Assembly: GCF_900113525.1 (NCBI RefSeq)
Contig: NZ_FOPP01000006.1
Location: 124,001 to 188,000 of the forward strand
Length of the DNA: 64,000 nucleotides
Direction of reading: 5' to 3'
DNA from: Pedobacter insulae
Lineage (GTDB): Bacteria > Bacteroidota > Bacteroidia > Sphingobacteriales > Sphingobacteriaceae
Shown: piece after piece, positions 1 to 64,000 of the stretch
Layout: each line of letters starts with the position of its first letter
How positions within the stretch are numbered: the first letter of the stretch is position 1
Notes under the pieces: model-generated
Told to the model about the DNA's origin: nothing
The model's database searches: none
The model's input: the letters and a program-made list of their open reading frames with translations, nothing else
Translations under genes and position numbers: made by a program

Positions 1-2627
1 TTATCACCAAAGATTGCACGAAGTAATTTTTCTTCTGGTGAAGGATCAGACTCTCCTTTTGGCGTAATTTTACCAATTAGGATATCGCCTTCTTTTACTT
101 CAGCACCGATACGGATAATACCGTTTTCATCTAAATCTTTAGTAGCTTCTTCAGAAACGTTAGGAATATCTGGTGTTAACTCCTCTTCTCCACGTTTTGT
201 ATCACGCACTTCTAATTCAAATTCTTCGATATGTAAAGAGGTAAAGATATCATCTCTAACAATACGCTCGTTAATTACAATCGCATCCTCAAAGTTATAT
301 CCTTGCCAAGGCATGAAAGCAACCTTTAAGTTTCTTCCTAATGCCAATTCTCCATTTTCAGTTGCATAACCCTCACAAAGCACTTGTCCCTTACTAACTT
401 TCTCGCCTTTTTTAACAATTGGCTTCAAATTGATACAAGTATTCTGGTTGGTTTTTTTGAACTTGGTTAATCTATATGTTTTGCTATCACCTTCAAATGA
501 AACTAAACGATCTCCATCGTTACGTACATATTTAATGGTAATTTCATTTGCATCTACATACTCAACAACACCTTCGCCTTCAGCATTGATCAACGTTCTT
601 GAATCACGTGCAACGCGACCTTCCAAACCTGTACCAACAATTGGCGCCTCTGGACGTAACAATGGCACGGCCTGACGTTGCATGTTCGATCCCATCAAAG
701 CCCTGTTCGCATCATCATGCTCTAAGAAAGGAATCAAAGAAGCAGCGATTGATGTAATTTGATTAGGGGCAATATCCATTAAGTCTAATTTCTCAGGCTC
801 AATAATTGGGAAGTCACCCTCGTAACGTGCTTTAACGCGTGCGGTGGTAAAGTTACCTTTATCATCATAAGCAGCGTTTGCCTGAGCGATAGTTTTACCA
901 TCCTCGTCTTCTGCAGATAAATAAATAACGTCTTTATCAACTGCTACAACACCATTCTCAACAATTTTATAAGGAGTTTCGATGAAACCTAAATTGTTAA
1001 TTTTAGCGTGTACACAAAGTGATGAAATCAAACCGATGTTTGGTCCCTCTGGAGTTTCGATTGTACATAAACGACCGTAGTGCGTATAGTGAACGTCACG
1101 AACTTCGAAACCTGCACGCTCCCGTGATAAACCACCTGGGCCTAAGGCTGACAAACGACGTTTGTGTGTAATCTCTGCCAAAGGATTGGTTTGATCCATG
1201 AACTGAGATAACTGGTTGGTACCAAAGAAAGAGTTAATAACCGACGATAAAGTACGGGCATTAATCAAATCTGTAGGTGTAAACACTTCGTTATCACGAA
1301 TATTCATACGCTCACGGATTGTCCTGGCCATACGTGCTAAACCTACACCAAACTGAGCATATAATTGCTCACCTACGGTACGTACACGACGGTTAGACAA
1401 GTGATCGATATCATCCACTTCTTCTTTAGAGTTGATCAACTTGATTAAATATTTAACAATTGCAATAATATCTGCTTTGGTTAAAACTTTAACGTGATCA
1501 GGTGTATCCATTTTTAACTTACGGTTGATGCGGTATCTACCTACATCACCTAAGTCATAACGTTTATCTGAGAAGAATAAACGCTCGATGATACCTCTTG
1601 CGGTTTCCTCATCAGGTGGTTCTGCGTTACGCAAAGCACGATAGATGTTTTCTACAGCCTCTTTTTCAGAGTTTGAGGTATCTTTTTGTAAAGTGTTATA
1701 TATAATGGTATAATCAGCTTGAGAGGCACCATCATCTTTTGACAAGATAATAGTTTTAACACCTGCATCAATGATCATATCGATATGGTCGTCTTCTAGA
1801 ACGGTATCCCTGTCTAAGATTACTTCATTACGGTCGATAGAAACTACCTCACCTGTATCTTCATCAACAAAATCTTCAACCCATTTTCTTAAAACTCTCG
1901 CCGCAAGTTTACGTCCGATATATTTCTTCAAACCAGATTTGCTAACTTTTACTTCGTCGGCAAGATCAAATAATTCAAGGATGTCTTTATCAGAATCGTA
2001 ACCAATTGCGCGCAATAAGGTGGTTACCGGGAATTTTTTCTTACGGTCGATATACGCATACATTACGTTATTTACGTCTGTTGCGAACTCAATCCAAGAA
2101 CCTTTGAAAGGGATAACACGGGCCGAGTACAACTTGGTTCCGTTAGTGTGGCGGCTTTGGCCGAAGAACACACCAGGAGATCTGTGCAATTGAGAAACAA
2201 TTACACGTTCAGCACCGTTAATCACAAAAGTACCTTTAGGAGTCATATAAGGTATGGTTCCTAAGTATACATCTTGAATGATAGTTTCAAAATCCTCGTG
2301 CTCTGCATCGTTACAAGAAAGCTTAAGCTTTGCTTTTAACGGAACACTATAAGTTAACCCACGATCGATACATTCAGGAATGTCATAACGTGGTGGGTCA
2401 ATAAAATAATCTAAGAATTCTAAAACGAAAATGTTTCTAGAATCTGTGATTGGGAAATTTTCAGCAAATACTTTAAATAAACCTTCTGTGTGACGGTTAT
2501 CTGAAGTTGTTTCTATCTGAAAAAATTCTCTAAATGATTGCAACTGCACATCCAAAAAATCTGGATAATCAATGATGTGCTTACTACGTGCAAAATTTAC
2601 TCTTTGGTCTACGACTTTATTTGCCAA
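1..2627 (-). CDS. rpoB: RNA polymerase beta subunit RpoB (3' end outside window)
   Basis: This is the catalytic beta subunit of RNA polymerase. About 875 codons are visible, roughly the first two thirds; the C-terminal part lies beyond the left edge. Recognisable blocks are [20 protein letters not shown] near residue 130, the rifampicin region [19 protein letters not shown] and [12 protein letters not shown], and [11 protein letters not shown]. The start is a TTG at 2625-2627 followed by [11 protein letters not shown], which matches Bacteroidetes RpoB N-termini. No ATG is available, because an in-frame TAA sits five codons upstream. It follows rplL after a 175-base spacer holding two strong hairpins. 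The identification is secure; only the TTG start is unusual. Confidence 0.98.
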
Positions 2628-2726
2628 GGGACTAAATTTAATTTAGTTTAAGAATAAACTATTTGCTTGGTTTGCCTTTAAACATAACACCAACCAAACA
2701 AGATGAAATGTTTATAAACGGGAATA

Positions 2727-2750
2727 GACTCCGACTTGACAGTCGGAGTC
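2727..2750. repeat. 10-bp-arm hairpin, variant of the CCGACTT palindrome family
   Basis: The arms GACTCCGACT and AGTCGGAGTC are perfectly complementary around a 4-base loop TGAC. The CCGACT/AGTCGG core matches the palindromes at 13.75, 34.1 and 49.4 kb, although the loop differs. It lies in the rplL-rpoB spacer, so it is transcribed within the rpl-rpo operon. It has no U-run and is therefore not a classical terminator. Confidence 0.75.
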
Positions 2751-2764
2751 TTAATTCACTTAGA

Positions 2765-2795
2765 ACTTTGACAATCTTTGGAAGATTGTCAAAGT
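2765..2795. promoter_or_regulatory. 14-bp-arm hairpin just after rplL, possible attenuator or RNA-processing site
   Basis: The arms ACTTTGACAATCTT and AAGATTGTCAAAGT pair perfectly around the loop TGG, seven bases beyond the rplL stop codon. In E. coli the rplL-rpoB spacer carries a partial terminator and an RNase III site that set the ratio of L7/L12 to polymerase; a similar role here is inference. No U-run follows on the transcribed strand. The TTTGACAATC/GATTGTCAAA core recurs in the terminator after ferritin at 61.4 kb. Confidence 0.6.
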
Positions 2796-2802
2796 AGAGA
2801 GA

Positions 2803-3180
2803 TTACTTAATCTCAACTACAGCTCCAGCTTCTTCTAATTGTTTTTTCAAAGCTTCTGCTTCGTCTTTAGCAACACCTGATTTTAATTCTTTAGGTGCAC
2901 CATCAACTAAGTCTTTCGCTTCTTTCAAACCTAAACCAGTTAAGTCTTTTACCAATTTCACAACTGCTAATTTCTGACCACCAGCTTCTTTCAAGATTAC
3001 ATCGAAAGTAGATTTTTCTTCAACTGCAGCAGCTTCGCCACCAGCAGCAGGACCTGCAACAGCAACTGCAGCTGCAGCTGGTTCGATACCATACTCGTCT
3101 TTTAAGATTTGAGCTAATTCGTTAACTTCTTTAACTGTTAAGTTTACCAATTGCTCAGCAAACGCTTTTAAATCTGCCAT
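2803..3180 (-). CDS. rplL: 50S ribosomal protein L7/L12
   Basis: This 125-residue acidic stalk protein recruits GTPase factors to the ribosome. It shows the N-terminal dimerisation helix ([19 protein letters not shown]), an Ala/Gly/Val-rich hinge around residues 35-55, and the conserved C-terminal domain with [19 protein letters not shown] and [16 protein letters not shown]. Length and domain order are normal. It follows rplJ by 63 bases, and two hairpins separate it from rpoB. Confidence 0.98.
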
Positions 3181-3243
3181 TTTATTAAGATTTTAAAAAT
3201 TTACGTAATAATAATTTTGTTTAATTCGAACTTAAGGTGTCCG

Positions 3244-3765
3244 TTAACCTCTTTCTTGTAGTGTTTTAACAATACCTGCAATTTTCGAACCGCCTGATTG
3301 TAATGCCGAAACAACGTTTTTAGCTGGTGATTGTAATAGACCGATGATTTCGCCAATAAGTTCTTCTCTTGATTTAAGACTTACTAATGAATCTAGGTGG
3401 TTATCACCAACAAATATAGCTGAATCGATATAAGCTGCTTTAAGCGCTGGTTTCTCTTCTTTACCTTTTCTTAGGCTTTTGATCAGCTTAGCTGGAGCAT
3501 TACCTACTGTTGAAAATAATAAAGCCGATTGGCCTTTTAACGCTGTGAATATCTCAGATGAGTCGCCTTCTAAACCATCGATCGCAATTTTGATCAAGGT
3601 ATTTTTTGCAACTTTCATTTCGATACCGCTTTCGAAACATTTGCGACGGATGTTATTTACTTTCTCAACAGATAATCCAGAGGTATCAGCAATATAAAAA
3701 TTGCCATACTCTTGCATTTTCTCTTGTAGAGCTAAAACTACTTCTTGTTTTTGTTCTCTGTTCAT
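3244..3765 (-). CDS. rplJ: 50S ribosomal protein L10
   Basis: L10 (173 residues) is the base of the L7/L12 stalk on the large subunit. The N-terminal rRNA-binding domain (MNREQKQEVVLALQEKMQ, KNTLIKIA) and the C-terminal helix that binds L12 dimers are both present. The start codon lies two bases after the rplA stop. The long autoregulatory leader found upstream of rplJ in enterobacteria is therefore absent, and any L10 autoregulation must act elsewhere. Confidence 0.98.
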   Translation of the reverse strand: MNREQKQEVVLALQEKMQEYGNFYIADTSGLSVEKVNNIRRKCFESGIEMKVAKNTLIKIAIDGLEGDSSEIFTALKGQSALLFSTVGNAPAKLIKSLRKGKEEKPALKAAYIDSAIFVGDNHLDSLVSLKSREELIGEIIGLLQSPAKNVVSALQSGGSKIAGIVKTLQERG

Positions 3766-3767
3766 AA

Positions 3768-4466
3768 TTAGATCCCCGCTACTGATTTAGTTTCGATTGC
3801 AATTCCAGGACTCATTGTTGAAGAAACATGAATGCTCTTAAAATAAGTTCCTTTTGCAGCAGATGGTTTCAATTTTGAAATCGTTTGAAGAACTTCTAAC
3901 GCATTTTCATATATTTTCTCTGCTGAGAATGATACTTTTCCTATTGAAGCATGGATGATACCAGTTTTGTCAACCTTAAAATCAATCTTTCCGCCTTTTA
4001 CATCAGTTACAGCTTTACCAACTTCGTTAGTTACTGTACCTGATTTTGGGTTTGGCATAAGGTTACGTGGACCTAAAACTCGGCCCAGTTTACCTACTTT
4101 TGCCATACAAGCAGGAGTAGTGATAATAATGTCAACATCTGTCCAACCACCTTCAATCTTTGCCACATATTCGTCTAAACCAACGAAATCTGCTCCTGCA
4201 GCTTTAGCCTCTTCTTCCTTATCAGGAGTACAAAGTACCAAAACGCGAACAGTTTTTCCGGTTCCGTGAGGTAAAGTAGCAATACCACGCACCATTTGAT
4301 TGGCTTTACGTGGATCTACACCTAAACTTACATCGATATCAACCGATGCATCAAATTTAGTGGTAGTGATTTCTTTTACCAAAGCAGTCGCATCCTTTAA
4401 AGAATACGATTTACCGATTTCGAGTTTAGCGTGTGCCAGTTTTTGATTTTTTGTTAATTTCGCCAC
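3768..4466 (-). CDS. rplA: 50S ribosomal protein L1
   Basis: L1 (232 residues) forms the mobile L1 stalk near the E site. It carries the family motifs [18 protein letters not shown]-type near residue 45, [20 protein letters not shown] near residue 130, and a C-terminal [17 protein letters not shown] segment. Length is normal. It sits between rplK (23 bases upstream) and rplJ (two bases downstream), as in nearly all bacteria. L1 often represses its own operon by binding mRNA ahead of rplK; no mimic was worked out here. Confidence 0.98.
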
Positions 4467-4489
4467 TGTTGTAAACTGTTATTTGTTAA

Positions 4490-4933
4490 TTAATTTGTCC
4501 AAGGTGCATCACCACTAACGGTGATTCCCATACTGCGTGCTGTTCCTGCTACCATTTTCATAGCAGACTCGATAGTGAAAGCATTTAAATCAGTCATCTT
4601 ATCTTCAGCAATTGACTTAACTTGATCCCAAGTCACCGAACCAACTTTCTTACGGTTGGGCTCAGCAGAACCACTCGTTAATTTTGTAGCATCCAATAAT
4701 TGAATAGCCACTGGAGGGGTTTTGATGATAAATTCGAAAGACTTGTCGACATATACAGTAATTACAACGGGTAATACTTTACCTGGCTTATCTTGGGTAC
4801 GAGCATTGAATTGTTTACAAAACTCCATGATATTAACACCTTTAGCACCTAATGCAGGTCCTACTGGTGGTGATGGGTTTGCAGCTCCGCCTTTGATTTG
4901 TAATTTAACAAGTGCACCGACTTCTTTTGCCAT
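4490..4933 (-). CDS. rplK: 50S ribosomal protein L11
   Basis: L11 (147 residues) binds the GTPase-associated centre of 23S rRNA. The start is [19 protein letters not shown], followed by [19 protein letters not shown] near residue 24 and a C-terminal RNA-binding domain ending in [13 protein letters not shown]. It is the first gene of the rplK-rplA-rplJ-rplL-rpoB set. A well-formed Bacteroidetes promoter lies about 90 bases upstream in the nusG-rplK spacer. Confidence 0.98.
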
Positions 4934-5020
4934 TTTCTGATTTGTTAATTGTAATACTCAATGTTAAATATTGGAAGCATGTAACATTTAAGACCTTAAT
5001 GCTATAGGAATATAGCAAAA

Positions 5021-5052
5021 GGACTGCAAAGATATGAATAATCTTGCAGTCC
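5021..5052 (-). terminator. Hairpin between nusG and rplK, weak terminator
   Basis: GGACTGCAA and TTGCAGTCC arms extend to a 12-bp stem with one bulged A around an AT loop. On the minus strand the stem is followed by only four U residues, so termination after nusG is probably partial. The stem overlaps the promoter for rplK, so the same bases serve DNA and RNA signals. Confidence 0.55.
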
Positions 5053-5057
5053 TCAAA
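5027..5057 (-). promoter_or_regulatory. Bacteroidetes sigma-A type promoter for rplK operon
   Basis: Read on the minus strand, TTTG (5057-5054) is followed by 19 bases and TATCTTTG (5034-5027). This fits the Bacteroidetes TTTG-N19-20-TAnnTTTG consensus exactly. Transcription would start near 5020, about 87 bases before rplK. It would give the ribosomal/RNA polymerase genes their own promoter in addition to read-through from nusG. Confidence 0.7.
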
Positions 5058-5077
5058 TATATTTTTTAAAATAAATT

Positions 5078-5620
5078 TTATTCTTTCTCTACTTGCATAT
5101 AGTTAAGTTCCAGCGGTGTTTTACGTCCGAAGATTTTAACCATAACTTTCAATTTTTTCTTTTCTTCGTTTACTTCCTCAATAACGCCTGTAAAACCATT
5201 GAATGGACCATCCATTACTTTCACATTTTCACCTACATAGTAAGCTACATTCATGGTTTCGCCTTGTTGGCTCATTTCATCAACCTTACCTAAAATACGG
5301 TTAACTTCTGCCTGGCGCATCGGAATCGCATTTCCAGCTTTATCACCTAAAAATCCAATTACACTATTTACCCCTTTGATAATATGCTCAAGCTCCCCAT
5401 CAAGGGTTGCTTCAATTAAAACATAACCAGGGTAAAAATTACGTTCTTTAGCTATTTTCTTTCCCTCTTTCATTTGGTAGTATTTTTCCATAGGGATTAA
5501 TACCTGAGGTACCAAATGTGAAAGACCTAAACGGCTAATTTCAGAATCGATGTATTGTTTTACCTTCTTTTCTTTACCGCTTACCGCTCTAACTACATAC
5601 CATTTTAACTGATCGTTCAT
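5078..5620 (-). CDS. nusG: Transcription termination/antitermination factor NusG
   Basis: NusG (180 residues) binds RNA polymerase and links it to Rho or the ribosome. The N-terminal NGN domain shows [19 protein letters not shown] and the [10 protein letters not shown] block. The C-terminal KOW domain has [20 protein letters not shown]. It lies 12 bases after secE, the universal secE-nusG pairing. The insert-free length is normal. Confidence 0.98.
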
Positions 5621-5632
5621 CTAGTATATAAA

Positions 5633-5824
5633 TTAAATTGATTCATAAAACGCTTGCAAAATAGCAGTAGCACCTTTGTCCATTCCAAATATTACTATTG
5701 CAATGATTAACGAAGCTACTAAAACCAATACTGCCGAATTTTGTAAGTCACCCCAAGTAGGCCAAGTTACCTTATCGGTCATTTCTTCGTATGATTCTTT
5801 AATAAATTGAACTACACCAGCCAT
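5633..5824 (-). CDS. secE: Preprotein translocase subunit SecE
   Basis: SecE is a 63-residue inner-membrane subunit that clamps SecY in the translocon. The chosen start is MAGVVQFIKESYEEM (5824). A longer in-frame reading runs into the tRNA-Trp gene and is not credible. The conserved amphipathic element (SYEEMTDKVTWPTWGDL) precedes a single membrane segment at about residues 33-52. It sits between tRNA-Trp and nusG. Confidence 0.95.
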   Translation of the reverse strand: MAGVVQFIKESYEEMTDKVTWPTWGDLQNSAVLVLVASLIIAIVIFGMDKGATAILQAFYESI

Positions 5825-5841
5825 ATTTATATTTTTTTTTG

Positions 5842-5912
5842 CACGGGTGGAGAGATTCGAACTCCCATCAACGGTTTTGGAGACCGGTATGCTACCATTG
5901 CACCACACCCGT
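5842..5912 (-). tRNA. tRNA-Trp (anticodon CCA)
   Basis: On the minus strand the molecule opens with ACGGGTG and closes with CACCCGT plus discriminator G. The anticodon loop is CTCCAAA and the T arm contains GTTCGAATC. It is 71 bases long, and the 3' CCA is not encoded. It lies 17 bases upstream of the secE start, a placement conserved in Bacteroidetes. Confidence 0.95.
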
Positions 5913-5922
5913 GTTTAGTAAA

Positions 5923-5959
5923 GCAAAGTGCCTAAGCCGTACAGCATCAGGCACTTTGC
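5923..5959 (-). terminator. Hairpin between tuf and tRNA-Trp
   Basis: Arms GCAAAGTGCCT and AGGCACTTTGC are perfect 11-mers around a 15-base loop. On the minus strand the hairpin follows the tuf stop by 34 bases and ends in TTTACT. It may partly terminate tuf transcription or act as a processing element before the tRNA. Confidence 0.6.
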
Positions 5960-5993
5960 AATTCTTCTTATTAATTGATCCCGTTAAGGATTA

Positions 5994-7181
5994 TTATTTA
6001 ACAATTTCAGTTACCTGACCTGCACCTACTGTTCTACCACCTTCACGGATAGCGAAACGTAGACCTTTTTCCATTGCGATTGCGTTAATCAATTTAACAC
6101 TGATTGTAACGTTATCACCTGGCATAACCATTTCAGTTCCTTCAGCTAGAGAGATTTCTCCTGTAACGTCTGTGGTACGGAAATAGAATTGAGGACGGTA
6201 TTTGTTAAAGAATGGCGTGTGACGACCACCTTCAGCTTTTGATAATACATAGATCTCAGCTTTGAAATCAGTATGAGGAGTTACTGAACCTGGTTTACAG
6301 ATTACCATACCACGACGGATATCAGTTTTCTCAATACCACGTAACAATAAACCTACGTTATCACCTGCTTCACCATAATCAAGGATCTTACGGAACATCT
6401 CAACACCAGTTACTGTAGATTTTAAGTTCTCAGCACCCATACCTAAGATTTCCACTGGATCACCAGAGTTGATTTGACCACGCTCAATACGACCAGTTGC
6501 AACAGTACCACGACCAGTGATCGAGAATACATCTTCAACAGGCATTAAAAAAGGAAGTTCAGTCAAACGTGGAGGAATTGGAATGTAGTTATCTACAGCG
6601 TCCATTAATTCCATAATTTTTCCAACCCATTTTGCATCACCGTTCAAGCCACCAAGAGCTGAACCTTGAATTACAGGGATATCATCACCAGGGAATTCAT
6701 AGAAAGATAATAATTCACGAACTTCCATCTCTACTAATTCTAGTAATTCTGGATCATCCACCATATCAACTTTGTTCATGAAAACAACTAACGAAGGTAC
6801 ACCTACCTGACGAGCTAATAGAATGTGCTCGCGAGTTTGTGGCATCGGACCATCTGTAGCAGCAACAACGATGATAGCACCGTCCATTTGAGCCGCACCA
6901 GTAACCATGTTTTTCACATAATCCGCGTGACCTGGACAGTCAACGTGTGCATAGTGACGGTTAGCTGTTGAATACTCAACGTGAGCTGTGTTAATCGTGA
7001 TACCTCTTTCTTTTTCCTCTGGAGCAGAGTCAATTGATTCAAATGAACGTGCCTCAGATAAACCAGCATCAGCTAAACATTTAGTAATAGCTGCTGTTAA
7101 GGTTGTTTTACCGTGGTCAACGTGACCGATAGTGCCGATATTTAAGTGCGGCTTGCTGCGGTCAAACTTTTCTTTTGCCAT
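5994..7181 (-). CDS. tuf: Translation elongation factor Tu
   Basis: EF-Tu (395 residues) delivers aminoacyl-tRNA to the ribosome. GTPase motifs are G1 [10 protein letters not shown] (about residue 19), G3 [12 protein letters not shown] (about residue 81), G4 NKVDM (about residue 136) and the SAL motif GSALGG. Domains 2 and 3 follow at normal length, ending [17 protein letters not shown]. It sits after four tRNA genes and before tRNA-Trp, so tRNAs and EF-Tu are probably made from one precursor. Confidence 0.99.
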
Positions 7182-7310
7182 GTTTTTATACTTATTAGTA
7201 GGTTAACTTTTTATTTATTTATTGTTTTGATACAAAATTCAATACAAAAAACCTTGTTGATTCTGTTTTCACAGATTTAACAAAGTATTTCGTTCCTTTA
7301 TTATTACCAG

Positions 7311-7382
<72 letters not shown>

Positions 7383-7408
7383 TTTTAATATTCAGCTCAT
7401 TCTTAATG

Positions 7409-7481
7409 AGCGGAAGACGAGGTTCGAACTCGCGACCTATAGCTTGGAAGGCTATCGCTCTACCAACTGAGCTACTTCCGC
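7409..7481 (-). tRNA. tRNA-Gly (anticodon TCC)
   Basis: Minus strand, 73 bases. The acceptor strands GCGGAAG and CTTCCGC are perfect. The anticodon arm is ATAGC-CTTCCAA-GCTAT and the T arm contains GTTCGAACC. It is third of the four clustered tRNAs. CCA is not encoded. Confidence 0.95.
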
Positions 7482-7525
7482 TTTTTTATTTAGCCAATTA
7501 GCAATTTTATCATTTTAGCTAATGG

Positions 7526-7608
7526 TGGGGGGAGAAGGATTCGAACCTTCGAAATCTTGCGATAACAGAGTTACAGTCTGTCCCATTTGGCCGCTCTGGA
7601 ATCCCCCC
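7526..7608 (-). tRNA. tRNA-Tyr (anticodon GTA)
   Basis: Minus strand, 83 bases, with the long variable arm expected of a class II tRNA. The acceptor strands GGGGGGA and TCCCCCC pair. The anticodon arm is ACAGA-CTGTAAC-TCTGT and the T arm contains GTTCGAATCC. It is second in the cluster. Confidence 0.95.
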
Positions 7609-7642
7609 CCTTTTACTTCATACTTACATACAAAATAAAAAG

Positions 7643-7715
<73 letters not shown>

Positions 7716-7820
7716 TTATATCTTTCATCAATTCATAAAAATCGATGTTTTGGATAAAATTTTAAACTTTCATAGAACTTTCATTTCCTTTGCGACCAAC
7801 GCCCCTTCCGAAATGGAATG

Positions 7821-7850
7821 CAAATCTACAAAAATTAATCTTGTAACAAA
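7821..7850 (-). promoter_or_regulatory. Promoter for the tRNA-tuf transcript
   Basis: On the minus strand TTTG (7850-7847), an 18-base spacer and TAGATTTG (7828-7821) fit the Bacteroidetes promoter, with the spacer one base short. The start would lie near 7814, about 100 bases before the first tRNA. It lies just beyond the hpf terminator, so the stable-RNA transcript is likely independent of hpf. Confidence 0.6.
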
Positions 7851-7865
7851 ATATATTTTCAAAAA

Positions 7866-7893
7866 AAATTGGCGAGTTATGCCTCGCCAATTT
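7866..7893 (-). terminator. Intrinsic terminator of hpf
   Basis: Arms AAATTGGCGAG and CTCGCCAATTT pair perfectly around a 6-base loop. On the minus strand the stem is followed by a run of U residues. It lies 30 bases after the hpf stop codon. Confidence 0.9.
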
Positions 7894-7922
7894 CATATTC
7901 ATTTATGTGGTGAAATACTACC

Positions 7923-8270
7923 CTAATAATCAGACACTTCATTTGCACTTAGCAATTCTTTGTGCTCACTTAATTTTGCTCTAGTTTTATCTTTATGTTT
8001 AGTAATTTGCTTTTTTAACGACTCGATAGCTAAATCTGTAGCTTCTTCGAATGATTTACACTGCTCCTTGGCGAATAATGTTACGCCCGGAACCATTAAT
8101 TTTATCTCAGATATCTTGTTTGCTTCATCTTCAACATTTTCCAATTTTAAATAAACTTCTCCTCCAATAATCTGGTCGAAGAATATATCTAACTTATCTA
8201 CCTTCTTTTGAATAAAGTCTAATAGTTTTTTGTCTGCATTGAAATGGATCGACTGTACTCTAATTTTCAT
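7923..8270 (-). CDS. hpf: Ribosome hibernation promoting factor (HPF/RaiA family)
   Basis: This 115-residue protein belongs to the short HPF/RaiA family, which binds the 30S decoding region in starved cells and silences ribosomes. The fold is visible as MKIRVQSIHFNADKKLLDFI, the KLDIFFDQI strand region, and the basic helix EEATDLAIESLKKQITKHKDK. A strong Shine-Dalgarno site (GGAGG at 8276-8280, five bases before ATG) precedes it, which is rare in this phylum. It begins 14 bases after xerC and is probably co-transcribed with it. Confidence 0.93.
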   Translation of the reverse strand: MKIRVQSIHFNADKKLLDFIQKKVDKLDIFFDQIIGGEVYLKLENVEDEANKISEIKLMVPGVTLFAKEQCKSFEEATDLAIESLKKQITKHKDKTRAKLSEHKELLSANEVSDY

Positions 8271-8274
8271 GTTT

Positions 8275-8284
8275 TCCTCCTTTT
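8275..8284 (-). promoter_or_regulatory. Strong Shine-Dalgarno site of hpf
   Basis: The minus strand reads AAAGGAGGAA, with GGAGG five bases from the hpf ATG. Most genes here have no recognisable Shine-Dalgarno site, as is usual in Bacteroidetes, where bS21, bS18 and bS6 sequester the anti-SD. This site therefore stands out. Confidence 0.75.
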
Positions 8285-9169
8285 TTATGCCTTTGGATGG
8301 GCTTGTTTATATATTGATTTTAAGCGTTCAACAGAATTATGCGTATAAACTTGTGTAGCAGCCAAACTTGCATGCCCCAACAACTCTTTAATGGCATTTA
8401 AATCAGCACCCCGATTGAGCAAACTACTTGCAAAAGAATGGCGCAATACGTGCGGGCTCTTTTTATCTTGCGTTGATATAAGCGTTAAGTAGCGCTGTAC
8501 TATTCGATAAATCATTCTAGGATAAGCAGCAGTCCCGGTATTGGTAACGATTAATGCTGCAGTTTTGTTGTCAAAATTTTGAGCTAATTTTAGTTTAATA
8601 TAGGTTTCAACTTCTTTAAGCAACGAGCTATGCAAGGGTACAATTCGTTCTTTACTCCTCTTTCCCAATACTTTAATCGTGGATTCGTACGTATTAATAT
8701 CCGTGTCTTTTAAAAGTAACAATTCCGCTAAGCGAATGCCCGTTCCGAAAAGGAGCTCTAAAACGATTTTATCTCGCTTAGAAGCAAAATCGTCTGTAAA
8801 TACTGTTTGCGAATCTAATAATTGATCGAGTTTATGATCTTCAATAAAAACAGGTAGTCGTTTCGGTATTTTAGGCGCCTTAATTAACAGCATCGGATTA
8901 GCAGCAAGCGTACCTTCTCTTTGTAAGTATTTATAAAAACTACGAAGGGATGACATCTTGCGATTGATGGCGTTGGCCGAAATCTGGTCGTCCATCAGCG
9001 CCACCATAAAACTCCTCACCTGAGCCGCTTTGCAACTTAAAAGTGTTAATTCGCAGTTATCCTTTATGTATTGCTCAAATTGACATAAATCTGTTTCATA
9101 AGCCACCAATGTATGGGGTGAGTATCGCTTCTCGTCCTTTAAATATGTTAAGAAACTGCTGATGAGCAT
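8285..9169 (-). CDS. xerC: Tyrosine recombinase XerC/XerD
   Basis: This site-specific recombinase of about 294 residues resolves chromosome dimers at dif. It has the N-terminal SAM-like core-binding domain and a C-terminal catalytic domain. Catalytic residues are Arg in GTGIRLAEL, Lys in GKRSKERIVPL, His and Arg in HVLRHSFASSLL, His in LLGHASL and Tyr in TQVYTHNS. The start MLISSFLTYLKDEKRYSPHT (9169) matches family N-termini; an ATG 51 bases upstream would add an unusual hydrophobic tail. xerC next to hpf and tuf is a common Bacteroidetes arrangement. XerC and XerD cannot be separated with certainty by reading. Confidence 0.92.
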   Translation of the reverse strand: MLISSFLTYLKDEKRYSPHTLVAYETDLCQFEQYIKDNCELTLLSCKAAQVRSFMVALMDDQISANAINRKMSSLRSFYKYLQREGTLAANPMLLIKAPKIPKRLPVFIEDHKLDQLLDSQTVFTDDFASKRDKIVLELLFGTGIRLAELLLLKDTDINTYESTIKVLGKRSKERIVPLHSSLLKEVETYIKLKLAQNFDNKTAALIVTNTGTAAYPRMIYRIVQRYLTLISTQDKKSPHVLRHSFASSLLNRGADLNAIKELLGHASLAATQVYTHNSVERLKSIYKQAHPKA

Positions 9170-9350
9170 AGGCCTTAATCTTCGTGGTATGTGAATATAC
9201 AAAAAAAATAGTTGATGCAATTTTTTTAGCAGAAAATATTACCAATTAATTATGCTTAATCACAATGGTAGGTTTGTTCGGTTATCGACTAATTGCGCTA
9301 TTAAATAGGCATGCGTATATCTGCGTTGATCGTGGGTTTACTGTGCGTCT

Positions 9351-9405
9351 GGGCACGGCTTATGCACGACCAATGCACGGCTGATGCACGGTTGATGCAC
9401 GGCAG
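9351..9405. repeat. Short tandem repeat, five 11-bp units
   Basis: Units of consensus ATGCACGGCTG follow each other at 9362, 9373, 9384 and 9395, preceded by a degraded copy at 9351 (GGGCACGGCTT). They lie in the 328-base spacer between xerC (start 9169) and the rpsU terminator. The array is locally GC-rich compared with its surroundings. Apart from this array and the terminator, nothing else is evident in the spacer. Confidence 0.8.
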
Positions 9406-9445
9406 TATTAAACGAGTATCGAAGGAATATACTCCAACTCTAAAG

Positions 9446-9475
9446 GCAAAAACCCCGACTAATGCCGAGGTTTTT
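9446..9475 (-). terminator. Terminator of rpsU
   Basis: On the minus strand ACCTCGGC and GTCGGGGT pair using two G-U wobbles around a short loop. The stem is flanked by A-run and U-run, giving a typical intrinsic terminator 22 bases past the rpsU stop. Confidence 0.8.
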
Positions 9476-9497
9476 ATATCTAGAAATCAATTTAGAA

Positions 9498-9692
9498 CTA
9501 TAAAGTTCCTTCTTGGTTCATGTTCTGAATGTATACAGCGTGTTTAATTTCTGTACGACGAGCAACAGATTTTTTCTCGTATGCCTGACGACTACGTAAT
9601 TCTCTCAATACACCAGTTTTCTCAAACTTTTTCTTGAAACGTTTTAGCGCTTTATCTAATGATTCGCCGTCTTTAATGTTAATTATAATCAT
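9498..9692 (-). CDS. rpsU: 30S ribosomal protein S21
   Basis: bS21 (64 residues) is a small basic 30S protein sitting near the anti-Shine-Dalgarno end of 16S rRNA. The start MIIINIKDGESLDKALKRFK (9692) is chosen because it fits S21 and is placed correctly after a very strong Shine-Dalgarno site. The rest shows the KKFEKTGVLRELRSRQAYEK core. In Bacteroidetes S21 helps hide the anti-SD, and an extended SD on rpsU mRNA can provide autoregulation. It is monocistronic, with its own -7 element and terminator. Confidence 0.96.
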   Translation of the reverse strand: MIIINIKDGESLDKALKRFKKKFEKTGVLRELRSRQAYEKKSVARRTEIKHAVYIQNMNQEGTL

Positions 9693-9700
9693 AACGTGAA

Positions 9701-9712
9701 ATACCTCCTCTC
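9701..9712 (-). promoter_or_regulatory. Extended Shine-Dalgarno site of rpsU, likely autoregulatory
   Basis: The minus strand carries GAGAGGAGGTAT with AGGAGG eleven bases from the ATG, close to the full complement of the 16S 3' end. It is the strongest such site noticed in the window. The known Bacteroidetes mechanism is that ribosomes lacking bS21 expose the anti-SD and preferentially translate rpsU; its operation here is inferred. Confidence 0.75.
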
Positions 9713-9728
9713 GATGTTTTTGGGATTG

Positions 9729-9736
9729 CAAAGATA
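9729..9736 (-). promoter_or_regulatory. -7 element of rpsU promoter
   Basis: The minus strand reads TATCTTTG, a perfect TAnnTTTG element, placing the start near 9722 and giving a 30-base leader. The upstream -33 TTTG is not clear; the sequence there is AT-rich. Confidence 0.5.
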
Positions 9737-9780
9737 GGAAGTATTATTTAATTAAGGAAATTTATCTTACTTATCCTTAT

Positions 9781-10695
9781 TTAGTTAATTGCGCTTAAAA
9801 AATTATCAATATCTGCTTGTGTTGAAACCGCTACTGGAACATTGACATGCAAGCCATTGCTAATGGTAAAATTACTATATCCAAAATAGATCCTATCGTC
9901 CATATCTACCGAGATAATTACCAATTTACCCGTCATCCCAATTGGCATCGAGTTTAAATAACTTTGGTGTTTGTTGATAGATAATTCAAAAGGCAATCCG
10001 ATTACATTATTTATGGCATCAAAAATTAAATAGGCTCGCTGATCTTTAATACTGGGCGAAGCACCCGCATAAACGGGACTAGCTGTAATGGTTGTTTTTG
10101 GGTTCGGATTATTATAAAAGTAATCGCAGTTTACCCACCCAAAGTTTGGCAAAGCAAATTGATAGTAAGTTGGGGTCGTTGTTACCCTGGCTTTTTGGTT
10201 CAACATCCAAGTACTATCGGAACTTGTCGTCCCTTTAAATTCGAATAAATCCATTGGTGACGTACTTAACGTGGTAGGTACTTTAACCATTACTTCAGCT
10301 GCTGGGTTAAGTTTTAATAGCTGGCCATTTTTCAAAGCCAAAACCTGAAATTCACCTCCCGATACTAATAATTGTTTATTTGATTCGGTCATTTTTCCAG
10401 AGAGAAGAATATCCCCTTTGGTCATTACTTCTTTTAAACTCAGTTTGATATTACCTGTTACCTGATTTCCGCTGGCATCTAAAAATGCGTTGGCAGGGAA
10501 ATCAAGTTTTATCCCCTTATTGCCTGTAATACTGAATCCCGTGCCGGCAACGCCATTAAATAGTTGTGTTGGCACACTAAACTTGTTGTTGAAATCGGCT
10601 AAACTTAAAGTTGGCCCTTCGGTTACTCCGCCATCTTTTTTACATCCTGTTGAAAAAAGTATGGCTACTGCTGCGATTAAAATTGAATTTTTCAT
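9781..10695 (-). CDS. Lipoprotein with ZU5-like domain, function unknown
   Basis: The 304-residue product begins with a lipoprotein signal (MKNSILIAAVAILFSTGCKK, Cys near 18). A mature region follows that resembles ZU5-like modules of Bacteroidetes surface proteins: KLDFPANAFLDASGNQVTG, then EVMTKGDILLSGKMTES and GGEFQVLALKNGQ. No catalytic motif was seen. It is monocistronic and divergent from the amidohydrolase gene. Attachment to the outer membrane is likely; function cannot be assigned. Confidence 0.8.
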   Translation of the reverse strand: MKNSILIAAVAILFSTGCKKDGGVTEGPTLSLADFNNKFSVPTQLFNGVAGTGFSITGNKGIKLDFPANAFLDASGNQVTGNIKLSLKEVMTKGDILLSGKMTESNKQLLVSGGEFQVLALKNGQLLKLNPAAEVMVKVPTTLSTSPMDLFEFKGTTSSDSTWMLNQKARVTTTPTYYQFALPNFGWVNCDYFYNNPNPKTTITASPVYAGASPSIKDQRAYLIFDAINNVIGLPFELSINKHQSYLNSMPIGMTGKLVIISVDMDDRIYFGYSNFTISNGLHVNVPVAVSTQADIDNFLSAIN

Positions 10696-10816
10696 GGTTA
10701 TATAATTAAATTGTTATACCATGATATCAAGCGATGCTGAATTTTGTTACCCCCCTTTTTTACTTTTATATTGTCATAGATATTTCCGTATATTTAATCT
10801 ATATGAATGTGATTAT

Positions 10817-11662
10817 ATGAAAAGGCTAAAACTGATTATCATCCTTTTACTTGGTGGAACGTACGATTCCTATTCACAGAAAATATTCGATACACATATT
10901 CATGGCGAGGCAAAACCTGATTTACAAATGCAGCAATTGGCAGGTGCTGGTGTATATAAAGCGGCCATTAGCACGTCTTGGGATTTGCAAAACACTTATC
11001 GAGACAAGTACAAAACCGAACTGCTCTTCGGATTAATGCTCGCTTGCCCCAATGGGAAAGTTCCTTATAGCGGGCAACCTTGCTTCTCCAATGGAAAAGA
11101 TTTGCCTGACATTAAATGGGTTGAACAGTTAATTATCGCCAAAAAAATCGATTTTATTGGAGAAGTATTAAGCCAATATTATGGGATTTCCCCGTCAGAC
11201 AAACTCTTACACCCTTATTACGCGTTAGCTGAAAAATACAATCTCCCGGTAGGGATCCATACTGGATTAGCCGGTCCGAATCATGGATCTCCAAATTTCC
11301 GAGTGAGCTTAGGAAGTCCGATCTTAATGGAAGAGCTTATCATCAAGTTTCCGAAGTTAAAAGTTTGGATTATGCATACCGGTTATCCTTTTTTAGCGGA
11401 TGCGATTGGTGTGATGAGTGTTTACCGGAATGTATATACGGACATATCTGCCATTTCAAACCCCTATATTATTCCTAAAAAGGAATTTTATAGTATCATG
11501 AAAAAATTAATTGATGCTGGCTTTGAAGATAGATTAATGTTTGGCTCTGATAATGGCGATATTAAACAAGCGATAGAGTCTGTAAATAATCTAGACTTTT
11601 TATCTACCGCGCAAAGAGAGAAGATCTTTTTTAAGAATGCAGAAGTTTTTTTTAAGAAATAA
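10817..11662 (+). CDS. Secreted amidohydrolase (Amidohydro_2-type TIM barrel)
   Basis: This protein of about 281 residues belongs to the metal-dependent amidohydrolase family. The first metal motif is FDTHIHGEA just after the signal peptide. VGIHTG near residue 155 and KVWIMHTGYPF near 195 provide further histidines, and MFGSDNGD near 250 gives the late aspartate. The start MKRLKLIIILLLGG (10817) is preferred because it opens directly with a signal peptide; the upstream in-frame ATG codes an unlikely extension. Substrate is unknown. A short orphan coding-like tail follows at 11663. Confidence 0.85.
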   Translation: MKRLKLIIILLLGGTYDSYSQKIFDTHIHGEAKPDLQMQQLAGAGVYKAAISTSWDLQNTYRDKYKTELLFGLMLACPNGKVPYSGQPCFSNGKDLPDIKWVEQLIIAKKIDFIGEVLSQYYGISPSDKLLHPYYALAEKYNLPVGIHTGLAGPNHGSPNFRVSLGSPILMEELIIKFPKLKVWIMHTGYPFLADAIGVMSVYRNVYTDISAISNPYIIPKKEFYSIMKKLIDAGFEDRLMFGSDNGDIKQAIESVNNLDFLSTAQREKIFFKNAEVFFKK

Positions 11663-11758
11663 GTGTCAATCTATTTTTTGGAACCAATTGGAAAATCGGA
11701 AGCAATTCAAGCATTTTTAAAGTCAATTATTAAAGAATAAAAAACTAATTAATAAAAT

Positions 11759-12223
11759 ATGAAACTAATTATACTGGCGGTACCCCTACTCACATGGACT
11801 GCCTGCACTCAAAAAACTGTTGTTGACAAAAATACTGAAGCCGAAAAAATTATGCAGATTAGCCGCGAATGGTCAAAAGCAGTTGCCACAAAAGATGTTG
11901 ACAAAATAGTAAGCTATTGGGCAGACGATGCAATAATGTATTCAACAGGTGAAGAACCACTGAAAGGTAAAGCAGCCATTAGGGCCATGGTTCAGAAAAG
12001 CTTTACCGATCCGGACTTTGAGATTAGCTGGGAGCCAAAATCTGCGGAAGTATCAAAGAGTGGTGATTTGGGATATTTGCTCGAAGAATCAAAAATGACA
12101 TACAAGGATGCAACCGGAAAAAAGACAACACTGTTATTTAATGGCGTAACGATTTGGAGAAAGGGGGCTGATGGTAACTGGAAGAATATCGTGGATATGA
12201 TGAGTCCGGCGGCAAATAAATAA
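11759..12223 (+). CDS. SnoaL/DUF4440-like lipoprotein
   Basis: The 154-residue protein starts with a lipoprotein signal ending TWTAC. It continues as a cone-shaped NTF2-like domain of the SnoaL/DUF4440 type: SREWSKAVATKDVDKIVSYW, DDAIMYSTGEEPLKGKAAIR and a C-terminal GVTIWRKGADGNWKNIVDMM. Such domains serve as small-molecule isomerases or binding modules; no function can be given. It lies downstream of the amidohydrolase and may be co-transcribed. Confidence 0.85.
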   Translation: MKLIILAVPLLTWTACTQKTVVDKNTEAEKIMQISREWSKAVATKDVDKIVSYWADDAIMYSTGEEPLKGKAAIRAMVQKSFTDPDFEISWEPKSAEVSKSGDLGYLLEESKMTYKDATGKKTTLLFNGVTIWRKGADGNWKNIVDMMSPAANK

Positions 12224-12354
12224 AATTTATGTGATAGCCGCAGGACTCCATGGCAACCTAAAACAAAAGAAGAATATGAAAAGATTAATCCAACACTTGC
12301 TTCTTCATTTTTCAGCAGCTCACACTCATCGTAAAGCCGCTATTTATACATAAG

Positions 12355-13506
12355 CTACTTCAAGATCTCTCTCGCTATGACAATCTTTTGGATTTCGGAA
12401 GTCCCCTCCCCGATTGTACATAACTTACTATCTCGGTAAAACTTCTCAACTGGAAAATCTTTGGTATAACCATAGCCTCCAAAAATCTGTACTGCCTCCG
12501 TGGCACATCGAACCGCAACTTCTGAAGCATAGTATTTTGCCATTGCCGATTCTTTGCTCATTGGCAGATGACGGTTTTTTAAATCTGCCGCCTGGCGAAT
12601 CAATAATTCTGCAGCTTCAATTTCGGTTGCCATATCGGCTAGTTTAAAACTAATAGCCTGGAAGCTTGAAATAGCCACACCGAATTGGTGACGTTCTTTT
12701 GAGTAAGCCAAAGCTGCATCATAAGCACCTTTAGCAATACCAAGTGACAGTGCCGCGATAGAAATACGGCCTCCATCTAATACTTTCATCGCTTGCTTAA
12801 AGCCATCGCCCTCTACACCTAAAAGATTAGCTTTCGAAACCCTACAATTATCGAATATCATTTCAGTAGTTTCTGATGCGCGCATGCCTAATTTGTTCTC
12901 TTTTTTGCCGGCCGAAAAACCGGGAGTACCACGTTCAACTACAATTGCTGAAATTCCTTTCGAGCTTCCAGCATCACCTGTACGAACCATTACTACGGCA
13001 ACATCGCCAGATTTACCATGGGTAATCCAGTTTTTAGCGCCATTAATTACATATTCATCTCCATCCAAAACCGCAGTGGTTGTCATTCTTAAAGCATCCG
13101 AACCCGTGTTAGCCTCGGTTAGTCCCCAGGCTCCGATCCATTCGGCTGTTGCCAATTTAGGCAACCATTTTTGCTTTTGCTCTTCATTGCCAAACGCTAA
13201 AATGTGGCCGGTACATAAAGAGTTATGCGCCGCAAGCGATAAACCTATTGAACCACAAACGCGTGAAACTTCTACAATCACGTCTACATATTCTTGATAG
13301 CCAAATCCTGATCCGCCATAATTTTCTGGAACTAAAACCCCCATTAAGCCGAGTTCACCTAATTGCTTAAAAATCTCTATGGGGAAATGTTGCGCTTCAT
13401 CCCATTCCATTAAATGTTGACGAATATTCTTTTCGGCAAAGTCGCTTACCATTTTTTTAATTAGATCTTGGTTTTCTGTAGTTTGGAAATTGAAACCTGC
13501 TTGCAT
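12355..13506 (-). CDS. Acyl-CoA dehydrogenase (short/branched-chain type)
   Basis: This 383-residue FAD enzyme introduces the alpha-beta double bond in acyl-CoA using ETF as acceptor. Signatures are GAWGLTEANTGSDA near residue 125, the WITHG region near 160, RHQFGVAISSFQ near 272 and the C-terminal EAVQIFGGYGYTKDFPVEKF. The catalytic Glu is in GEGTSEIQ near 368, the position typical of short-chain and butyryl-CoA enzymes. Chain-length preference cannot be settled by reading. The gene stands alone. Confidence 0.93.
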   Translation of the reverse strand: MQAGFNFQTTENQDLIKKMVSDFAEKNIRQHLMEWDEAQHFPIEIFKQLGELGLMGVLVPENYGGSGFGYQEYVDVIVEVSRVCGSIGLSLAAHNSLCTGHILAFGNEEQKQKWLPKLATAEWIGAWGLTEANTGSDALRMTTTAVLDGDEYVINGAKNWITHGKSGDVAVVMVRTGDAGSSKGISAIVVERGTPGFSAGKKENKLGMRASETTEMIFDNCRVSKANLLGVEGDGFKQAMKVLDGGRISIAALSLGIAKGAYDAALAYSKERHQFGVAISSFQAISFKLADMATEIEAAELLIRQAADLKNRHLPMSKESAMAKYYASEVAVRCATEAVQIFGGYGYTKDFPVEKFYRDSKLCTIGEGTSEIQKIVIAREILK

Positions 13507-13751
13507 ATTTTGGATTTACTTTAAAAAAGAAATTTTGAATTCAAACCTTTAAATATAGGGTCCCAATTCAAAATTTCGAAGATTTATATTTGGTTTGGGA
13601 CAATGATAAGTAAATATTATTACAATGCAAGCATAATAAAATCGACTATAAAGTAGAACGATTTGGTATTTGGTTCAATACCTTTATTGAGGAAATATCG
13701 TTAGCTAAAAAGCCATCAAAAAATAGTTAGATTTTTTTTAGCATTTTTAGT

Positions 13752-13823
13752 CCGACTTACGAAGTCGGCTTAATTTGGTCGACTTACGAAGTCGGTGGTT
13801 TTTAGGCCGACTTACGAAGTCGG
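13752..13823. repeat. Three copies of the CCGACTT-ACG-AAGTCGG palindrome
   Basis: Three 17-base palindromes lie at 13752-13768, 13779-13795 (first base T) and 13807-13823, all in the same orientation with 10-11 base linkers. Each has 7-bp arms and the loop ACG. They lie in the 356-base spacer between the acyl-CoA dehydrogenase and the MutS-like gene. The remainder of that spacer is AT-rich and shows nothing else. Confidence 0.9.
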
Positions 13824-13862
13824 AGTCGACAGGATACTTAATTTCAACATAAAAACGCTACA

Positions 13863-15191
13863 ATGGATTTTAAAATGGACGAACAAACTTACGGCGACTT
13901 GAATGTCTTCGGAGGTAGTGAAAATAATTTCTCGTTGTTTGCCCTCTTTAAAAAGACTAAAACTGTTGGCGGGAGAGCACTTATGGAGCATTGGATGAGA
14001 AATCCTTCTAATTCAATTGAAGAGCTTCAAAAAAGAACAGCAGCTATCAATTATTTCTCAAGCTCGGTTAATGAACTCCTGATAGATCACGATCAGTTTG
14101 ACTTGATTTTGCATTATGTGAATTATGATCGGGGCTTTTTAAGGAGTAATATATTGGATTCATTTTTTCCCTGGCTTAGCAACCGAATTAAAGCTAACCA
14201 AAACTATTATGTTGTTCAGGTTGGAATAAAACATCTATTAGTCCTACTAAAATATGCCGATGAGTTATCTTCCCAATTTATCGACTTGCATGCACCTGCC
14301 CGTTTACAGGAGTTAGCCATTAAAATCCATACTATCCTAGAAAAGCCAGGGATCCGGTATGCAACTTCATTAAGTCATAAAACGCAGTTTTCCTTTCGTC
14401 AGCTTGGCAAATTAGATACTTTGATTAGAAGAGAAAACCGCTTGACGGTACTTGAATTGTTAGCCCTATTTTATGAATTAGATGTATTTGAAGGACTTGC
14501 AAAGGTGGCCAAGGAACGAGCGTTTTGCATACCGACTTACCTGGAGGATGGGCCTATCAGCATAGCAATTTCAGGCTTATTTCATCCTGCGTTAGCAGAA
14601 CCTATTAAAAATGATCTAAAAATTGATCACCAAAATAATTTGATCTTTCTAAGTGGCTCTAACATGGCGGGCAAGTCTTCCTTGTTAAAATCGATAGGCA
14701 TAGCGGTTTATTTGGCGCATCTAGGCTTCCCAGTACCCGCTGCGAGCATGCAGACTGTTGTGTTTAATGGTTTAATCACCACTATCAATTTGGCAGACAT
14801 GATTGAAAGTGGGCTGAGTCATTATTACAGCGAGGTAATGAGGGTTAAAAAAATCGCACTGCTTTTAACTGAAAGAAAAAGAATGTTTATCATTTTAGAT
14901 GAGCTATTTAAAGGAACAAATGCCCAGGATGCCTTTGATGCGTCATTGTTGGTAGTTAATGGTCTTGCAGTTATTCCGAATTCGATATTTATTGTTTCCA
15001 GCCATATTACAGCGTTAGCTGATGAGCTAAAAGCTAAAAATATTGCTTTTAAATACTTGGAGCACCTAATTGTTGATGAAAAGCCAAAATTCACCTATCA
15101 ATTAAAAACCGGCGTGTCCACGAATGGGATTGGAATGTATTTTATTGAAAGGGAAAATATTTTGGGATTGCTGGCAGAGGCAAGAAACTAA
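13863..15191 (+). CDS. MutS-like ATPase lacking the mismatch-recognition domain
   Basis: The 442-residue protein has the MutS lever/clamp region followed by the MutS ATPase. Walker A is GSNMAGKSSLLKS (about residue 263), Walker B IILDELFKGTN (about 342), and a conserved His is in IVSSHITALA. The N-terminal mismatch-binding domain, with its Phe-x-Glu, is absent, so it is not a canonical repair MutS. Bacteroidetes often carry such short MutS homologues of unknown role. It stands alone, preceded by the triple palindrome. Confidence 0.85.
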   Translation: MDFKMDEQTYGDLNVFGGSENNFSLFALFKKTKTVGGRALMEHWMRNPSNSIEELQKRTAAINYFSSSVNELLIDHDQFDLILHYVNYDRGFLRSNILDSFFPWLSNRIKANQNYYVVQVGIKHLLVLLKYADELSSQFIDLHAPARLQELAIKIHTILEKPGIRYATSLSHKTQFSFRQLGKLDTLIRRENRLTVLELLALFYELDVFEGLAKVAKERAFCIPTYLEDGPISIAISGLFHPALAEPIKNDLKIDHQNNLIFLSGSNMAGKSSLLKSIGIAVYLAHLGFPVPAASMQTVVFNGLITTINLADMIESGLSHYYSEVMRVKKIALLLTERKRMFIILDELFKGTNAQDAFDASLLVVNGLAVIPNSIFIVSSHITALADELKAKNIAFKYLEHLIVDEKPKFTYQLKTGVSTNGIGMYFIERENILGLLAEARN

Positions 15192-15216
15192 TCAGCGGTA
15201 AAATCATACATAAACG

Positions 15217-15744
15217 TTAAAAATCCACTAAAGAATAAACATCTTCCGAAAAAGAACTGAGTCTCTCTTTGCCATTTAAAAACCCAAGGCTGATTAGAAA
15301 AGAATAACCTGCAACTTGCGCACCCAATTGCTCAACAAGCTGTGATGCCGCAACAACAGTTCCTCCGGTAGCTAATAAGTCATCATGAATTAATACCTGC
15401 AGGCCCGCTCCAAACGCATCCTCGTGAACTTCAAGCGTTGCACTGCCGTATTCTAACTCATAGCTTTGTTGAATAGTTTTATAGGGCAATTTACCTGCTT
15501 TGCGAATCGGGACAAACGGCACATCTAAGGCTTGAGCTAGCGCTAGTCCGAATAAAAAACCACGACTTTCAATGCCCGCTACTACGTCGATTTTAATGCC
15601 GTTTAATTGTAAAACAAGTGCTGATGTAATCTCGCCGCATAAGGCTGGATCTTTTAAGATTGGAGTAATATCTTTAAAAATAATCCCGGGCTTCGGGAAG
15701 TTGGGTACATCTCTTAAAGTTGCTTTTATCTTAGCTGCTAACAT
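15217..15744 (-). CDS. apt: Adenine phosphoribosyltransferase
   Basis: This 175-residue enzyme salvages adenine to AMP using PRPP. The PRPP-binding motif VLIHDDLLATGGTVVAA is near residue 115, and the family markers FPKPGIIFKDITPIL and GIESRGFLFG are present. The ATG shares one base with the stop codon of the upstream HhH gene, so the two are translationally linked. Confidence 0.96.
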   Translation of the reverse strand: MLAAKIKATLRDVPNFPKPGIIFKDITPILKDPALCGEITSALVLQLNGIKIDVVAGIESRGFLFGLALAQALDVPFVPIRKAGKLPYKTIQQSYELEYGSATLEVHEDAFGAGLQVLIHDDLLATGGTVVAASQLVEQLGAQVAGYSFLISLGFLNGKERLSSFSEDVYSLVDF

Positions 15745-16679
15745 TAAAATTGTAAATATGGTGTGAGCTGTTCAATTGTTTGGGAGCTCAAGATAAGCAA
15801 TTTTTTAAGGTCGGCAATACTAGTATAGTTTCCATGCTGCTTTCTATATTGAATAATGGCGTTAATTTGCTTGTATTTTAAATATGGATGGTTTTTAAAG
15901 ATTTCGAAATCAGCCGTATTGATGTCGATCTTTTTGATCAAAGAAGGATCAATTTGGATCTGACCTTTAATTTCGTTGAATTTTAGGCTATCCAATCCAT
16001 AAACCTCCATTAATTGTTCCTTTTTATAAAAACCTCCCAAGCGCCCGCGGTAGCTAACAATCCTTCGCGCAAAGGTAGGCCCTATACCCTTAACTTGATC
16101 CAGATTAGTCGTATCAGCAGTATTAATCTCTATACTAATGAACTGTTTAACAGGCATTTTCACATGCTTTGTATTCCATTGTTCATTTCTAGACCCTCCC
16201 GCTTCAATATGAATATAAGGTTGTAAACGTTCAAATACCGTTGGAGAAATAGCGTACATTTTCTTAACATCATCCACTTTATAGAACTTTCCACCTTTAC
16301 TACGGTAATTCAAAATTGATTGCGCTTGCTTAGTTGATAAACCCAGCTTTTCCCAATCTGTTACATCAATTTGATTGGGATCGAATTTAAATAAAGTAAT
16401 CTTGGCTTTAAGTTCTTTTGCATTTGGACGCCTATATCTATCCGCCTTACTACGAAAGTCCTCTTGATCAATCAACGTTAATTTGTGGATTGCTTTAGTT
16501 TCATAATCGGTCATTAGTTCTTCCTTAGGCGAAAAACTTTCATAGATATAGGGCGTAACAATTGTTAGACTAATTAATCCAAGCAAGGCAAGTACGGCAT
16601 TATACTCCCGCTTTGTGAGACTGAAATAATGAGTGAGCCAATGTTTAATAACGAAGCGCGTTGGGCGTTTTTGATGCAT
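15744..16679 (-). CDS. Membrane-anchored helix-hairpin-helix protein (ComEA-like repeats)
   Basis: The 311-residue protein has one N-terminal membrane segment (about residues 27-46) and three helix-hairpin-helix units of ComEA type. These start near WEKLGLSTKQAQSILNYRS, INTADTTNLDQVKGIGPTFA and INTADFEIFKNHPYLKYKQ. It probably binds DNA at the cell surface side of the membrane, but a role in uptake is inference. Overlap with apt by one base (TAATG) indicates an operon. Confidence 0.85.
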   Translation of the reverse strand: MHQKRPTRFVIKHWLTHYFSLTKREYNAVLALLGLISLTIVTPYIYESFSPKEELMTDYETKAIHKLTLIDQEDFRSKADRYRRPNAKELKAKITLFKFDPNQIDVTDWEKLGLSTKQAQSILNYRSKGGKFYKVDDVKKMYAISPTVFERLQPYIHIEAGGSRNEQWNTKHVKMPVKQFISIEINTADTTNLDQVKGIGPTFARRIVSYRGRLGGFYKKEQLMEVYGLDSLKFNEIKGQIQIDPSLIKKIDINTADFEIFKNHPYLKYKQINAIIQYRKQHGNYTSIADLKKLLILSSQTIEQLTPYLQF

Positions 16680-16847
16680 AAAAGATGTGTCATATAACCA
16701 TAAAAACCAATATCATTTCAACTAATGCATAGGTAGTACAAATTTTTAGCTTATTTTTGAAACTGCTTGCCAAATTATAATCCAAAAGGTAGTAATTATT
16801 TTAATCATCAAAGGCTCCATCTAACCAAAAAAACACAGATCAACTAG

Positions 16848-18599
16848 ATGAAAATTATAACAAAAACAGAGTTTGCTAAAGCGACCAAAATTGACAAATT
16901 AGGCGTCCCAGGGCTTGCCGCCCTGATGATGGAGGTCATGAAACTCAACGATATAAACAAAGTATTTTCTAAAAATGAGCATTTTGCGGGATTAGAATTT
17001 GTTGATAAAATTTTAGAAACCATAGGCGTTACGATTGATTTCGACGAAGAAGACCTTAAAAACATCCCTAAAACTGGCGGCTTTATTGCCATTGCCAATC
17101 ACCCTTACGGAGGCGTAGAAGGCTTAGCACTTGTTAGGTTGCTTTGCACAGTTAGACCAGAAGCTAAAGTGATGGTTAATTTTATTTTAAAGAAAATTCC
17201 CAACCTTAGCGAATTCTTTGTAGCGGTAAACCCGTTTGAGAATGTACAACATTCATCGAGTATAAGCGGCTTAAAGGCGACTTTCGACCTATTACAAAAT
17301 GGAACGCCGATAGGTATTTTTCCCGCCGGTGAGGTCTCCACTTTTAACCTCGATAGCCAGGAAGTTACCGATCGCCTTTGGCATCCAGTTGTAGGGAAAT
17401 TAATTTCGCGCGCCAAAGTACCAGTAATCCCTATCTATTTCCACGGTAATAATGGCGTGTTATTTAACATTTTAAGTTTTATCCACCCAACGCTTAGAAC
17501 CGCTAAACTGCCTTCGGAATTTTTAAATAAACAAGGTTTAAAAATTAAGGTTAGAATAGGAAAACCAATCAAAATTGAAGATATTTCTTATAAAAAAGAC
17601 ACCAACAAACTCCTTGATTTTTTAAGGGCAAGAACCTATGCTTTGGGAACCAGCTTAGACCAGGAGAAAAAATTATTTAACCCTATCAATCCTTTCAAAA
17701 GAAAGAAAAAGCCTGCACAAGTTGTTGATGAAACAGATCGAAACCTGATTGTAAAGGAAGTTGAACAGCTGTTAGATTTTAAAGTTTGGGAAGAAAAGAA
17801 TTACGAAGTTTATATCACTCCCACTGTAAACATTCCCCATATTTTAAGAGAAATTGGCCGGTTGCGCGAAATCACTTTTAGGGAAGTGGGTGAAGGAACC
17901 AATAAGAAAATAGACTTAGACAACTACGACATCTATTACAATCACCTGTTTATTTGGGATAAAGACTTACAAAATATTGTTGGTGCTTATCGAATTGGAA
18001 AAGGTGATGAAATATTAGACACGATGGGGCGACGGGGATTTTATCTTTCGGAACTTTTCAAAATTAAAGAGCCATTCTATCCGGTTTTGAGACAGGGAAT
18101 TGAACTGGGCAGGTCGTGGATTAGAAAGGAATATCAGCTTAAACCGCTCCCTCTATTCTTGTTGTGGAAAGGGATCTTAAAATACCTGGTAGATAATCCA
18201 AAATATCGTTATATGTTTGGACCGGTGAGTATTAGCAATAATTTTTCTACTTTCTCTAAATCTTTGATAGTGGACTATATTACTAAAAATCACTTTGATT
18301 ACGAACTAGCGAGCTACGTAAAGCCTAAAAACAAATTTAAAGCGGATTTATCCCCTATTGCTACGGATTTATTAGTGGAAAGTAGTGGAACTTTAAAAGA
18401 CCTAGACGGATTAATTGGTGATATTGAAAATTCACATATTAAAATCCCAGTATTATTACGCCAATATTTAAACTTAAATGCAAAAATCATTTGCTTTAAT
18501 ATAGACCCTAAATTCTCAGATTGTCTGGATGGATTTTTAGTGGTTGACCTACAAAAAATTCCTTCGGAAATGCTGGAAAAAGTTGGAAAAAACTTTTAA
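16848..18599 (+). CDS. olsF: Two-domain aminolipid acyltransferase (OlsF-like)
   Basis: The 583-residue protein fuses a PlsC-type lysophospholipid acyltransferase domain (about residues 60-270) to a GNAT-like OlsB/hemolysin-type N-acyltransferase domain (about 300-560). The PlsC part has IANHPYGGVEGLAL, with Glu where many have Asp, and GIFPAGEVSTF. The second part has REITFREVGEG, DLQNIVGAYRIGKGDEIL and YMFGPVSIS. This fusion is the architecture of OlsF, which makes ornithine lipids by N- then O-acylation and is found in Bacteroidetes. A glycine lipid product is also possible. It is monocistronic with a strong terminator. Confidence 0.8.
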   Translation: MKIITKTEFAKATKIDKLGVPGLAALMMEVMKLNDINKVFSKNEHFAGLEFVDKILETIGVTIDFDEEDLKNIPKTGGFIAIANHPYGGVEGLALVRLLCTVRPEAKVMVNFILKKIPNLSEFFVAVNPFENVQHSSSISGLKATFDLLQNGTPIGIFPAGEVSTFNLDSQEVTDRLWHPVVGKLISRAKVPVIPIYFHGNNGVLFNILSFIHPTLRTAKLPSEFLNKQGLKIKVRIGKPIKIEDISYKKDTNKLLDFLRARTYALGTSLDQEKKLFNPINPFKRKKKPAQVVDETDRNLIVKEVEQLLDFKVWEEKNYEVYITPTVNIPHILREIGRLREITFREVGEGTNKKIDLDNYDIYYNHLFIWDKDLQNIVGAYRIGKGDEILDTMGRRGFYLSELFKIKEPFYPVLRQGIELGRSWIRKEYQLKPLPLFLLWKGILKYLVDNPKYRYMFGPVSISNNFSTFSKSLIVDYITKNHFDYELASYVKPKNKFKADLSPIATDLLVESSGTLKDLDGLIGDIENSHIKIPVLLRQYLNLNAKIICFNIDPKFSDCLDGFLVVDLQKIPSEMLEKVGKNF

Positions 18600-18605
18600 A
18601 AAAGC

Positions 18606-18632
18606 GAAACCCCGGTAACCAGCCGGGGTTTC
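18606..18632. terminator. Terminator after the OlsF-like gene
   Basis: Arms GAAACCCCGG and CCGGGGTTTC are perfect around a 7-base loop, six bases past the stop codon. The following TTGTT is a weak U-tract, but the stem is GC-rich. Confidence 0.85.
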
Positions 18633-18842
18633 TTGTTATCAACTAACCTAAACTCATTAAACATTAACCAAATATTTAATACTCCAAAGTTAATCCAGTT
18701 GTATTAAATCCAGGTTAATTTTAGGTTATAAATGAGATTAAAACACTGAAAATTGTACTTGTGCTTTTTAAATATAAACCCACGTTGAGCTAACAAAGAT
18801 GATTGTAGGTCCAATACTGTTAAAAAACAAACAAATGGGAAG

Positions 18843-19664
18843 CTAGTGATCAACAGCTGCTACAGAAAAGAAGAAATCTGGAGATAAAATTGTACCGCTA
18901 GTTTTAGATTTGGCTCTAACTACAACCCTAGAACTATATTCATCTAAACGATCATTAGCCTCTATGGCTACTTTTTTTTCCCCATTTAATGGTGTCTGTT
19001 TTGTTGCTCCATAGGGATAAACTAAAAACTGTTTTTCATTGTAAAAATAAGCCGAGGGATCCTCTACTTCCCACTCCCAATATATATCGGAGTCACTAAT
19101 TGTTGAACTGCTATTGGTAAATTCGACAATAAAGATAAACTTCCAAACGTTATATTCCATCATTCCATTTGTATTATACCAAGTACCATATGCATGAGGA
19201 AAGCCACAATCGCTCCCGATCAATACTGTTTCATCTTTACTGACCTTACTAATATTAATTGGATACTTAGGGCTGACGGTAACATTAAAATTGAAGGTTT
19301 GAGGAGTGAATGTCATTGGCCCACTTGATGGTATTGTTAAAATTGTATGTGGGATTTGAACATTTAAAGTAATAGGAGAGTTGGTATTGTTTATAAATTT
19401 GTATTCGGAAGTAGACGGATTACTAGTGTTTAGATAATATGAAGTGTTCCACAAAGAAGACTGCACATCTGAATTATTGGTAATTGGGTGACCGAAAGTC
19501 GATATCTTCTTTTGATTATTTTCACCACTAGCTGATATTTTAATTATACCGCCTGACTCAACAGTTGTACCTGAAGCAGCAAGAGAAATTGTCTGAGCTA
19601 CGACATTTTTGATACTAATAAAATAGACCACAGCGATAATTAATAGATTGAAATGAATTTTCAT
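18843..19664 (-). CDS. Secreted protein of unknown function
   Basis: This protein of about 273 residues has a clear signal peptide; the start MKIHFNLLIIAVV (19664) is preferred over an ATG 30 bases upstream. The mature part is rich in Ser, Thr and Asn and looks like beta-sandwich sequence, with PITLNVQIPHTILTIPSSG and a Trp/Glu patch SDIYWEWEVEDPSAYF. No known family was recognised. It follows the small lipoprotein at 19695 by 30 bases and is probably co-transcribed with it. Confidence 0.7.
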   Translation of the reverse strand: MKIHFNLLIIAVVYFISIKNVVAQTISLAASGTTVESGGIIKISASGENNQKKISTFGHPITNNSDVQSSLWNTSYYLNTSNPSTSEYKFINNTNSPITLNVQIPHTILTIPSSGPMTFTPQTFNFNVTVSPKYPINISKVSKDETVLIGSDCGFPHAYGTWYNTNGMMEYNVWKFIFIVEFTNSSSTISDSDIYWEWEVEDPSAYFYNEKQFLVYPYGATKQTPLNGEKKVAIEANDRLDEYSSRVVVRAKSKTSGTILSPDFFFSVAAVDH

Positions 19665-19694
19665 GATTAAAAATTTGGTAAAAAGGTTGTTCAA

Positions 19695-20030
19695 TTACTT
19701 AATTTGCTCTCCATTTTTATAAATGATAATAGGGTGGCTTTTATATAGTTCAATCAATTTTTGATTACTTATTTCGCCTATTTCGTTTGCTATAAACGCC
19801 TCTTTTAGGCCATCATACCTGATTTCCGAAGTATCTTTCCCCAAAAGTTGACCCAGGTATAATTTTAACGAGTCAACATCAACCTCCCTTTTAAAGATGG
19901 ATTTTCCTTTGTTAATTTGTACCTGAACCAAATCGTTCTCAGGTACCTGTTTTTCACAACTAACAACAATTGTCATCCCAAAAAATGCAACTATTGCATT
20001 TCTTATGAATTTAGATCTAAAATTTTTCAT
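19695..20030 (-). CDS. Small lipoprotein of unknown function
   Basis: The product is 111 residues with a lipoprotein signal ending in IVVSC near residue 25. The mature 86 residues are charged and helical, including DVDSLKLYLGQLLGKDTSEI. No family was recognised. It leads a two-gene unit with the secreted protein downstream. A three-step 11-bp repeat, also found ahead of the TonB receptor, lies 15 bases upstream. Confidence 0.7.
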   Translation of the reverse strand: MKNFRSKFIRNAIVAFFGMTIVVSCEKQVPENDLVQVQINKGKSIFKREVDVDSLKLYLGQLLGKDTSEIRYDGLKEAFIANEIGEISNQKLIELYKSHPIIIYKNGEQIK

Positions 20031-20044
20031 ATATAAATCTAAAA

Positions 20045-20077
20045 CTCCAATTTATACATAAGTTAAGTAACCGTTAA
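20045..20077 (-). promoter_or_regulatory. 11-bp triple repeat upstream of the small lipoprotein
   Basis: On the minus strand three successive 11-mers begin TTAACGGTTAC, TTAACTTATGT and ATAAATTGGAG. The same arrangement occurs upstream of the TonB receptor (25752-25784) in the same orientation. The phasing resembles tandem sites for an OmpR/PhoB-type regulator, which is inference. Confidence 0.45.
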
Positions 20078-20208
20078 ATAAGCCTTAAGCATTCTAGAGT
20101 ATTAATTGAAATGACAAATAGAGTACTTGAAAAAAGCTTCGGAGATTTAAGATTTTCAAAGCAAGACTAAAAGTGTGTGAATTGTTTTTATATATTTAAT
20201 ATTAAATA

Positions 20209-21408
20209 ATGATTAACCTAAAAAGATCTATTCTCTACTTTATTTTAATGCTTATTGGACTTACCTTTTCCAATCGAGTCTATGGACAAAACTATAGTTT
20301 TGAAATCTATGGCAATACTTTCAATTTAAAGGTTGAAAACTCATTTTTATTAGAAAACCTGGAATCAATTTCAACTCAATCTATTAACGTTGCGTACAAC
20401 AGACTAAATGAAAGTCATTATCAACCAATAATTGACACCTTACTAGCCTATCAAAAAGATAAGAACTTAAACGATTGGTTATTTTATCAATTGATAAGAA
20501 GAACAGCAGAGGAAATAAGCCCTAAAAAACAGAGCTATGAACGTTATACCATTTACAAATGGTTTTTATTGGGCAAATCTGGATATGATGCGAGACTTAC
20601 TGTAGTTGATGATAGAATTGTTATGTATATATACAATGACGAAAATATTTCAGATATTCCTTCTATAGTAATTGGTAAGAAAAAATACATGTGTCTAAAT
20701 TATCACGATTATGCGCATACCAACTTTACCTCATTACCAGAAGTGGAAGTATTAAGCATTTCTAATGCTAGTAAATCTTTTTCGTACCGAATTACCCAAA
20801 TGCCAGACTTTAATCCAAAAAGTTATAAAGAAAAGAAAATAACTTTTAGATATAAAATGCAAGATTATCATTTCGACATCAAATTAAATAGTGAAGTTGA
20901 AGCCATATTCAAAAACTATCCTGGAGTTGATTTTTCGTACTCTTTTAACATTCCACTAACCAAAGAAACCTATAGCTCATTAATTCCAATCTTAAAAATC
21001 AACATAAGTAAGATGTCGCAAAAAAAAGGTATTGATTATCTTATGCGTTTTACCAGATATGCATTTCTTTATGAAGATGACAGCAACAACTTTGGAAAAG
21101 AAAAAAGATTATCCCCTGAGCAAACTTTATTAAATCAGTATAGTGATTGCGACGACAGGGCGGCCTTATTTTTCTATTTAGTCAAAGAGATTTATAATTT
21201 ACCAATGATTGTATTGTTATACCCAACACACGTAACTATGGCTGTACAACTTGATAAAACAAAGGGAAATCGGATAAATTATAATGGCAAATCTTATACA
21301 TTCTGCGAACCAACGCCACAATTAAAAGACTTAAGAATAGGACAACTTTCTCCAAAGTTTAAAAAAGAGCATTATGAGATAGTTTATGCTTACGATCCTA
21401 TTAAATAA
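20209..21408 (+). CDS. Secreted transglutaminase-like protein
   Basis: The 399-residue protein has a signal peptide (MINLKRSILYFILMLIGLTF). Near the C-terminus it carries a transglutaminase-like core: Cys in SDCDDRAALFFYLVKE (about residue 305), His in YPTHVTMAV (about 342) and a downstream FCEPTPQ. The N-terminal 250 residues match nothing I recognise and look beta-rich. Bacterial members may be proteases or cross-linkers. It is convergent with the beta-helix lipoprotein and shares its terminator. Confidence 0.75.
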   Translation: MINLKRSILYFILMLIGLTFSNRVYGQNYSFEIYGNTFNLKVENSFLLENLESISTQSINVAYNRLNESHYQPIIDTLLAYQKDKNLNDWLFYQLIRRTAEEISPKKQSYERYTIYKWFLLGKSGYDARLTVVDDRIVMYIYNDENISDIPSIVIGKKKYMCLNYHDYAHTNFTSLPEVEVLSISNASKSFSYRITQMPDFNPKSYKEKKITFRYKMQDYHFDIKLNSEVEAIFKNYPGVDFSYSFNIPLTKETYSSLIPILKINISKMSQKKGIDYLMRFTRYAFLYEDDSNNFGKEKRLSPEQTLLNQYSDCDDRAALFFYLVKEIYNLPMIVLLYPTHVTMAVQLDKTKGNRINYNGKSYTFCEPTPQLKDLRIGQLSPKFKKEHYEIVYAYDPIK

Positions 21409-21440
21409 AAAGCACCTTACGGTTGTCGCAAGGTACTTTT
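21408..21440. terminator. Bidirectional terminator between convergent genes
   Basis: Arms AAAAGCACCTT and AAGGTACTTTT pair with one C-A mismatch around an 11-base loop. U-runs arise on both strands. It can serve both the transglutaminase-like gene (plus) and the beta-helix lipoprotein (minus). Confidence 0.75.
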
Positions 21441-21460
21441 ATCAAAACTATAGGGAATTA

Positions 21461-22801
21461 TTATCTTTTATCTGTTCTAACCCATGCAGCATTTGTCCAA
21501 TCAGAACCAGCTTGTACTGCACCTTTATAATTTGCAGCAGTAAAGAAAGAATCTAAAGTAGTTGGATTTATTGCTCCTGTTGCGCTTGCACCAACAAATA
21601 CACCTATGATGTACGGTGGCTTTGTACTTGTTTCAGTTATTGTATTTGTATAAGATGCATCAATAAACATATTTATACCTGTAAATGGGGGAGTAACATT
21701 GTTTACTTTAGTAGGTTTGAATGCCCAAGTTTTGATATTAGAAATATCAGAATTTTTGATAGAAAGTGAGCCATCTGCCATATTAGCTAATGTACCGTCA
21801 TGTTCTAAATCAATACCATTGTTAAAGTTATATACTACGAAGTTGTGTAATTTACCTTTTGTACCTTCGCGTAATTTTATACCTAGTGTTTTACCAGTCT
21901 CAGTAGCAGATGTAGGATCATCACCTGTCTTAGCCGTTAATGAACCAACTAAGGTTATATTAGAAAGTGTTGGGTTAGAAAATGGACTAGCTGCATTGTT
22001 TTTATTACTATTATCAGCTTCGATGCCTCTATCGGCTACACCATCGGCTTGCACACCTATTAAGAATTGACCTTTACCAGACCAGCCAAACGTCCAATCG
22101 AAAGTATCATCTTGGGCACCATAAGCAAAAAGATATTTCACATTTACCGTACCTCCAAAAAATTCAAAAGCATCATCTCCACCTCTATATACAGCCAGGT
22201 TCTCAACTACCGTTCCATTGCCAACACCTTCAAAAGTAAAACCATTATGTTCTTTATCCGCAGTTTGCTTTTTACCAGTATATTCAACGCGAATAAATTT
22301 TAAAGTACCTGAATTATCAGCTGCATTCGAGCCACCGTAACTTACACCTGCTCCCATTTCTGAAGAAATTCGACCACCTTCACCATTTACTGGAGCAGAC
22401 CCACACACAATTATCCCCCCCCAGTCTTGCTCTTTCGGTGCTGCTTTGCCAGAGGTAAATACAATTGGACTATTTGCAGTACCTTGAGCCATTATTTTAG
22501 CTCCAGGCTCAATTAATAAGTAAGCTGTTGCAGGTTCATTTGCATCAGACTTTACCGTAACACCTTCTTCGATTGTTAAAGTTTGACCACTTTTAACGTG
22601 AACACCCCCTTTTAATACATAGGAATTTCCTTTGGTTAATGTTACATTAGAAGTTATATCACCTGTAATTACCGTCCCATTTGGCAATGCCCCATCCATT
22701 CCTGAATCATCAGTTTTTTTATCCTTTTTACAAGCATTAAATACTGACATTACTGCTACTGCAGCTAAGAAGAAAAATCTTGAACTCTTGAAATTATTCA
22801 T
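21461..22801 (-). CDS. Beta-helix lipoprotein partner of the TonB receptor
   Basis: The 446-residue protein has a lipoprotein signal ending VFNAC (Cys about 24) followed by KKDKK. The mature part has the spaced turns of a right-handed parallel beta-helix: SNVTLTKGNSYVLKGGVHVK, LTIEEGVTVKSD, LLIEPGAKIMAQGTANSPI, FIRVEYTGK and GNGTVVENLAVYRGGDDAFE. It lies 108 bases downstream of the TonB receptor, a pairing often seen in Bacteroidetes, so it is probably a surface lipoprotein of the same uptake system. Substrate is unknown. Confidence 0.8.
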   Translation of the reverse strand: MNNFKSSRFFFLAAVAVMSVFNACKKDKKTDDSGMDGALPNGTVITGDITSNVTLTKGNSYVLKGGVHVKSGQTLTIEEGVTVKSDANEPATAYLLIEPGAKIMAQGTANSPIVFTSGKAAPKEQDWGGIIVCGSAPVNGEGGRISSEMGAGVSYGGSNAADNSGTLKFIRVEYTGKKQTADKEHNGFTFEGVGNGTVVENLAVYRGGDDAFEFFGGTVNVKYLFAYGAQDDTFDWTFGWSGKGQFLIGVQADGVADRGIEADNSNKNNAASPFSNPTLSNITLVGSLTAKTGDDPTSATETGKTLGIKLREGTKGKLHNFVVYNFNNGIDLEHDGTLANMADGSLSIKNSDISNIKTWAFKPTKVNNVTPPFTGINMFIDASYTNTITETSTKPPYIIGVFVGASATGAINPTTLDSFFTAANYKGAVQAGSDWTNAAWVRTDKR

Positions 22802-22909
22802 ATTAATTATTTAATTTTCTATTTATTACAAATCAATAGATTTAGTGTTAATTATAGATTAGGTAATTGTTATCAGTTAATCAAGTTAACGTTATCACAC
22901 TATTAATTC

Positions 22910-25684
22910 TTAAAAGGTATAGTTAAGGTTAACACTAACATTCATTCCTCTTTTATATTGATTATAGGTAAGGTTATTCTTGGTGTACTCTTGTTGAAAT
23001 CTGATGGTTGGGTTGAGTAGGTTTCCGAAATTCAAATCCAAACCAATCTTATTACCCAACTTTGTATTAACAACAAAGTCTAATGTGTTTACAGGCATTT
23101 CATAAATGTCTCCGGCTTGTTGTGCCCCTGCTACGAATAATCGTTTACCAAATACATTATATGTTAACGTAAAGGTGGTGTTCGATTTGGCAGACCATTT
23201 ATGTTTATAGCTATAATCAAAATTAATCAAATAGGGCGATGCTCCAAACAATGGGCGTGATCGGTTAGTTGGCGCAATTGGTTTTACCGAATTGTCGATC
23301 GTTTCTTGGCTTACAGCAATATTGCTATAAATATATGAGCCATTAAAACCGAAAGACATATTTTTACCTAAATTACGATTGTATTCTAGCTCTACTCCTC
23401 CCAAGGCTGCCTTATCTGTGTTCATGTAAGTAAACAAGGGATCTGCAGAATTAACCTGGCTTAATTCAATCGGCTTGTCTATAAATTTACCAAATACACT
23501 TACGGCAAATATTTCTGCGTTTGAAGGGTAGAATTCGTACTTCAAGTCGGCATTATAATTTGAACTGTTCACCAGATCTGGATTTCCTTCTCCTTCGGCA
23601 ATCCCGAAACCTACGTTATATCTAAAAGGGGCAGATTCAACAAATTGTGGACGAGATATCGTTCTGCTAACGGCAAACAAAACGTTTGCTTTATCCGTTA
23701 ATGTATGTTTTAAAGTAAGGGCAGGTAAAAGGTCTAACCCGTCTAATTTTTTTATTTTAAAAGGCGAATCGTAAGTTTGGCTACCAGATTTATAATAGGT
23801 ATTTTGCTGTGAGTATTCTGCTCTTAAACCGGCTATAAGCTTTAATCTATTATTGAATTCAAAGTTAAAGTTAACGAATGAAGCAGCTATTAATAGGTCC
23901 GCTTCATAATCATTCGGTGCATAATATGACTCGGTATAACGAAAAGATTGCGCATCCTCCCCGCTACCCAAATTATTATCATTCAAATAACTATCTACTT
24001 GATCTAGGCTTAGTGTTGGATTTAAACCAATTCTAGTTTCAATTTGTCTAGAATTAAAAACTCTACTCTTATATCTTCCTTGAAATCCAAATTGTAAACT
24101 TTCAAATGCTACTTCTTTGTTTCTTGAAAAGTAATCGACCGATATATTTGCTGAGATATCGTCTTCATTTAAATCTGCGAAGAACCTATGATTATCGCTA
24201 TTATTAAATTTTAAAAAGGAATAGGTTCCATTTTTGTTGTCAATAAAACTATTTTGAACTCGATCTGGCGTACTGCCAGTAATATTAGTAAACCCAATTG
24301 TATACTTTAACATGAAACTCTCGTTAAGGTTATTTGTCCCCGCAAATTGCCCTGTTGACAATGAATTTTGAACATATGAATTTCTTCGAGCATAAATATC
24401 ACCGCTTAGATCTGATTTAAAACCTTGCTGATCGAAAATATCATTTCTCGAGTCGTTTACAAATAAACCGGTAATTGAATAGTTGCTTTTATTTCCTGCT
24501 TTAAAATATAGGTTCAACAAGGCTGATGTATTTGTAGTTAAGCTATATTTATCGGTGTGATATAAATAATCTGGCGCTTGTTGAGCATTATAAATTGCGC
24601 TGATTCCCCCATTATATGTAAAATCATTTTTATAGCCTAAGTGTGCTAAAAAACCGAACCTTTTACCGTTTCCTAGTTCATATAAATCTCCTCCAGCAAA
24701 TGAAAATCCAGTATTTACGGGTGCAGATAACAACTCAGGCGACCATTGGGTGGCAAATGCTGATTTTAAGTTGGGCTGATTAACCGACTCATAAACTTTT
24801 AACTTATCGATAGCTTGGGGTAATGACCGATGGGCCCTATCAAAACCAAAATAATTCAGCGCAGTTCTATCTGTTGTGTAAAAGTCTTTACCTGTAGTTA
24901 TAGAATTGTACCCACTGGATAAACCTACTTTAAAAAAGCCTTGTACAGGATAATCCTTCGTTACAATATCTATAGAACCCCCAGAAAAGTCGCCATATAG
25001 TTCAGGCGAGTAAGATTTCGTAACACCAATATTTTTAACCACTGCTGTAGGAAATATATCAAGAGGGATTAGCTTTAAATCTGGATTGGTAGACGGTATG
25101 GGCAAGCCATTTAATGTAGTGTTGTTATAGCGATCGCCCAAACCACGAACAAAAACATTTTTGTTGCCAACTATTGATACACCAGCAATTCTGCTTACAC
25201 CTTCGCCAACATTCGACAATCCTTTGCGACTTAGTTCCTGGGCACCTATTTTTTGTACAATAACTGTCGATTTCTGCCTTTCAAGATTTAAAGCCACTGC
25301 CGATTCTTTATTGCTCTTACCTGAAATTACAACCTGACTAAGCGTTTGAGAAGAACTCTCTTCTAAGGTTACATTTAGTGTGGTAGTTTGATTATCTAAA
25401 ACCTCTATATTTGAAATACTTTGCGTATTATAATTATAGAAAATAACCTCTACAATATATTTACCTCTTGTCAAATTAGGTAGAACAAAGCGCCCAGCCG
25501 TATCAGTAGGGACTGCGGTAGTAGCTCCGCTGATTTTAACCGCTGCACCAATTATAACTTCCCCAGTTTTTTTATCGGTTATGGTTCCTGAGATTTTACC
25601 CGAACCTTGAGCAAAAACGATCGCACTAAAACTTACCAATAGCAAGGTGAAAAATGCTTTTTTAAATGTTGCTTGTGATTTCAA
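22910..25684 (-). CDS. TonB-dependent outer-membrane receptor
   Basis: The 924-residue protein starts with a signal peptide ending VFAQG. A carboxypeptidase D regulatory-like domain follows (about residues 30-110: GKISGTITDKKTGEVIIGAA). The plug includes IVQKIGAQELSRKGLSNVGE and VFVRGLGDRYNNTTLNGLPI. The remainder is the beta-barrel, ending in the terminal-Phe strand VSVNLNYTF. It imports an unknown ligand across the outer membrane with TonB energy. No SusD-like partner is present; the beta-helix lipoprotein is its neighbour. Confidence 0.92.
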   Translation of the reverse strand: MKSQATFKKAFFTLLLVSFSAIVFAQGSGKISGTITDKKTGEVIIGAAVKISGATTAVPTDTAGRFVLPNLTRGKYIVEVIFYNYNTQSISNIEVLDNQTTTLNVTLEESSSQTLSQVVISGKSNKESAVALNLERQKSTVIVQKIGAQELSRKGLSNVGEGVSRIAGVSIVGNKNVFVRGLGDRYNNTTLNGLPIPSTNPDLKLIPLDIFPTAVVKNIGVTKSYSPELYGDFSGGSIDIVTKDYPVQGFFKVGLSSGYNSITTGKDFYTTDRTALNYFGFDRAHRSLPQAIDKLKVYESVNQPNLKSAFATQWSPELLSAPVNTGFSFAGGDLYELGNGKRFGFLAHLGYKNDFTYNGGISAIYNAQQAPDYLYHTDKYSLTTNTSALLNLYFKAGNKSNYSITGLFVNDSRNDIFDQQGFKSDLSGDIYARRNSYVQNSLSTGQFAGTNNLNESFMLKYTIGFTNITGSTPDRVQNSFIDNKNGTYSFLKFNNSDNHRFFADLNEDDISANISVDYFSRNKEVAFESLQFGFQGRYKSRVFNSRQIETRIGLNPTLSLDQVDSYLNDNNLGSGEDAQSFRYTESYYAPNDYEADLLIAASFVNFNFEFNNRLKLIAGLRAEYSQQNTYYKSGSQTYDSPFKIKKLDGLDLLPALTLKHTLTDKANVLFAVSRTISRPQFVESAPFRYNVGFGIAEGEGNPDLVNSSNYNADLKYEFYPSNAEIFAVSVFGKFIDKPIELSQVNSADPLFTYMNTDKAALGGVELEYNRNLGKNMSFGFNGSYIYSNIAVSQETIDNSVKPIAPTNRSRPLFGASPYLINFDYSYKHKWSAKSNTTFTLTYNVFGKRLFVAGAQQAGDIYEMPVNTLDFVVNTKLGNKIGLDLNFGNLLNPTIRFQQEYTKNNLTYNQYKRGMNVSVNLNYTF

Positions 25685-25706
25685 TTTGTCTGAAAATTTG
25701 TTTCAG

Positions 25707-25714
25707 CAAAACTA
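25707..25714 (-). promoter_or_regulatory. -7 element upstream of the TonB receptor
   Basis: The minus strand reads TAGTTTTG, a perfect TAnnTTTG element, giving a start near 25700 and a short leader. No TTTG at -33 is present, which may mean an activator is required. The 11-bp triple repeat lies 38 bases further upstream. Confidence 0.45.
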
Positions 25715-25751
25715 TTACCACAATGTTATCTGTATGTTAGCAGCAGATTAC

Positions 25752-25784
25752 CATTCGTTTATGCAAAGGTTAAGTAATTGTTAA
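25752..25784 (-). promoter_or_regulatory. 11-bp triple repeat upstream of the TonB receptor
   Basis: On the minus strand three 11-mers begin TTAACAATTAC, TTAACCTTTGC and ATAAACGAATG. Twenty-two of 33 positions match the element at 20045-20077, including both TTAAC starts and ATAAA. Tandem 11-bp phasing is typical of winged-helix response-regulator sites such as Pho boxes; the regulator is unknown. Confidence 0.5.
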
Positions 25785-25959
25785 CTGGCGCTTAGGGGCA
25801 GTGTAGGGGGGTTAGTGGTAAGATTGGGGAAGGCTTAACAGGTTTTAAGAAATTAACAAATAGTTAATACGAGAACAAGCTCTATGTTCTCTGCGAAATA
25901 CTCTTGTTTCTCAGTGTTAAATTTTACGTTTTTTCTTTATCTAGCTTTGCGCTTCTTTA

Positions 25960-25989
25960 AGATTGCTTCGTACCTCGCAATGACGATCT
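25960..25989. repeat. REP-like palindromic fragment (TTGCGAGGTACGAAGCAA type)
   Basis: Read on the minus strand the segment contains CGTCATTGCGAGGTACGAAG and then CAATCT, with ATTGC/GCAAT arms. Elements of this appearance are common extragenic repeats in several bacterial phyla. It sits in the 309-base spacer between the TonB receptor and the Mpo1-like gene. Apart from this, the promoter elements and a G-rich patch near 25795-25825, the spacer shows nothing. Confidence 0.6.
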
Positions 25990-25993
25990 TTCC

Positions 25994-26494
25994 TTAATAC
26001 CTCAAACCTATTTTTTTACAGATAAAATGTAGTAACCAGATAGGGCCGATTAACAGAAACTTAACATCATCTAAAAATGAAGGCTTCCTCCCTTCTATCT
26101 TGTGACCAATAAATTGACCAATCCACGCCAGTACAAAAATTGCCACATAAATTAAACAAGAAGTTAAGCTACCCAAGCCGTACAACAATTCGATTTTTAC
26201 AATGAAATAACTCATTATACCAACAATGCCAGCCATTAACCAAGCAAGTACTGGAGATAATGTGAAATAATAGTATACAGAAAAAGCAATGACAAATGAT
26301 GCCCAGTTTAAAAAAGTATTGTATTGACCTAAAAAATCAAGATGAGGAAAGGGAATCTGCCAAACCAAACCTAGTAAACTAAAAACTATCAGCGGTACAC
26401 AAATCCAATGAATTACTTCATTCGTATGGTTTTGATGGCTTTCGGCGTACTTATCGAAAAGGATATCAACTGGTCGTTTTTCAATTTTTTCCAT
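25994..26494 (-). CDS. Mpo1-like (DUF962) membrane protein
   Basis: The 166-residue protein belongs to the DUF962/YGL010w family. It shows SHQNHTNEVIHWICVPL near residue 15 and FIGHKIEGRKPSFLDD near 130, separated by three or four membrane segments. Yeast Mpo1 is an iron-dependent dioxygenase for 2-hydroxy fatty acids from sphingoid base breakdown, and the paired histidine motifs are kept here. Sphingobacteria make sphingolipids with 2-hydroxy acids, so a similar role is plausible but inferred. Confidence 0.85.
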   Translation of the reverse strand: MEKIEKRPVDILFDKYAESHQNHTNEVIHWICVPLIVFSLLGLVWQIPFPHLDFLGQYNTFLNWASFVIAFSVYYYFTLSPVLAWLMAGIVGIMSYFIVKIELLYGLGSLTSCLIYVAIFVLAWIGQFIGHKIEGRKPSFLDDVKFLLIGPIWLLHFICKKIGLRY

Positions 26495-26526
26495 GGAGAT
26501 TTGAATTAATTGTATAAAATTAAAAA

Positions 26527-26549
26527 AAGCGATGGAAATTCCATCGCTT
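26527..26549. terminator. Hairpin between rny and the Mpo1-like gene
   Basis: Arms AAGCGATGG and CCATCGCTT are perfect around a 5-base loop with A- and U-runs on either side. On the minus strand it terminates rny, 43 bases past its stop. Confidence 0.85.
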
Positions 26550-26591
26550 AAAAATTATTGTTGATCCTTCACTTTGCGAGGGATGAGAAGC

Positions 26592-28154
26592 TTACTTAGC
26601 AAATGCTACCGATCTAGTTTCTCTAATTACCGTCACCTTAATCTGACCCGGATAAGTCATTTCAGTTTGGATACGGGTAGAGATATCAGCTGCCAATAAT
26701 TCTGCTTGCTGATCGCTAATGCGTTCGCTTTCTACGATTACACGTAGTTCCCTACCAGCCTGAATAGCAAAAGTTTTTTCAACTCCTGGATAAGATAAAG
26801 CCAGTTCTTCTAATTCTTTTAAGCGTTTGATATAACTTTCTACAACTTCACGTCTAGCACCTGGCCTAGCACCAGAAATTGAATCGCATGCCTGGATAAT
26901 TGGCGAAATCATAGAGGTCATCTCGATCTCGTCATGGTGAGCTCCAATCGCATTACAAATTTCCGGATGTTCCTTATATTTTTCAGCTAATTGCATACCT
27001 AAAATTGCGTGTGGTAATTCGGGATTATCATCAGGCACTTTACCTATATCGTGTAATAATCCTGCACGTTTAGCCATTTTAGCATTTAAACCGAGCTCGG
27101 CTGCCATGGTTGCGCAGAAATTTGCAACCTCACGAGAGTGATGTAGCAAATTTTGTCCGTAGGATGAACGGTAACGCATACGACCCACCATTCTAATTAA
27201 CTCGGGATGCAGCCCATGAATTCCTAAATCAATTACAGTACGTTCACCGATTTCTACTATTTCGTCTTCAATTTGTTTTTTGGTTTTCGCTACAACCTCT
27301 TCAATACGCGCAGGATGTATCCGGCCATCGGTTACCAAACGGTGTAATGCCAAGCGGGCAATTTCTCTCCTAACTGGATCAAAACCAGACAAGATAATCG
27401 CTTCCGGGGTATCGTCTACAATAATCTCAATACCAGTCGCAGCTTCTAACGCACGGATGTTTCTTCCTTCTCTTCCAATTACGCGTCCTTTGATCTCGTC
27501 ATTATCGATGTGAAAAATTGATACTGAATTCTCAATAGCGGCCTCTGCAGCTGTACGTTGAATGGTTTGGATAACAACTTTTTTAGCCTCTTTGCTTGCG
27601 GTGAGCTTGGCTTCATCAACAATATCTTTAACCTGCATCATTGCTTGAGAACGCGCTTCACTTTTCATGTTCTCAACCAATTGGTTTTTAGCTTCTTCAG
27701 CGCTTAAACCTGCAATGGTTTCTAATTGTTGAACGTGTTGATTTTTTAGAATATCTACCTCTTCCTGTTTTTTTATGGCAACTGCAGTCTGTTTCTCCAA
27801 ATTAGCCTTATGATTATCTAATTCCTGCTCTTTACGGTTCATGTTCTCTAATTTTTGATTTAGAGATTGTTCCTTTTGTTTAATAGAGTTTTCGCGTTGG
27901 TTGACTTCATTATTTCGTGAATTTACCTGTTGTTCATGCTCGGCTTTCATCTGTAAAAACTTCTCCTTCGCTTCTAAAAGCCTGTCCTTTTTTAAGATTT
28001 CTGCGTTACTTTCTGCATCTTTTAATATTTTTTTAGCTTTATTTTGAGCAGCAATTTCTTGTTGCTTAAACAAACTTCGCAAAAGGTATCTTCCTAAAAC
28101 TACGCCAATAATTAAACTGACCAGTATGCATCCTATTATTCCTAATATCTCCAT
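26592..28154 (-). CDS. rny: Ribonuclease Y
   Basis: RNase Y (520 residues) is a membrane-bound endoribonuclease that starts mRNA decay. It has an N-terminal membrane segment (residues 4-24), a long coiled coil to about residue 200, a KH domain with [19 protein letters not shown] and the HD domain with [11 protein letters not shown] and [10 protein letters not shown]. Length and order are normal. The gene follows zapA across a 217-base spacer holding a structured RNA candidate. Confidence 0.97.
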
Positions 28155-28230
28155 TATTTCTCTTTTGTTTTAATGAATGGTCCTATCATAATTTTTCAAG
28201 CATGACATTGGCTCCATTTTTTTGTTATAT

Positions 28231-28339
28231 AAAAAAACCGTAACTAAATATTTATGACTCATGCCAAAAAAATCAACTGCGCATCAGGGATGGCAATTAA
28301 ATCTTCTTGTACTATTGAAACATAAAAATCTAGCCACGG
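28231..28339 (-). ncRNA. Structured small RNA candidate between zapA and rny (6S-like shape)
   Basis: On the minus strand CCGTGGCTAGATTTTTATG (28339-28321) and CATAAATATTTAGTTACGG (28256-28238) pair over 19 positions with three G-U pairs and one mismatch. They enclose 64 bases, which contain an inner TGCCA/TGGCA stem and a large asymmetric bubble on the 5' side. Seven U residues follow the stem. Closing stem, bubble, apical hairpin and terminal U-run suggest a discrete RNA of about 110 bases, the shape of 6S RNA. In gammaproteobacteria 6S RNA also lies beside zapA. The assignment is not proved; it could be an elaborate zapA terminator. Confidence 0.5.
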
Positions 28340-28371
28340 CCAAATTTCTAAACTACCTATAAAGAACGTTT

Positions 28372-28662
28372 TTATTTAGCGAAAAACTCGTTTAATAAAC
28401 TATCTAAATCTTCAACTTTTTCAGCAACTGCAGTATCCTGGTTTTGCACCTTATGTTCTGTTCTCAATACCGCTGTTGCATAATGCAACACTGCCATTGA
28501 TAGCAAATCCTGCTTATCTCTAACCGCATAATTTTCTTGGTAGTCTTTTATACGTTCATTAATAATTTTAGCAGCCCGTCTTACGATTTCTTCTTCCTCA
28601 ACATTTACCTTTAGGGGGTAAATACGGTCAGAAATAGTTATTTTAATCGAGATTTCTCCCAT
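28372..28662 (-). CDS. zapA: Cell division protein ZapA
   Basis: ZapA (96 residues) bundles FtsZ filaments at the division site. It shows the N-terminal domain ISIKITISDRIYPLKVNVEE with RRAAKIINERI and a C-terminal coiled coil. It lies 31 bases after a coiled-coil gene of equal length, suggesting a ZapA-ZapB-like pair. Confidence 0.9.
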   Translation of the reverse strand: MGEISIKITISDRIYPLKVNVEEEEIVRRAAKIINERIKDYQENYAVRDKQDLLSMAVLHYATAVLRTEHKVQNQDTAVAEKVEDLDSLLNEFFAK

Positions 28663-28693
28663 TTTTGTAGCTTTGTTTCAATAATTATGTTGC

Positions 28694-28984
28694 TTATTTT
28701 TTAAGTAACACTACGCACTTATCAATTTCACGCACAAATTCGTTAATTTTTTGCTTTATATCAAGCGTCTTTTCACTTGTTCCTTCAATACTCTTCGCTA
28801 ATTTGAGTACTCTTACTTTTTCGTCTAATTCTAAACCTTTGCTTTTTGCCAATTCCAGCGCCAGTTTTGTTTGCTTGTTTTCAACTTTCAACAACTCATT
28901 TTCTTCTTGCAATGCATTACAAAGCTCAATTAAGCGATTTGTTTTTTGCAACACATTATCTAATTGACTGGCAACAGAAGACAT
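28694..28984 (-). CDS. Coiled-coil protein, possible ZapB-like partner of ZapA
   Basis: This 96-residue protein is almost all heptad coiled coil, for example QLDNVLQKTNRLIELCNALQ and LLKVENKQTKLALELAKSK. It sits between pheT and zapA in the same direction. In many bacteria ZapA works with a short coiled-coil protein, ZapB; the similarity here is in size, form and place, not clear homology. Confidence 0.7.
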   Translation of the reverse strand: MSSVASQLDNVLQKTNRLIELCNALQEENELLKVENKQTKLALELAKSKGLELDEKVRVLKLAKSIEGTSEKTLDIKQKINEFVREIDKCVVLLKK

Positions 28985-29032
28985 CGTTAAATAAAATTAA
29001 AATTTAAAACAATCAAACTAATTTAAGAAATC

Positions 29033-31432
29033 TTACTTTCTTATTTCTGCATTTGCACTTTGCGCTAAGTTATGGATAATCTTTTGCATAATCGCATCAA
29101 TTTGCTTATCGGTTAAAGTTTGCTCCTCATCCTGCAAAGTGAAATTCAATGCATACGATTTTTTACCTTCAGGGAGCTTATTTCCTTCATAAACATCAAA
29201 CACCTGCACACTCTTAACTAATTTTTTCTCGCTTTTAAAAGCAATTGCCTTTAACTCATTAAACGTAACCCGCTTATCTACCAACATTGACAAATCTCTT
29301 CTTACTGCAGGATACTTAGGTACTTCTTTATTTATTATAGTGTTTTTCTTGACTGCGTCCAATAATGCTGCCCAATCAAAATCAGCATAAAACACTTCTT
29401 TTTCCACATCCGTTTGTTTTCTATCTGCGGCTGTAACTGCACCAAAGGTTACTAAGGGCTTATCACCTCTAAAGTATTTTAACCCAAAAGCAAAGTTTTC
29501 GTCTTTAACCTCTTCTATCTGGTAATTTGCAATCCCCATTCTACCAATGATCGCATCAACAGCTGCTTTAAGATTGTAGAAGGTAGAAGGTGTTGTCACA
29601 TGGTTCCATTGTTCACTTTGCTTAGCACCGGTAACTAAAATCAATAACCGCGGCTTCTCTACGTACTTACCCTCAAGAAGGTGATAGGTTTTACCGAACT
29701 CGTAAAATTTAAGATCTGCATTTTTACGGTTTTGATTGTAGGCAACACTCTCTAAAGCCGGCTGCAGCAAACTCTGACGCATTACGTTTAAATCTGAGCT
29801 TAAAGGATTCAAAATCTGTACTGCTTCCTCAGGCCTTTTAGAAAAACTAGCGCGAGTTAGCGAGTTGCACCAGATCTCCAAAAACCCATTGGCGGTTAAT
29901 AGGTCGGCAATTAGATTTTGAATATTTTCCTTATTGGGTTTTTCGGTGAAAGCGAGTGACGCATTTACTTTGGTGGGAATATGGATATTATTATAGCCAT
30001 AAATCCTTAACACCTCTTCTGTAATATCACATTCGCGCGTAACATCTACTTTATATGGTGGAACTTTTAAATTTAAGCCTTCAGCTGTTTCGCCTACTAT
30101 CTCAATACCTAATGCCACAATAATTCCTCTTATTTCTTCCTTTGGTATGTCCTGACCTATTAATTTAACAATATTTGCATAGCTAACTGCTACATCAAAT
30201 GGGTTTGCTTTTACAGGATAATGATCAGCAATAGCAGATGATATTTCTCCACCAGCAACTTCCTGAATTAATAGCGCTGCTCTTTTTAAGGCTATTACCG
30301 TAATCTCCGGATCGGTACCTCGTTCAAACCTAAATGAAGCATCTGTTTTTAAATTATGTCTTTTAGAAGTTTTACGAACTGAAACAGCATTAAAGTATGC
30401 ACTTTCTAAGAAAATTGTGGTTGTCTGTTCATTTACCCCAGAATTTTTACCGCCAAAAACTCCGGCAATACACATGGGTTCTTCAAGGTTGCAAATCATT
30501 AAATCATCAGCTGAGAGCTTACGTTCTACTTCATCCAATGTGGTAAAAGATGTTCCTTCAACACATTTTTTTACAACGACCTGTTTACCTTTAATCTGCG
30601 AGGCATCAAATGCATGTAAGGGCTGTCCTAATTCATGTAGTACATAATTGGTTACATCAACAATGTTATTGATTGGGCGGATGCCAATTACCTTTAATTT
30701 ATCCTTTAACCAGTCTGGCGATGACTTTACGGTTACGCCACTTATACTTACACTACTGTAACGTGGACAAGCAACTGCATCTTCCACTTTTACCGCTATG
30801 TTTAAGCTTTCATTAGCCACCTTAAAGGCGCTCACGTCGGGCATTTGGTAGCTAGTGCGTAAATAGGCCGCTAAATCCCTAGCTACACCTAAATGAGAGG
30901 CTGCATCAGCCCTGTTAGGCGTTAAGCCGATTTCGAACATAAAATCATCTTCCATTTTAAAGTATGATTTTGCTGCAATTCCGATTTGGATATCTTCTGG
31001 CAATACCATAATCCCCGCATGAGAAGCACCTAATCCAATTTCATCTTCAGCACAAATCATGCCCTCTGAAACTTCACCTCTGATTTTCGATTTGTTGATT
31101 TTGAAAGGCTCACCCTCATTAGGATAAACAGTAGTGCCTACAGTTGCCACAACAACTTTCTGACCTGCAGCTACATTTGGCGCCCCACAAACAATCTGTA
31201 AAAGTTCCTCGCCACCCACATCAACCTTCGTTACACGTAAACGATCTGCATTTGGATGCTGTGCACAATCAACAACGTGACCGATTACCAAGCCTTCCAA
31301 GCCACCAACAATTGGCTGCACTTTTTCCAAGCTTTCAACTTCCAGCCCAATATCTGTTAAAATTAGAGAAATTTCTTGTGGAGTTTTATCGGTATTTATG
31401 AATTGCTTAAGCCAGCTGTATGATATTTTCAT
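29033..31432 (-). CDS. pheT: Phenylalanyl-tRNA synthetase beta subunit
   Basis: The 799-residue beta chain has the EMAP-like tRNA-binding domain (about residues 40-150, HPNADRLRVTKVDVG), B3/B4 editing domain, B5 domain, catalytic-like core and C-terminal FDX-ACB domain (VPKYPAVRRDLSMLVDK). Length is normal for bacterial PheT. It leads the pheT-coiled coil-zapA run, with 48 bases to the next gene. A -7 element lies just upstream. Confidence 0.97.
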   Translation of the reverse strand: MKISYSWLKQFINTDKTPQEISLILTDIGLEVESLEKVQPIVGGLEGLVIGHVVDCAQHPNADRLRVTKVDVGGEELLQIVCGAPNVAAGQKVVVATVGTTVYPNEGEPFKINKSKIRGEVSEGMICAEDEIGLGASHAGIMVLPEDIQIGIAAKSYFKMEDDFMFEIGLTPNRADAASHLGVARDLAAYLRTSYQMPDVSAFKVANESLNIAVKVEDAVACPRYSSVSISGVTVKSSPDWLKDKLKVIGIRPINNIVDVTNYVLHELGQPLHAFDASQIKGKQVVVKKCVEGTSFTTLDEVERKLSADDLMICNLEEPMCIAGVFGGKNSGVNEQTTTIFLESAYFNAVSVRKTSKRHNLKTDASFRFERGTDPEITVIALKRAALLIQEVAGGEISSAIADHYPVKANPFDVAVSYANIVKLIGQDIPKEEIRGIIVALGIEIVGETAEGLNLKVPPYKVDVTRECDITEEVLRIYGYNNIHIPTKVNASLAFTEKPNKENIQNLIADLLTANGFLEIWCNSLTRASFSKRPEEAVQILNPLSSDLNVMRQSLLQPALESVAYNQNRKNADLKFYEFGKTYHLLEGKYVEKPRLLILVTGAKQSEQWNHVTTPSTFYNLKAAVDAIIGRMGIANYQIEEVKDENFAFGLKYFRGDKPLVTFGAVTAADRKQTDVEKEVFYADFDWAALLDAVKKNTIINKEVPKYPAVRRDLSMLVDKRVTFNELKAIAFKSEKKLVKSVQVFDVYEGNKLPEGKKSYALNFTLQDEEQTLTDKQIDAIMQKIIHNLAQSANAEIRK

Positions 31433-31458
31433 CGTCGAGGTATTGCGTTTTTGAACCG

Positions 31459-31466
31459 CAAAGATA
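31459..31466 (-). promoter_or_regulatory. -7 element of pheT promoter
   Basis: The minus strand reads TATCTTTG, identical to the rplK and rpsU elements. It predicts a start near 31452 and a leader of about 20 bases. The -33 region has TTTC rather than TTTG. Confidence 0.5.
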
Positions 31467-31528
31467 TTATTTAATACGGAAAGAAGAAAGAATTAGTCCG
31501 ATTGACCACTGAACCGAAATTATCCCAA

Positions 31529-31990
31529 TTATTTCACTACAACGAAAGGGCGTGTCTTTACAACGCCATTAATCCAAACTTTTTGCAATAGCGTATTTGT
31601 TTTCCTGTTTTCGTTAAACTCACCAACAATTTCATCCTCAGTGCCGTCTTTGTATCTAATGAACTGAGTAATTTTATTTCCATTAAAACTCTCAGGGCTA
31701 ACATCAAAGTACATTTGAAAGATATGCTTGTTATTGGAATTGCGAATTTTAAAAAACTTCGCAACATCTAAATTCCCTCGATAAAGACGAACTTTTGCTC
31801 CGTTCTTTAATATTAATATATCTATATTTTCTTCGTTAAGCGCCCCTGGGGTATTAGGATTTAAAAGATCGTAGCCATTTGAGTTCATGATCGATAGGTC
31901 TACAGTTGCATCGATTATCGTACAACAGTTCTTCTCTCTACATGATATTTGAATGAGGGCTACAAATAAAATCAGTGCTATCCTTTTCAT
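31529..31990 (-). CDS. Lipoprotein of unknown function
   Basis: The 153-residue product has a lipoprotein signal ending LIQISC near residue 17, followed by REKNCC, which adds two further cysteines. The rest is a small beta-rich domain, for example DILILKNGAKVRLYRGNLDV. No family was recognised. It follows the EEP-family gene by 20 bases and is probably in one unit with it and radC. Confidence 0.7.
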   Translation of the reverse strand: MKRIALILFVALIQISCREKNCCTIIDATVDLSIMNSNGYDLLNPNTPGALNEENIDILILKNGAKVRLYRGNLDVAKFFKIRNSNNKHIFQMYFDVSPESFNGNKITQFIRYKDGTEDEIVGEFNENRKTNTLLQKVWINGVVKTRPFVVVK

Positions 31991-32010
31991 AAAATTTATA
32001 GAAAATCAAG

Positions 32011-32847
32011 TTAAAATTTAAGCTTTACAAAAACTGGCAAGTGATCAGAATAATAACGTTGATCTTTACTGTCAGACAACGTAGCATGCTTCAACACTTT
32101 AAAACCTTTATTTACAAAGATATAATCAATTCTATTCTTCAATTCACTGTTGAAATTAAATGAGTTAAAAGTGCCATTTGGCCCATAATGTGGCTCCAGT
32201 GAAATATCCTTTGCATCCGTTAAGAAAGATTTTATAGTAGCAATCGCCTCAGTTTCTGGGGTTACATTTAAATCTCCTGTAAATATAACCGGCAACTTAG
32301 GTGCAATTTCCTGAATCTTTTGTTTAATCAATTTTGCAGATTCAATTCTTGCTTGTACACCAACGTGATCGTAGTGGGTATTAAAAACTAGGAATTCCTT
32401 TTTATTCGATTTGTCGTACAGCTTAACCCAAGAACAAACCCTGTTCAAAGCAGCGTCCCAACCTTTACTGGGAACATCGGGCGTAGCGGATAACCAAAAA
32501 ATACCCCCATCCTTTTTTATAAAACGATCTTTATTAAAGTAGATAGCAGAAAACTCGCCTTTACGCTGACCGTCATCTCTGCCAGCACCTACTACGTCGA
32601 AATTAGTACCAGCTAATAAATAGTCGAACTGATCCGACAAAGCTTCCTGGACACATAAAATATCGGTATCATAAAATTTAACCAGTGCTTTGACGTTTTC
32701 CTTTCTTTTCTCCCAAACATTCGCCCCATCTGTATCATTACTATATCTAATATTATAAGTAATAACATTAAGGGGGTGATTTTTTTGGGCGTAACTAACT
32801 TGTCCGACTAAAAAAAGCAATATTAATAAGGCAACTATTTTTTTCAT
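32011..32847 (-). CDS. Secreted endonuclease/exonuclease/phosphatase family protein
   Basis: The 278-residue protein has a signal peptide ending VSYAQ. The EEP fold is shown by LNVITYNIRYSND, catalytic Glu in ILCVQEALSDQ, FNTHYDHVG, FTGDLNVTPET and the terminal SDHLPVFVKL. Members hydrolyse phosphodiesters of nucleic acids, lipids or inositides; substrate cannot be told from the sequence. Export suggests an external substrate. Confidence 0.88.
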   Translation of the reverse strand: MKKIVALLILLFLVGQVSYAQKNHPLNVITYNIRYSNDTDGANVWEKRKENVKALVKFYDTDILCVQEALSDQFDYLLAGTNFDVVGAGRDDGQRKGEFSAIYFNKDRFIKKDGGIFWLSATPDVPSKGWDAALNRVCSWVKLYDKSNKKEFLVFNTHYDHVGVQARIESAKLIKQKIQEIAPKLPVIFTGDLNVTPETEAIATIKSFLTDAKDISLEPHYGPNGTFNSFNFNSELKNRIDYIFVNKGFKVLKHATLSDSKDQRYYSDHLPVFVKLKF

Positions 32848-32882
32848 ATGAATGCTAAGCTACGTAATCTTGTTTTAATTGA

Positions 32883-33593
32883 CTAATTGAAATCTACCAA
32901 GTTTTCATCAGCCATGCTTAAAAAGTAATGATCTGTTATAATAAGATGGTCTAGTACAGGCAATCCTAGCATTTTTCCTGCTTCAATTAATTTCCTGGTA
33001 ATACTGATATCAGAGCTACTGGCCGTAAGATTTCCCGAAGGATGGTTGTGACCAAGTATGATAGAGGCTGCATTTTGTTCGAGGGCTACTTTAAATATTA
33101 CTTTTGGATCTACAACAGTCATAGCCTGACCGCCTTTACTAATATGCTGCTTTGCGATAACGCGATGAGATCGGTTAAGTAAAAGAATCCAAAATTCTTC
33201 TTGGGTCAAATCTGCCATTTCAGGTCTAAAAAGAGCGTCGGCATCTTTAGAAGAAACTATCTTAAGGAGTTCTTTGCTATTTTCCCTGCCATCTCTTCTT
33301 CTTCCAAGCTCTAAGGCAGCTATAATACCCATCGCTTTGACAGCTCCAATTCCCTTAAATTTAGCGAGCTCTTTCACACCCAGTTTTGCGAGTTTATTAA
33401 GGTCATTTTCATAATACCGAAGAATACGCTTACTTAAATCGACCACCGACTCATCTCTATTACCAGACCCTATCAAAATAGCAATCAATTCTGCATTTGT
33501 TAGGGCTCTCCTGCCTTTCAACATCAATTTTTCACGGGGCCGATCTGCCTCCGCCCAAGTTTTAACTCCTAATTTTTGAGCATCATTTTCCAT
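32883..33593 (-). CDS. radC: RadC family protein (JAB domain)
   Basis: The 236-residue protein has an N-terminal helix-hairpin-helix region (KLGVKELAKFKGIGAVKAMG) and a C-terminal JAB/MPN domain. The metal motif is LGHNHPSGNLTASSSD (about residue 180). Despite the name, a repair role is not well supported in other bacteria. It is preceded by a free-standing start and followed by the EEP gene. Confidence 0.93.
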   Translation of the reverse strand: MENDAQKLGVKTWAEADRPREKLMLKGRRALTNAELIAILIGSGNRDESVVDLSKRILRYYENDLNKLAKLGVKELAKFKGIGAVKAMGIIAALELGRRRDGRENSKELLKIVSSKDADALFRPEMADLTQEEFWILLLNRSHRVIAKQHISKGGQAMTVVDPKVIFKVALEQNAASIILGHNHPSGNLTASSSDISITRKLIEAGKMLGLPVLDHLIITDHYFLSMADENLVDFN

Positions 33594-33685
33594 CCAACTG
33601 CTGGTTTAATTATTATTAATAACGGGGATGGATTATTTCTTGCTTAAAGGTAAGGAATTCTAAGACCGATTTGGCGCAAAAAAAA

Positions 33686-33711
33686 ACGGAATAGTAATTA
33701 AACTATCCCGT
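33686..33711 (-). terminator. Terminator of rpsT
   Basis: On the minus strand ACGGGATAG and CTATTCCGT pair, using one G-U, around an 8-base loop and are followed by nine U residues. It lies 23 bases past the rpsT stop. Confidence 0.9.
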
Positions 33712-33733
33712 CTATATCTTTAATAAAAAGCGA

Positions 33734-33988
33734 CTATTTTAAACCGTTAACGAATTTCGTTAATTTAGATTTATTGTTTGCAGCTTTATTTTTATGAATA
33801 ACATTCTTTTTAGCTAAACGATCTAACATAGAAATTACTTTAGGTAATAACTCAGCACCAGTTTTTTTATCTTCAACAGCACGTAATCTTTTGATAAAGG
33901 TACGGGTAGTTTTTGCTTGATATCTGTTACGTAGACGTTTTGTCGCGTTTGCTCTAATTCTTTTTAAAGACGATTTATGATTTGCCAT
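33734..33988 (-). CDS. rpsT: 30S ribosomal protein S20
   Basis: S20 (84 residues) is a basic helical primary binder of 16S rRNA. It begins MANHKSSLKRIRANATKRLR and continues with the conserved IHKNKAANNKSKLTKFV end. It is monocistronic, with a well-formed promoter and terminator. Confidence 0.97.
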   Translation of the reverse strand: MANHKSSLKRIRANATKRLRNRYQAKTTRTFIKRLRAVEDKKTGAELLPKVISMLDRLAKKNVIHKNKAANNKSKLTKFVNGLK

Positions 33989-34033
33989 TCTTGTTTAGCC
34001 TTTTATCTTCTGTGTTTACTAATTTTCGGACTG

Positions 34034-34065
34034 CAAATATAGAGTTTATGTTTTTAAAATGCAAA
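34034..34065 (-). promoter_or_regulatory. Promoter of rpsT
   Basis: The minus strand has TTTG (34065-34062), a 20-base spacer and TATATTTG (34041-34034), a full Bacteroidetes consensus. Transcription would start near 34027, about 38 bases before the ATG. Confidence 0.7.
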
Positions 34066-34097
34066 ATGCTTTTGAAATATTTTTTTTATTATTTTTT

Positions 34098-34141
34098 CCG
34101 ACTTCGTAAGTCGACCTAAAAACGTCGACTTACGAAGTCGG
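34098..34141. repeat. Inverted pair of CCGACTT palindromes forming an 18-bp hairpin
   Basis: CCGACTTCGTAAGTCGAC (34098-34115) and GTCGACTTACGAAGTCGG (34124-34141) are exact inverse copies with an 8-base spacer. Each half is itself a palindrome of the family seen at 13.75 kb. It lies in the 331-base spacer between rpsT and purN, where otherwise only the rpsT promoter was seen. Confidence 0.92.
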
Positions 34142-34319
34142 ATTTTAAAGCCAAACCATCCTCCTAAAAAGAAAAACGCTTAAAATATTTCCTTTAAAAG
34201 CCTAAAATGTTATTTTTGAAAAAATACTAGCTTAGTATGTTGTCAAGTAAAACTCCTAATCAATAGTCATTAGCGATCAATTGACTAAGAAACTCTTGCG
34301 ATTAAAAACAAATCATACC

Positions 34320-34898
34320 ATGAAAAAACGTATCGCCATTTTTGCTTCAGGATCAGGATCAAATGCACAAAAATTAATGGAGCATTTTAGACGCAGCGCA
34401 GAAGTAGAGATAGCTCTGGTGTTAACAAACAATGCAGACGCATATGTTTTGCAACGTGCAGACAGCTTTGAGATTCCTTCCCATATTTTCGATAGAGATG
34501 AATTTTATCATACCGACAATATTATCGACCTGCTTAAAAATCTAGATATTGATCTAATCGTGCTAGCTGGATTCCTGTGGTTAATCCCTAAGAATTTATT
34601 GCAGGAGTATCCAGGAAGGATTATCAATATACATCCTGCAATCTTACCTAAATATGGAGGTAAAGGCATGTATGGAGATTTTGTTCACCTTGCCGTGATG
34701 GAAGCCAATGAACCTGAAGGTGGCATCACAATTCATTATGTAGATGAAAATTACGATGAAGGTGAATATATCTATCAAGCAAAATACCGTATTGATAAAA
34801 GCGACAACCTGGAAATGATCAAGTTTAAAGGCCAACAACTAGAACATTTGCATTACCCCCGTATAGTAGAGGGCATTATAAAAAAGATCAAGAAATAG
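34320..34898 (+). CDS. purN: Phosphoribosylglycinamide formyltransferase
   Basis: PurN (192 residues) formylates GAR in purine synthesis using 10-formyl-THF. It shows IAIFASGSGSNAQKLMEHF at the N-terminus, VLAGFLWLIP, the NIHPAILPKYGGKGMYG block and ITIHYVDENYDEGE with its catalytic Asp. The start MKKRIAIFASG (34320) fits the family; a start 39 bases upstream adds a poorly matching tail. purH follows 100 bases later. Confidence 0.95.
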   Translation: MKKRIAIFASGSGSNAQKLMEHFRRSAEVEIALVLTNNADAYVLQRADSFEIPSHIFDRDEFYHTDNIIDLLKNLDIDLIVLAGFLWLIPKNLLQEYPGRIINIHPAILPKYGGKGMYGDFVHLAVMEANEPEGGITIHYVDENYDEGEYIYQAKYRIDKSDNLEMIKFKGQQLEHLHYPRIVEGIIKKIKK

Positions 34899-34969
34899 TC
34901 TTTTCCCTAAACTCAGAAATTCGTAATATTTTTCTACTCGTTTTTCTTTAAAAAATCGTCGTATTTTCT

Positions 34970-34977
34970 TACCTTTG
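34970..34977 (+). promoter_or_regulatory. -7 element of purH promoter
   Basis: TACCTTTG fits TAnnTTTG and lies 21 bases before the purH ATG, giving a start near 34984. The -33 region has TTTC at 34943-34946 rather than TTTG. purH therefore may have its own promoter besides read-through from purN. Confidence 0.5.
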
Positions 34978-34998
34978 CGGCTTAAAATAACAGCCCTA

Positions 34999-36525
34999 AT
35001 GAGTCAGTCAATAAAGATCAAAAACGCTTTAATTTCAGTTTATTATAAAGATGGATTAGCTCCTCTTGTTCAATATCTTGCACAGCAAGGTGTAACCCTA
35101 TTTTCTACTGGTGGAACCGAACAGTTTATCAAAGATTTAGGTTTACCTGTTACCGCAGTTGAAGATTTAACCGGATATCCATCTATTTTAGGCGGTCGTG
35201 TAAAAACGTTACACCCAAAAGTTTTTGGTGGTATTTTAAACCGTAGAAATTTAAGCGACGATCAAGCTCAAATTGCTCAATATGAAATTCCCGAAATTGA
35301 TTTGGTTATAGTCGACCTTTATCCATTTGAGGAAACAGTAAAAGCTGGCGGTACGGATGCCGAGATTATCGAAAAAATTGACATTGGCGGTATTTCCTTA
35401 ATCCGTGCAGCTGCCAAAAACTTTAATGATGTAGTAATTATTGCTTCAAAAGATAGTTATAGTACATTATTAGACCAACTGACGCGTCAAGACGGCACAA
35501 CTACTTTAGCGCAGCGTAAAGCTTACGCAAAGGAGGCTTTCCATACTTCTTCTCATTATGACACTGCAATCTTTGAATATTTTAATGAAGAAGAGCCGCT
35601 CCACGTTTTTAAACAAAGTATAAAACAAGCTCAAACATTGCGTTATGGCGAAAACCCTCATCAACAAGGTACTTTTTATGGCAATTTAGAGGAGATGTTT
35701 ACCAAGCTAAATGGCAAAGAATTGAGTTATAACAATTTAGTTGATGTTGATGCAGCAGTTAGTCTGATTGATGAATTTACGGAACCTACTTTTGCCATCT
35801 TAAAACATACAAATGCTTGTGGCTTAGCTTCAAGACCAACAGTTTTAGAAGCTTGGAAAGACGCATTAGCATGCGATCCGGTTTCGGCCTTTGGCGGTGT
35901 TTTAATCACTAATAAAGAAGTCGATTTAGCTACTGCGACAGAAATCAACAATTTGTTTTTCGAAGTGCTTATCGCACCATCTTATCAACCAGAAGCTGTA
36001 GAGTTGTTCAAAGCAAAGAAAAACAGAGTTATTTTACAGCGTAATGAGGTTGAATTGAGCAAAAAACAATTTAAAACACTACTGAACGGTGTAATTGAAC
36101 AGGACAAAGATTTAAGCTTAGAAGCTGCAGATCAAATGACCGTTGTCACAGAAAAAGCGCCGTCTGACGCTGCGATTCAGGACCTGATTTTCGCAAACAA
36201 AATTGTAAAACATACCAAATCAAACACCATTGTTTTCGTGAAAGACAACGTTTTAATTGCGAGTGGTGTTGGTCAAACTTCCCGAGTTGATGCCTTGAAA
36301 CAAGCCATTGTAAAAGCTGATTCATTTGGGTTCAGTTTACAGGAATCGGTAATGGCTTCTGATGCATTCTTCCCTTTCCCTGATTGTGTGGAGTTAGCCG
36401 CTGATGCCGGAATTGTTGCTGTATTACAACCTGGAGGCTCAATAAAAGACCAAGATTCAATTGACATGGCCAATCAAAAAGGCATTTCAATGGTTACTAC
36501 AGGCGTTAGACATTTTAAACATTAA
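34999..36525 (+). CDS. purH: Bifunctional AICAR formyltransferase/IMP cyclohydrolase
   Basis: PurH (508 residues) performs the last two steps to IMP. The N-terminal MGS-like domain has LFSTGGTEQFIKDLG and GGRVKTLHPKVFGGIL. The C-terminal transformylase has QTLRYGENPHQQGTFY, AILKHTNACGLAS and DAFFPFPDCVELAADAG. The start MSQSIKIKNALISVYYKDG (34999) is chosen because it sits right after the promoter element. Length is normal. Confidence 0.97.
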   Translation: MSQSIKIKNALISVYYKDGLAPLVQYLAQQGVTLFSTGGTEQFIKDLGLPVTAVEDLTGYPSILGGRVKTLHPKVFGGILNRRNLSDDQAQIAQYEIPEIDLVIVDLYPFEETVKAGGTDAEIIEKIDIGGISLIRAAAKNFNDVVIIASKDSYSTLLDQLTRQDGTTTLAQRKAYAKEAFHTSSHYDTAIFEYFNEEEPLHVFKQSIKQAQTLRYGENPHQQGTFYGNLEEMFTKLNGKELSYNNLVDVDAAVSLIDEFTEPTFAILKHTNACGLASRPTVLEAWKDALACDPVSAFGGVLITNKEVDLATATEINNLFFEVLIAPSYQPEAVELFKAKKNRVILQRNEVELSKKQFKTLLNGVIEQDKDLSLEAADQMTVVTEKAPSDAAIQDLIFANKIVKHTKSNTIVFVKDNVLIASGVGQTSRVDALKQAIVKADSFGFSLQESVMASDAFFPFPDCVELAADAGIVAVLQPGGSIKDQDSIDMANQKGISMVTTGVRHFKH

Positions 36526-36658
36526 AATTGAATTAGCTCTCTGTTCATTTTGAATAAGATGAATAAACACGAATGCATTTTTTTTTAATTTTAAATACAA
36601 TAAAAAGGTGTATTTTTACATTGTATAGGTACACTTAATTTTAATACAACAATCATCA

Positions 36659-37681
36659 ATGGGATTATTTAACTGGTTTACGCAAGAAGTGGCTATCGAT
36701 TTAGGTACTGCGAACACCCTCATCATACATAACGACAAAGTAGTAGTAGACGAACCTTCGATAGTAGCTTTTGACAGGCAGACAAACAAAATCATCGCCA
36801 TTGGTCGCCAAGCCATGCAAATGGAAGGTAAAACACATGACAACATTAGAACGGTTAGACCATTAAAAGATGGAGTAATTGCTGATTTTAATGCCGCTGA
36901 AGCCATGATTAAAGGCATGATTAGAATGCTAAATGGCGGAAAAGGCTGGATGTTTCCCTCGTTGCGAATGGTAATCTGTATTCCTTCTGGCATTACAGAA
37001 GTTGAAAAACGTGCGGTAAGAGACAGCGCGGAAATTGCTGGTGCTAAAGAAGTTTATCTTATACATGAGCCAATGGCCGCAGCAGTAGGTATTGGGATCG
37101 ATGTAGAGGAACCAATGGGAAATATGATCATCGATATAGGTGGTGGAACAACCGAAATTGCTGTTATTGCGCTATCTGGTATTGTTTGTGATCAATCTAT
37201 TCGCGTTGCGGGCGATAACTTTGATTCAGATATCGTGAATTACATCCGCCGCCAGCACAATATTATGATTGGTGATCGTACCGCAGAAAAAATTAAGATC
37301 GAAGTTGGCGCAGCTTTACCTGAGTTAGCTGATCCTCCTGCCGATTTCGCTGTTCAAGGAAGAGATTTAATGACGGGAGTTCCAAAGCAAATCACGGTTT
37401 CTTATACAGAAATAGCGCACTGCCTGGATAAATCAATCTCAAAAATTGAAGAAGCAATTCTGAAGGCTTTGGAGATTACTCCACCAGAACTTTCTGCAGA
37501 TATTTATCAAACCGGTATTTATTTAACCGGTGGTGGAGCTTTATTACGCGGGCTTGATAAACGTGTTGCCGCTAAAACAAAGCTTCCAGTTCATGTTGCT
37601 GAAGACCCACTTAGAGCGGTTGTTCGTGGAACAGGGATAGCCTTAAAAAATATAGGCGGTTTTAAATTTTTAATGCAATAA
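36659..37681 (+). CDS. mreB: Rod shape-determining protein MreB
   Basis: MreB (340 residues) is the actin-like filament that guides lateral wall synthesis. Motifs are phosphate-1 EVAIDLGTANTLI (about residue 9), phosphate-2 MIIDIGGGTTEIAVI (about 157) and adenosine IYLTGGGALLRGLDK (about 282). It opens the mreB-mreC-mreD-mrdA-rodA set. Confidence 0.98.
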   Translation: MGLFNWFTQEVAIDLGTANTLIIHNDKVVVDEPSIVAFDRQTNKIIAIGRQAMQMEGKTHDNIRTVRPLKDGVIADFNAAEAMIKGMIRMLNGGKGWMFPSLRMVICIPSGITEVEKRAVRDSAEIAGAKEVYLIHEPMAAAVGIGIDVEEPMGNMIIDIGGGTTEIAVIALSGIVCDQSIRVAGDNFDSDIVNYIRRQHNIMIGDRTAEKIKIEVGAALPELADPPADFAVQGRDLMTGVPKQITVSYTEIAHCLDKSISKIEEAILKALEITPPELSADIYQTGIYLTGGGALLRGLDKRVAAKTKLPVHVAEDPLRAVVRGTGIALKNIGGFKFLMQ

Positions 37682-37718
37682 TTCAGAGTTGCAGTATGTG
37701 AGTTATGGGTTGCAAGCC

Positions 37719-37752
37719 CAAACTTTCAACGTGCAACCTTCAACTTTCAACT
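37719..37752. repeat. Short CAACTTTCAAC-type repeat before mreC
   Basis: The segment reads as three imperfect copies of a CAACYTTCAAC motif between the mreB stop and the mreC start. It is preceded by a near-palindrome GGGTTGCAAGCCC at 37708-37720. Its role is unknown; it is transcribed within the mre operon. Confidence 0.55.
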
Positions 37753-37755
37753 AAG

Positions 37756-38595
37756 ATGCGTAACCTTTGGATTTTCATAAGTAGATATAACGCATTCTTT
37801 TTTTTCATCATTTTCTTTACTATTGGTATTTTCCTTTGCATTAAAAATAATGCTTACCAAAGAAGTATTACCTTAAATTCTACCAATTCAGTAGTTGGAA
37901 GTTTATACGAACGCTTAAATGTAATTAAACGCTACTTATACCTTGGTCAGGCCAATGATAGTTTGGCACTGGAAAATGCAAAGCTTAGAAGCGAATTGTT
38001 GAATATCAAAAACGTAGATAGCAGCAAAATTGTGAATATTAAAGATACTATTTACAACCAACAGTATACGCTCCTATCGGCTAAGGTAATTAAGAACTCT
38101 ATCACTCACCGTAATAACTACATCACCATTAACAAAGGTAGTAAGGATGGAATAAGTAGAGACATGGCTGTTATTTCTCCTCAAAATGGTGTGGTAGGAT
38201 TTATTATGGACGTCTCTGCTAATTTTTCAACTATTCGATCCCTGCTCAATAAAGAGACACACATTAGTGTGCTCATCAAAAAAAACAATGCTTTTGGATC
38301 CTTGGTATGGGGTGAAGGGAATTTTAACCTCAAAAAGGCCTATGTAAAGGAAATTCCGAATCATTATAAAATCAATTTAAAAGATACCATTATCACTTCA
38401 GGAGCTGGGGGTTTCCCGAAAGGAATTGCTGTGGGACGAATTAGTAATACACAAATCAGCACCGGCGATAGCTTTATGACTTTGGAAATCGATCTTTTTA
38501 ACGATTTTAGTTCCTTGCAATATGTTTACATTATCAAAGATAGGTTAGCGTTAGAACAAAAACTTTTAGAAGCTAAATTACCCAATGAACAGTAA
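37756..38595 (+). CDS. mreC: Rod shape-determining protein MreC
   Basis: MreC (279 residues) has one N-terminal membrane segment (FISRYNAFFFFIIFFTIGIF), a coiled coil and the periplasmic beta-barrel region, with VISPQNGVVGFIMDVSANFS and NKETHISVLIKKNNAFGSLV. The start MRNLWIFISRYN (37756) matches family N-termini; an in-frame ATG 51 bases upstream lies in repeat sequence. It overlaps mreD by 11 bases. Confidence 0.95.
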   Translation: MRNLWIFISRYNAFFFFIIFFTIGIFLCIKNNAYQRSITLNSTNSVVGSLYERLNVIKRYLYLGQANDSLALENAKLRSELLNIKNVDSSKIVNIKDTIYNQQYTLLSAKVIKNSITHRNNYITINKGSKDGISRDMAVISPQNGVVGFIMDVSANFSTIRSLLNKETHISVLIKKNNAFGSLVWGEGNFNLKKAYVKEIPNHYKINLKDTIITSGAGGFPKGIAVGRISNTQISTGDSFMTLEIDLFNDFSSLQYVYIIKDRLALEQKLLEAKLPNEQ

Positions 38596-39100
38596 AGTTA
38601 TTTTTATTAACCTATTTAGATGGATTGTACTTTTATTTGTACAGATTTTCTTACTGCGAAACATTGGTTTCTATAATTTATCTACGCCCTTTCTTTATAT
38701 CTTATTCATTTTAGTACTTCCATTTAATACACCCAATTTAATCTTATACAGTTTAGCCTTTCTTACAGGCTTAACTGTTGACGCATTTTACGACACCTTA
38801 GGCGTTCATACTGCGGGCTGTGTGGCATTAGCTTTTGTGAGAATTTTATTTATATCGGTTAGTTTAAATCGAGAATCGATCGATGAACCTGAACCATCCT
38901 TAGGCAATATGGGTTTTAAGTGGTTCTCCCTATATATCATTCTATGTATCCTAATACATCATATTGTGGTATTTTTTCTGGAAGCATTTAAATTAACCGA
39001 GTTTAGTTATACTATTGGAAGGACATTATTAAGTGCCGTTTTTACGTTATTTATAATCTTACTAACAGAATTTATCTTTCATAATAGAAAATCGAACTAA
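38585..39100 (+). CDS. mreD: Rod shape-determining protein MreD
   Basis: MreD (171 residues) is a hydrophobic protein with about five membrane segments. It is identified by its place between mreC and mrdA and by family features such as FLTGLTVDAFYDTLGVHT, a D-rich turn after the third helix. It overlaps both neighbours (11 bases with mreC, one base with mrdA). Confidence 0.9.
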   Translation: MNSKVIFINLFRWIVLLFVQIFLLRNIGFYNLSTPFLYILFILVLPFNTPNLILYSLAFLTGLTVDAFYDTLGVHTAGCVALAFVRILFISVSLNRESIDEPEPSLGNMGFKWFSLYIILCILIHHIVVFFLEAFKLTEFSYTIGRTLLSAVFTLFIILLTEFIFHNRKSN

Positions 39101-41091
39101 TGGATCAATTATTTAATAGACGATACATTATTCAAGGCTTATTTATTGTAATTGCACTTATTCTACTAGGTAAATTATTTTACATGCAGGTTGCTAGTGA
39201 TAAGTATTTTCTAGATGCCAACAATAATGCATTGCGTAAACTGTATGTATATCCTGCGCGTGGAGTGATAGTTGATCGAAACCATAAGATTTTAGCGCAA
39301 AACCAGCCCACTTATGATTTGTTGGTAATACCAAACCAAGTGAAAGCTTTTGACACTTTATCCCTCTGCAAAATAATAGGAATTGATACGGTTGAATTTA
39401 ATGAGAAACTTCGTAAAGCAATTGTGTATTCTCGAGGTCGGGCTTCTATCTTCCAAAAACTCTTATCTATCGAAACCTATGCTTCGCTACAAGAAAAGAT
39501 GCATAACTATAGTGGTTTTTTTGTTCAAAACAGAACCATTCGTTATTATCCAGATAGCATCGCCGGTCAGTTTTTAGGCTACGTAAAGGAGGTTTCACCC
39601 TTTGAAATAGAAAAGCATGATGGTTACTACAAACCTGGGGATGATATTGGCAAAAGTGGAATAGAGAAGTTCTACGAACCATACCTGAGAGGAAAAAAGG
39701 GGGTAAAACACGTACTGTACAACAATAAAAACGTAGCTCAAGGCAGTTATGCAGACGGCAAACTAGATTCACTAGCCATTTCTGGCGAACAATTGGTGAC
39801 AACTATTGATAGCCGTATCCAAAAACTAGGGGAAGAGTTATTAGCCCATAAGGTTGGGAGCTTAGTAGCCATTGAACCAAGTACTGGCGAGATTTTAGCC
39901 TTTGTGAGTAGTCCGGGTTATGACCCTAACAAAATGATTGGAAGAGAAACTGGCAATAACTATTCCGAACTTTCCAAAAATCCATACCGGCCGCTAACTG
40001 TTAGGCCAATATCTGGCAGATATTCCCCTGGATCGGCTTTCAAGCCCTTAGATGCACTTATTGCTTTGCAAGATGGCGTGATTGACGCCAACTCGACGTT
40101 CTTTTGCCCAGGCTACTTTATGTCGGGAAGTCGAAAAGTAAAATGTGAACATGTAGATTTAAATACCAACTTGAGATGGGGATTGTCCCGATCTTGCAAC
40201 ACCTATTTCTTTAACATTTTTGCCAAAATGATGACTAAAAATGGGGTTAAAAATCAGCGAGCCACCTATGAGGAATGGCAAAAAAAAGTACGGAAATTCG
40301 GGATTGGAGATACCCTAGGAATAGACTTCCCGGGAGAAAAAGCCTTCAAATTATATAGAAAGGCAGATTATGACCGCATGTATAAAAATCGTTGGAACTA
40401 TAATACGGTTCTATCCGTAGCCATTGGTCAGGGAGAGATTACCACTACACCGCTGCAAATGGCCAATATAATGGCTATTATAGCTAACAGAGGCTACTAC
40501 ATTAAACCGCATGTTGTAAAAGGAATAGGTAACAATGAATTAATTGATAAAAAATATAAAGAAAAACATTTTGCCGGTGTTGACGCACGGCACTATGATC
40601 CCGTGATAGACGGCATGCAAGACGCAGTAAACACATCAACCGGAACGGCAATTGAATCACGCTTACGTAATATCATCATGTGCGGAAAAACGGGAACAGT
40701 ACAAAACTCCCAGAACGGTGGTAAAAATCACTCAGTATTCATTGGTTTCGCACCCCGCGATAACCCAAAAATTGCCATCGCCGTCATTATTGAAAATGGG
40801 GGGTACGGTGGATCTTATGCAGCCCCAATTGCGAGTTTCATTACAGAAAAATATTTAACCGATTCGCTTTCTGGCAGACTCATTAATGGAAGTTCTATCG
40901 AAAAATACAAAGCTGATAATTTACTTCCAGCGCTAATAGCCAAGCCTGTTAAACGTGTGGTTAAAGCAGATACCACTAAGAAATCGGATAGTACGAATAA
41001 CTCATTGCCAATTAAAAGTAAAACGCCCCAAGTTAAGATCAATTCAACCGCAATACTCCCTACTAAGCAAGTTATAAAGCCAAAAAAATGA
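39100..41091 (+). CDS. mrdA: Penicillin-binding protein 2 (MrdA)
   Basis: This 663-residue class B PBP is the transpeptidase of the elongasome. It has an N-terminal membrane segment (residues 9-27), the dimer/pedestal region and the transpeptidase domain. Active-site motifs are SxxK in SPGSAFKPL (about residue 311), SxN in SRSCNTYF and KTG in CGKTGTVQN. The C-terminal 50 residues are a Lys/Ser/Thr tail. It overlaps rodA by four bases. Confidence 0.97.
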   Translation: MDQLFNRRYIIQGLFIVIALILLGKLFYMQVASDKYFLDANNNALRKLYVYPARGVIVDRNHKILAQNQPTYDLLVIPNQVKAFDTLSLCKIIGIDTVEFNEKLRKAIVYSRGRASIFQKLLSIETYASLQEKMHNYSGFFVQNRTIRYYPDSIAGQFLGYVKEVSPFEIEKHDGYYKPGDDIGKSGIEKFYEPYLRGKKGVKHVLYNNKNVAQGSYADGKLDSLAISGEQLVTTIDSRIQKLGEELLAHKVGSLVAIEPSTGEILAFVSSPGYDPNKMIGRETGNNYSELSKNPYRPLTVRPISGRYSPGSAFKPLDALIALQDGVIDANSTFFCPGYFMSGSRKVKCEHVDLNTNLRWGLSRSCNTYFFNIFAKMMTKNGVKNQRATYEEWQKKVRKFGIGDTLGIDFPGEKAFKLYRKADYDRMYKNRWNYNTVLSVAIGQGEITTTPLQMANIMAIIANRGYYIKPHVVKGIGNNELIDKKYKEKHFAGVDARHYDPVIDGMQDAVNTSTGTAIESRLRNIIMCGKTGTVQNSQNGGKNHSVFIGFAPRDNPKIAIAVIIENGGYGGSYAAPIASFITEKYLTDSLSGRLINGSSIEKYKADNLLPALIAKPVKRVVKADTTKKSDSTNNSLPIKSKTPQVKINSTAILPTKQVIKPKK

Positions 41092-42353
41092 TTCAACAAC
41101 AAAGCAATCGATTTTTCTTTAATGTAGACTGGATAACGATCCTAATCTACATCGCTTTGTGCATGATTGGGTTTTTAAATATTTTCTCGGTACAATACGA
41201 TCCTGATAAATCTGCTGCTTTTAGTTTTGCTGCCGAATATGGCAAACAACTTATTTTCATATTCACAGCATTAATTTTAGGCCTATCTATTTTACTATTC
41301 GATGCAAAATTCTTCAGTGTCTTTGCTCCCGTGATTTATGGGGTTACCATTATTTTACTCATAGCCGTGTTGGTAATCGGGAAGAACGTTGGTGGAAACC
41401 AGGCCTGGATTCAAATTGGCTCTTTTAGTTTGCAACCTTCCGAACTGGCTAAATTTGGTACTGCGTTACTATTGGCGCGCTACATCAGCACGTTTAATAT
41501 TAAGCTTAATACCCTAAGACCTATCTTAATATCCATGGGCATTATTGGTTTGCCTATGTGCTTAATTATGCTTCAACCAGACGCAGGATCAATGTTGGTC
41601 TTTCTTTCATTTATGTTCCCCCTATACCGGGAAGGTTTACCAGGAAACTTACTTATCATATTTTGGGGAATGGTATTGCTATTTATACTCAATTTATTTT
41701 TGAGCTCCTTTTTGCTTATATCAATTATCTTATTAATAGGTGGCCTCTTCGCGTACAACAACCGTAAAAGGAAACAAAAAATAATTAGCATCAGCATCAT
41801 TACTTTACTAGCAATCGGTTACCTATTTGTTGCAAAATATATATTCTATAATATATTAAAGCCTCACCAACAAACACGTATCGAGTTAATCTTAGGATTA
41901 AAATCCGATAATAAAGGGGCGGGCTATAATGTAATTCAATCTAAAATCGCCATTGGCGCTGGACAAGTTACCGGCAGAGGATTTTTACAAGGAACCCAAA
42001 CCAAATATGATTATGTACCAGCCCAAAGCACTGATTTTATCTTTTCCACCGTGGGCGAGGAATGGGGATTTGTTGGATGTTTTGCAGTAATTGCCCTCTT
42101 TATCTTTTTATTATTAAGGATTATTAATATGGCCGAGCGACAACGTTCTGTATTTTCCAGAGTATATGGTTACGCTATTGCCTGCATTATTTTCTTCCAC
42201 GTATTTATCAATATTGGAATGACAATAGGAGTAATGCCTGTTATTGGCATTCCCTTACCTTTCATAAGCTATGGAGGCTCATCACTCTGGAGTTTTACAA
42301 TCTTGCTGTTTATTTTCTTAAAACTCGATTCGAATAGAATGGGCTTTATTTAA
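41088..42353 (+). CDS. rodA: Rod shape-determining protein RodA (SEDS glycosyltransferase)
   Basis: RodA (421 residues) polymerises glycan strands with PBP2. Around ten membrane segments and SEDS signatures are present: GGNQAWIQIGSFSLQPSELA, LQPDAGSMLVF, GFLQGTQTKYDYVPAQSTDF and PLPFISYGGSSLW. The start overlaps the mrdA stop (ATGA). It ends the mre operon. Confidence 0.97.
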   Translation: MIQQQSNRFFFNVDWITILIYIALCMIGFLNIFSVQYDPDKSAAFSFAAEYGKQLIFIFTALILGLSILLFDAKFFSVFAPVIYGVTIILLIAVLVIGKNVGGNQAWIQIGSFSLQPSELAKFGTALLLARYISTFNIKLNTLRPILISMGIIGLPMCLIMLQPDAGSMLVFLSFMFPLYREGLPGNLLIIFWGMVLLFILNLFLSSFLLISIILLIGGLFAYNNRKRKQKIISISIITLLAIGYLFVAKYIFYNILKPHQQTRIELILGLKSDNKGAGYNVIQSKIAIGAGQVTGRGFLQGTQTKYDYVPAQSTDFIFSTVGEEWGFVGCFAVIALFIFLLLRIINMAERQRSVFSRVYGYAIACIIFFHVFINIGMTIGVMPVIGIPLPFISYGGSSLWSFTILLFIFLKLDSNRMGFI

Positions 42354-42371
42354 AAGTTCTTTCTTTTTTAG

Positions 42372-43418
42372 CTATTTAAACCTTTGATTCAAAAGCGCAT
42401 AAAACTTATCGACAGTAGCTTGCTTCTCGGCCCAGTTGTTTTTAACGGCATAATTTTTCTTGAAAAAATTATCTGCAGCTTCAAAATTAGGAAGCCTATT
42501 GGCTAAATCAATCGCTTCGGCATAAGCCAGGTTGTAACCATTGAAAAGATCTTTAATGTATAGCAGTTTATCATTCAAGTTAATACCTTGTTTCAAATCA
42601 CTTATTGAATTTGCTCCATTTTGGTTATTTAAACTTTTGTCAGTCCTTGCAGCAAGTAATTCGTTCAATGTAGGTTTATAACCGGGGTCTTCAACGGCCG
42701 CTTGAGTTTTGTTAATCGCCGGTTCGATCGCTTCCTTCAACTCCAAATCTGCTTCTTGGATTGGGAATTCTTCTTCCTCAATTAGTTGTGAAACTAAAAA
42801 AGGCTCTGGTCCTATTTCATCATCATCCGTCTCGATAGGTACTGAATTCAATTTTCCTTTTTGCGCCAGTATATTTTCTTCTTCCTCACTTAAAGGGCGG
42901 TTAAATAATTCATCAATAGGCTTCTGTTCGAAATCAAATTTTTCATCCGCTACATTCTCGTGCTCAGAATGCTCATTTAAGATAAATTCGAAAGTAGAGG
43001 GCTCATTGTCAATTTTAAAAATCTCCTCTTCAATTACCTTAACATCAATGAGTTCTTCTTCCTTAACCCCAATGGTATCGCTATTAGATTCTTCTGCAAA
43101 TGCTATTGTTTCAACTTGTTCCTCCTGCAATGGTTCACGATAATATTCAGATTCCAACTCCTCAGTTCTATCAATAGTTGAATTGGTGGCTTTTACCTCA
43201 TTTACTTCTTCGCTAGCCTGTATTTCAAGTGGCTGCCCACTCTTACTTACTTTAATAAGAATTTGAGCATGATTTGCTAAAAAATCAGCATTTGCGTGAA
43301 AAAGTGCTAATTCCAATTCATTTAGCTGTTGTGGGTTCTGAGCTAAAAATTCATATTGACTATTTAACTCATTTAAAATCACTCCAATTTTCTTAAAAAG
43401 GTCTTCTTGGTTCATCAT
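42372..43418 (-). CDS. Acidic protein of unknown function
   Basis: The 348-residue protein has no signal peptide. The N-terminal 60 residues are helical (QYEFLAQNPQQLNELELALF), residues 60-255 are Glu-rich low complexity, and the last 75 form a compact helical domain (DKLLYIKDLFNGYNLAYAEA). It is convergent with rodA and divergent from tdk. I recognise no family; similar two-ended acidic proteins are seen in related genomes. Confidence 0.75.
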   Translation of the reverse strand: MMNQEDLFKKIGVILNELNSQYEFLAQNPQQLNELELALFHANADFLANHAQILIKVSKSGQPLEIQASEEVNEVKATNSTIDRTEELESEYYREPLQEEQVETIAFAEESNSDTIGVKEEELIDVKVIEEEIFKIDNEPSTFEFILNEHSEHENVADEKFDFEQKPIDELFNRPLSEEEENILAQKGKLNSVPIETDDDEIGPEPFLVSQLIEEEEFPIQEADLELKEAIEPAINKTQAAVEDPGYKPTLNELLAARTDKSLNNQNGANSISDLKQGINLNDKLLYIKDLFNGYNLAYAEAIDLANRLPNFEAADNFFKKNYAVKNNWAEKQATVDKFYALLNQRFK

Positions 43419-43525
43419 AGCAATTAAACGAAAAAATTTATTGTTTATGTTAACAGTGAACCCAAAAGTAATATAAAAATCTGTTATTACGTGGTGTTTA
43501 AAGAGAATTTTAGCTAATTTTGGAG

Positions 43526-44101
43526 ATGTTATTTAGCGAACAAAACTTTAGAAGAGGTGAATTTTGTGGAAGCATTGAAGTTATCTGTGGTTCGATGTTT
43601 TCTGGTAAAACAGAAGAGTTAATCAGGCGACTAAAACGCGCACAAATCGCTAAACTAAATGTTGAAATCTTTAAGCCTAAAACAGATACGCGATATGATG
43701 AAAATGCGGTGGTATCGCATGATTTAAATTCCATACAATCGACCCCGGTTGCCCATTCTTCCTCAATTTTATTATTAGGCACAAACACTCAAGTGGTAGG
43801 TATCGATGAGGCGCAATTTTTTGATGACAACTTACCGGATGTATGCAATAAATTAGCTCTTAAGGGAATTCGCGTAATTATAGCAGGTTTAGATATGGAT
43901 TTTCAAGGTAAACCATTTGGTCCGATGCCAGCGCTCTTGGCTATCGCTGAGCACGTAACCAAAGTTAACGCTGTATGTATGCAATGTGGTAGCCCAGCTG
44001 TTTATTCTTATCGCACCGCTGCAAACGATGCGAAGATTTTATTAGGAGAAAAAGATAGTTATGAGCCTCGTTGCAGAGCTTGCTATAACGCCTTAGGATA
44101 A
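43526..44101 (+). CDS. tdk: Thymidine kinase
   Basis: This type II thymidine kinase (191 residues) phosphorylates thymidine for dTMP salvage. The P-loop is [19 protein letters not shown], the Asp-Glu motif is [11 protein letters not shown], and a zinc site is CMQCG and CRACYN. The ATG at 43526 is preferred over a TTG two codons earlier. A TAATTTTG element lies just four to eleven bases upstream, so the message may have almost no leader. Confidence 0.96.
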
Positions 44102-44128
44102 TTCAGTTCCAATAACCAGTTCATCCCA

Positions 44129-46993
44129 CTATTTTACCACCATCATTTTTAAAGCTTTCTGATAGCCGCCCGCACTAAGCTGGTAAAAATACACTCCCGC
44201 CGGTAACTTATTTAAATTAACCGGAACATGATAACTTCCAGCATTTAAGGTTTCATTTATGAGCGTTTGAACTACTCTGCCAAGCACATTCGTTAAGGTT
44301 AATTTTGTAGCGGATCTTTCGGCAATGCTAAACGGTATAGTTGTAAAATCCTTCGCTGGATTTGGATAATTCTGCTTCAATAAGAACGCTGTTGCGTCTC
44401 CGGGCTGGGGGTCTGTGGGTTTATTTTGAATAGTTTCATACTTTGTTTGCGCCGCATTACCACTGTTCAATAGGTCGCTTAAATTATCTCCGCTAATAAA
44501 AGCATAGGCAACGGTTATAGTTCCATTTGCCGGTATGCTATATGGGCCGCTTCCTATCGTATACATAATATCATAACCATTACCTGTAGTTCCTAAACTT
44601 GTTGATTTTATACCTGAACTCAAAGCCTGGTATTTCTCGGCTGTCGTAAATTTATTATCCGCCAATGGATCACCAACTAACTGATACGACATTGGATAAT
44701 AGGCAGCAGGCGCTGAATTTGTCAATAATCGAACTCCAGCATAAGGATAATCGACATTTTCTCTTGCAAAGGCATAAGCAGTTTTAGTTGCAGCGTCATA
44801 TCGAGTAGCGTTGGCTGATGATTCATCTAAATCCCAATCGGTAAACATGCCTGTATATACACCTTGTAGCGTTGTAGAAGAAGTATTGGTGATATCGTAA
44901 TTTACAATTACATATTTATCATCCGGAGCTGTCGCATAAGCAAACATCTTTGACTTAACTTTTAACCCTATCGGATTACTAGCGCCTTCATCCGTGAATG
45001 TAGCAACCCACTCAAAGGCTGCTTGAGAACCACTTACTTTTGCTGCGCTAATAAGCTTAACAAAATCTTCACTAGAATTCCCCTCACTCCTAGCGTTATT
45101 CGAAACCTGTGTGGGCGAATTACCAATCATTAATGCTGCTTCAAAAAGCATGGGCTCATCTCTATAAATAAATCCCAGGCCACCCGTAGCATCGGCCTTG
45201 CTAAAACCAACCCTACCATTTGAGGTAAAGGTAGTGCTCGTTTTATTAACAGTTACATTTAAATAATCCAAAGCTACCGTGATAGTATAAAATTCAGTAT
45301 CAAGGTAACTGCCTCCATTTCCCGAGTAGTTTATTTTAAAAGTTACTTCTTGATTTTGCGGAGTATTTGCCAAAATCTTAACAGCCACAGGGCCAATATT
45401 TGTTTTTGTTTCTAGTGTTCCCATACTACCCACTAAAATACTGGAATTTAAGATCTGTACATATGGACTGGTACTCGATATATCGACCGTCAGGCCTGCA
45501 ACCGGAGTTAAAAAACTCTTTAAATCTAAGCTTAAAGTTAACTCACTTCCCGCCGTGCGGCTGCCATTACTTTGGTCGGCAATAGCTATTTGTTGGTAGC
45601 GTACGGAGGAAGTTGGTTGGGTTAATGCTTTGTAAACATTTAATCTTCCTTTGCCCATTTTGTTGGCATGCATTGGATTTAAAGCATCTATTGGATCGGC
45701 TGTGGTACGCAGCACCTCTCCTATTTGCAAACCGTTGTAATTTGGATACTTCACCTTTACCAATGCCGCAGCACTTGCAACCATAGGTGTGGCCATCGAA
45801 GTACCGCTTAAAGACCCATATTTATTGTCATTACGCGTATTAAAAATTGAAGTACCAGGTGCAGAAATATCAACTGAATATCCATAAGTAGAAAAACCCG
45901 ACTTAACATCGGCATTGGTAACCGAAGCTACCGATAATACGCCCTTATACGCCGCAGGGTAACTAGGTTCTTCATCAGACTCATTTCCGGCCGCAGCGAT
46001 AATCAAACTCCCTTTAGCAACGGCATAGTCCACCATTTCTTGCCCGAATTGTCCTCCCCCCGGACCACCCCAGGAACAATTAATTATTTTCGCACCATGA
46101 TCAGCAGCATACTTTATTCCTTCATACCCTTTGTAAATACTTCTGCCGTTGTTATCAGCACCAGTTTTAATAATCATTAACTTAGCATTAAAAGCAATAC
46201 TTGCAACACCCCTACCATTATCGCTAACAGCGCTGGCAATACCACTAACATGTACGCCGTGATCTGTAGTATCGCTAGTTACATCTGGATTGTTATCCGG
46301 AATCATGGTCGAAGCGGAATTTCCAACAAAATCCCATCCGCTATAATTATCTATGTAGCCATCATTGTCATCATCTATTCCATTTACTGGGTCAGCAGTA
46401 TTTAAATAAATATTTGCCGCTAAATCTTCGTGTTGCAAATCGGATCCAGAATCTACAATGGCTAGAATAACCGAGCTTGCGTCGCGTAAAACGTCCCAAG
46501 CCTGCGGGGCTTGTACCTTTGTTAAATAACTTTGATTAGTATAATTAGGGTCGTTAGGAACATAAGATGTTTTATAAATATAACTTGGCTCGGCATATAA
46601 GATCTGTTCATCCTTTAGCAACGCATTTATGACATCTGTAATACTTTGGCCACCTTCATATTGCGCAACGTATAAATCGCTCAAATCGGGTAAAGGACTT
46701 TGGGCAAGTGATTGAGTACCCACTGATTTTAAGTTACTGGGAAATAATTTTTTCAAACTGACAATAGAAACGCCCTTAGCATTAAGTTGGATTTTTGCAA
46801 CAGAAGCAATACTATTTACTTGCTTGCTACTTGACTTTTTAAACTTGACTATAAGCGTATTAGGAAGATAATCTTTTGAAGTTACGCCCTTAGGTAATAC
46901 GAATCTACCCACCTTAACGAGCGAATTAGGGTCATCTTGCTTAAAAGCAAGGATGATAAATAGGCAAAGTAAAATGGGGTAGAGTTTATTCAT
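44129..46993 (-). CDS. Secreted subtilisin-like serine protease with T9SS signal
   Basis: The 954-residue protein has a signal peptide, an inhibitor-like propeptide (NTLIVKFKKSSSKQVNS) and an S8 peptidase domain. Its triad is Asp in AIVDSGSDLQHED, His in TTDHGVHVSGIAS and Ser in SLSGTSMATPMVAS. A long beta-rich middle region follows, then a type A sorting domain (residues about 870-954: LLKQNYPNPAKDFTTIPFS, GVYFYQLSAGGYQKALKMMV). It should be exported by the type IX system and may be surface-bound. The gene is alone. Confidence 0.93.
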   Translation of the reverse strand: MNKLYPILLCLFIILAFKQDDPNSLVKVGRFVLPKGVTSKDYLPNTLIVKFKKSSSKQVNSIASVAKIQLNAKGVSIVSLKKLFPSNLKSVGTQSLAQSPLPDLSDLYVAQYEGGQSITDVINALLKDEQILYAEPSYIYKTSYVPNDPNYTNQSYLTKVQAPQAWDVLRDASSVILAIVDSGSDLQHEDLAANIYLNTADPVNGIDDDNDGYIDNYSGWDFVGNSASTMIPDNNPDVTSDTTDHGVHVSGIASAVSDNGRGVASIAFNAKLMIIKTGADNNGRSIYKGYEGIKYAADHGAKIINCSWGGPGGGQFGQEMVDYAVAKGSLIIAAAGNESDEEPSYPAAYKGVLSVASVTNADVKSGFSTYGYSVDISAPGTSIFNTRNDNKYGSLSGTSMATPMVASAAALVKVKYPNYNGLQIGEVLRTTADPIDALNPMHANKMGKGRLNVYKALTQPTSSVRYQQIAIADQSNGSRTAGSELTLSLDLKSFLTPVAGLTVDISSTSPYVQILNSSILVGSMGTLETKTNIGPVAVKILANTPQNQEVTFKINYSGNGGSYLDTEFYTITVALDYLNVTVNKTSTTFTSNGRVGFSKADATGGLGFIYRDEPMLFEAALMIGNSPTQVSNNARSEGNSSEDFVKLISAAKVSGSQAAFEWVATFTDEGASNPIGLKVKSKMFAYATAPDDKYVIVNYDITNTSSTTLQGVYTGMFTDWDLDESSANATRYDAATKTAYAFARENVDYPYAGVRLLTNSAPAAYYPMSYQLVGDPLADNKFTTAEKYQALSSGIKSTSLGTTGNGYDIMYTIGSGPYSIPANGTITVAYAFISGDNLSDLLNSGNAAQTKYETIQNKPTDPQPGDATAFLLKQNYPNPAKDFTTIPFSIAERSATKLTLTNVLGRVVQTLINETLNAGSYHVPVNLNKLPAGVYFYQLSAGGYQKALKMMVVK

Positions 46994-47207
46994 TCAGTAT
47001 TTGTAGGTAGCACTTACGAATATATTGAGAATCAATGTGTAATCCAAGAACATTTCACTGTCGCATATACCCCCTATAATTGTCTCTTTTCACCTGAATT
47101 GTTCGCTAAAAAAAGCTGAATTTTATTTAATCTTTTATCGCTGTCAATTGTTAATAATTGCGATGTAAATTAAAGCAATCAAATTTTATAACCTTTAACC
47201 TATCAAT

Positions 47208-47681
47208 ATGGACTTTAACATTGAAATCAATGCATCACGAGAAAAAGTATGGGATGTACTTTTTGGAGAAAAAACTTATCCAATATGGACCACTGCCTTT
47301 AGTGAAGGATCCAAAGTAGAAACGGACTGGAAAAAAGGGAGTAAGGCGCTGTTTTTAGATTCAAGCAATCGGGGAATGGTTTCCAGAATTGCCGACAATG
47401 TACCGAACGAGTACATGTCTATCGAACATTTAGGAATGTACGATAATGGTGTGGAAGATTACGAAAGCGAACAGGTAAAAATGTGGGCTGGCGCTAAAGA
47501 AAACTATACGCTCACCGATTTAGGAGGTAAAACCAATTTACACATCTTTATGGAAATGGATGAGTCGGAACAAAACAAACAAATGATCGATATGTTCGCA
47601 GAGATGTGGCCCAAAGCCCTAGCTAAAGTTAAGGAGCTTGCCGAATCGACGGAAGAAATTATCCCACCCGTAGTGGTTTAA
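47208..47681 (+). CDS. SRPBCC (AHSA1-like) domain protein
   Basis: The 157-residue cytoplasmic protein has the START/Bet v 1-type fold of the AHSA1 group: IEINASREKVWDVLFGEKTY, the SKVETDWKKGSKALFLD turn, and a C-terminal helix MFAEMWPKALAKVKELAEST. Such domains bind hydrophobic ligands; no ligand is known. It stands alone between the subtilase and the TldD gene and is followed by an inverted repeat. Confidence 0.85.
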   Translation: MDFNIEINASREKVWDVLFGEKTYPIWTTAFSEGSKVETDWKKGSKALFLDSSNRGMVSRIADNVPNEYMSIEHLGMYDNGVEDYESEQVKMWAGAKENYTLTDLGGKTNLHIFMEMDESEQNKQMIDMFAEMWPKALAKVKELAESTEEIIPPVVV

Positions 47682-47690
47682 AAATGTATT

Positions 47691-47736
47691 GACTTACGAA
47701 GTTAACAGACCAAGCGCAAAACAAACTTCGTAAGTC
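47691..47736. repeat. Inverted repeat related to the CGACTTACGAAGT family
   Basis: GACTTACGAAGTT (47691-47703) and AACTTCGTAAGTC (47724-47736) are exact inverse copies with a 20-base spacer. The core GACTTACGAAGT is the family core, but the outer CC/GG is missing. It lies between convergent genes (SRPBCC and TldD), where it could act as a terminator. Confidence 0.8.
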
Positions 47737-47760
47737 TTTTAACTTATAACTAGGGGTAAA

Positions 47761-49401
47761 TTATCCCAATTTACTTCCTGTATTAATCACTTTTACACCG
47801 TTGAAACGAGTAGTTGCACTTCCATGTGATACGGCACTTACTTGACTAGGCTGGCCTTTCCCATCAGAGAACGTTCCACCCAAACGGTAATCGTTTTTTC
47901 CGCAGCGTTTGGCACATGCATTCCAAAATTCTTGCGTATTTGACTGATAGGCAGCATCTTTGAACATCCCTATAATTTTTCCATCCTTAACTTCGTAGGC
48001 TAATTGCGCGCTAAATTGAAAATTATAGCGCTGCTGATCTATCGAATAAGAATTACGACCGAACATATAGATACCTTTTTCTACATCCTTAACCATTTCT
48101 GCCGCTGTTAGCGAAGTGTTATCTGGGGCCAACGACACATTAGGCATCCGTTGAAACTGAATGCTGTCCCAACTGTCAGCATAACAGCAACCTTGAGATT
48201 CTTTTAACCCCAAAATATGCGCCTGGTCTCTAATAGTTTGATAATTCACCAAAATTCCTTTTTTAATGATATCCCAGCTCCCACACTTAACACCTTCATC
48301 ATCATAACCAACTGCACCCAGTGAACCAACTTCTAATTTATCGGCAATAACGTCGACCTGATCACTACCAAAGTTAAATTTCTTACTCTCCCACTTGTCG
48401 AGCGTTAAAAAACTTGTCCCAGCATAATTAGCTTCATAACCAAGCACGCGATCTAACTCTGTTGGGTGTCCTACCGATTCGTGAATGGTTAAGAAAAGGT
48501 GTGATGGATCTAATATTAAATCATATTTGCCAGCAGGAACAGGTTTAGCTTTTAATTTTTCGCTCACATGACGAGTGGCTTCTTTAACGTCTTCGAACAT
48601 GTCATACCGCTTTTTATACATGGTAACCGGGCCGCCCTTTATTTTTTCTTCCTCTTTAGGCGTCAAATATTCAAAACCCATTCCCATAGGGGAACTCAAA
48701 GCATTGCGAGTTTCAAATTTCCCACTAGTAGCATCAATTTTTGTTACCGTAAAGTTCGGCCATATCCGATGAATATCTTGATCAATATACGATCCTTCTG
48801 TAGAAGCAAAATATTTTTGTTCATTGACCATGAACAAGTTTGAGCTAACATATTTAGCCCCACCTTTTAGCGCCTCACTATTTACATTTAATAACAATTC
48901 TACTTTCTGCGGTATTGGCACTGTAAATGCGTTCACTTCCAACGGTGTTTTCCAACTTACCTCTCCATAACCTTTTTGCGGAGCAAGCTGCACTGGCTCA
49001 CTCATTAATTTAGAATTTCCTTTTGCAATGGCAACCGCTAATTCTGCTGCTTTGGCAATACTGGCATTATCCAGATTGTTAGTAGCTGCAAAACCCCATG
49101 ACCCATTTGCCAATACCCTCACGCCTAACCCAAAAGATTCACCATTGGCTACATTCTCTACTCTGGCATCTCTAGTAGCTACTACCTGATTTAAGTATCT
49201 TCCAATCCGCACATCGGCATAAGTGGCTCCTTTAGATTTGGCTGCATTTAAAGCTATATCTGCCATTTGTTTCTTCAGCTTTACATCCACTGGAATTAAA
49301 GCCTCTTCAACTGAAATTGTCCTTCCAAAAGTATTTAAACTAGGTAGCATGGCAGCGCCTGCACCTAAACTCGTCAGGTATAAAAAATCTCTTCTTCTCA
49401 T
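47761..49401 (-). CDS. TldD-family metalloprotease (second copy), Tat-type signal
   Basis: The 546-residue protein is a TldD/PmbA-family peptidase with the zinc motif HESVGHPTELDR (HExxxH, about residue 314). In E. coli TldD works with TldE to degrade unfolded peptides and mature microcin B17. The N-terminus MRRRDFLYLTSLGAGAAML is a twin-arginine-type signal, so the protein is probably exported folded. It ends the TldD-PmbA-TldD trio; a palindrome pair lies in the 88-base gap to pmbA. Confidence 0.9.
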   Translation of the reverse strand: MRRRDFLYLTSLGAGAAMLPSLNTFGRTISVEEALIPVDVKLKKQMADIALNAAKSKGATYADVRIGRYLNQVVATRDARVENVANGESFGLGVRVLANGSWGFAATNNLDNASIAKAAELAVAIAKGNSKLMSEPVQLAPQKGYGEVSWKTPLEVNAFTVPIPQKVELLLNVNSEALKGGAKYVSSNLFMVNEQKYFASTEGSYIDQDIHRIWPNFTVTKIDATSGKFETRNALSSPMGMGFEYLTPKEEEKIKGGPVTMYKKRYDMFEDVKEATRHVSEKLKAKPVPAGKYDLILDPSHLFLTIHESVGHPTELDRVLGYEANYAGTSFLTLDKWESKKFNFGSDQVDVIADKLEVGSLGAVGYDDEGVKCGSWDIIKKGILVNYQTIRDQAHILGLKESQGCCYADSWDSIQFQRMPNVSLAPDNTSLTAAEMVKDVEKGIYMFGRNSYSIDQQRYNFQFSAQLAYEVKDGKIIGMFKDAAYQSNTQEFWNACAKRCGKNDYRLGGTFSDGKGQPSQVSAVSHGSATTRFNGVKVINTGSKLG

Positions 49402-49427
49402 TTTTTTTATTTCGAATTCGTGTTATT

Positions 49428-49472
49428 CCGACTTCGTAAGTCGGGGTAAGACACCCCGACTTACGAAGTCGG
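49428..49472. repeat. 20-bp-arm hairpin made of two inverted CCGACTT palindromes
   Basis: Arms CCGACTTCGTAAGTCGGGGT (49428-49447) and ACCCCGACTTACGAAGTCGG (49453-49472) are perfect inverse copies around AAGAC. It lies inside the operon between pmbA and the second tldD gene. In mRNA it would form a very stable stem that could protect the upstream message or limit read-through. Confidence 0.92.
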
Positions 49473-49489
49473 CAATTCGTCGGCAATTC

Positions 49490-50806
49490 CTAAATCGCGT
49501 CAGATAGTGACGAAAAAGTAAAGTCTTTAATTTTCATGGGAGGAATCATTCCGCTACCTGTTCTAACTGGTTTGCCAAGTGCCTCAACATTGTTTAACAT
49601 AATTACCGGGCTTTCATTGAACCTGAAGTTTTTGATTGGGAATTTGATTTCACCATTTTCAATGTAGAAAGTACCGTCACGTGTAAGACCTGTTAATAAT
49701 AAGGTTTGAGGATCTACTGAACGTATATACCAAAACCGAGTAACCAAAATTCCTTTTTCCGTACTTTTAATTAAATCTTGTAAAGATTGTGTTCCCCCTT
49801 CAATCACCATACTTCGTGCAAATGGTAAAGGCTCTACACCTTTTTTCGCTGCCCAAAATCTAGAGTATGCTAAATTTTTAACCACTCCATTTTTTACCCA
49901 ATCGGTTCTTTTAAGTGCCAAACCATCGCCATTCCAGGTAGCTGAGGGTAGCTCTGGATTCATCGGGTCTGAATAAATATTCACATTTTCAGAAAATAAT
50001 TGCTCACCTAGACGCGTGCCTCCACCTTTCTTACTCATGAAACTTCTCCCTTCATCAGCACTTCTGGCATCGAAACCTCTAAACATACTCCCTAAAATGT
50101 CACTCGCTGCCAAAGGCTCTAGGATAACAGTGTACTTTCCTGGTTCAATCGCTTTGGCACCCGCCGACCCTGTTGCCTTGCTCGCAGCAATTTTGCTTAA
50201 AGCAAGCACGTCCATTTTACTTAAATCATTAAAATCTTGTTCAACATAGCCAGAACCAGTACCTTCTTTATTTCTAATCGTAACAGAAAATGAGACACTG
50301 GTAGATTTATTATAGGCAAACAATCCTTTAGAATTCATAACCGAATTGAAACGGGTAGAATTTTCTAAGAAACCTGCAGCATCTAAATTAGCCGCCTTAG
50401 CCACATTTAAGCTCTTACCAACCATTTCTGCCCTAGTATCGGGAGTCATCGCCGCAGTATGCTCATTAAAAGTTTTTGATTCTTGAAAATTCTGAGTCCC
50501 TAATAAAGGCATAAACTCTGGATTCTCTGGTGCAAGCTTAGCTAATTCTTCTGCTCTACTTACTACTTTCTTAAGCGAGCTATCATCAAATTCATTGATA
50601 GATGCACTACCTGTTTTTTTACCGAAAGTGGAATTTACGGATAAACTCATTACATCAATTTGTCCCGCTGTAGACACCGCGTTACGCGCATAACGGATGT
50701 TACCTCCATTGGATCCGTTTAAACTCACCTCGCATGAGTCTGCCTTAGAAAAACTGAGTACTTTTTTTAATATTGTCTGGGCTTCTTCTTTACTTAATAT
50801 GGCCAT
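49490..50806 (-). CDS. pmbA: TldE/PmbA-family protein
   Basis: The 438-residue protein is the TldE-like partner of TldD, and lacks the HExxxH zinc motif as expected. Family features are SKADSCEVSLNGSNGGNIRY-type start, ENSTRFNSVMNSKGLFAYNK, and GLTRDGTFYIENGEIKFPIK. It has no signal peptide, although both neighbouring TldD proteins look exported. It starts two bases after the upstream tldD stop. Confidence 0.9.
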   Translation of the reverse strand: MAILSKEEAQTILKKVLSFSKADSCEVSLNGSNGGNIRYARNAVSTAGQIDVMSLSVNSTFGKKTGSASINEFDDSSLKKVVSRAEELAKLAPENPEFMPLLGTQNFQESKTFNEHTAAMTPDTRAEMVGKSLNVAKAANLDAAGFLENSTRFNSVMNSKGLFAYNKSTSVSFSVTIRNKEGTGSGYVEQDFNDLSKMDVLALSKIAASKATGSAGAKAIEPGKYTVILEPLAASDILGSMFRGFDARSADEGRSFMSKKGGGTRLGEQLFSENVNIYSDPMNPELPSATWNGDGLALKRTDWVKNGVVKNLAYSRFWAAKKGVEPLPFARSMVIEGGTQSLQDLIKSTEKGILVTRFWYIRSVDPQTLLLTGLTRDGTFYIENGEIKFPIKNFRFNESPVIMLNNVEALGKPVRTGSGMIPPMKIKDFTFSSLSDAI

Positions 50807-50808
50807 AA

Positions 50809-52443
50809 TTATATTTTTCTAGCTGTATTTATAACATTAACTCCTTTAAACCTCGTCGTAGAACTACCGTGAGACACGGCACTGCTTTGACCGGGCTGAC
50901 CTTTGCCATCGTTAAATGAGCCTCCTAGGCGATAGTCACTTTCATCGCAAATTGCCGAACAAGAGTTCCAAAATTCTTGAGTATTCGATTGGTAAGCCAC
51001 GTCGTTAAGCATTCCAACAATTTTGCCTTCTTTTACCTCATAGTATAGTTGTCCCCCGAACTGGAAGTTGTAACGCTGCTGATCTATCGAATAACTGCCA
51101 TCGCCAATAATGTAAATCCCCTTTTCTACATCTTTAATCATATCCGCTACACTTAGTTTCGATTTGCCAGGCTCTAAAGAAACATTTGGCATCCTTTGGA
51201 ACTGTACATCATCCCAGCCCTGTGCATAACAACAACCTTGCGATTCCGTTAATCCGATAATATGGGCCTGATCTCTAATGGTCTGATAGTTTACCAATAC
51301 CCCATCTTTAATGAGATTCCACTTTTTACACTTTACTCCTTCATCGTCATAGCCAACCGCACCGAGCGAACCTACCTGGGTTTTATCGGCAATAATATTT
51401 ACCTTATCGCTACCAAACTTAAAGTTTTTCGATTGCCACTTATCTAAAGTTAAGAAACTTGTACCTGCATAGTTGGCTTCATAGCCTAATACACGATCTA
51501 ATTCTGTTGGGTGGCCGACAGATTCGTGGATGGTTAGCCACAAATGTGACGGATCCAAGATTAGATCATATTTACCGGCTTCAACTGATTTCGCAGTAAT
51601 CTTCTCTTTAGCAACGCGGGTTGCCTGTTTAACATCTTCCAATATATCATACCTTCCCTTGTAACGCGTAACTACCCCACTAATTTTATCTTCAGGTCGT
51701 GCATTCATATATTCGTAGCCCATACCCATTGGCGAACTTAATGCGGATTGAGTTTTGAACTTACCAGAAGCTCTGTCGATAACAGTCACTCCAAACGAAG
51801 GGTAAATACGGTGAATATCTTGATCGATATAAGATCCGTCTGTTGAGGCGAAGTATTTTTGCTCATTTACTGCAAACAAAGCTGCATTTACAAAACTTGC
51901 ACCATTTTGCATGGCAATGTCGTTCACATTCAATAAGAGATCAACTTTCTCTTGAATGGGAACTTCAAAAGCATTGATTGCTAAGGGGGTTTTCCAATTC
52001 ACTTCTCCAAAACCTTTTTGAGGGGCCAATTGTACGGGCTCACCTTGTATTTTTGCATTAGCTTTTGCAACGGCAACAGCTTCTTGTGCAGTTTTTGCAA
52101 TAGATTCTTTAGTTACCGCATTGGTTGCCGCAAAACCCCAACATCCGTTAGCAATAACTCTAATTCCAACTCCAAAAGATTCGGTATTGGCAACACCCTG
52201 CACACGTTTATCCCGCGTAGAAACAAATTGATTCAAATAGCGGCCAATACGCACATCGGTATAGGTGGCCCCTTTAGCCTTTGCTGCATTTAACGCAACA
52301 TCTGCCAGTTCCTTTTTAATTTTAACATCTATCTTATCCAGCGCTTGTAAAGGGTCTATTGAATTGCCATAAGCAGATAAATCCGACAACAGCATCGCCC
52401 CCATTCCCATTCCAGACAAATAGAGAAAGTCTTTTCTTTTCAA
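50809..52443 (-). CDS. tldD: TldD-family metalloprotease (first copy)
   Basis: The 544-residue protein closely resembles the product at 47761 along its whole length and keeps HESVGHPTELDRVLGYEANY. Its N-terminus, MKRKDFLYLSGMGMGAMLL, has KRK instead of the paired arginines, so Tat export may be weaker or lost. Tandem duplication around pmbA is the simplest origin. It follows the Bat-like gene at 52541 by 97 bases. Confidence 0.9.
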   Translation of the reverse strand: MKRKDFLYLSGMGMGAMLLSDLSAYGNSIDPLQALDKIDVKIKKELADVALNAAKAKGATYTDVRIGRYLNQFVSTRDKRVQGVANTESFGVGIRVIANGCWGFAATNAVTKESIAKTAQEAVAVAKANAKIQGEPVQLAPQKGFGEVNWKTPLAINAFEVPIQEKVDLLLNVNDIAMQNGASFVNAALFAVNEQKYFASTDGSYIDQDIHRIYPSFGVTVIDRASGKFKTQSALSSPMGMGYEYMNARPEDKISGVVTRYKGRYDILEDVKQATRVAKEKITAKSVEAGKYDLILDPSHLWLTIHESVGHPTELDRVLGYEANYAGTSFLTLDKWQSKNFKFGSDKVNIIADKTQVGSLGAVGYDDEGVKCKKWNLIKDGVLVNYQTIRDQAHIIGLTESQGCCYAQGWDDVQFQRMPNVSLEPGKSKLSVADMIKDVEKGIYIIGDGSYSIDQQRYNFQFGGQLYYEVKEGKIVGMLNDVAYQSNTQEFWNSCSAICDESDYRLGGSFNDGKGQPGQSSAVSHGSSTTRFKGVNVINTARKI

Positions 52444-52540
52444 AACGGTTTAGTTTAATGGTTCAAAAAGTAAGATAGCAAATTCTAATATTAAAACATT
52501 ATAACATTTTAGTTTCATTAGACTCAAGACTGTGTAAACG

Positions 52541-54196
52541 CTATTTATTTGCTAAAAACCTTTGTTCATACCATAAATAAGAAATGCTTAATAAAAAAAT
52601 ACCAAAAAACCACCATTTGCTAATTTCTTCCTCAGCGTGGAGTTCAACCTCGTCGAAATTCACTACTGAATTACGTTGCCTTGCTTCATAATTTACGGTA
52701 CTATTTAACTTAGCGAAATTTTTAGCTGCTTTCCAGTCCGTCCTTTTGTAGTGATACAGGTAAGTCACCTTGCGATTGATTGATACTGTTGACCAGCCAG
52801 GTTTCGCTGCCCAAAAATAGCCATCCCATAAAAACGGAAGCTCCATGTTTTGCCTCGGACTAATCGGGATACTATCGATCAAAACCAGTGGTGGCTTGTA
52901 ATCATTTAAGTTGATTTTTATTGTTGATTTTTCATAAACGCTCGGCCACTTAGGTGTAACCTCAAATGAATAGAATGGAATTTCTTTCCTTGACGCTTTT
53001 TCAAAAAGGTGCGACCAAAACTTGGCATAACGCATTTGATTTCCCACTAATTGCCATTGATACGTAGACGACTGAGTAGTGGTTAAAATCTTCCCCATCC
53101 CGCTTAACTTAATACTCACCATGGTTTTTCCAGTCGAATCAGAAATTAATGGTTGTTCCCCTAGCCCAGTTTTAGCCGCCTTAATAATTAAACCCATTCC
53201 ATTGCTAACCTCCCGGTACACGGTTGCTCTATCACTTAAACTCAACGATCTTAACTCATCCTCATCAATTATTACCAAATCTATGTCCTTAAGCCATGGT
53301 GAATTAAGTCGATTAAGATTTACAGGTTTCCTATTTAGAAAGTCGGTACTGTATTTATTTTTACTAATCTGACTTCTAAAAGCGACCGGATAATGATTTT
53401 CGTATAACCATTGCTTCAAAAATTTATATTCAAAATCTGGAAAAGAAGCTAAAATTAAAACACTGATAGGTTTTTCGCTCACTATCTCAAAAGGCACTGG
53501 ATCTATAGATAGGGTGTCATTTCCCTGCAAGGCAATTAACTTAAAAACTGCCCTACCTATGTGCTTAGGCTGAGTGGAAAAAGAAAAGTTATTCATGCCT
53601 TTCGTTTTAACAGTTAATGAATCCAAACTTCTACCCATACCGTAGAGCTTTAGCTTTATCTTCTTTTCAGTAGGATTATGGAACTTACCTTGAATGATAA
53701 AAGTTTCGGAAATATTTAACTTCTTTGGCCAACTAACTGAGAGAATCCCTGTTGGGATAACTGCCGGATGAAAGTAAATCTGATAGTCTGCTAATGTTTT
53801 TAATTCTTGCTCGGCAAGTCCGTAACCATAAATATTTATTTTTCTTATGTCTGGGTGGGTTTTTAAATGATATGTTAAATCTGCTAAATAAGTGATCTTC
53901 TTTTTTTTATTAACTAAAAACACACTCGAATCCAGCGTATAAACATTGGCTTTCAATGCTTTTATGGCCTCTAAAGATGCGCCCTCAGTTAGAAGATTTA
54001 ACTCATGTATGGGCTCGTTCTTCTTGGTATTATACCTGACTGGAAACATTAGAAACACAAAAGCACCCACCATTAGCATACTCGCAACAATTCTCCATAA
54101 CAATCTTGATTTGTCCCTACGCCTTATTTCTTTGTAGAGGAGAAATGAAGCAAAAGCCAGGCAGCAAATTATGATAAGATAGCTAAATTCCATCAT
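52541..54196 (-). CDS. Bat-like membrane protein with amidotransferase-like central domain
   Basis: The 551-residue protein has two N-terminal membrane segments (about 3-20 and 34-52) and one near the C-terminus (about 524-542), with a large periplasmic region between. The middle (KPISVLILASFPDFEYKFLK, DLVIIDEDELRSLSL, NGMGLIIKA) looks like the class I amidotransferase-like fold seen in Bat-type proteins, without evident catalytic Cys. No von Willebrand MIDAS motif is visible. Its start overlaps the stop of the 700-residue protein. Confidence 0.7.
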   Translation of the reverse strand: MMEFSYLIIICCLAFASFLLYKEIRRRDKSRLLWRIVASMLMVGAFVFLMFPVRYNTKKNEPIHELNLLTEGASLEAIKALKANVYTLDSSVFLVNKKKKITYLADLTYHLKTHPDIRKINIYGYGLAEQELKTLADYQIYFHPAVIPTGILSVSWPKKLNISETFIIQGKFHNPTEKKIKLKLYGMGRSLDSLTVKTKGMNNFSFSTQPKHIGRAVFKLIALQGNDTLSIDPVPFEIVSEKPISVLILASFPDFEYKFLKQWLYENHYPVAFRSQISKNKYSTDFLNRKPVNLNRLNSPWLKDIDLVIIDEDELRSLSLSDRATVYREVSNGMGLIIKAAKTGLGEQPLISDSTGKTMVSIKLSGMGKILTTTQSSTYQWQLVGNQMRYAKFWSHLFEKASRKEIPFYSFEVTPKWPSVYEKSTIKINLNDYKPPLVLIDSIPISPRQNMELPFLWDGYFWAAKPGWSTVSINRKVTYLYHYKRTDWKAAKNFAKLNSTVNYEARQRNSVVNFDEVELHAEEEISKWWFFGIFLLSISYLWYEQRFLANK

Positions 54197-56298
54197 TATT
54201 GGTTTGCGTTTTGGAGGTGATTAAAATAACTACGGTATAAATTAACCTCTGGTGAGGCGACTGGCGCTTGTGGTTTTGATATTTCCTTTCCCAACAACTT
54301 TTGAATTGTGCTTTGTACAATATCGATATCCGCTACATTTACATTATTGGCCAGGCTAATTTTACGAATTGCCTTGAGCGCAGCCAAATAAGAAGTAGGA
54401 TGCGTTGAAGCAGCAATAATGAGTTGCTTTTCACCGGCACGTAACAACTCGCGATCGCCATAATTAAATGCCCTACCGGTTTTCCGATATTCTAAAATCG
54501 ACAAAAGAATCTTCAATTCCTCTATTGAACGATCCGTATGCTCAAAGGTCGCATGTTGTGTAGGTTGAACAATTTTAGTTAACTCACCACTTAAGCGTTT
54601 TTCCATTTTTAGCTTAGTGGTTTTAAGCGTTGTTTTCGCAACATAAGCCCTGGATTTTTGCTGTAAATCCTTCAATAAGCGAAGGGCCTTATACTCATAA
54701 GGAAGTGCTTCTTGCGGTTTGTAGGTCCTCAATCTCAATTCAGAACTCCACATTTCATTCAAAACAGCTTTCAACTGTTTCTTTAACTCAGGTTCAAAAA
54801 ATGTTGCATCTTCAGCAATATCGTGCTTATGAGCATACTCGTCCATTAATGCCTTTACATCCCCAAAGGCTGCTGTTGTATGCTCTTCGCCCTCCTCATG
54901 GTCATGTTCGCCCCCAATCGCAGTTTCGGATTCCTCTCCTAAAAATTTTCCATACCTCAGGCGTAACAACTTTTGATCCATCCCCAATGAATTGCTTCTA
55001 TTTTTAAATTCCTCAAGCGCCAGTGTTCCCTGTTCCTTTAATAGCTTTTCGGTATCGATAATAATCTGTCGCTGACTCCGAAAATACGCTGGAACCAGGT
55101 CAATTCCTTTAGCCATTCCGGCCATGCTCATCAATTCAGTGGTATCAACAATTGTTACCATATACACATCTGACCTACTATGCTGACCATGATTATCTTT
55201 GGCCATGATAAAGAAATACAGCTCGTCGCCAGGTTTCATACCCAAAGCCGTTAAATCAAGTATTTTAGTTAACCTAACTGCCATTTTGTTATTAACATCC
55301 GTATTGAAACTCAATTTCTTCTCCGTGAAACTCACTCCCTCTCCTTTGCCGCTCGAAAGCGTGGCCGAAATATATGCATCGCTAATTCCGTAATCATCTT
55401 TTAGCAAAGCGGCTAGGTTAACTTTTGGTACTTGGCCAACATCAATCGTAGTATATGGCGTGGGAGCGATAATTTTAATACTTACGGGCAAATCCGGAAT
55501 AATTTCTATGGGGTAGAGATCCGACTTTTTTCCATCCAGCTCTATTTGGTAAAAACCAGCTTGGTTAATCACCCTGCTAAAGCGACCATCCTCGTTTAAC
55601 GTTATTATTTCACGATCATTAAAAATTAACCGAAGTTTTTTAACCGCAACAGTGGTTTCAATTCGCCAAACTACCTGTGCTCCGATTTCGGCTTTAAGGG
55701 TAAATTGATTTTGAGTTCTGGTTTTTTTTCCCGTATAAGCTGGTGGCAATATTTGAACATTAAAATCTTTAATCCCGGGCAATAGCTGTTCCTTTACAGC
55801 ATTTAAGTTGGTAAGAGCGGCTGGAGGTTGACTGACCAATGTATTTAAAGGCAAAAATTGATGAACAATTAATACACCGATCAGTAAGATGAGGTTAACC
55901 CAAATTCCTTTAGAAGCTTTTTTCAAACTATTGGGAAGTGGAAAAGCGCCATTGATCTTGTCTCTCTGAAATCTTTCCAACAATGACAAATCTTGTAAGG
56001 GTTTCAGCAATAAACCTGCGCTTTCTTCAAGTTCAGGATAGGCTACATTTAAATAATTGGCAACTTCCAATTTTGTCACTCCCCACGTTGGCTTGAATAT
56101 TAGCATTCCGCAAAATACTGTCATAAAAGTAACTGCAAATATCATAACAGAATTAACTGCTACAAAGGTGGCCATAGACGTCAACAGTATTCCTATCGCC
56201 AGGCTCAACAAAGTGATTTTTAAAAAATAAATCACAATCAGTTTAAACCTGAACTTTGTAATCCAATAGTTACCTTCAGCCTCTTCCATAATCCGCAC
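54196..56298 (-). CDS. Large DUF4175-like membrane protein
   Basis: The 700-residue protein has two to three N-terminal membrane segments (about 19-67 and 131-149) and a long exported region of beta-sandwich then helical, coiled-coil character (SRAYVAKTTLKTTKLKMEKR). This is the form of DUF4175-type proteins in MoxR/DUF58 operons. A His/acid-rich patch (GGEHDHEEGEEHTTA) lies near residue 467. It overlaps the BatA-like gene by 23 bases and the next gene by one base, so the operon is tight. Confidence 0.7.
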   Translation of the reverse strand: MRIMEEAEGNYWITKFRFKLIVIYFLKITLLSLAIGILLTSMATFVAVNSVMIFAVTFMTVFCGMLIFKPTWGVTKLEVANYLNVAYPELEESAGLLLKPLQDLSLLERFQRDKINGAFPLPNSLKKASKGIWVNLILLIGVLIVHQFLPLNTLVSQPPAALTNLNAVKEQLLPGIKDFNVQILPPAYTGKKTRTQNQFTLKAEIGAQVVWRIETTVAVKKLRLIFNDREIITLNEDGRFSRVINQAGFYQIELDGKKSDLYPIEIIPDLPVSIKIIAPTPYTTIDVGQVPKVNLAALLKDDYGISDAYISATLSSGKGEGVSFTEKKLSFNTDVNNKMAVRLTKILDLTALGMKPGDELYFFIMAKDNHGQHSRSDVYMVTIVDTTELMSMAGMAKGIDLVPAYFRSQRQIIIDTEKLLKEQGTLALEEFKNRSNSLGMDQKLLRLRYGKFLGEESETAIGGEHDHEEGEEHTTAAFGDVKALMDEYAHKHDIAEDATFFEPELKKQLKAVLNEMWSSELRLRTYKPQEALPYEYKALRLLKDLQQKSRAYVAKTTLKTTKLKMEKRLSGELTKIVQPTQHATFEHTDRSIEELKILLSILEYRKTGRAFNYGDRELLRAGEKQLIIAASTHPTSYLAALKAIRKISLANNVNVADIDIVQSTIQKLLGKEISKPQAPVASPEVNLYRSYFNHLQNANQ

Positions 56299-57655
56299 TT
56301 GTTTTTTTTGATAAGGACAGCACCCGCTCGGTAATCAATAAAACAAACGCTATCCCCCAAATCCAGTCCTTTAGATCTTGACGATTATTGATGGTTAAGC
56401 CGATTGTTGCGTTATGATAAGTTGTGGGTATTTGCTGCTGCGCTAGAATTCTTTGATCGGCATCATGCGTTTCGAAGCCAAAATTAGGATCATTTGGTTG
56501 CCCAAGTACAATCGGAACAAGGGACTTAATAAATTGTTCATTCCACACCAGTTCCGTCCATTCAGCATTAAAGCGGCTGTAAAAATAGAAATGATTAAAG
56601 TTTGCATCAGTATCTTTAATGAGGATTGGTTCTCCAAAACCATCCTCCCAAACAGTGGTTCCTTTCTGGTCATCGACGGCGATCCTCTTTTTAAGCGCTA
56701 AGGTTTGCCCTGGGCTTGAAGCTATTTGAAGTGTGGAGTTAACCAAGATGGTTTTCCCTTTCTTATAACTGATCAAACTTGCTCCTTTTTTGTAACCAGT
56801 TAATGGTACCGGTTTATCTGAAAGCCAGAACAGCAAATCAGCTTTCACAGATGATCCGTTCCAATTATCGATTTTAATGCTCCTTTTGGTAAAACTGGCA
56901 ATTGCATTTAATGCAGCTTTGATATATTTCGAGTCGCTGCCATTCGGCTCATAGATTACCGCATTGATAGGAGGCAAATCTTGCAACAAGCTACTTGTAT
57001 AACTTGTTAAAGTCGGGATCGACTTTCCTTCATAAATTTTAGCTAAAAACTTAGTGGTCCAGGTTTTTACGGTATCTCCAGATGGAAGGTCGTTCCAAAT
57101 CAGCCTAAAGCTGGGCTTAGGTAAATTCCCTTCAAAATGGAGCAATCTACGGTCTGCAAACACATTTGCTGAATATCCCGAAGGAATTTGAGTATTTAAC
57201 TCCTTAAGCAAAGCAGTATAACTTACACTTCTCGTCCTGGAATATTCCGCTGTACTATCTTTCAATGAGATTTTAGCAAAGCCTAGATTAAAATCACGCA
57301 TTTCGAAGCCAAGCTTCATCAGTGAATCTATTGTGGGTTTCGAAGCTTCGTAAACCTTTCCTATTTGTCTTTTATCTATCAAAATCCAACCTGCATTTTT
57401 ACGATTTGACGATGTTATCGTATGATATGGCTGCGCTAATACAAATGCTATCAATGTGATTATTAAACATCTAACTATAAACAGCAATATGTCGGTTATC
57501 TTAATATTTTTAGAACTTGCAGTGGCGTTTTCGCCAAGTAAAGCAATACTGCCAATTTTTAAAACTTTTCCTTTTTTTACATTCCAAAGGTGAATGACTA
57601 CAGGAACAATTAATCCTGCAAGTGCTAGTAAACCGATGGGATATAGTAAGGCCAT
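56276..57655 (-). CDS. BatA-like aerotolerance-type membrane protein
   Basis: The 459-residue protein opens with the double-transmembrane Bat module (LYPIGLLALAGLIVPVVIHL, then LLFIVRCLIITLIAFVLAQP) and ends with a third segment near residues 432-450. The exported region resembles an amidotransferase-like or vWA-like fold but shows no MIDAS DxSxS. It shares its first base with the stop codon of the DUF58 gene. Confidence 0.8.
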   Translation of the reverse strand: MALLYPIGLLALAGLIVPVVIHLWNVKKGKVLKIGSIALLGENATASSKNIKITDILLFIVRCLIITLIAFVLAQPYHTITSSNRKNAGWILIDKRQIGKVYEASKPTIDSLMKLGFEMRDFNLGFAKISLKDSTAEYSRTRSVSYTALLKELNTQIPSGYSANVFADRRLLHFEGNLPKPSFRLIWNDLPSGDTVKTWTTKFLAKIYEGKSIPTLTSYTSSLLQDLPPINAVIYEPNGSDSKYIKAALNAIASFTKRSIKIDNWNGSSVKADLLFWLSDKPVPLTGYKKGASLISYKKGKTILVNSTLQIASSPGQTLALKKRIAVDDQKGTTVWEDGFGEPILIKDTDANFNHFYFYSRFNAEWTELVWNEQFIKSLVPIVLGQPNDPNFGFETHDADQRILAQQQIPTTYHNATIGLTINNRQDLKDWIWGIAFVLLITERVLSLSKKTSADYGRG

Positions 57656-58542
57656 TAAACTTTCAATTTATTCCGCTGTTTTAAGAAATCTCTCAATGCC
57701 TGATCTAAAGGTTCATCGGTCGTAATTGTTCTATAATAAATTCTCCGATCTAACATGTGATTTCGGGTTTTGTCTAAGTAATTCCTAAGTTTAGTTTGAT
57801 AGGTTGATCTAGCTTTTGTTTGATCTATTTGAAGCGTTTGACCAGTTTCCAGATCTTCGAAAGTGGAGTAGCCTTTAAAATCGAGCTCAATTTCATTCCT
57901 AGATAAGACATGGAAGACTAGAATTTCATGCCCAAGTGCATTCAGCGTATCTAATAAATCGAAAATCTCCTCAGCGGTTTGATAAAGATCGGTAACAAAA
58001 ACTAATAATTCACGATTTTGTGTGCCTGAGAAAATCTCTTTGTAGTGTATGGGTTTTGTAAATTCCCCTTCAGGTTTTAGCTGCTCCAGCTGAAAAAACA
58101 GTCTCGCTAAGTGCTGATAATCCTGCTTGGCTACCATAGAAAACAATTCGGTGTTTTTAAAAATATACAGACCAATCGCATCGCCTTGTAAGTTTGCCAA
58201 ATATGCTAAACAGGCGGTTAGGTAGCGTGCATAATCAATTTTTGTAAACTCACCGTCGTGATGATTCATAGAAGCACTCGCATCAACTAAAAAACGAACA
58301 GCAATATTGGTTTCAACCTCCGATTCGCGGATATAATATCTATCTGATCTGGCAAACATCTTCCAATCTAAGCTACGCAGATCGTCTCCAGGCTGATAAC
58401 TTCTGTATTGGCTAAACTCTAATCCAGGGCCTTTTATGGTGCTTTTATTAATCCCACTCATGAATCCATCTATCGTTGTTTTTGCCGACAAATTAAGATC
58501 TTTAATCGCCATCATTACTTTCGGATCGAGCAGTTTACTCAT
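57655..58542 (-). CDS. DUF58 protein
   Basis: The 295-residue protein has the DUF58 signature GLEFSQYRSYQPGDDLRSLD followed by a vWA-like fold with FLVDASASM (MIDAS DxSxS, about residue 87). DUF58 proteins nearly always pair with MoxR ATPases and are thought to bind metal and substrate. It begins one base before the MoxR stop region and leads into the BatA-like gene. Confidence 0.9.
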   Translation of the reverse strand: MSKLLDPKVMMAIKDLNLSAKTTIDGFMSGINKSTIKGPGLEFSQYRSYQPGDDLRSLDWKMFARSDRYYIRESEVETNIAVRFLVDASASMNHHDGEFTKIDYARYLTACLAYLANLQGDAIGLYIFKNTELFSMVAKQDYQHLARLFFQLEQLKPEGEFTKPIHYKEIFSGTQNRELLVFVTDLYQTAEEIFDLLDTLNALGHEILVFHVLSRNEIELDFKGYSTFEDLETGQTLQIDQTKARSTYQTKLRNYLDKTRNHMLDRRIYYRTITTDEPLDQALRDFLKQRNKLKV

Positions 58543-59547
58543 TTAAATAACTTTTTTTGGTCGCGAGATAGTTTTTACCAACTCAGCGGTAACTTGGTCT
58601 GAGGATACATTTTCAGCTTCTGCTTTAAAATTCATTAGCACCCTATGCCTAAGAACGGGGTAAGCCATTGTCTGTAAATCTTCCATAATAACCGAATATC
58701 TTCCATAAAACAACGCACGTGCTTTAGCAGTTAGTATCAATGCTTGTCCAGCCCTTGGGCCGGCACCCCATCGCACCCATTCCTTTACAAAACCAACCGA
58801 AGTGGTATCTGGACGGGTTGCTCGGATAAATTCACTAACATATGCGATTAACTCATCATTAATGCTAACTTCTCTTGTCAACGATTGTAGCTGTTTAATT
58901 TCGTCGGCGCCAATAATAGGGCTAACAATTGCTTTGTGAGCACCTGTTGTAGTGCTTAATATTCGCGCTTCTTCCACCGCCGTGGGATAACCAATCTTTA
59001 TATATAAAAGAAAACGATCTAGTTGCGCCTCTGGAAGAGGGTAAGTACCCGCCTGTTCTATAGGGTTTTGGGTGGCCAAGATAAAGAAAGGACGATCTAA
59101 TGGATAAGTTTGTCCGCCATAAGTTACTTCAAATTCTTGCATGGCTTCCAGCAAAGCTGATTGTGTTTTTGGAGGAGTACGGTTTACTTCGTCAGCAAGA
59201 ACGATGTTAGCGAAGAGCGGTCCTTTATTAAACTTGAAGAAGCGTTTGCCTGTTGCATGATCTTCCTCTAATATTTCCGTACCTACAATATCAGTAGGCA
59301 TCAAATCTGGTGTAAACTGGATTCTCCTAAACGACAAACTGAGCGCCTGGGATAGGGTGCGCACCATTAGCGTTTTCGCCAGCCCTGGCACACCCTCCAA
59401 CAAGCAGTGCCCACCTGCCATTAAAGCAATCAACATTTCCTCAATAACGACATCTTGACCCACAATTACTTTTTGGATTTCGCTTTTTAAAAGACCTATT
59501 TTGCCAATTAATGTTTTTACGTTACTTTCTGAGTTATCCAAAACCAT
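58543..59547 (-). CDS. MoxR-family AAA+ ATPase
   Basis: This 334-residue ATPase has Walker A GVPGLAKTL (about residue 57), Walker B VLADEVNRTPPKTQSA (about 117), the sensor ATQNPIEQAGTYPLPEAQLD and the C-terminal lid. MoxR proteins act as chaperone-like ATPases with vWA partners. It leads the seven-to-eight gene minus-strand run and faces a divergent DUF4159 gene across a 143-base spacer. Confidence 0.95.
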   Translation of the reverse strand: MVLDNSESNVKTLIGKIGLLKSEIQKVIVGQDVVIEEMLIALMAGGHCLLEGVPGLAKTLMVRTLSQALSLSFRRIQFTPDLMPTDIVGTEILEEDHATGKRFFKFNKGPLFANIVLADEVNRTPPKTQSALLEAMQEFEVTYGGQTYPLDRPFFILATQNPIEQAGTYPLPEAQLDRFLLYIKIGYPTAVEEARILSTTTGAHKAIVSPIIGADEIKQLQSLTREVSINDELIAYVSEFIRATRPDTTSVGFVKEWVRWGAGPRAGQALILTAKARALFYGRYSVIMEDLQTMAYPVLRHRVLMNFKAEAENVSSDQVTAELVKTISRPKKVI

Positions 59548-59690
59548 TATTTTTAGTTTACTGAGCTAATGTGCCTCAATATAGGTCATATTGCAATTAT
59601 TCTTGCTTCGAAAAGTAACAATATCAAAAAATTTACAAGATATGTAAGTTAAAAATCTGAAATGACAAAAATTGACACTAATTTAGAACG

Positions 59691-60323
59691 ATGCAAAGCG
59701 CCAAGTTTACTTTTGCGAGGATAAAATATAACTCTGGAGATTGGGATACGGATCAGCGGATGCCTTCAAATCTTTTGAATTCACTTTTAGAGTATACCAC
59801 CATTCCCTTAAATGAGGAGGAAAAAATTGTGGAACTTAGCAGCAATGACTTGTTCAACTATCCATTTTGTTATTTAAGTGGGCATAAATTGGTTCAATTT
59901 AGCAAGCAAGAAGCGACAAATTTTAAAACCTATGTACAAAACGGCGGATTCGTTTTCGTAGACGATTGTAATCATGACATAGATGGCCTTTTTGCCAAAT
60001 CATTTGAGGCACAAATGAGCAATTTATTCGGCGCACAATCGCTAAAAAAAATCCCTAATAACCACCCGCTATACAGCGCCTTCTTTAAATTTGAAAAAGG
60101 TCCCCCTACTACTTCCTTCGAGCTTAATGGCTGGGGCGACGATCTCGTTCACGATTATTTAAAAGCGGTGACCATCAACAACAGAATTGGGGTATTGTAT
60201 AGTAATAAAGATTATGGATGCGAATGGGACTATGACTATAAAAACAAGCGTTTTTTAGCTGAAGATAACACCAAATTTGGAGTGAATATCATTTTGTATG
60301 CAATGGGCGTTAATGCAAGTTAA
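59691..60323 (+). CDS. DUF4159 protein
   Basis: The 210-residue protein has the DUF4159 features FTFARIKYNSGDWDTDQ, the FCYLSGHKLVQFSKQEATNF and GGFVFVDDCNHDIDGLF blocks and DYGCEWDYD. DUF4159 has an amidotransferase-like fold and usually lies inside MoxR/DUF58 operons. Here it is read divergently from MoxR. No signal peptide is seen, unlike many members. Function is unknown. Confidence 0.85.
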   Translation: MQSAKFTFARIKYNSGDWDTDQRMPSNLLNSLLEYTTIPLNEEEKIVELSSNDLFNYPFCYLSGHKLVQFSKQEATNFKTYVQNGGFVFVDDCNHDIDGLFAKSFEAQMSNLFGAQSLKKIPNNHPLYSAFFKFEKGPPTTSFELNGWGDDLVHDYLKAVTINNRIGVLYSNKDYGCEWDYDYKNKRFLAEDNTKFGVNIILYAMGVNAS

Positions 60324-60351
60324 AGTCTCCCTTAGCAAATTTGTATTTTAA

Positions 60352-60383
60352 TTTGTAATTAGTCTAAATAGTTTGCATCTTTG
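60352..60383 (+). promoter_or_regulatory. Promoter of the 121-residue unknown
   Basis: TTTG (60352-60355), a 20-base spacer and CATCTTTG (60376-60383) fit the Bacteroidetes promoter with one change in the -7 element. The start would be near 60390, 16 bases before the ATG. Confidence 0.55.
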
Positions 60384-60405
60384 TAGCCACAAGCAAATAG
60401 CTAAA

Positions 60406-60771
60406 ATGCAGCAAACCTTACCAATACCTTCTGCCGTTTTTACCGAAGTGTTTAGCACTCATAATGGTGCCATTTATCAATCTGATAGCGAAAATTGCTG
60501 GTATATAGATTTTGCAGGTAAGTTAGCTCGATTTGATTACCGCAATTTGTTAAAATTAAAAAAAGCTGTTTATCAAATTGATATTGAAGATCTGCTTTTG
60601 AACAGTACTAAATCTGCTGATTTAGAAATCATTTTCATCTGCGCTTGTGATCATTGTTATGTCTTATCGCTTATCCAAATTATTAAGCTAAAAGAGTTAC
60701 TCCAGGGTACTTTTACCATGCTTGAGCTTAATCATATCATTTACGATCGCCTTTATAGAATTATCATCTAG
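60406..60771 (+). CDS. Small protein of unknown function
   Basis: The 121-residue protein starts MQQTLPIPSAVFTEVFSTHN (60406); an earlier in-frame ATG at 60373 would begin upstream of the likely transcription start. It has two central beta-rich stretches (GAIYQSDSENCWYIDFAGKL; LEIIFICACDHCYVLSLIQI) and a CDHC pair that might bind metal. No family was recognised. It lies 116 bases before ferritin. Confidence 0.65.
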   Translation: MQQTLPIPSAVFTEVFSTHNGAIYQSDSENCWYIDFAGKLARFDYRNLLKLKKAVYQIDIEDLLLNSTKSADLEIIFICACDHCYVLSLIQIIKLKELLQGTFTMLELNHIIYDRLYRIII

Positions 60772-60853
60772 TTCCTTCCCCCTCTTTCTTAGTTAGAATT
60801 AGAATAGTTCCATATTGGCTTTAAATTCGTTATCTAACTTTTATAGCACTATT

Positions 60854-60883
60854 TTTGATATATTAATACCACTAAATATCAAA
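60854..60883. promoter_or_regulatory. Inverted repeat just upstream of ferritin
   Basis: TTTGATAT (60854-60861) and ATATCAAA (60876-60883) are exact inverse copies with a 14-base spacer, ending four bases before the ferritin ATG. It could be an operator or an mRNA hairpin covering the start region. No Fur-box match was established. Confidence 0.45.
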
Positions 60884-60887
60884 GAAA

Positions 60888-61418
60888 ATGAAAGACATTA
60901 TACGCGCGAAGTGCTTAATTTCATCAGATGTAGAAGCACTTATTAACCAGCAAATTAAAAAAGAAGCTCATTCTTCTGCTATTTATCTTTCAATGGCATC
61001 TTGGTGCAATCGCAATGGATACGATTTTTCTGCCGACTACTTTTTTAAGCAGTCTGAAGAGGAAAGAATGCACCAACTTAAATTTTATAAATATGTTTTG
61101 GATATGGGCGGTACAGCCATTTCACCAGAAATAACCAACATTAAAATAGAATATAACTCATTTCGTGAGGTTTTTGAAGAAGCACTGGATCAAGAGATTA
61201 GTGTTACCCAATCTATTAAAAACATTGCTGCACGATGCCATAAAGAACAAGATTACGTAACGTTAGAATTCTTAAACTGGTTCTTTAGAGAACAAAGAGA
61301 AGAAGAATACAAAGCTCGTCGTGCGCTCGAATTGTTCGATGTAATTGGTGAAGAGGGAACGGGCAGATGGCAGATCGACAAACATGTTGGTCAGATCAAC
61401 TATTCGGCTGAAGCCTAA
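60888..61418 (+). CDS. ftn: Ferritin (FtnA type, non-haem)
   Basis: The 176-residue protein has the four-helix ferritin core. Ferroxidase ligands are visible in KKEAHSSAIYLSMASW (Glu/His region near 26), EEERMHQLKFYKYV (about 58) and the EQREEEYKAR helix (about 135). It stores iron in the cytoplasm and protects against oxidative stress. Length and motifs are those of bacterial FtnA. A strong terminator follows the stop by 22 bases. Confidence 0.95.
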   Translation: MKDIIRAKCLISSDVEALINQQIKKEAHSSAIYLSMASWCNRNGYDFSADYFFKQSEEERMHQLKFYKYVLDMGGTAISPEITNIKIEYNSFREVFEEALDQEISVTQSIKNIAARCHKEQDYVTLEFLNWFFREQREEEYKARRALELFDVIGEEGTGRWQIDKHVGQINYSAEA

Positions 61419-61440
61419 TCACTCGGTCACATTTAATAAA

Positions 61441-61487
61441 AAGGGAACATTTTGACAATCTTTATATGATTGTCAAAATGTTCCCTT
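61441..61487 (+). terminator. 20-bp-arm terminator after ferritin
   Basis: Arms AAGGGAACATTTTGACAATC and GATTGTCAAAATGTTCCCTT are perfect around a 7-base loop, followed by a T-run. The inner TTTGACAATC/GATTGTCAAA matches the hairpin after rplL at 2765-2795. The microprotein gene starts 20 bases later. Confidence 0.92.
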
Positions 61488-61506
61488 TTTTCGTTATATT
61501 CACATT

Positions 61507-61623
61507 ATGTCAAAAAAAGACAAAAAGAACAAGGATAAAGATAAAAAAAAGAAGAAAAAGAAAAAAGAATGCTGTGAGAAGTATCTGAAAGGGAAAAGGT
61601 GCGATAATTGTCCAAATGGATAA
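61507..61623 (+). CDS. 38-residue Lys-rich microprotein with Cys motif
   Basis: ATG at 61507 opens a 38-codon frame ending TAA at 61621. The first 20 residues are nearly all Lys and Asp (14 of 20 are Lys). The C-terminal half is ECCEKYLKGKRCDNCPNG, with four cysteines as CC and CxxC. This pattern suggests a small metal- or nucleic-acid-binding protein; I recall similar unnamed small proteins in Sphingobacteria but cannot verify. It lies between the ferritin terminator and the LytTR gene, whose stop is three bases away on the other strand. Confidence 0.65.
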   Translation: MSKKDKKNKDKDKKKKKKKKECCEKYLKGKRCDNCPNG

Positions 61624-61625
61624 AC

Positions 61626-62417
61626 CTAGCCAGACAACCATTCTTTGAAAATTACCGATTTCCTTCTACTGGTGATCAATTCTTTAGCACTCGGTATACA
61701 GTGTGCTATTTTAAGAAATCGTAATTGGTACGAACTAAATGACACAATTGCTGCGCGGTGCACAATATCTTTTCTATTAATCTGAAAATAATCCGCAGGG
61801 TTCAGAAAACCCATCGATTCAGCTATTGTATGGGGCCAAATAGTTTTCACACCATTGAAATCCACTGCAAAACAAATTTTATTTTCATGGTAAATGATAG
61901 CAGGTAAGTTTGCTTCAAGTGCACTACTACGTAAAGAGCCCATCATTGCAGGGTCTATCTCTATCATTTGATAGCGGATCTTCGGTACTTTTACATACTC
62001 GTAGTACAATAAATAAACCACATTTATTGTAAATATAAAAAGTAGAATATAAACAAATAGGTTCTTAAAATAGCCAGAGGTGAATATATTTTCATCCTTA
62101 ATCCAGAATAGAATCATTGCGAGTAAAAATGCATTAACTGATGCAAAAAAAAACCCGAAAATGAATTGGTACTTCAGTCGCTTAGCAGCTGAACCATGTT
62201 CATCAAAGACTTTGTTTATTATTCGGCTTACCATATAAATGTATTCAATCAATAAATAAGCGATCAACATACTGTAAAATAGTGAAGCGTAATAGTAGCC
62301 CTTATTAAACAATTCTAACCAGGACTTTTTGGTGCCATGCACAACCACAAAATGGGAAGCCAATAAAGCAACAAACACACGAATTAACAAGTGGTAAATT
62401 CTTTTTCTAGTTAACAT
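61626..62417 (-). CDS. Membrane-anchored LytTR-type regulator
   Basis: The 263-residue protein has four membrane segments (about residues 9-25, 40-62, 83-107 and 118-137). The C-terminal LytTR-like DNA-binding domain has YFQINRKDIVHRAAIVSFSS and SRRKSVIFKEWLSG. It has no receiver domain, so it is a one-component membrane regulator. Targets are unknown; the domain is divergent and DNA binding is inferred. It converges on the microprotein gene. Confidence 0.75.
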   Translation of the reverse strand: MLTRKRIYHLLIRVFVALLASHFVVVHGTKKSWLELFNKGYYYASLFYSMLIAYLLIEYIYMVSRIINKVFDEHGSAAKRLKYQFIFGFFFASVNAFLLAMILFWIKDENIFTSGYFKNLFVYILLFIFTINVVYLLYYEYVKVPKIRYQMIEIDPAMMGSLRSSALEANLPAIIYHENKICFAVDFNGVKTIWPHTIAESMGFLNPADYFQINRKDIVHRAAIVSFSSYQLRFLKIAHCIPSAKELITSRRKSVIFKEWLSG

Positions 62418-62618
62418 TTTAATCGGGATTTAAAGATATGTTCATAAACGTAGCCTAAATAAATAAATAATCAAATTATTGAAATGGATAATGTACCGTT
62501 CATCAAAAAAGATGTTACCGCTTGGTAAAGCTCCGTCTAAAAATGCCCTTTAAACACATCAAAAGGCATTACTTTCGATTTGAGCTAAAATACATTGGCT
62601 CAATTAATTTTCGTAAAA

Positions 62619-63011
62619 ATGGAGAAACAACCATTCACACCCGCCGGTATTTTAGCCTTACAGCAGTGGCTCTATAAGCTACCCCCACTTCAATTTAATG
62701 AAGAGATCCTAACAATGAATACCAACTTCGAAGCTTGGTCATTAGCACATCTGGAACTTACTACAGCGCAGCTTACTTTTTTTAATCAGCTAAGTGAAAC
62801 AGCCAAAAGTGATTTGGCTTGCAAGATCCAATTAGGGGCAGCGTATAAAAAGTTAATCACCTTAATTCAGCATCAGCAAAAAAGCAGTGCTCCAATTCCT
62901 GAAGAAGACAAGCTCTTTGAACCGAAAAGCAGCATAACCGTTACAAGCCATAGCGACGGCACCTATGACGTAAATGGGGAGGTTGAAATAGCGGTGACTT
63001 ATATCAGCTAA
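62619..63011 (+). CDS. Small protein of unknown function
   Basis: The 130-residue product begins MEKQPFTPAGILALQQWLYK (62619); a TTG eight codons upstream is less likely. Residues 1-85 are helical, and the C-terminus SSITVTSHSDGTYDVNGEVE looks like a beta hairpin. No family or signal peptide was recognised. It is followed by a terminator and then the Crp-like gene. Confidence 0.65.
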   Translation: MEKQPFTPAGILALQQWLYKLPPLQFNEEILTMNTNFEAWSLAHLELTTAQLTFFNQLSETAKSDLACKIQLGAAYKKLITLIQHQQKSSAPIPEEDKLFEPKSSITVTSHSDGTYDVNGEVEIAVTYIS

Positions 63012-63017
63012 ACTTAC

Positions 63018-63040
63018 CCTGCCTGCTAAGCAGACAGGGT
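63018..63040 (+). terminator. Terminator between the two small unknowns
   Basis: Arms CCCTGCCTGC and GCAGACAGGG pair with one mismatch around TAA and are followed by five T residues. It lies six bases past the stop of the preceding gene. Confidence 0.8.
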
Positions 63041-63053
63041 TTTTATTTAATAT

Positions 63054-63617
63054 ATGGAGTTAGACTTTCCCTTAGTGGCCATCAAACTAAAAATAGCTAC
63101 TTATGCAGCGTTAAGGCCCGAGGCTTGGGCTCAAATTTCCGCACGACTTAAGCTAGTGGTGCTAAAAAAAGATGAACGTTTTAATAGAGAAAATAGCAGC
63201 TTAGCTTATGTGATCAATGGATTAATGAAAGAACATGATATCCAAGCCCGCAAGAAACCAGCTATCGTGAATTTTATCGATAGCCAAAATTTTATCATTA
63301 CAACAGGATATAATCAGAATCGCTTTTTAAAGGCTATTACCGGTACTACAATCGCCTATCTAGATTTTGAAAGCCTACTTGCCCTATTCTTAATTTACAA
63401 GGAACTAAAACCGGTATATGATGCCGCTTTAACCAATTATCAAGAAGGAATAGATTTTAGATTTAATTTACTCGAAGAAAGATTGGCCACCAAAAGAATA
63501 CAACTTTTTATAGCGCACTACCGCCCTCTTCTTTCCTATATCAGAAAAAAAGACATGGCCAATTATTGCCATATCCCCTACGATAATTTTGTACGCCATT
63601 ACAATAACCTGTTATAA
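63054..63617 (+). CDS. Degenerate Crp/Fnr-like protein
   Basis: The 187-residue protein resembles Bacteroidetes Crp/Fnr regulators. A cNMP-like segment is LKLVVLKKDERFNRENSSLAYVING. A linker reads LLEERLATKRIQLFIAHYRP, and a helix-turn-helix-like end KKDMANYCHIPYDNFVRHYN takes the place of the usual DNA-recognition helix. The RYF/IxxG pattern and phosphate-binding residues are weak, so ligand binding may be lost. The first ATG is used, 13 bases past a terminator; it probably needs its own promoter. Confidence 0.55.
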   Translation: MELDFPLVAIKLKIATYAALRPEAWAQISARLKLVVLKKDERFNRENSSLAYVINGLMKEHDIQARKKPAIVNFIDSQNFIITTGYNQNRFLKAITGTTIAYLDFESLLALFLIYKELKPVYDAALTNYQEGIDFRFNLLEERLATKRIQLFIAHYRPLLSYIRKKDMANYCHIPYDNFVRHYNNLL

Positions 63618-63694
63618 AGTTCACTAATGGTTTACTGATAGTTGTCTGCCTTTTTTACTTCCCAATATCAGTTACAAGCCTAATGTATTGGAGT

Positions 63695-63702
63695 TAGTTT
63701 TG
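63695..63702 (+). promoter_or_regulatory. -7 element before the MauE/DoxX-type gene
   Basis: TAGTTTTG matches TAnnTTTG and lies 17 bases before the ATG at 63720. A -33 TTTG is not clear. Confidence 0.4.
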
Positions 63703-63719
63703 ATCTGTCTCATTTAACT

Positions 63720-64000
63720 ATGAAAAATATGAAATCGTTTTTACTAGATCATAAAGAACAAATACTTATTTATACCTGTACAATATTGGTTTTTCTGTGG
63801 ATTTATACCGCCCTTAGTAAGCTGTCTGATCTCACAGAATTTAAAAAACAGCTGGATAATCAAACTTTTGGGAATAGCACAGCTACATTTTTATTTTGGT
63901 TTATCCCCATTAGTGAACTTACCGCAGCAGCTCTCTTGCTATTTCGCAAAACCCGTTACGCTGGTTTAATGCTCTCTACCCTATTAATGTTTTTGTTTAC
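63720..64000 (+). CDS. MauE/DoxX-type membrane protein (3' end outside window)
   Basis: The visible 93 codons begin MKNMKSFLLDHKEQILIYTC and contain three hydrophobic stretches: ILVFLWIYTALSKL, ATFLFWFIPISELTAAALLL and YAGLMLSTLLMFLF. The sequence after the first helix, SKLSDLTEFKKQLDNQTFG, is the form seen in MauE-like DoxX-family proteins of Bacteroidetes, which assist thiol/redox or methylamine systems. The gene runs off the right edge, so length and partners are unknown. Confidence 0.75.
   Translation, partial: MKNMKSFLLDHKEQILIYTCTILVFLWIYTALSKLSDLTEFKKQLDNQTFGNSTATFLFWFIPISELTAAALLLFRKTRYAGLMLSTLLMFLF

Follow-up and report, generated by a model that had tools for sequence, protein, structure and literature searches.

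A shortened RNA gene of probable 6S descent between zapA and rny in Pedobacter insulae

6S RNA is a known brake on RNA polymerase and is among the most widespread bacterial RNAs. A hairpin encoded between zapA and rny of Pedobacter insulae had been proposed in a preliminary description, on account of its overall shape and its position beside zapA, to be a 6S or 6S-Flavo type RNA or a novel small RNA. This locus raises the question whether so short an RNA can belong to 6S RNA and, if so, what is left of the 6S function. The window analyzed here is a stretch of 64,000 nt (contig NZ_FOPP01000006.1, positions 124,001 to 188,000 of the forward strand), in which the following features are relevant (coordinates of the window; R1 is a covariance model, A1 and A2 are alignments of the long form and of form A, all described below):

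28231-28342, minus strand: reduced 6S RNA (form A), 112 nt, with a putative 5' end, from the R1 match and the fold z-score
28328-28341, minus strand: 5' arm of the terminal stem P1, from MFE and pair counts
28236-28249, minus strand: 3' arm of P1, continuing into the U tract, from MFE and pair counts
28321-28326, minus strand: 5' arm of P2, TTTATG within the near-invariant TTTTTATGTTTC, from MFE and near-invariant in A2
28251-28256, minus strand: 3' arm of P2, from MFE
28257-28316, minus strand: apical part, poorly conserved, occupying the position of the long form's P3, central bubble and apical arm, from A1 and A2
28231-28237, minus strand: U7 tract after P1, intrinsic-terminator-like, a U tract being present in 19/19 rows of A2
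28372-28662, minus strand: zapA, upstream of the RNA (Pfam PF05164, E 1.7e-17)
26592-28154, minus strand: rny (RNase Y), downstream of the RNA (Pfam PF12072, E 3.3e-44, with KH and HD)
28358-28368, minus strand: boxA-like element CGTTCTTTATA, directly after the zapA stop codon, from form-A spacers and the 16S-23S spacer

The RNA is a single long hairpin in which the 14 pairs of P1, a U-U mismatch and the 6 pairs of P2 are followed by a mostly paired apex and which ends in U7; in the MFE structure, two further G-U pairs lengthen the stem outward and consume the first two U of the tract. Most of the architecture described earlier was recovered: the 19-position stem with one mismatch (U-U) and three G-U pairs is present on the minus strand of 28339-28231, the seven terminal U residues lie at 28237-28231 of the same strand, and the flanking genes are zapA and rny by their Pfam domains. 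The asymmetric bubble exists as an internal loop but is small, as the inner part is an almost unbroken helix whose largest internal loop is 3x1 in the MFE structure. The region 28350-28215 folds at -43.2 kcal/mol, compared to -22.0 (sd 3.4) for shuffled sequences (z -6.33, 0/200 as low), and the entire zapA-rny spacer reaches a z of -4.16 (0/200), while the plus strand of 28231-28342 gives -1.40 (20/200 as low). P1 and U7 together have the make-up of an intrinsic terminator, i.e., a stable stem followed at once by a U tract; a simple terminator scan, restricted to loops of 3-8 nt, found none in the region.

The existing family models provided no direct assignment. The Infernal search suggested in the preliminary description was negative, as neither RF00013 (6S) nor RF01685 (6S-Flavo) matches the window RNA: RF00013 stayed without a match in the whole genome up to E 10, and in control searches it matched 8 of 14 known genomes, four of them above the cut-off. 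For RF01685, with more than 85 bits as the criterion, the control set gave no matches anywhere, and the same model did match nine genomes of the class. RF01693 (Bacteroidales-1; more than 60 bits) was unmatched in the spacer and, under strict filters, in the whole genome. Across the window, Rfam at gathering thresholds returned tRNAs only, and with the limit raised to E 10 the zapA-rny spacer still gave nothing relevant. Likewise, cmscan of 20 Sphingobacteriaceae loci, 11 of them with the long form described below, gave no 6S-type match at E up to 1; the other matches were judged unrelated to 6S. Among these are weak CsrC and RefA1 matches at about 3050-3200 in three loci (L045, L046, L060), past rny, which are probably simple terminator hairpins downstream of this gene.

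Compared to the features expected of 6S RNA, a terminal stem is there but the RNA measures 112 nt instead of the approximately 160-210 nt of a 6S rod, and the conserved 6S centre is missing from form A in the A1 and A2 alignments. The orthologous place and the recognizable stem, established through the models R2 and R1 and through synteny, are those of a descendant of Bacteroidota 6S RNA. Of the proposed 6S identity, locus and descent were thus retained, whereas family membership, length and the 6S centre were not.

The evidence for descent begins with the locus. RF01685 matches were obtained in 9 of 149 genomes of the class (0 above the cut-off), and for eight of the nine the site is the zapA-rny spacer, with the same orientation, the exception being L065. 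RF01693 matched 16 of 198 class genomes, five above the cut-off; only two of these 16 matches, neither above the cut-off, are in the zapA-rny spacer and 14 are elsewhere. In named loci found through Rny, zapA is located upstream in 78 of 80 cases, and the remaining two end at a contig end. Many spacers outside the family encode an RNA in which a stem encloses, in this order, AAACUCAACA, a centre and GGGGUUUA and is followed by a U tract, while others, many of them from Bacteroidales, show a short stem with a U tract alone or nothing recognizable. Ten loci of the Bacteroidales type (L198, L200, L205, L207, L209, L212, L214, L217, L219, L225) have no 6S in the spacer, often with a short stem (CCCGCA..TGCGGG or similar) and a U tract upstream of rny. 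Because RF01685 matches and spacer RNAs of the 6S plan are situated there, the zapA-rny spacer counts as one location of 6S RNA in many Bacteroidota, though not the sole one.

Several known 6S RNAs can be compared to the window RNA. In beta- and gammaproteobacteria, ssrS is reported directly after zapA (PMC7641849); the Proteobacteria RNA (RF00013) thereby shares its place just after zapA with the window RNA, but possesses the bubble and both arms and has no match in this genome. The argument from zapA in the preliminary description is therefore better than its author could know. 6S-Flavo, defined in a 2010 motif paper (PMC2864571), has the same zapA-rny place and orientation and an outer stem that runs into a U tract, whereas its ACUCAAC...GGAGUUU helix, its bubble and its apical arm are all absent from the window RNA. 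Bacteroidales-1, listed in Rfam as "suggested 6S-Bacteroidales," is matched by R2 and is therefore homologous to the spacer 6S; unlike the window RNA, it is of full length and mostly does not adjoin zapA or rny. 6S RNA and pRNAs are reported for Bacteroides thetaiotaomicron (PMC7366714), where we infer the Bacteroidales-1 family to be meant, and 6S RNA is among the RNAs reported as detected in Flavobacterium psychrophilum (PMC9723704).

Most of the Sphingobacteriaceae spacers that were read contain an RNA of 160-180 nt (about 170 nt), termed the long form or form B. In A1, an alignment of 39 of the 55 distinct long forms, it exhibits a strongly conserved run TTTCACTATTTTAAACTTAACRCTTCAATAT with ATACATGA opposite. 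The P1/P2 stem covaries, with 30 cells of two-sided change against 8.3 in shuffles (0/500 as high), and 95.8% of cells pair compared to 30-45% with the partner slid. From the collection of spacer RNAs, seven spacers whose stem escaped the pattern (L005, L008, L082, L083, L092, L102, L124) and one lacking an end (L108) were dropped, and two others (L048, L111) were wrongly trimmed; L119, admitted to the long set through a loose pattern, was excluded from A1. In six long-form Pedobacter loci (L082, L083, L152, L153, L155, L160), an additional sequence that resembles a small repeat element (GTCACTCTGAACTTGTTTCAG... and its variants) separates the 6S stem from the boxA-like motif.

Two covariance models connect the window RNA to 6S. 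R2 was built from A4, i.e., 19 zapA-rny spacer RNAs from outside the family, 17 of them from named or class loci; its search sources were 67 hand-picked loci, two other hand-picked source sets comprising 64 and 87 loci. R2 matches 6S-type RNAs away from this locus, namely L065 and the Bacteroidales-1 loci L226-L231 (E 6e-11 to 3e-4), and matches L210, whose sequence reads as a bridge between both kinds, at E 1e-14. It also matches all 29 Sphingobacteriaceae long forms given to it at their exact spacer positions, with rough E-values of 3e-6 to 0.24 (18 under 0.01, 22 under 0.05). As R2 finds the long forms, we conclude that the Sphingobacteriaceae long form is of 6S descent. R1 was built from A1, with no form A in it, and matches the window RNA with 50.2 bits at E 3.8e-6, the only hit in the genome under E 1 (the next has E 2.9). 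This match covers P1 and P2, and the centre is absent. R2 itself scores the window RNA at only 12.6 bits (E 2.4), and only two of the 12 short-form sources given to it, the window and L104, have even a weak spacer match, with no other form-A or form-C spacer among its hits. These results count against any direct claim of the window RNA being 6S; the link is an indirect one via the long form, based on P1/P2 and position. Taken as such a chain, the descent of the window RNA from a 6S gene is well supported.

Searches with R1, R2 and RF00013 revealed no second copy elsewhere in the genome, the R2 genome search having no control. Over 87 sense sequences (the 127 rows of A3 minus 40 antisense), 95.7% of cells pair (shuffles: 86%) and two-sided changes are seen in 12 of 17 pairs, in an alignment fitted to the model and against shuffles that ignore relatedness. 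R1 matched 10 of 295 class genomes, all Sphingobacteriaceae; this search, with strict filters and nine candidates scored per genome, says little on absence elsewhere. A BLAST search with the spacer DNA in 201 family genomes gave mostly partial matches, and the route via Rny and ZapA led to the spacers better.

Within Pedobacter, R1 matches 86 of 99 genomes, 67 with at least 127 bits (long) and 19 with 36-54 bits (short). Under strict filters and with 28 candidates scored per genome, no more than one full-length hit appears in any of the 99, and no such hit in the 19 short-form genomes. Ten of the 13 genomes missed by R1 have a short form in the spacer (L032, L036, L038, L040, L042, L043, L047, L049, L055, L088), and the other three (G218, G229, G259) have no rny match or a partial one only. 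The ten best long hits, compared by eye, all precede rny by about 14-145 nt. In G211, a 6S that seemed to lie off the locus was traced to a contig break, since zapA lies just before the RNA and the contig with rny breaks off 54 nt ahead of this gene.

As row counts are not independent, the Rny protein tree (69 rows) is the better unit for counting events. Form A, including the window, is one clade (16 rows, 100/99), form C is another (10 rows, 95/90), and both stand beside long-form Pedobacter; the fork joining form C to its long-form neighbors has 92/92 and carries no star. Another seven rows (O) are short or degenerate forms that require at least three changes on starred branches. The long form is taken as ancestral because it is common to other genera and, as 6S, to other orders. 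On this tree, Pedobacter has shortened its 6S gene twice, in forms A and C. At one pair of P1, 49 of 50 long forms have C-G and 18 of 18 form-A rows have U-A, and among the eight form-C rows with letters on both sides seven have U-G, a pattern that points to compensatory change of the stem between forms.

What form A has lost is the inner part of the RNA: CTTAACRCTTCAATAT and P3 are absent from A2, the form-A alignment of 19 rows. Loop size in the MFE structures is no guide to the form, the largest internal loop having a median of 10 nt in long and short forms alike, and the loss of the bubble therefore rests on the missing conserved sequence and on length. What it has kept is nearly invariant. 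The two arms are 0.92 and 0.95 identical pairwise, compared to 0.45 upstream, 0.42 in the apical part and 0.47 downstream, in 100 of 171 pairs and with arms picked by pattern, which inflates likeness; third positions of shared ZapA codons are 0.55 identical. The same stretches of invariant columns are visible in the arms in A2, whose rows were aligned with MAFFT. Because the arms hardly vary, covariation within form A is weak, with two-sided changes in one of 21 pairs (148/500 shuffles as high) and a score exceeded by 3/500. The covariation that the preliminary description had asked for is therefore present in P1/P2 at family level and faint inside form A.

A second element is retained next to zapA. 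GTTCTT occurs within the initial 60 nt in 143 of 185 spacers, compared to 4 of 638 control windows taken from the remaining spacer sequence, and the genome's own 16S-23S rRNA spacer carries GTTCTTTGACATA, with which the zapA-rny motif shares the core GTTCTTT. From this seven-letter match and the boxA consensus sequences of E. coli and Bacillus, we take the motif to resemble boxA, the Nus-factor antitermination signal. It shares its core with the boxA of rRNA operons and, unlike the latter, precedes a 6S locus, as a putative Nus-factor site. Outside the family, 19 of 23 spacers with 6S contain it (GTTCTT in 17, GCTCTTT in two; L061, L064, L201 and L203 are without), compared to 0 of 18 spacers without 6S, the assignment being made by reading the spacers and two of the 18 (L173, L190) belonging to the family or lying near it. 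The motif therefore goes with the 6S gene and not with zapA. Inside the family it is found in 83 of 88 form-B spacers (slightly low, as L119 and L178 are still counted as form B), 20 of 21 of form A, 2 of 12 of form C and 7 of 15 others. Its decay in form C but not in form A suggests that the predicted form-A transcript may still count. None of the 185 spacers contains the Bacteroidota promoter motif TTG...TAnnTTTG, and the TAnnTTTG part by itself is present in 18, fewer than in shuffles (mean about 41); no promoter can therefore be named.

Taken together, we consider it fairly probable that form A is a 6S gene cut down to a boxA-like signal and a terminator stem, which would have ceased to be a polymerase decoy and probably now serves as a transcript boundary between zapA and rny. 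The ancestor would have been the long form of about 160-180 nt, built, like 6S RNA in general, from the terminal stem P1/P2, P3 as downstream helix, a centre and an apical arm. The window's branch would have swapped all that lies inside P2 for a short variable hairpin, leaving an RNA presumably unable to present the open-promoter mimic that traps RNA polymerase. The kept parts would be the boxA-like signal past the zapA stop codon and the terminal stem with its U tract. Nus factors bound to the former may take the polymerase across the untranslated stretch, and the latter may release it or let a fraction read on into rny, which would be fed by this read-through or by an unseen promoter; a small RNA would be left over as a product.

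The proposed loss of polymerase trapping relies on work on other 6S RNAs, in which the terminal stem is reported to be dispensable for polymerase complex formation, the helix next to the bubble to touch beta and beta', and the central bubble with two short arms to suffice for the 6S cycle (PMC8876501). As form A keeps the dispensable stem and is without the needed centre, we infer by analogy that it would no longer trap polymerase. It could instead be a working 6S-type regulator, acting via the stem and a small loop near P2, or a new small RNA with another target. Form A strictly keeps motif and arms where the independently shortened form C lost the motif, and truncations of B. subtilis 6S-1 to 78 and 82 nt are reported to still cycle on polymerase (PMC8876501). 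These truncations, however, retain the central bubble, while form A retains the stem without the bubble sequence, and the largest internal loop in 19 form-A folds amounts to 14 nt in all, so that we regard such a regulator as unlikely.

The reading as a zapA transcript boundary draws on the terminator make-up and on the start of rny, which follows the U tract after 12-14 nt in 12 of 20 form-A spacers. The same spacing would suit an rny leader that sets the RNase Y level whatever its origin, e.g., as an autoregulatory cleavage site, and RNase Y of B. subtilis is reported to autoregulate its own mRNA (PMC10303841). In the window, however, 76 nt lie between U tract and rny start, the distance in form C likewise exceeds 12-14 nt, and other families have a 6S-type RNA in the same place, which alone does not therefore point to rny; a leader function appears decidedly improbable. 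An ordinary, chance-born intrinsic terminator unrelated to 6S could likewise present a stem with U7, and 6S-less Bacteroidales spacers do show short stems with U tracts, but with the R1 match at E 3.8e-6 as sole genome hit under E 1, the C-G to U-A change between forms and the retained boxA-like motif it merits hardly any credence.

Under the favored reading of a reduced 6S gene serving as a boundary, one point is left over: the near-invariant arms exceed the needs of a plain terminator, which leaves room for a further role. A more far-reaching version, which we put forward tentatively and consider rather doubtful, is that 6S was rebuilt in one branch as a boxA-armed, near-invariant and bubble-less stem controlling polymerase at zapA/rny, with classical 6S dropped branch-wide and boxA general to the making of 6S in the phylum.

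In full-text literature searches, 6S RNA together with Pedobacter yielded the 2010 motif paper only (PMC2864571). Those for 6S RNA with Bacteroidetes and zapA yielded the EVE paper only, those for 6S RNA with boxA and NusB nothing, and a centre-less 6S gene retaining boxA and stem was not found in them. The Sphingobacteriaceae long forms may have been predicted earlier, by Wehner et al. in 2014. The present analysis places a 6S gene in Sphingobacteriaceae loci where Rfam models had none, and it shows the linkage of zapA and 6S outside Proteobacteria. Natural lineages seemingly without the polymerase-binding centre of 6S would make life without 6S testable in close relatives, and a boxA-like signal that tracks the 6S gene suggests how a long untranslated RNA gets transcribed to its end.

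Two minor observations concern the surroundings of the RNA. In nine form-C Pedobacter loci (L046, L048, L049, L054-L059), a further stretch resembling a hairpin (GCATGAGCA...TGTTTATGC) lies downstream of the RNA and ahead of rny; TATATATAAATTAAAATG comes after it and may represent the promoter region of rny. Immediately upstream of zapA in the window, at 28694-28984 of the minus strand, an ORF of 96 aa without a Pfam match has a coiled-coil-like look and may encode a ZapB-like partner.
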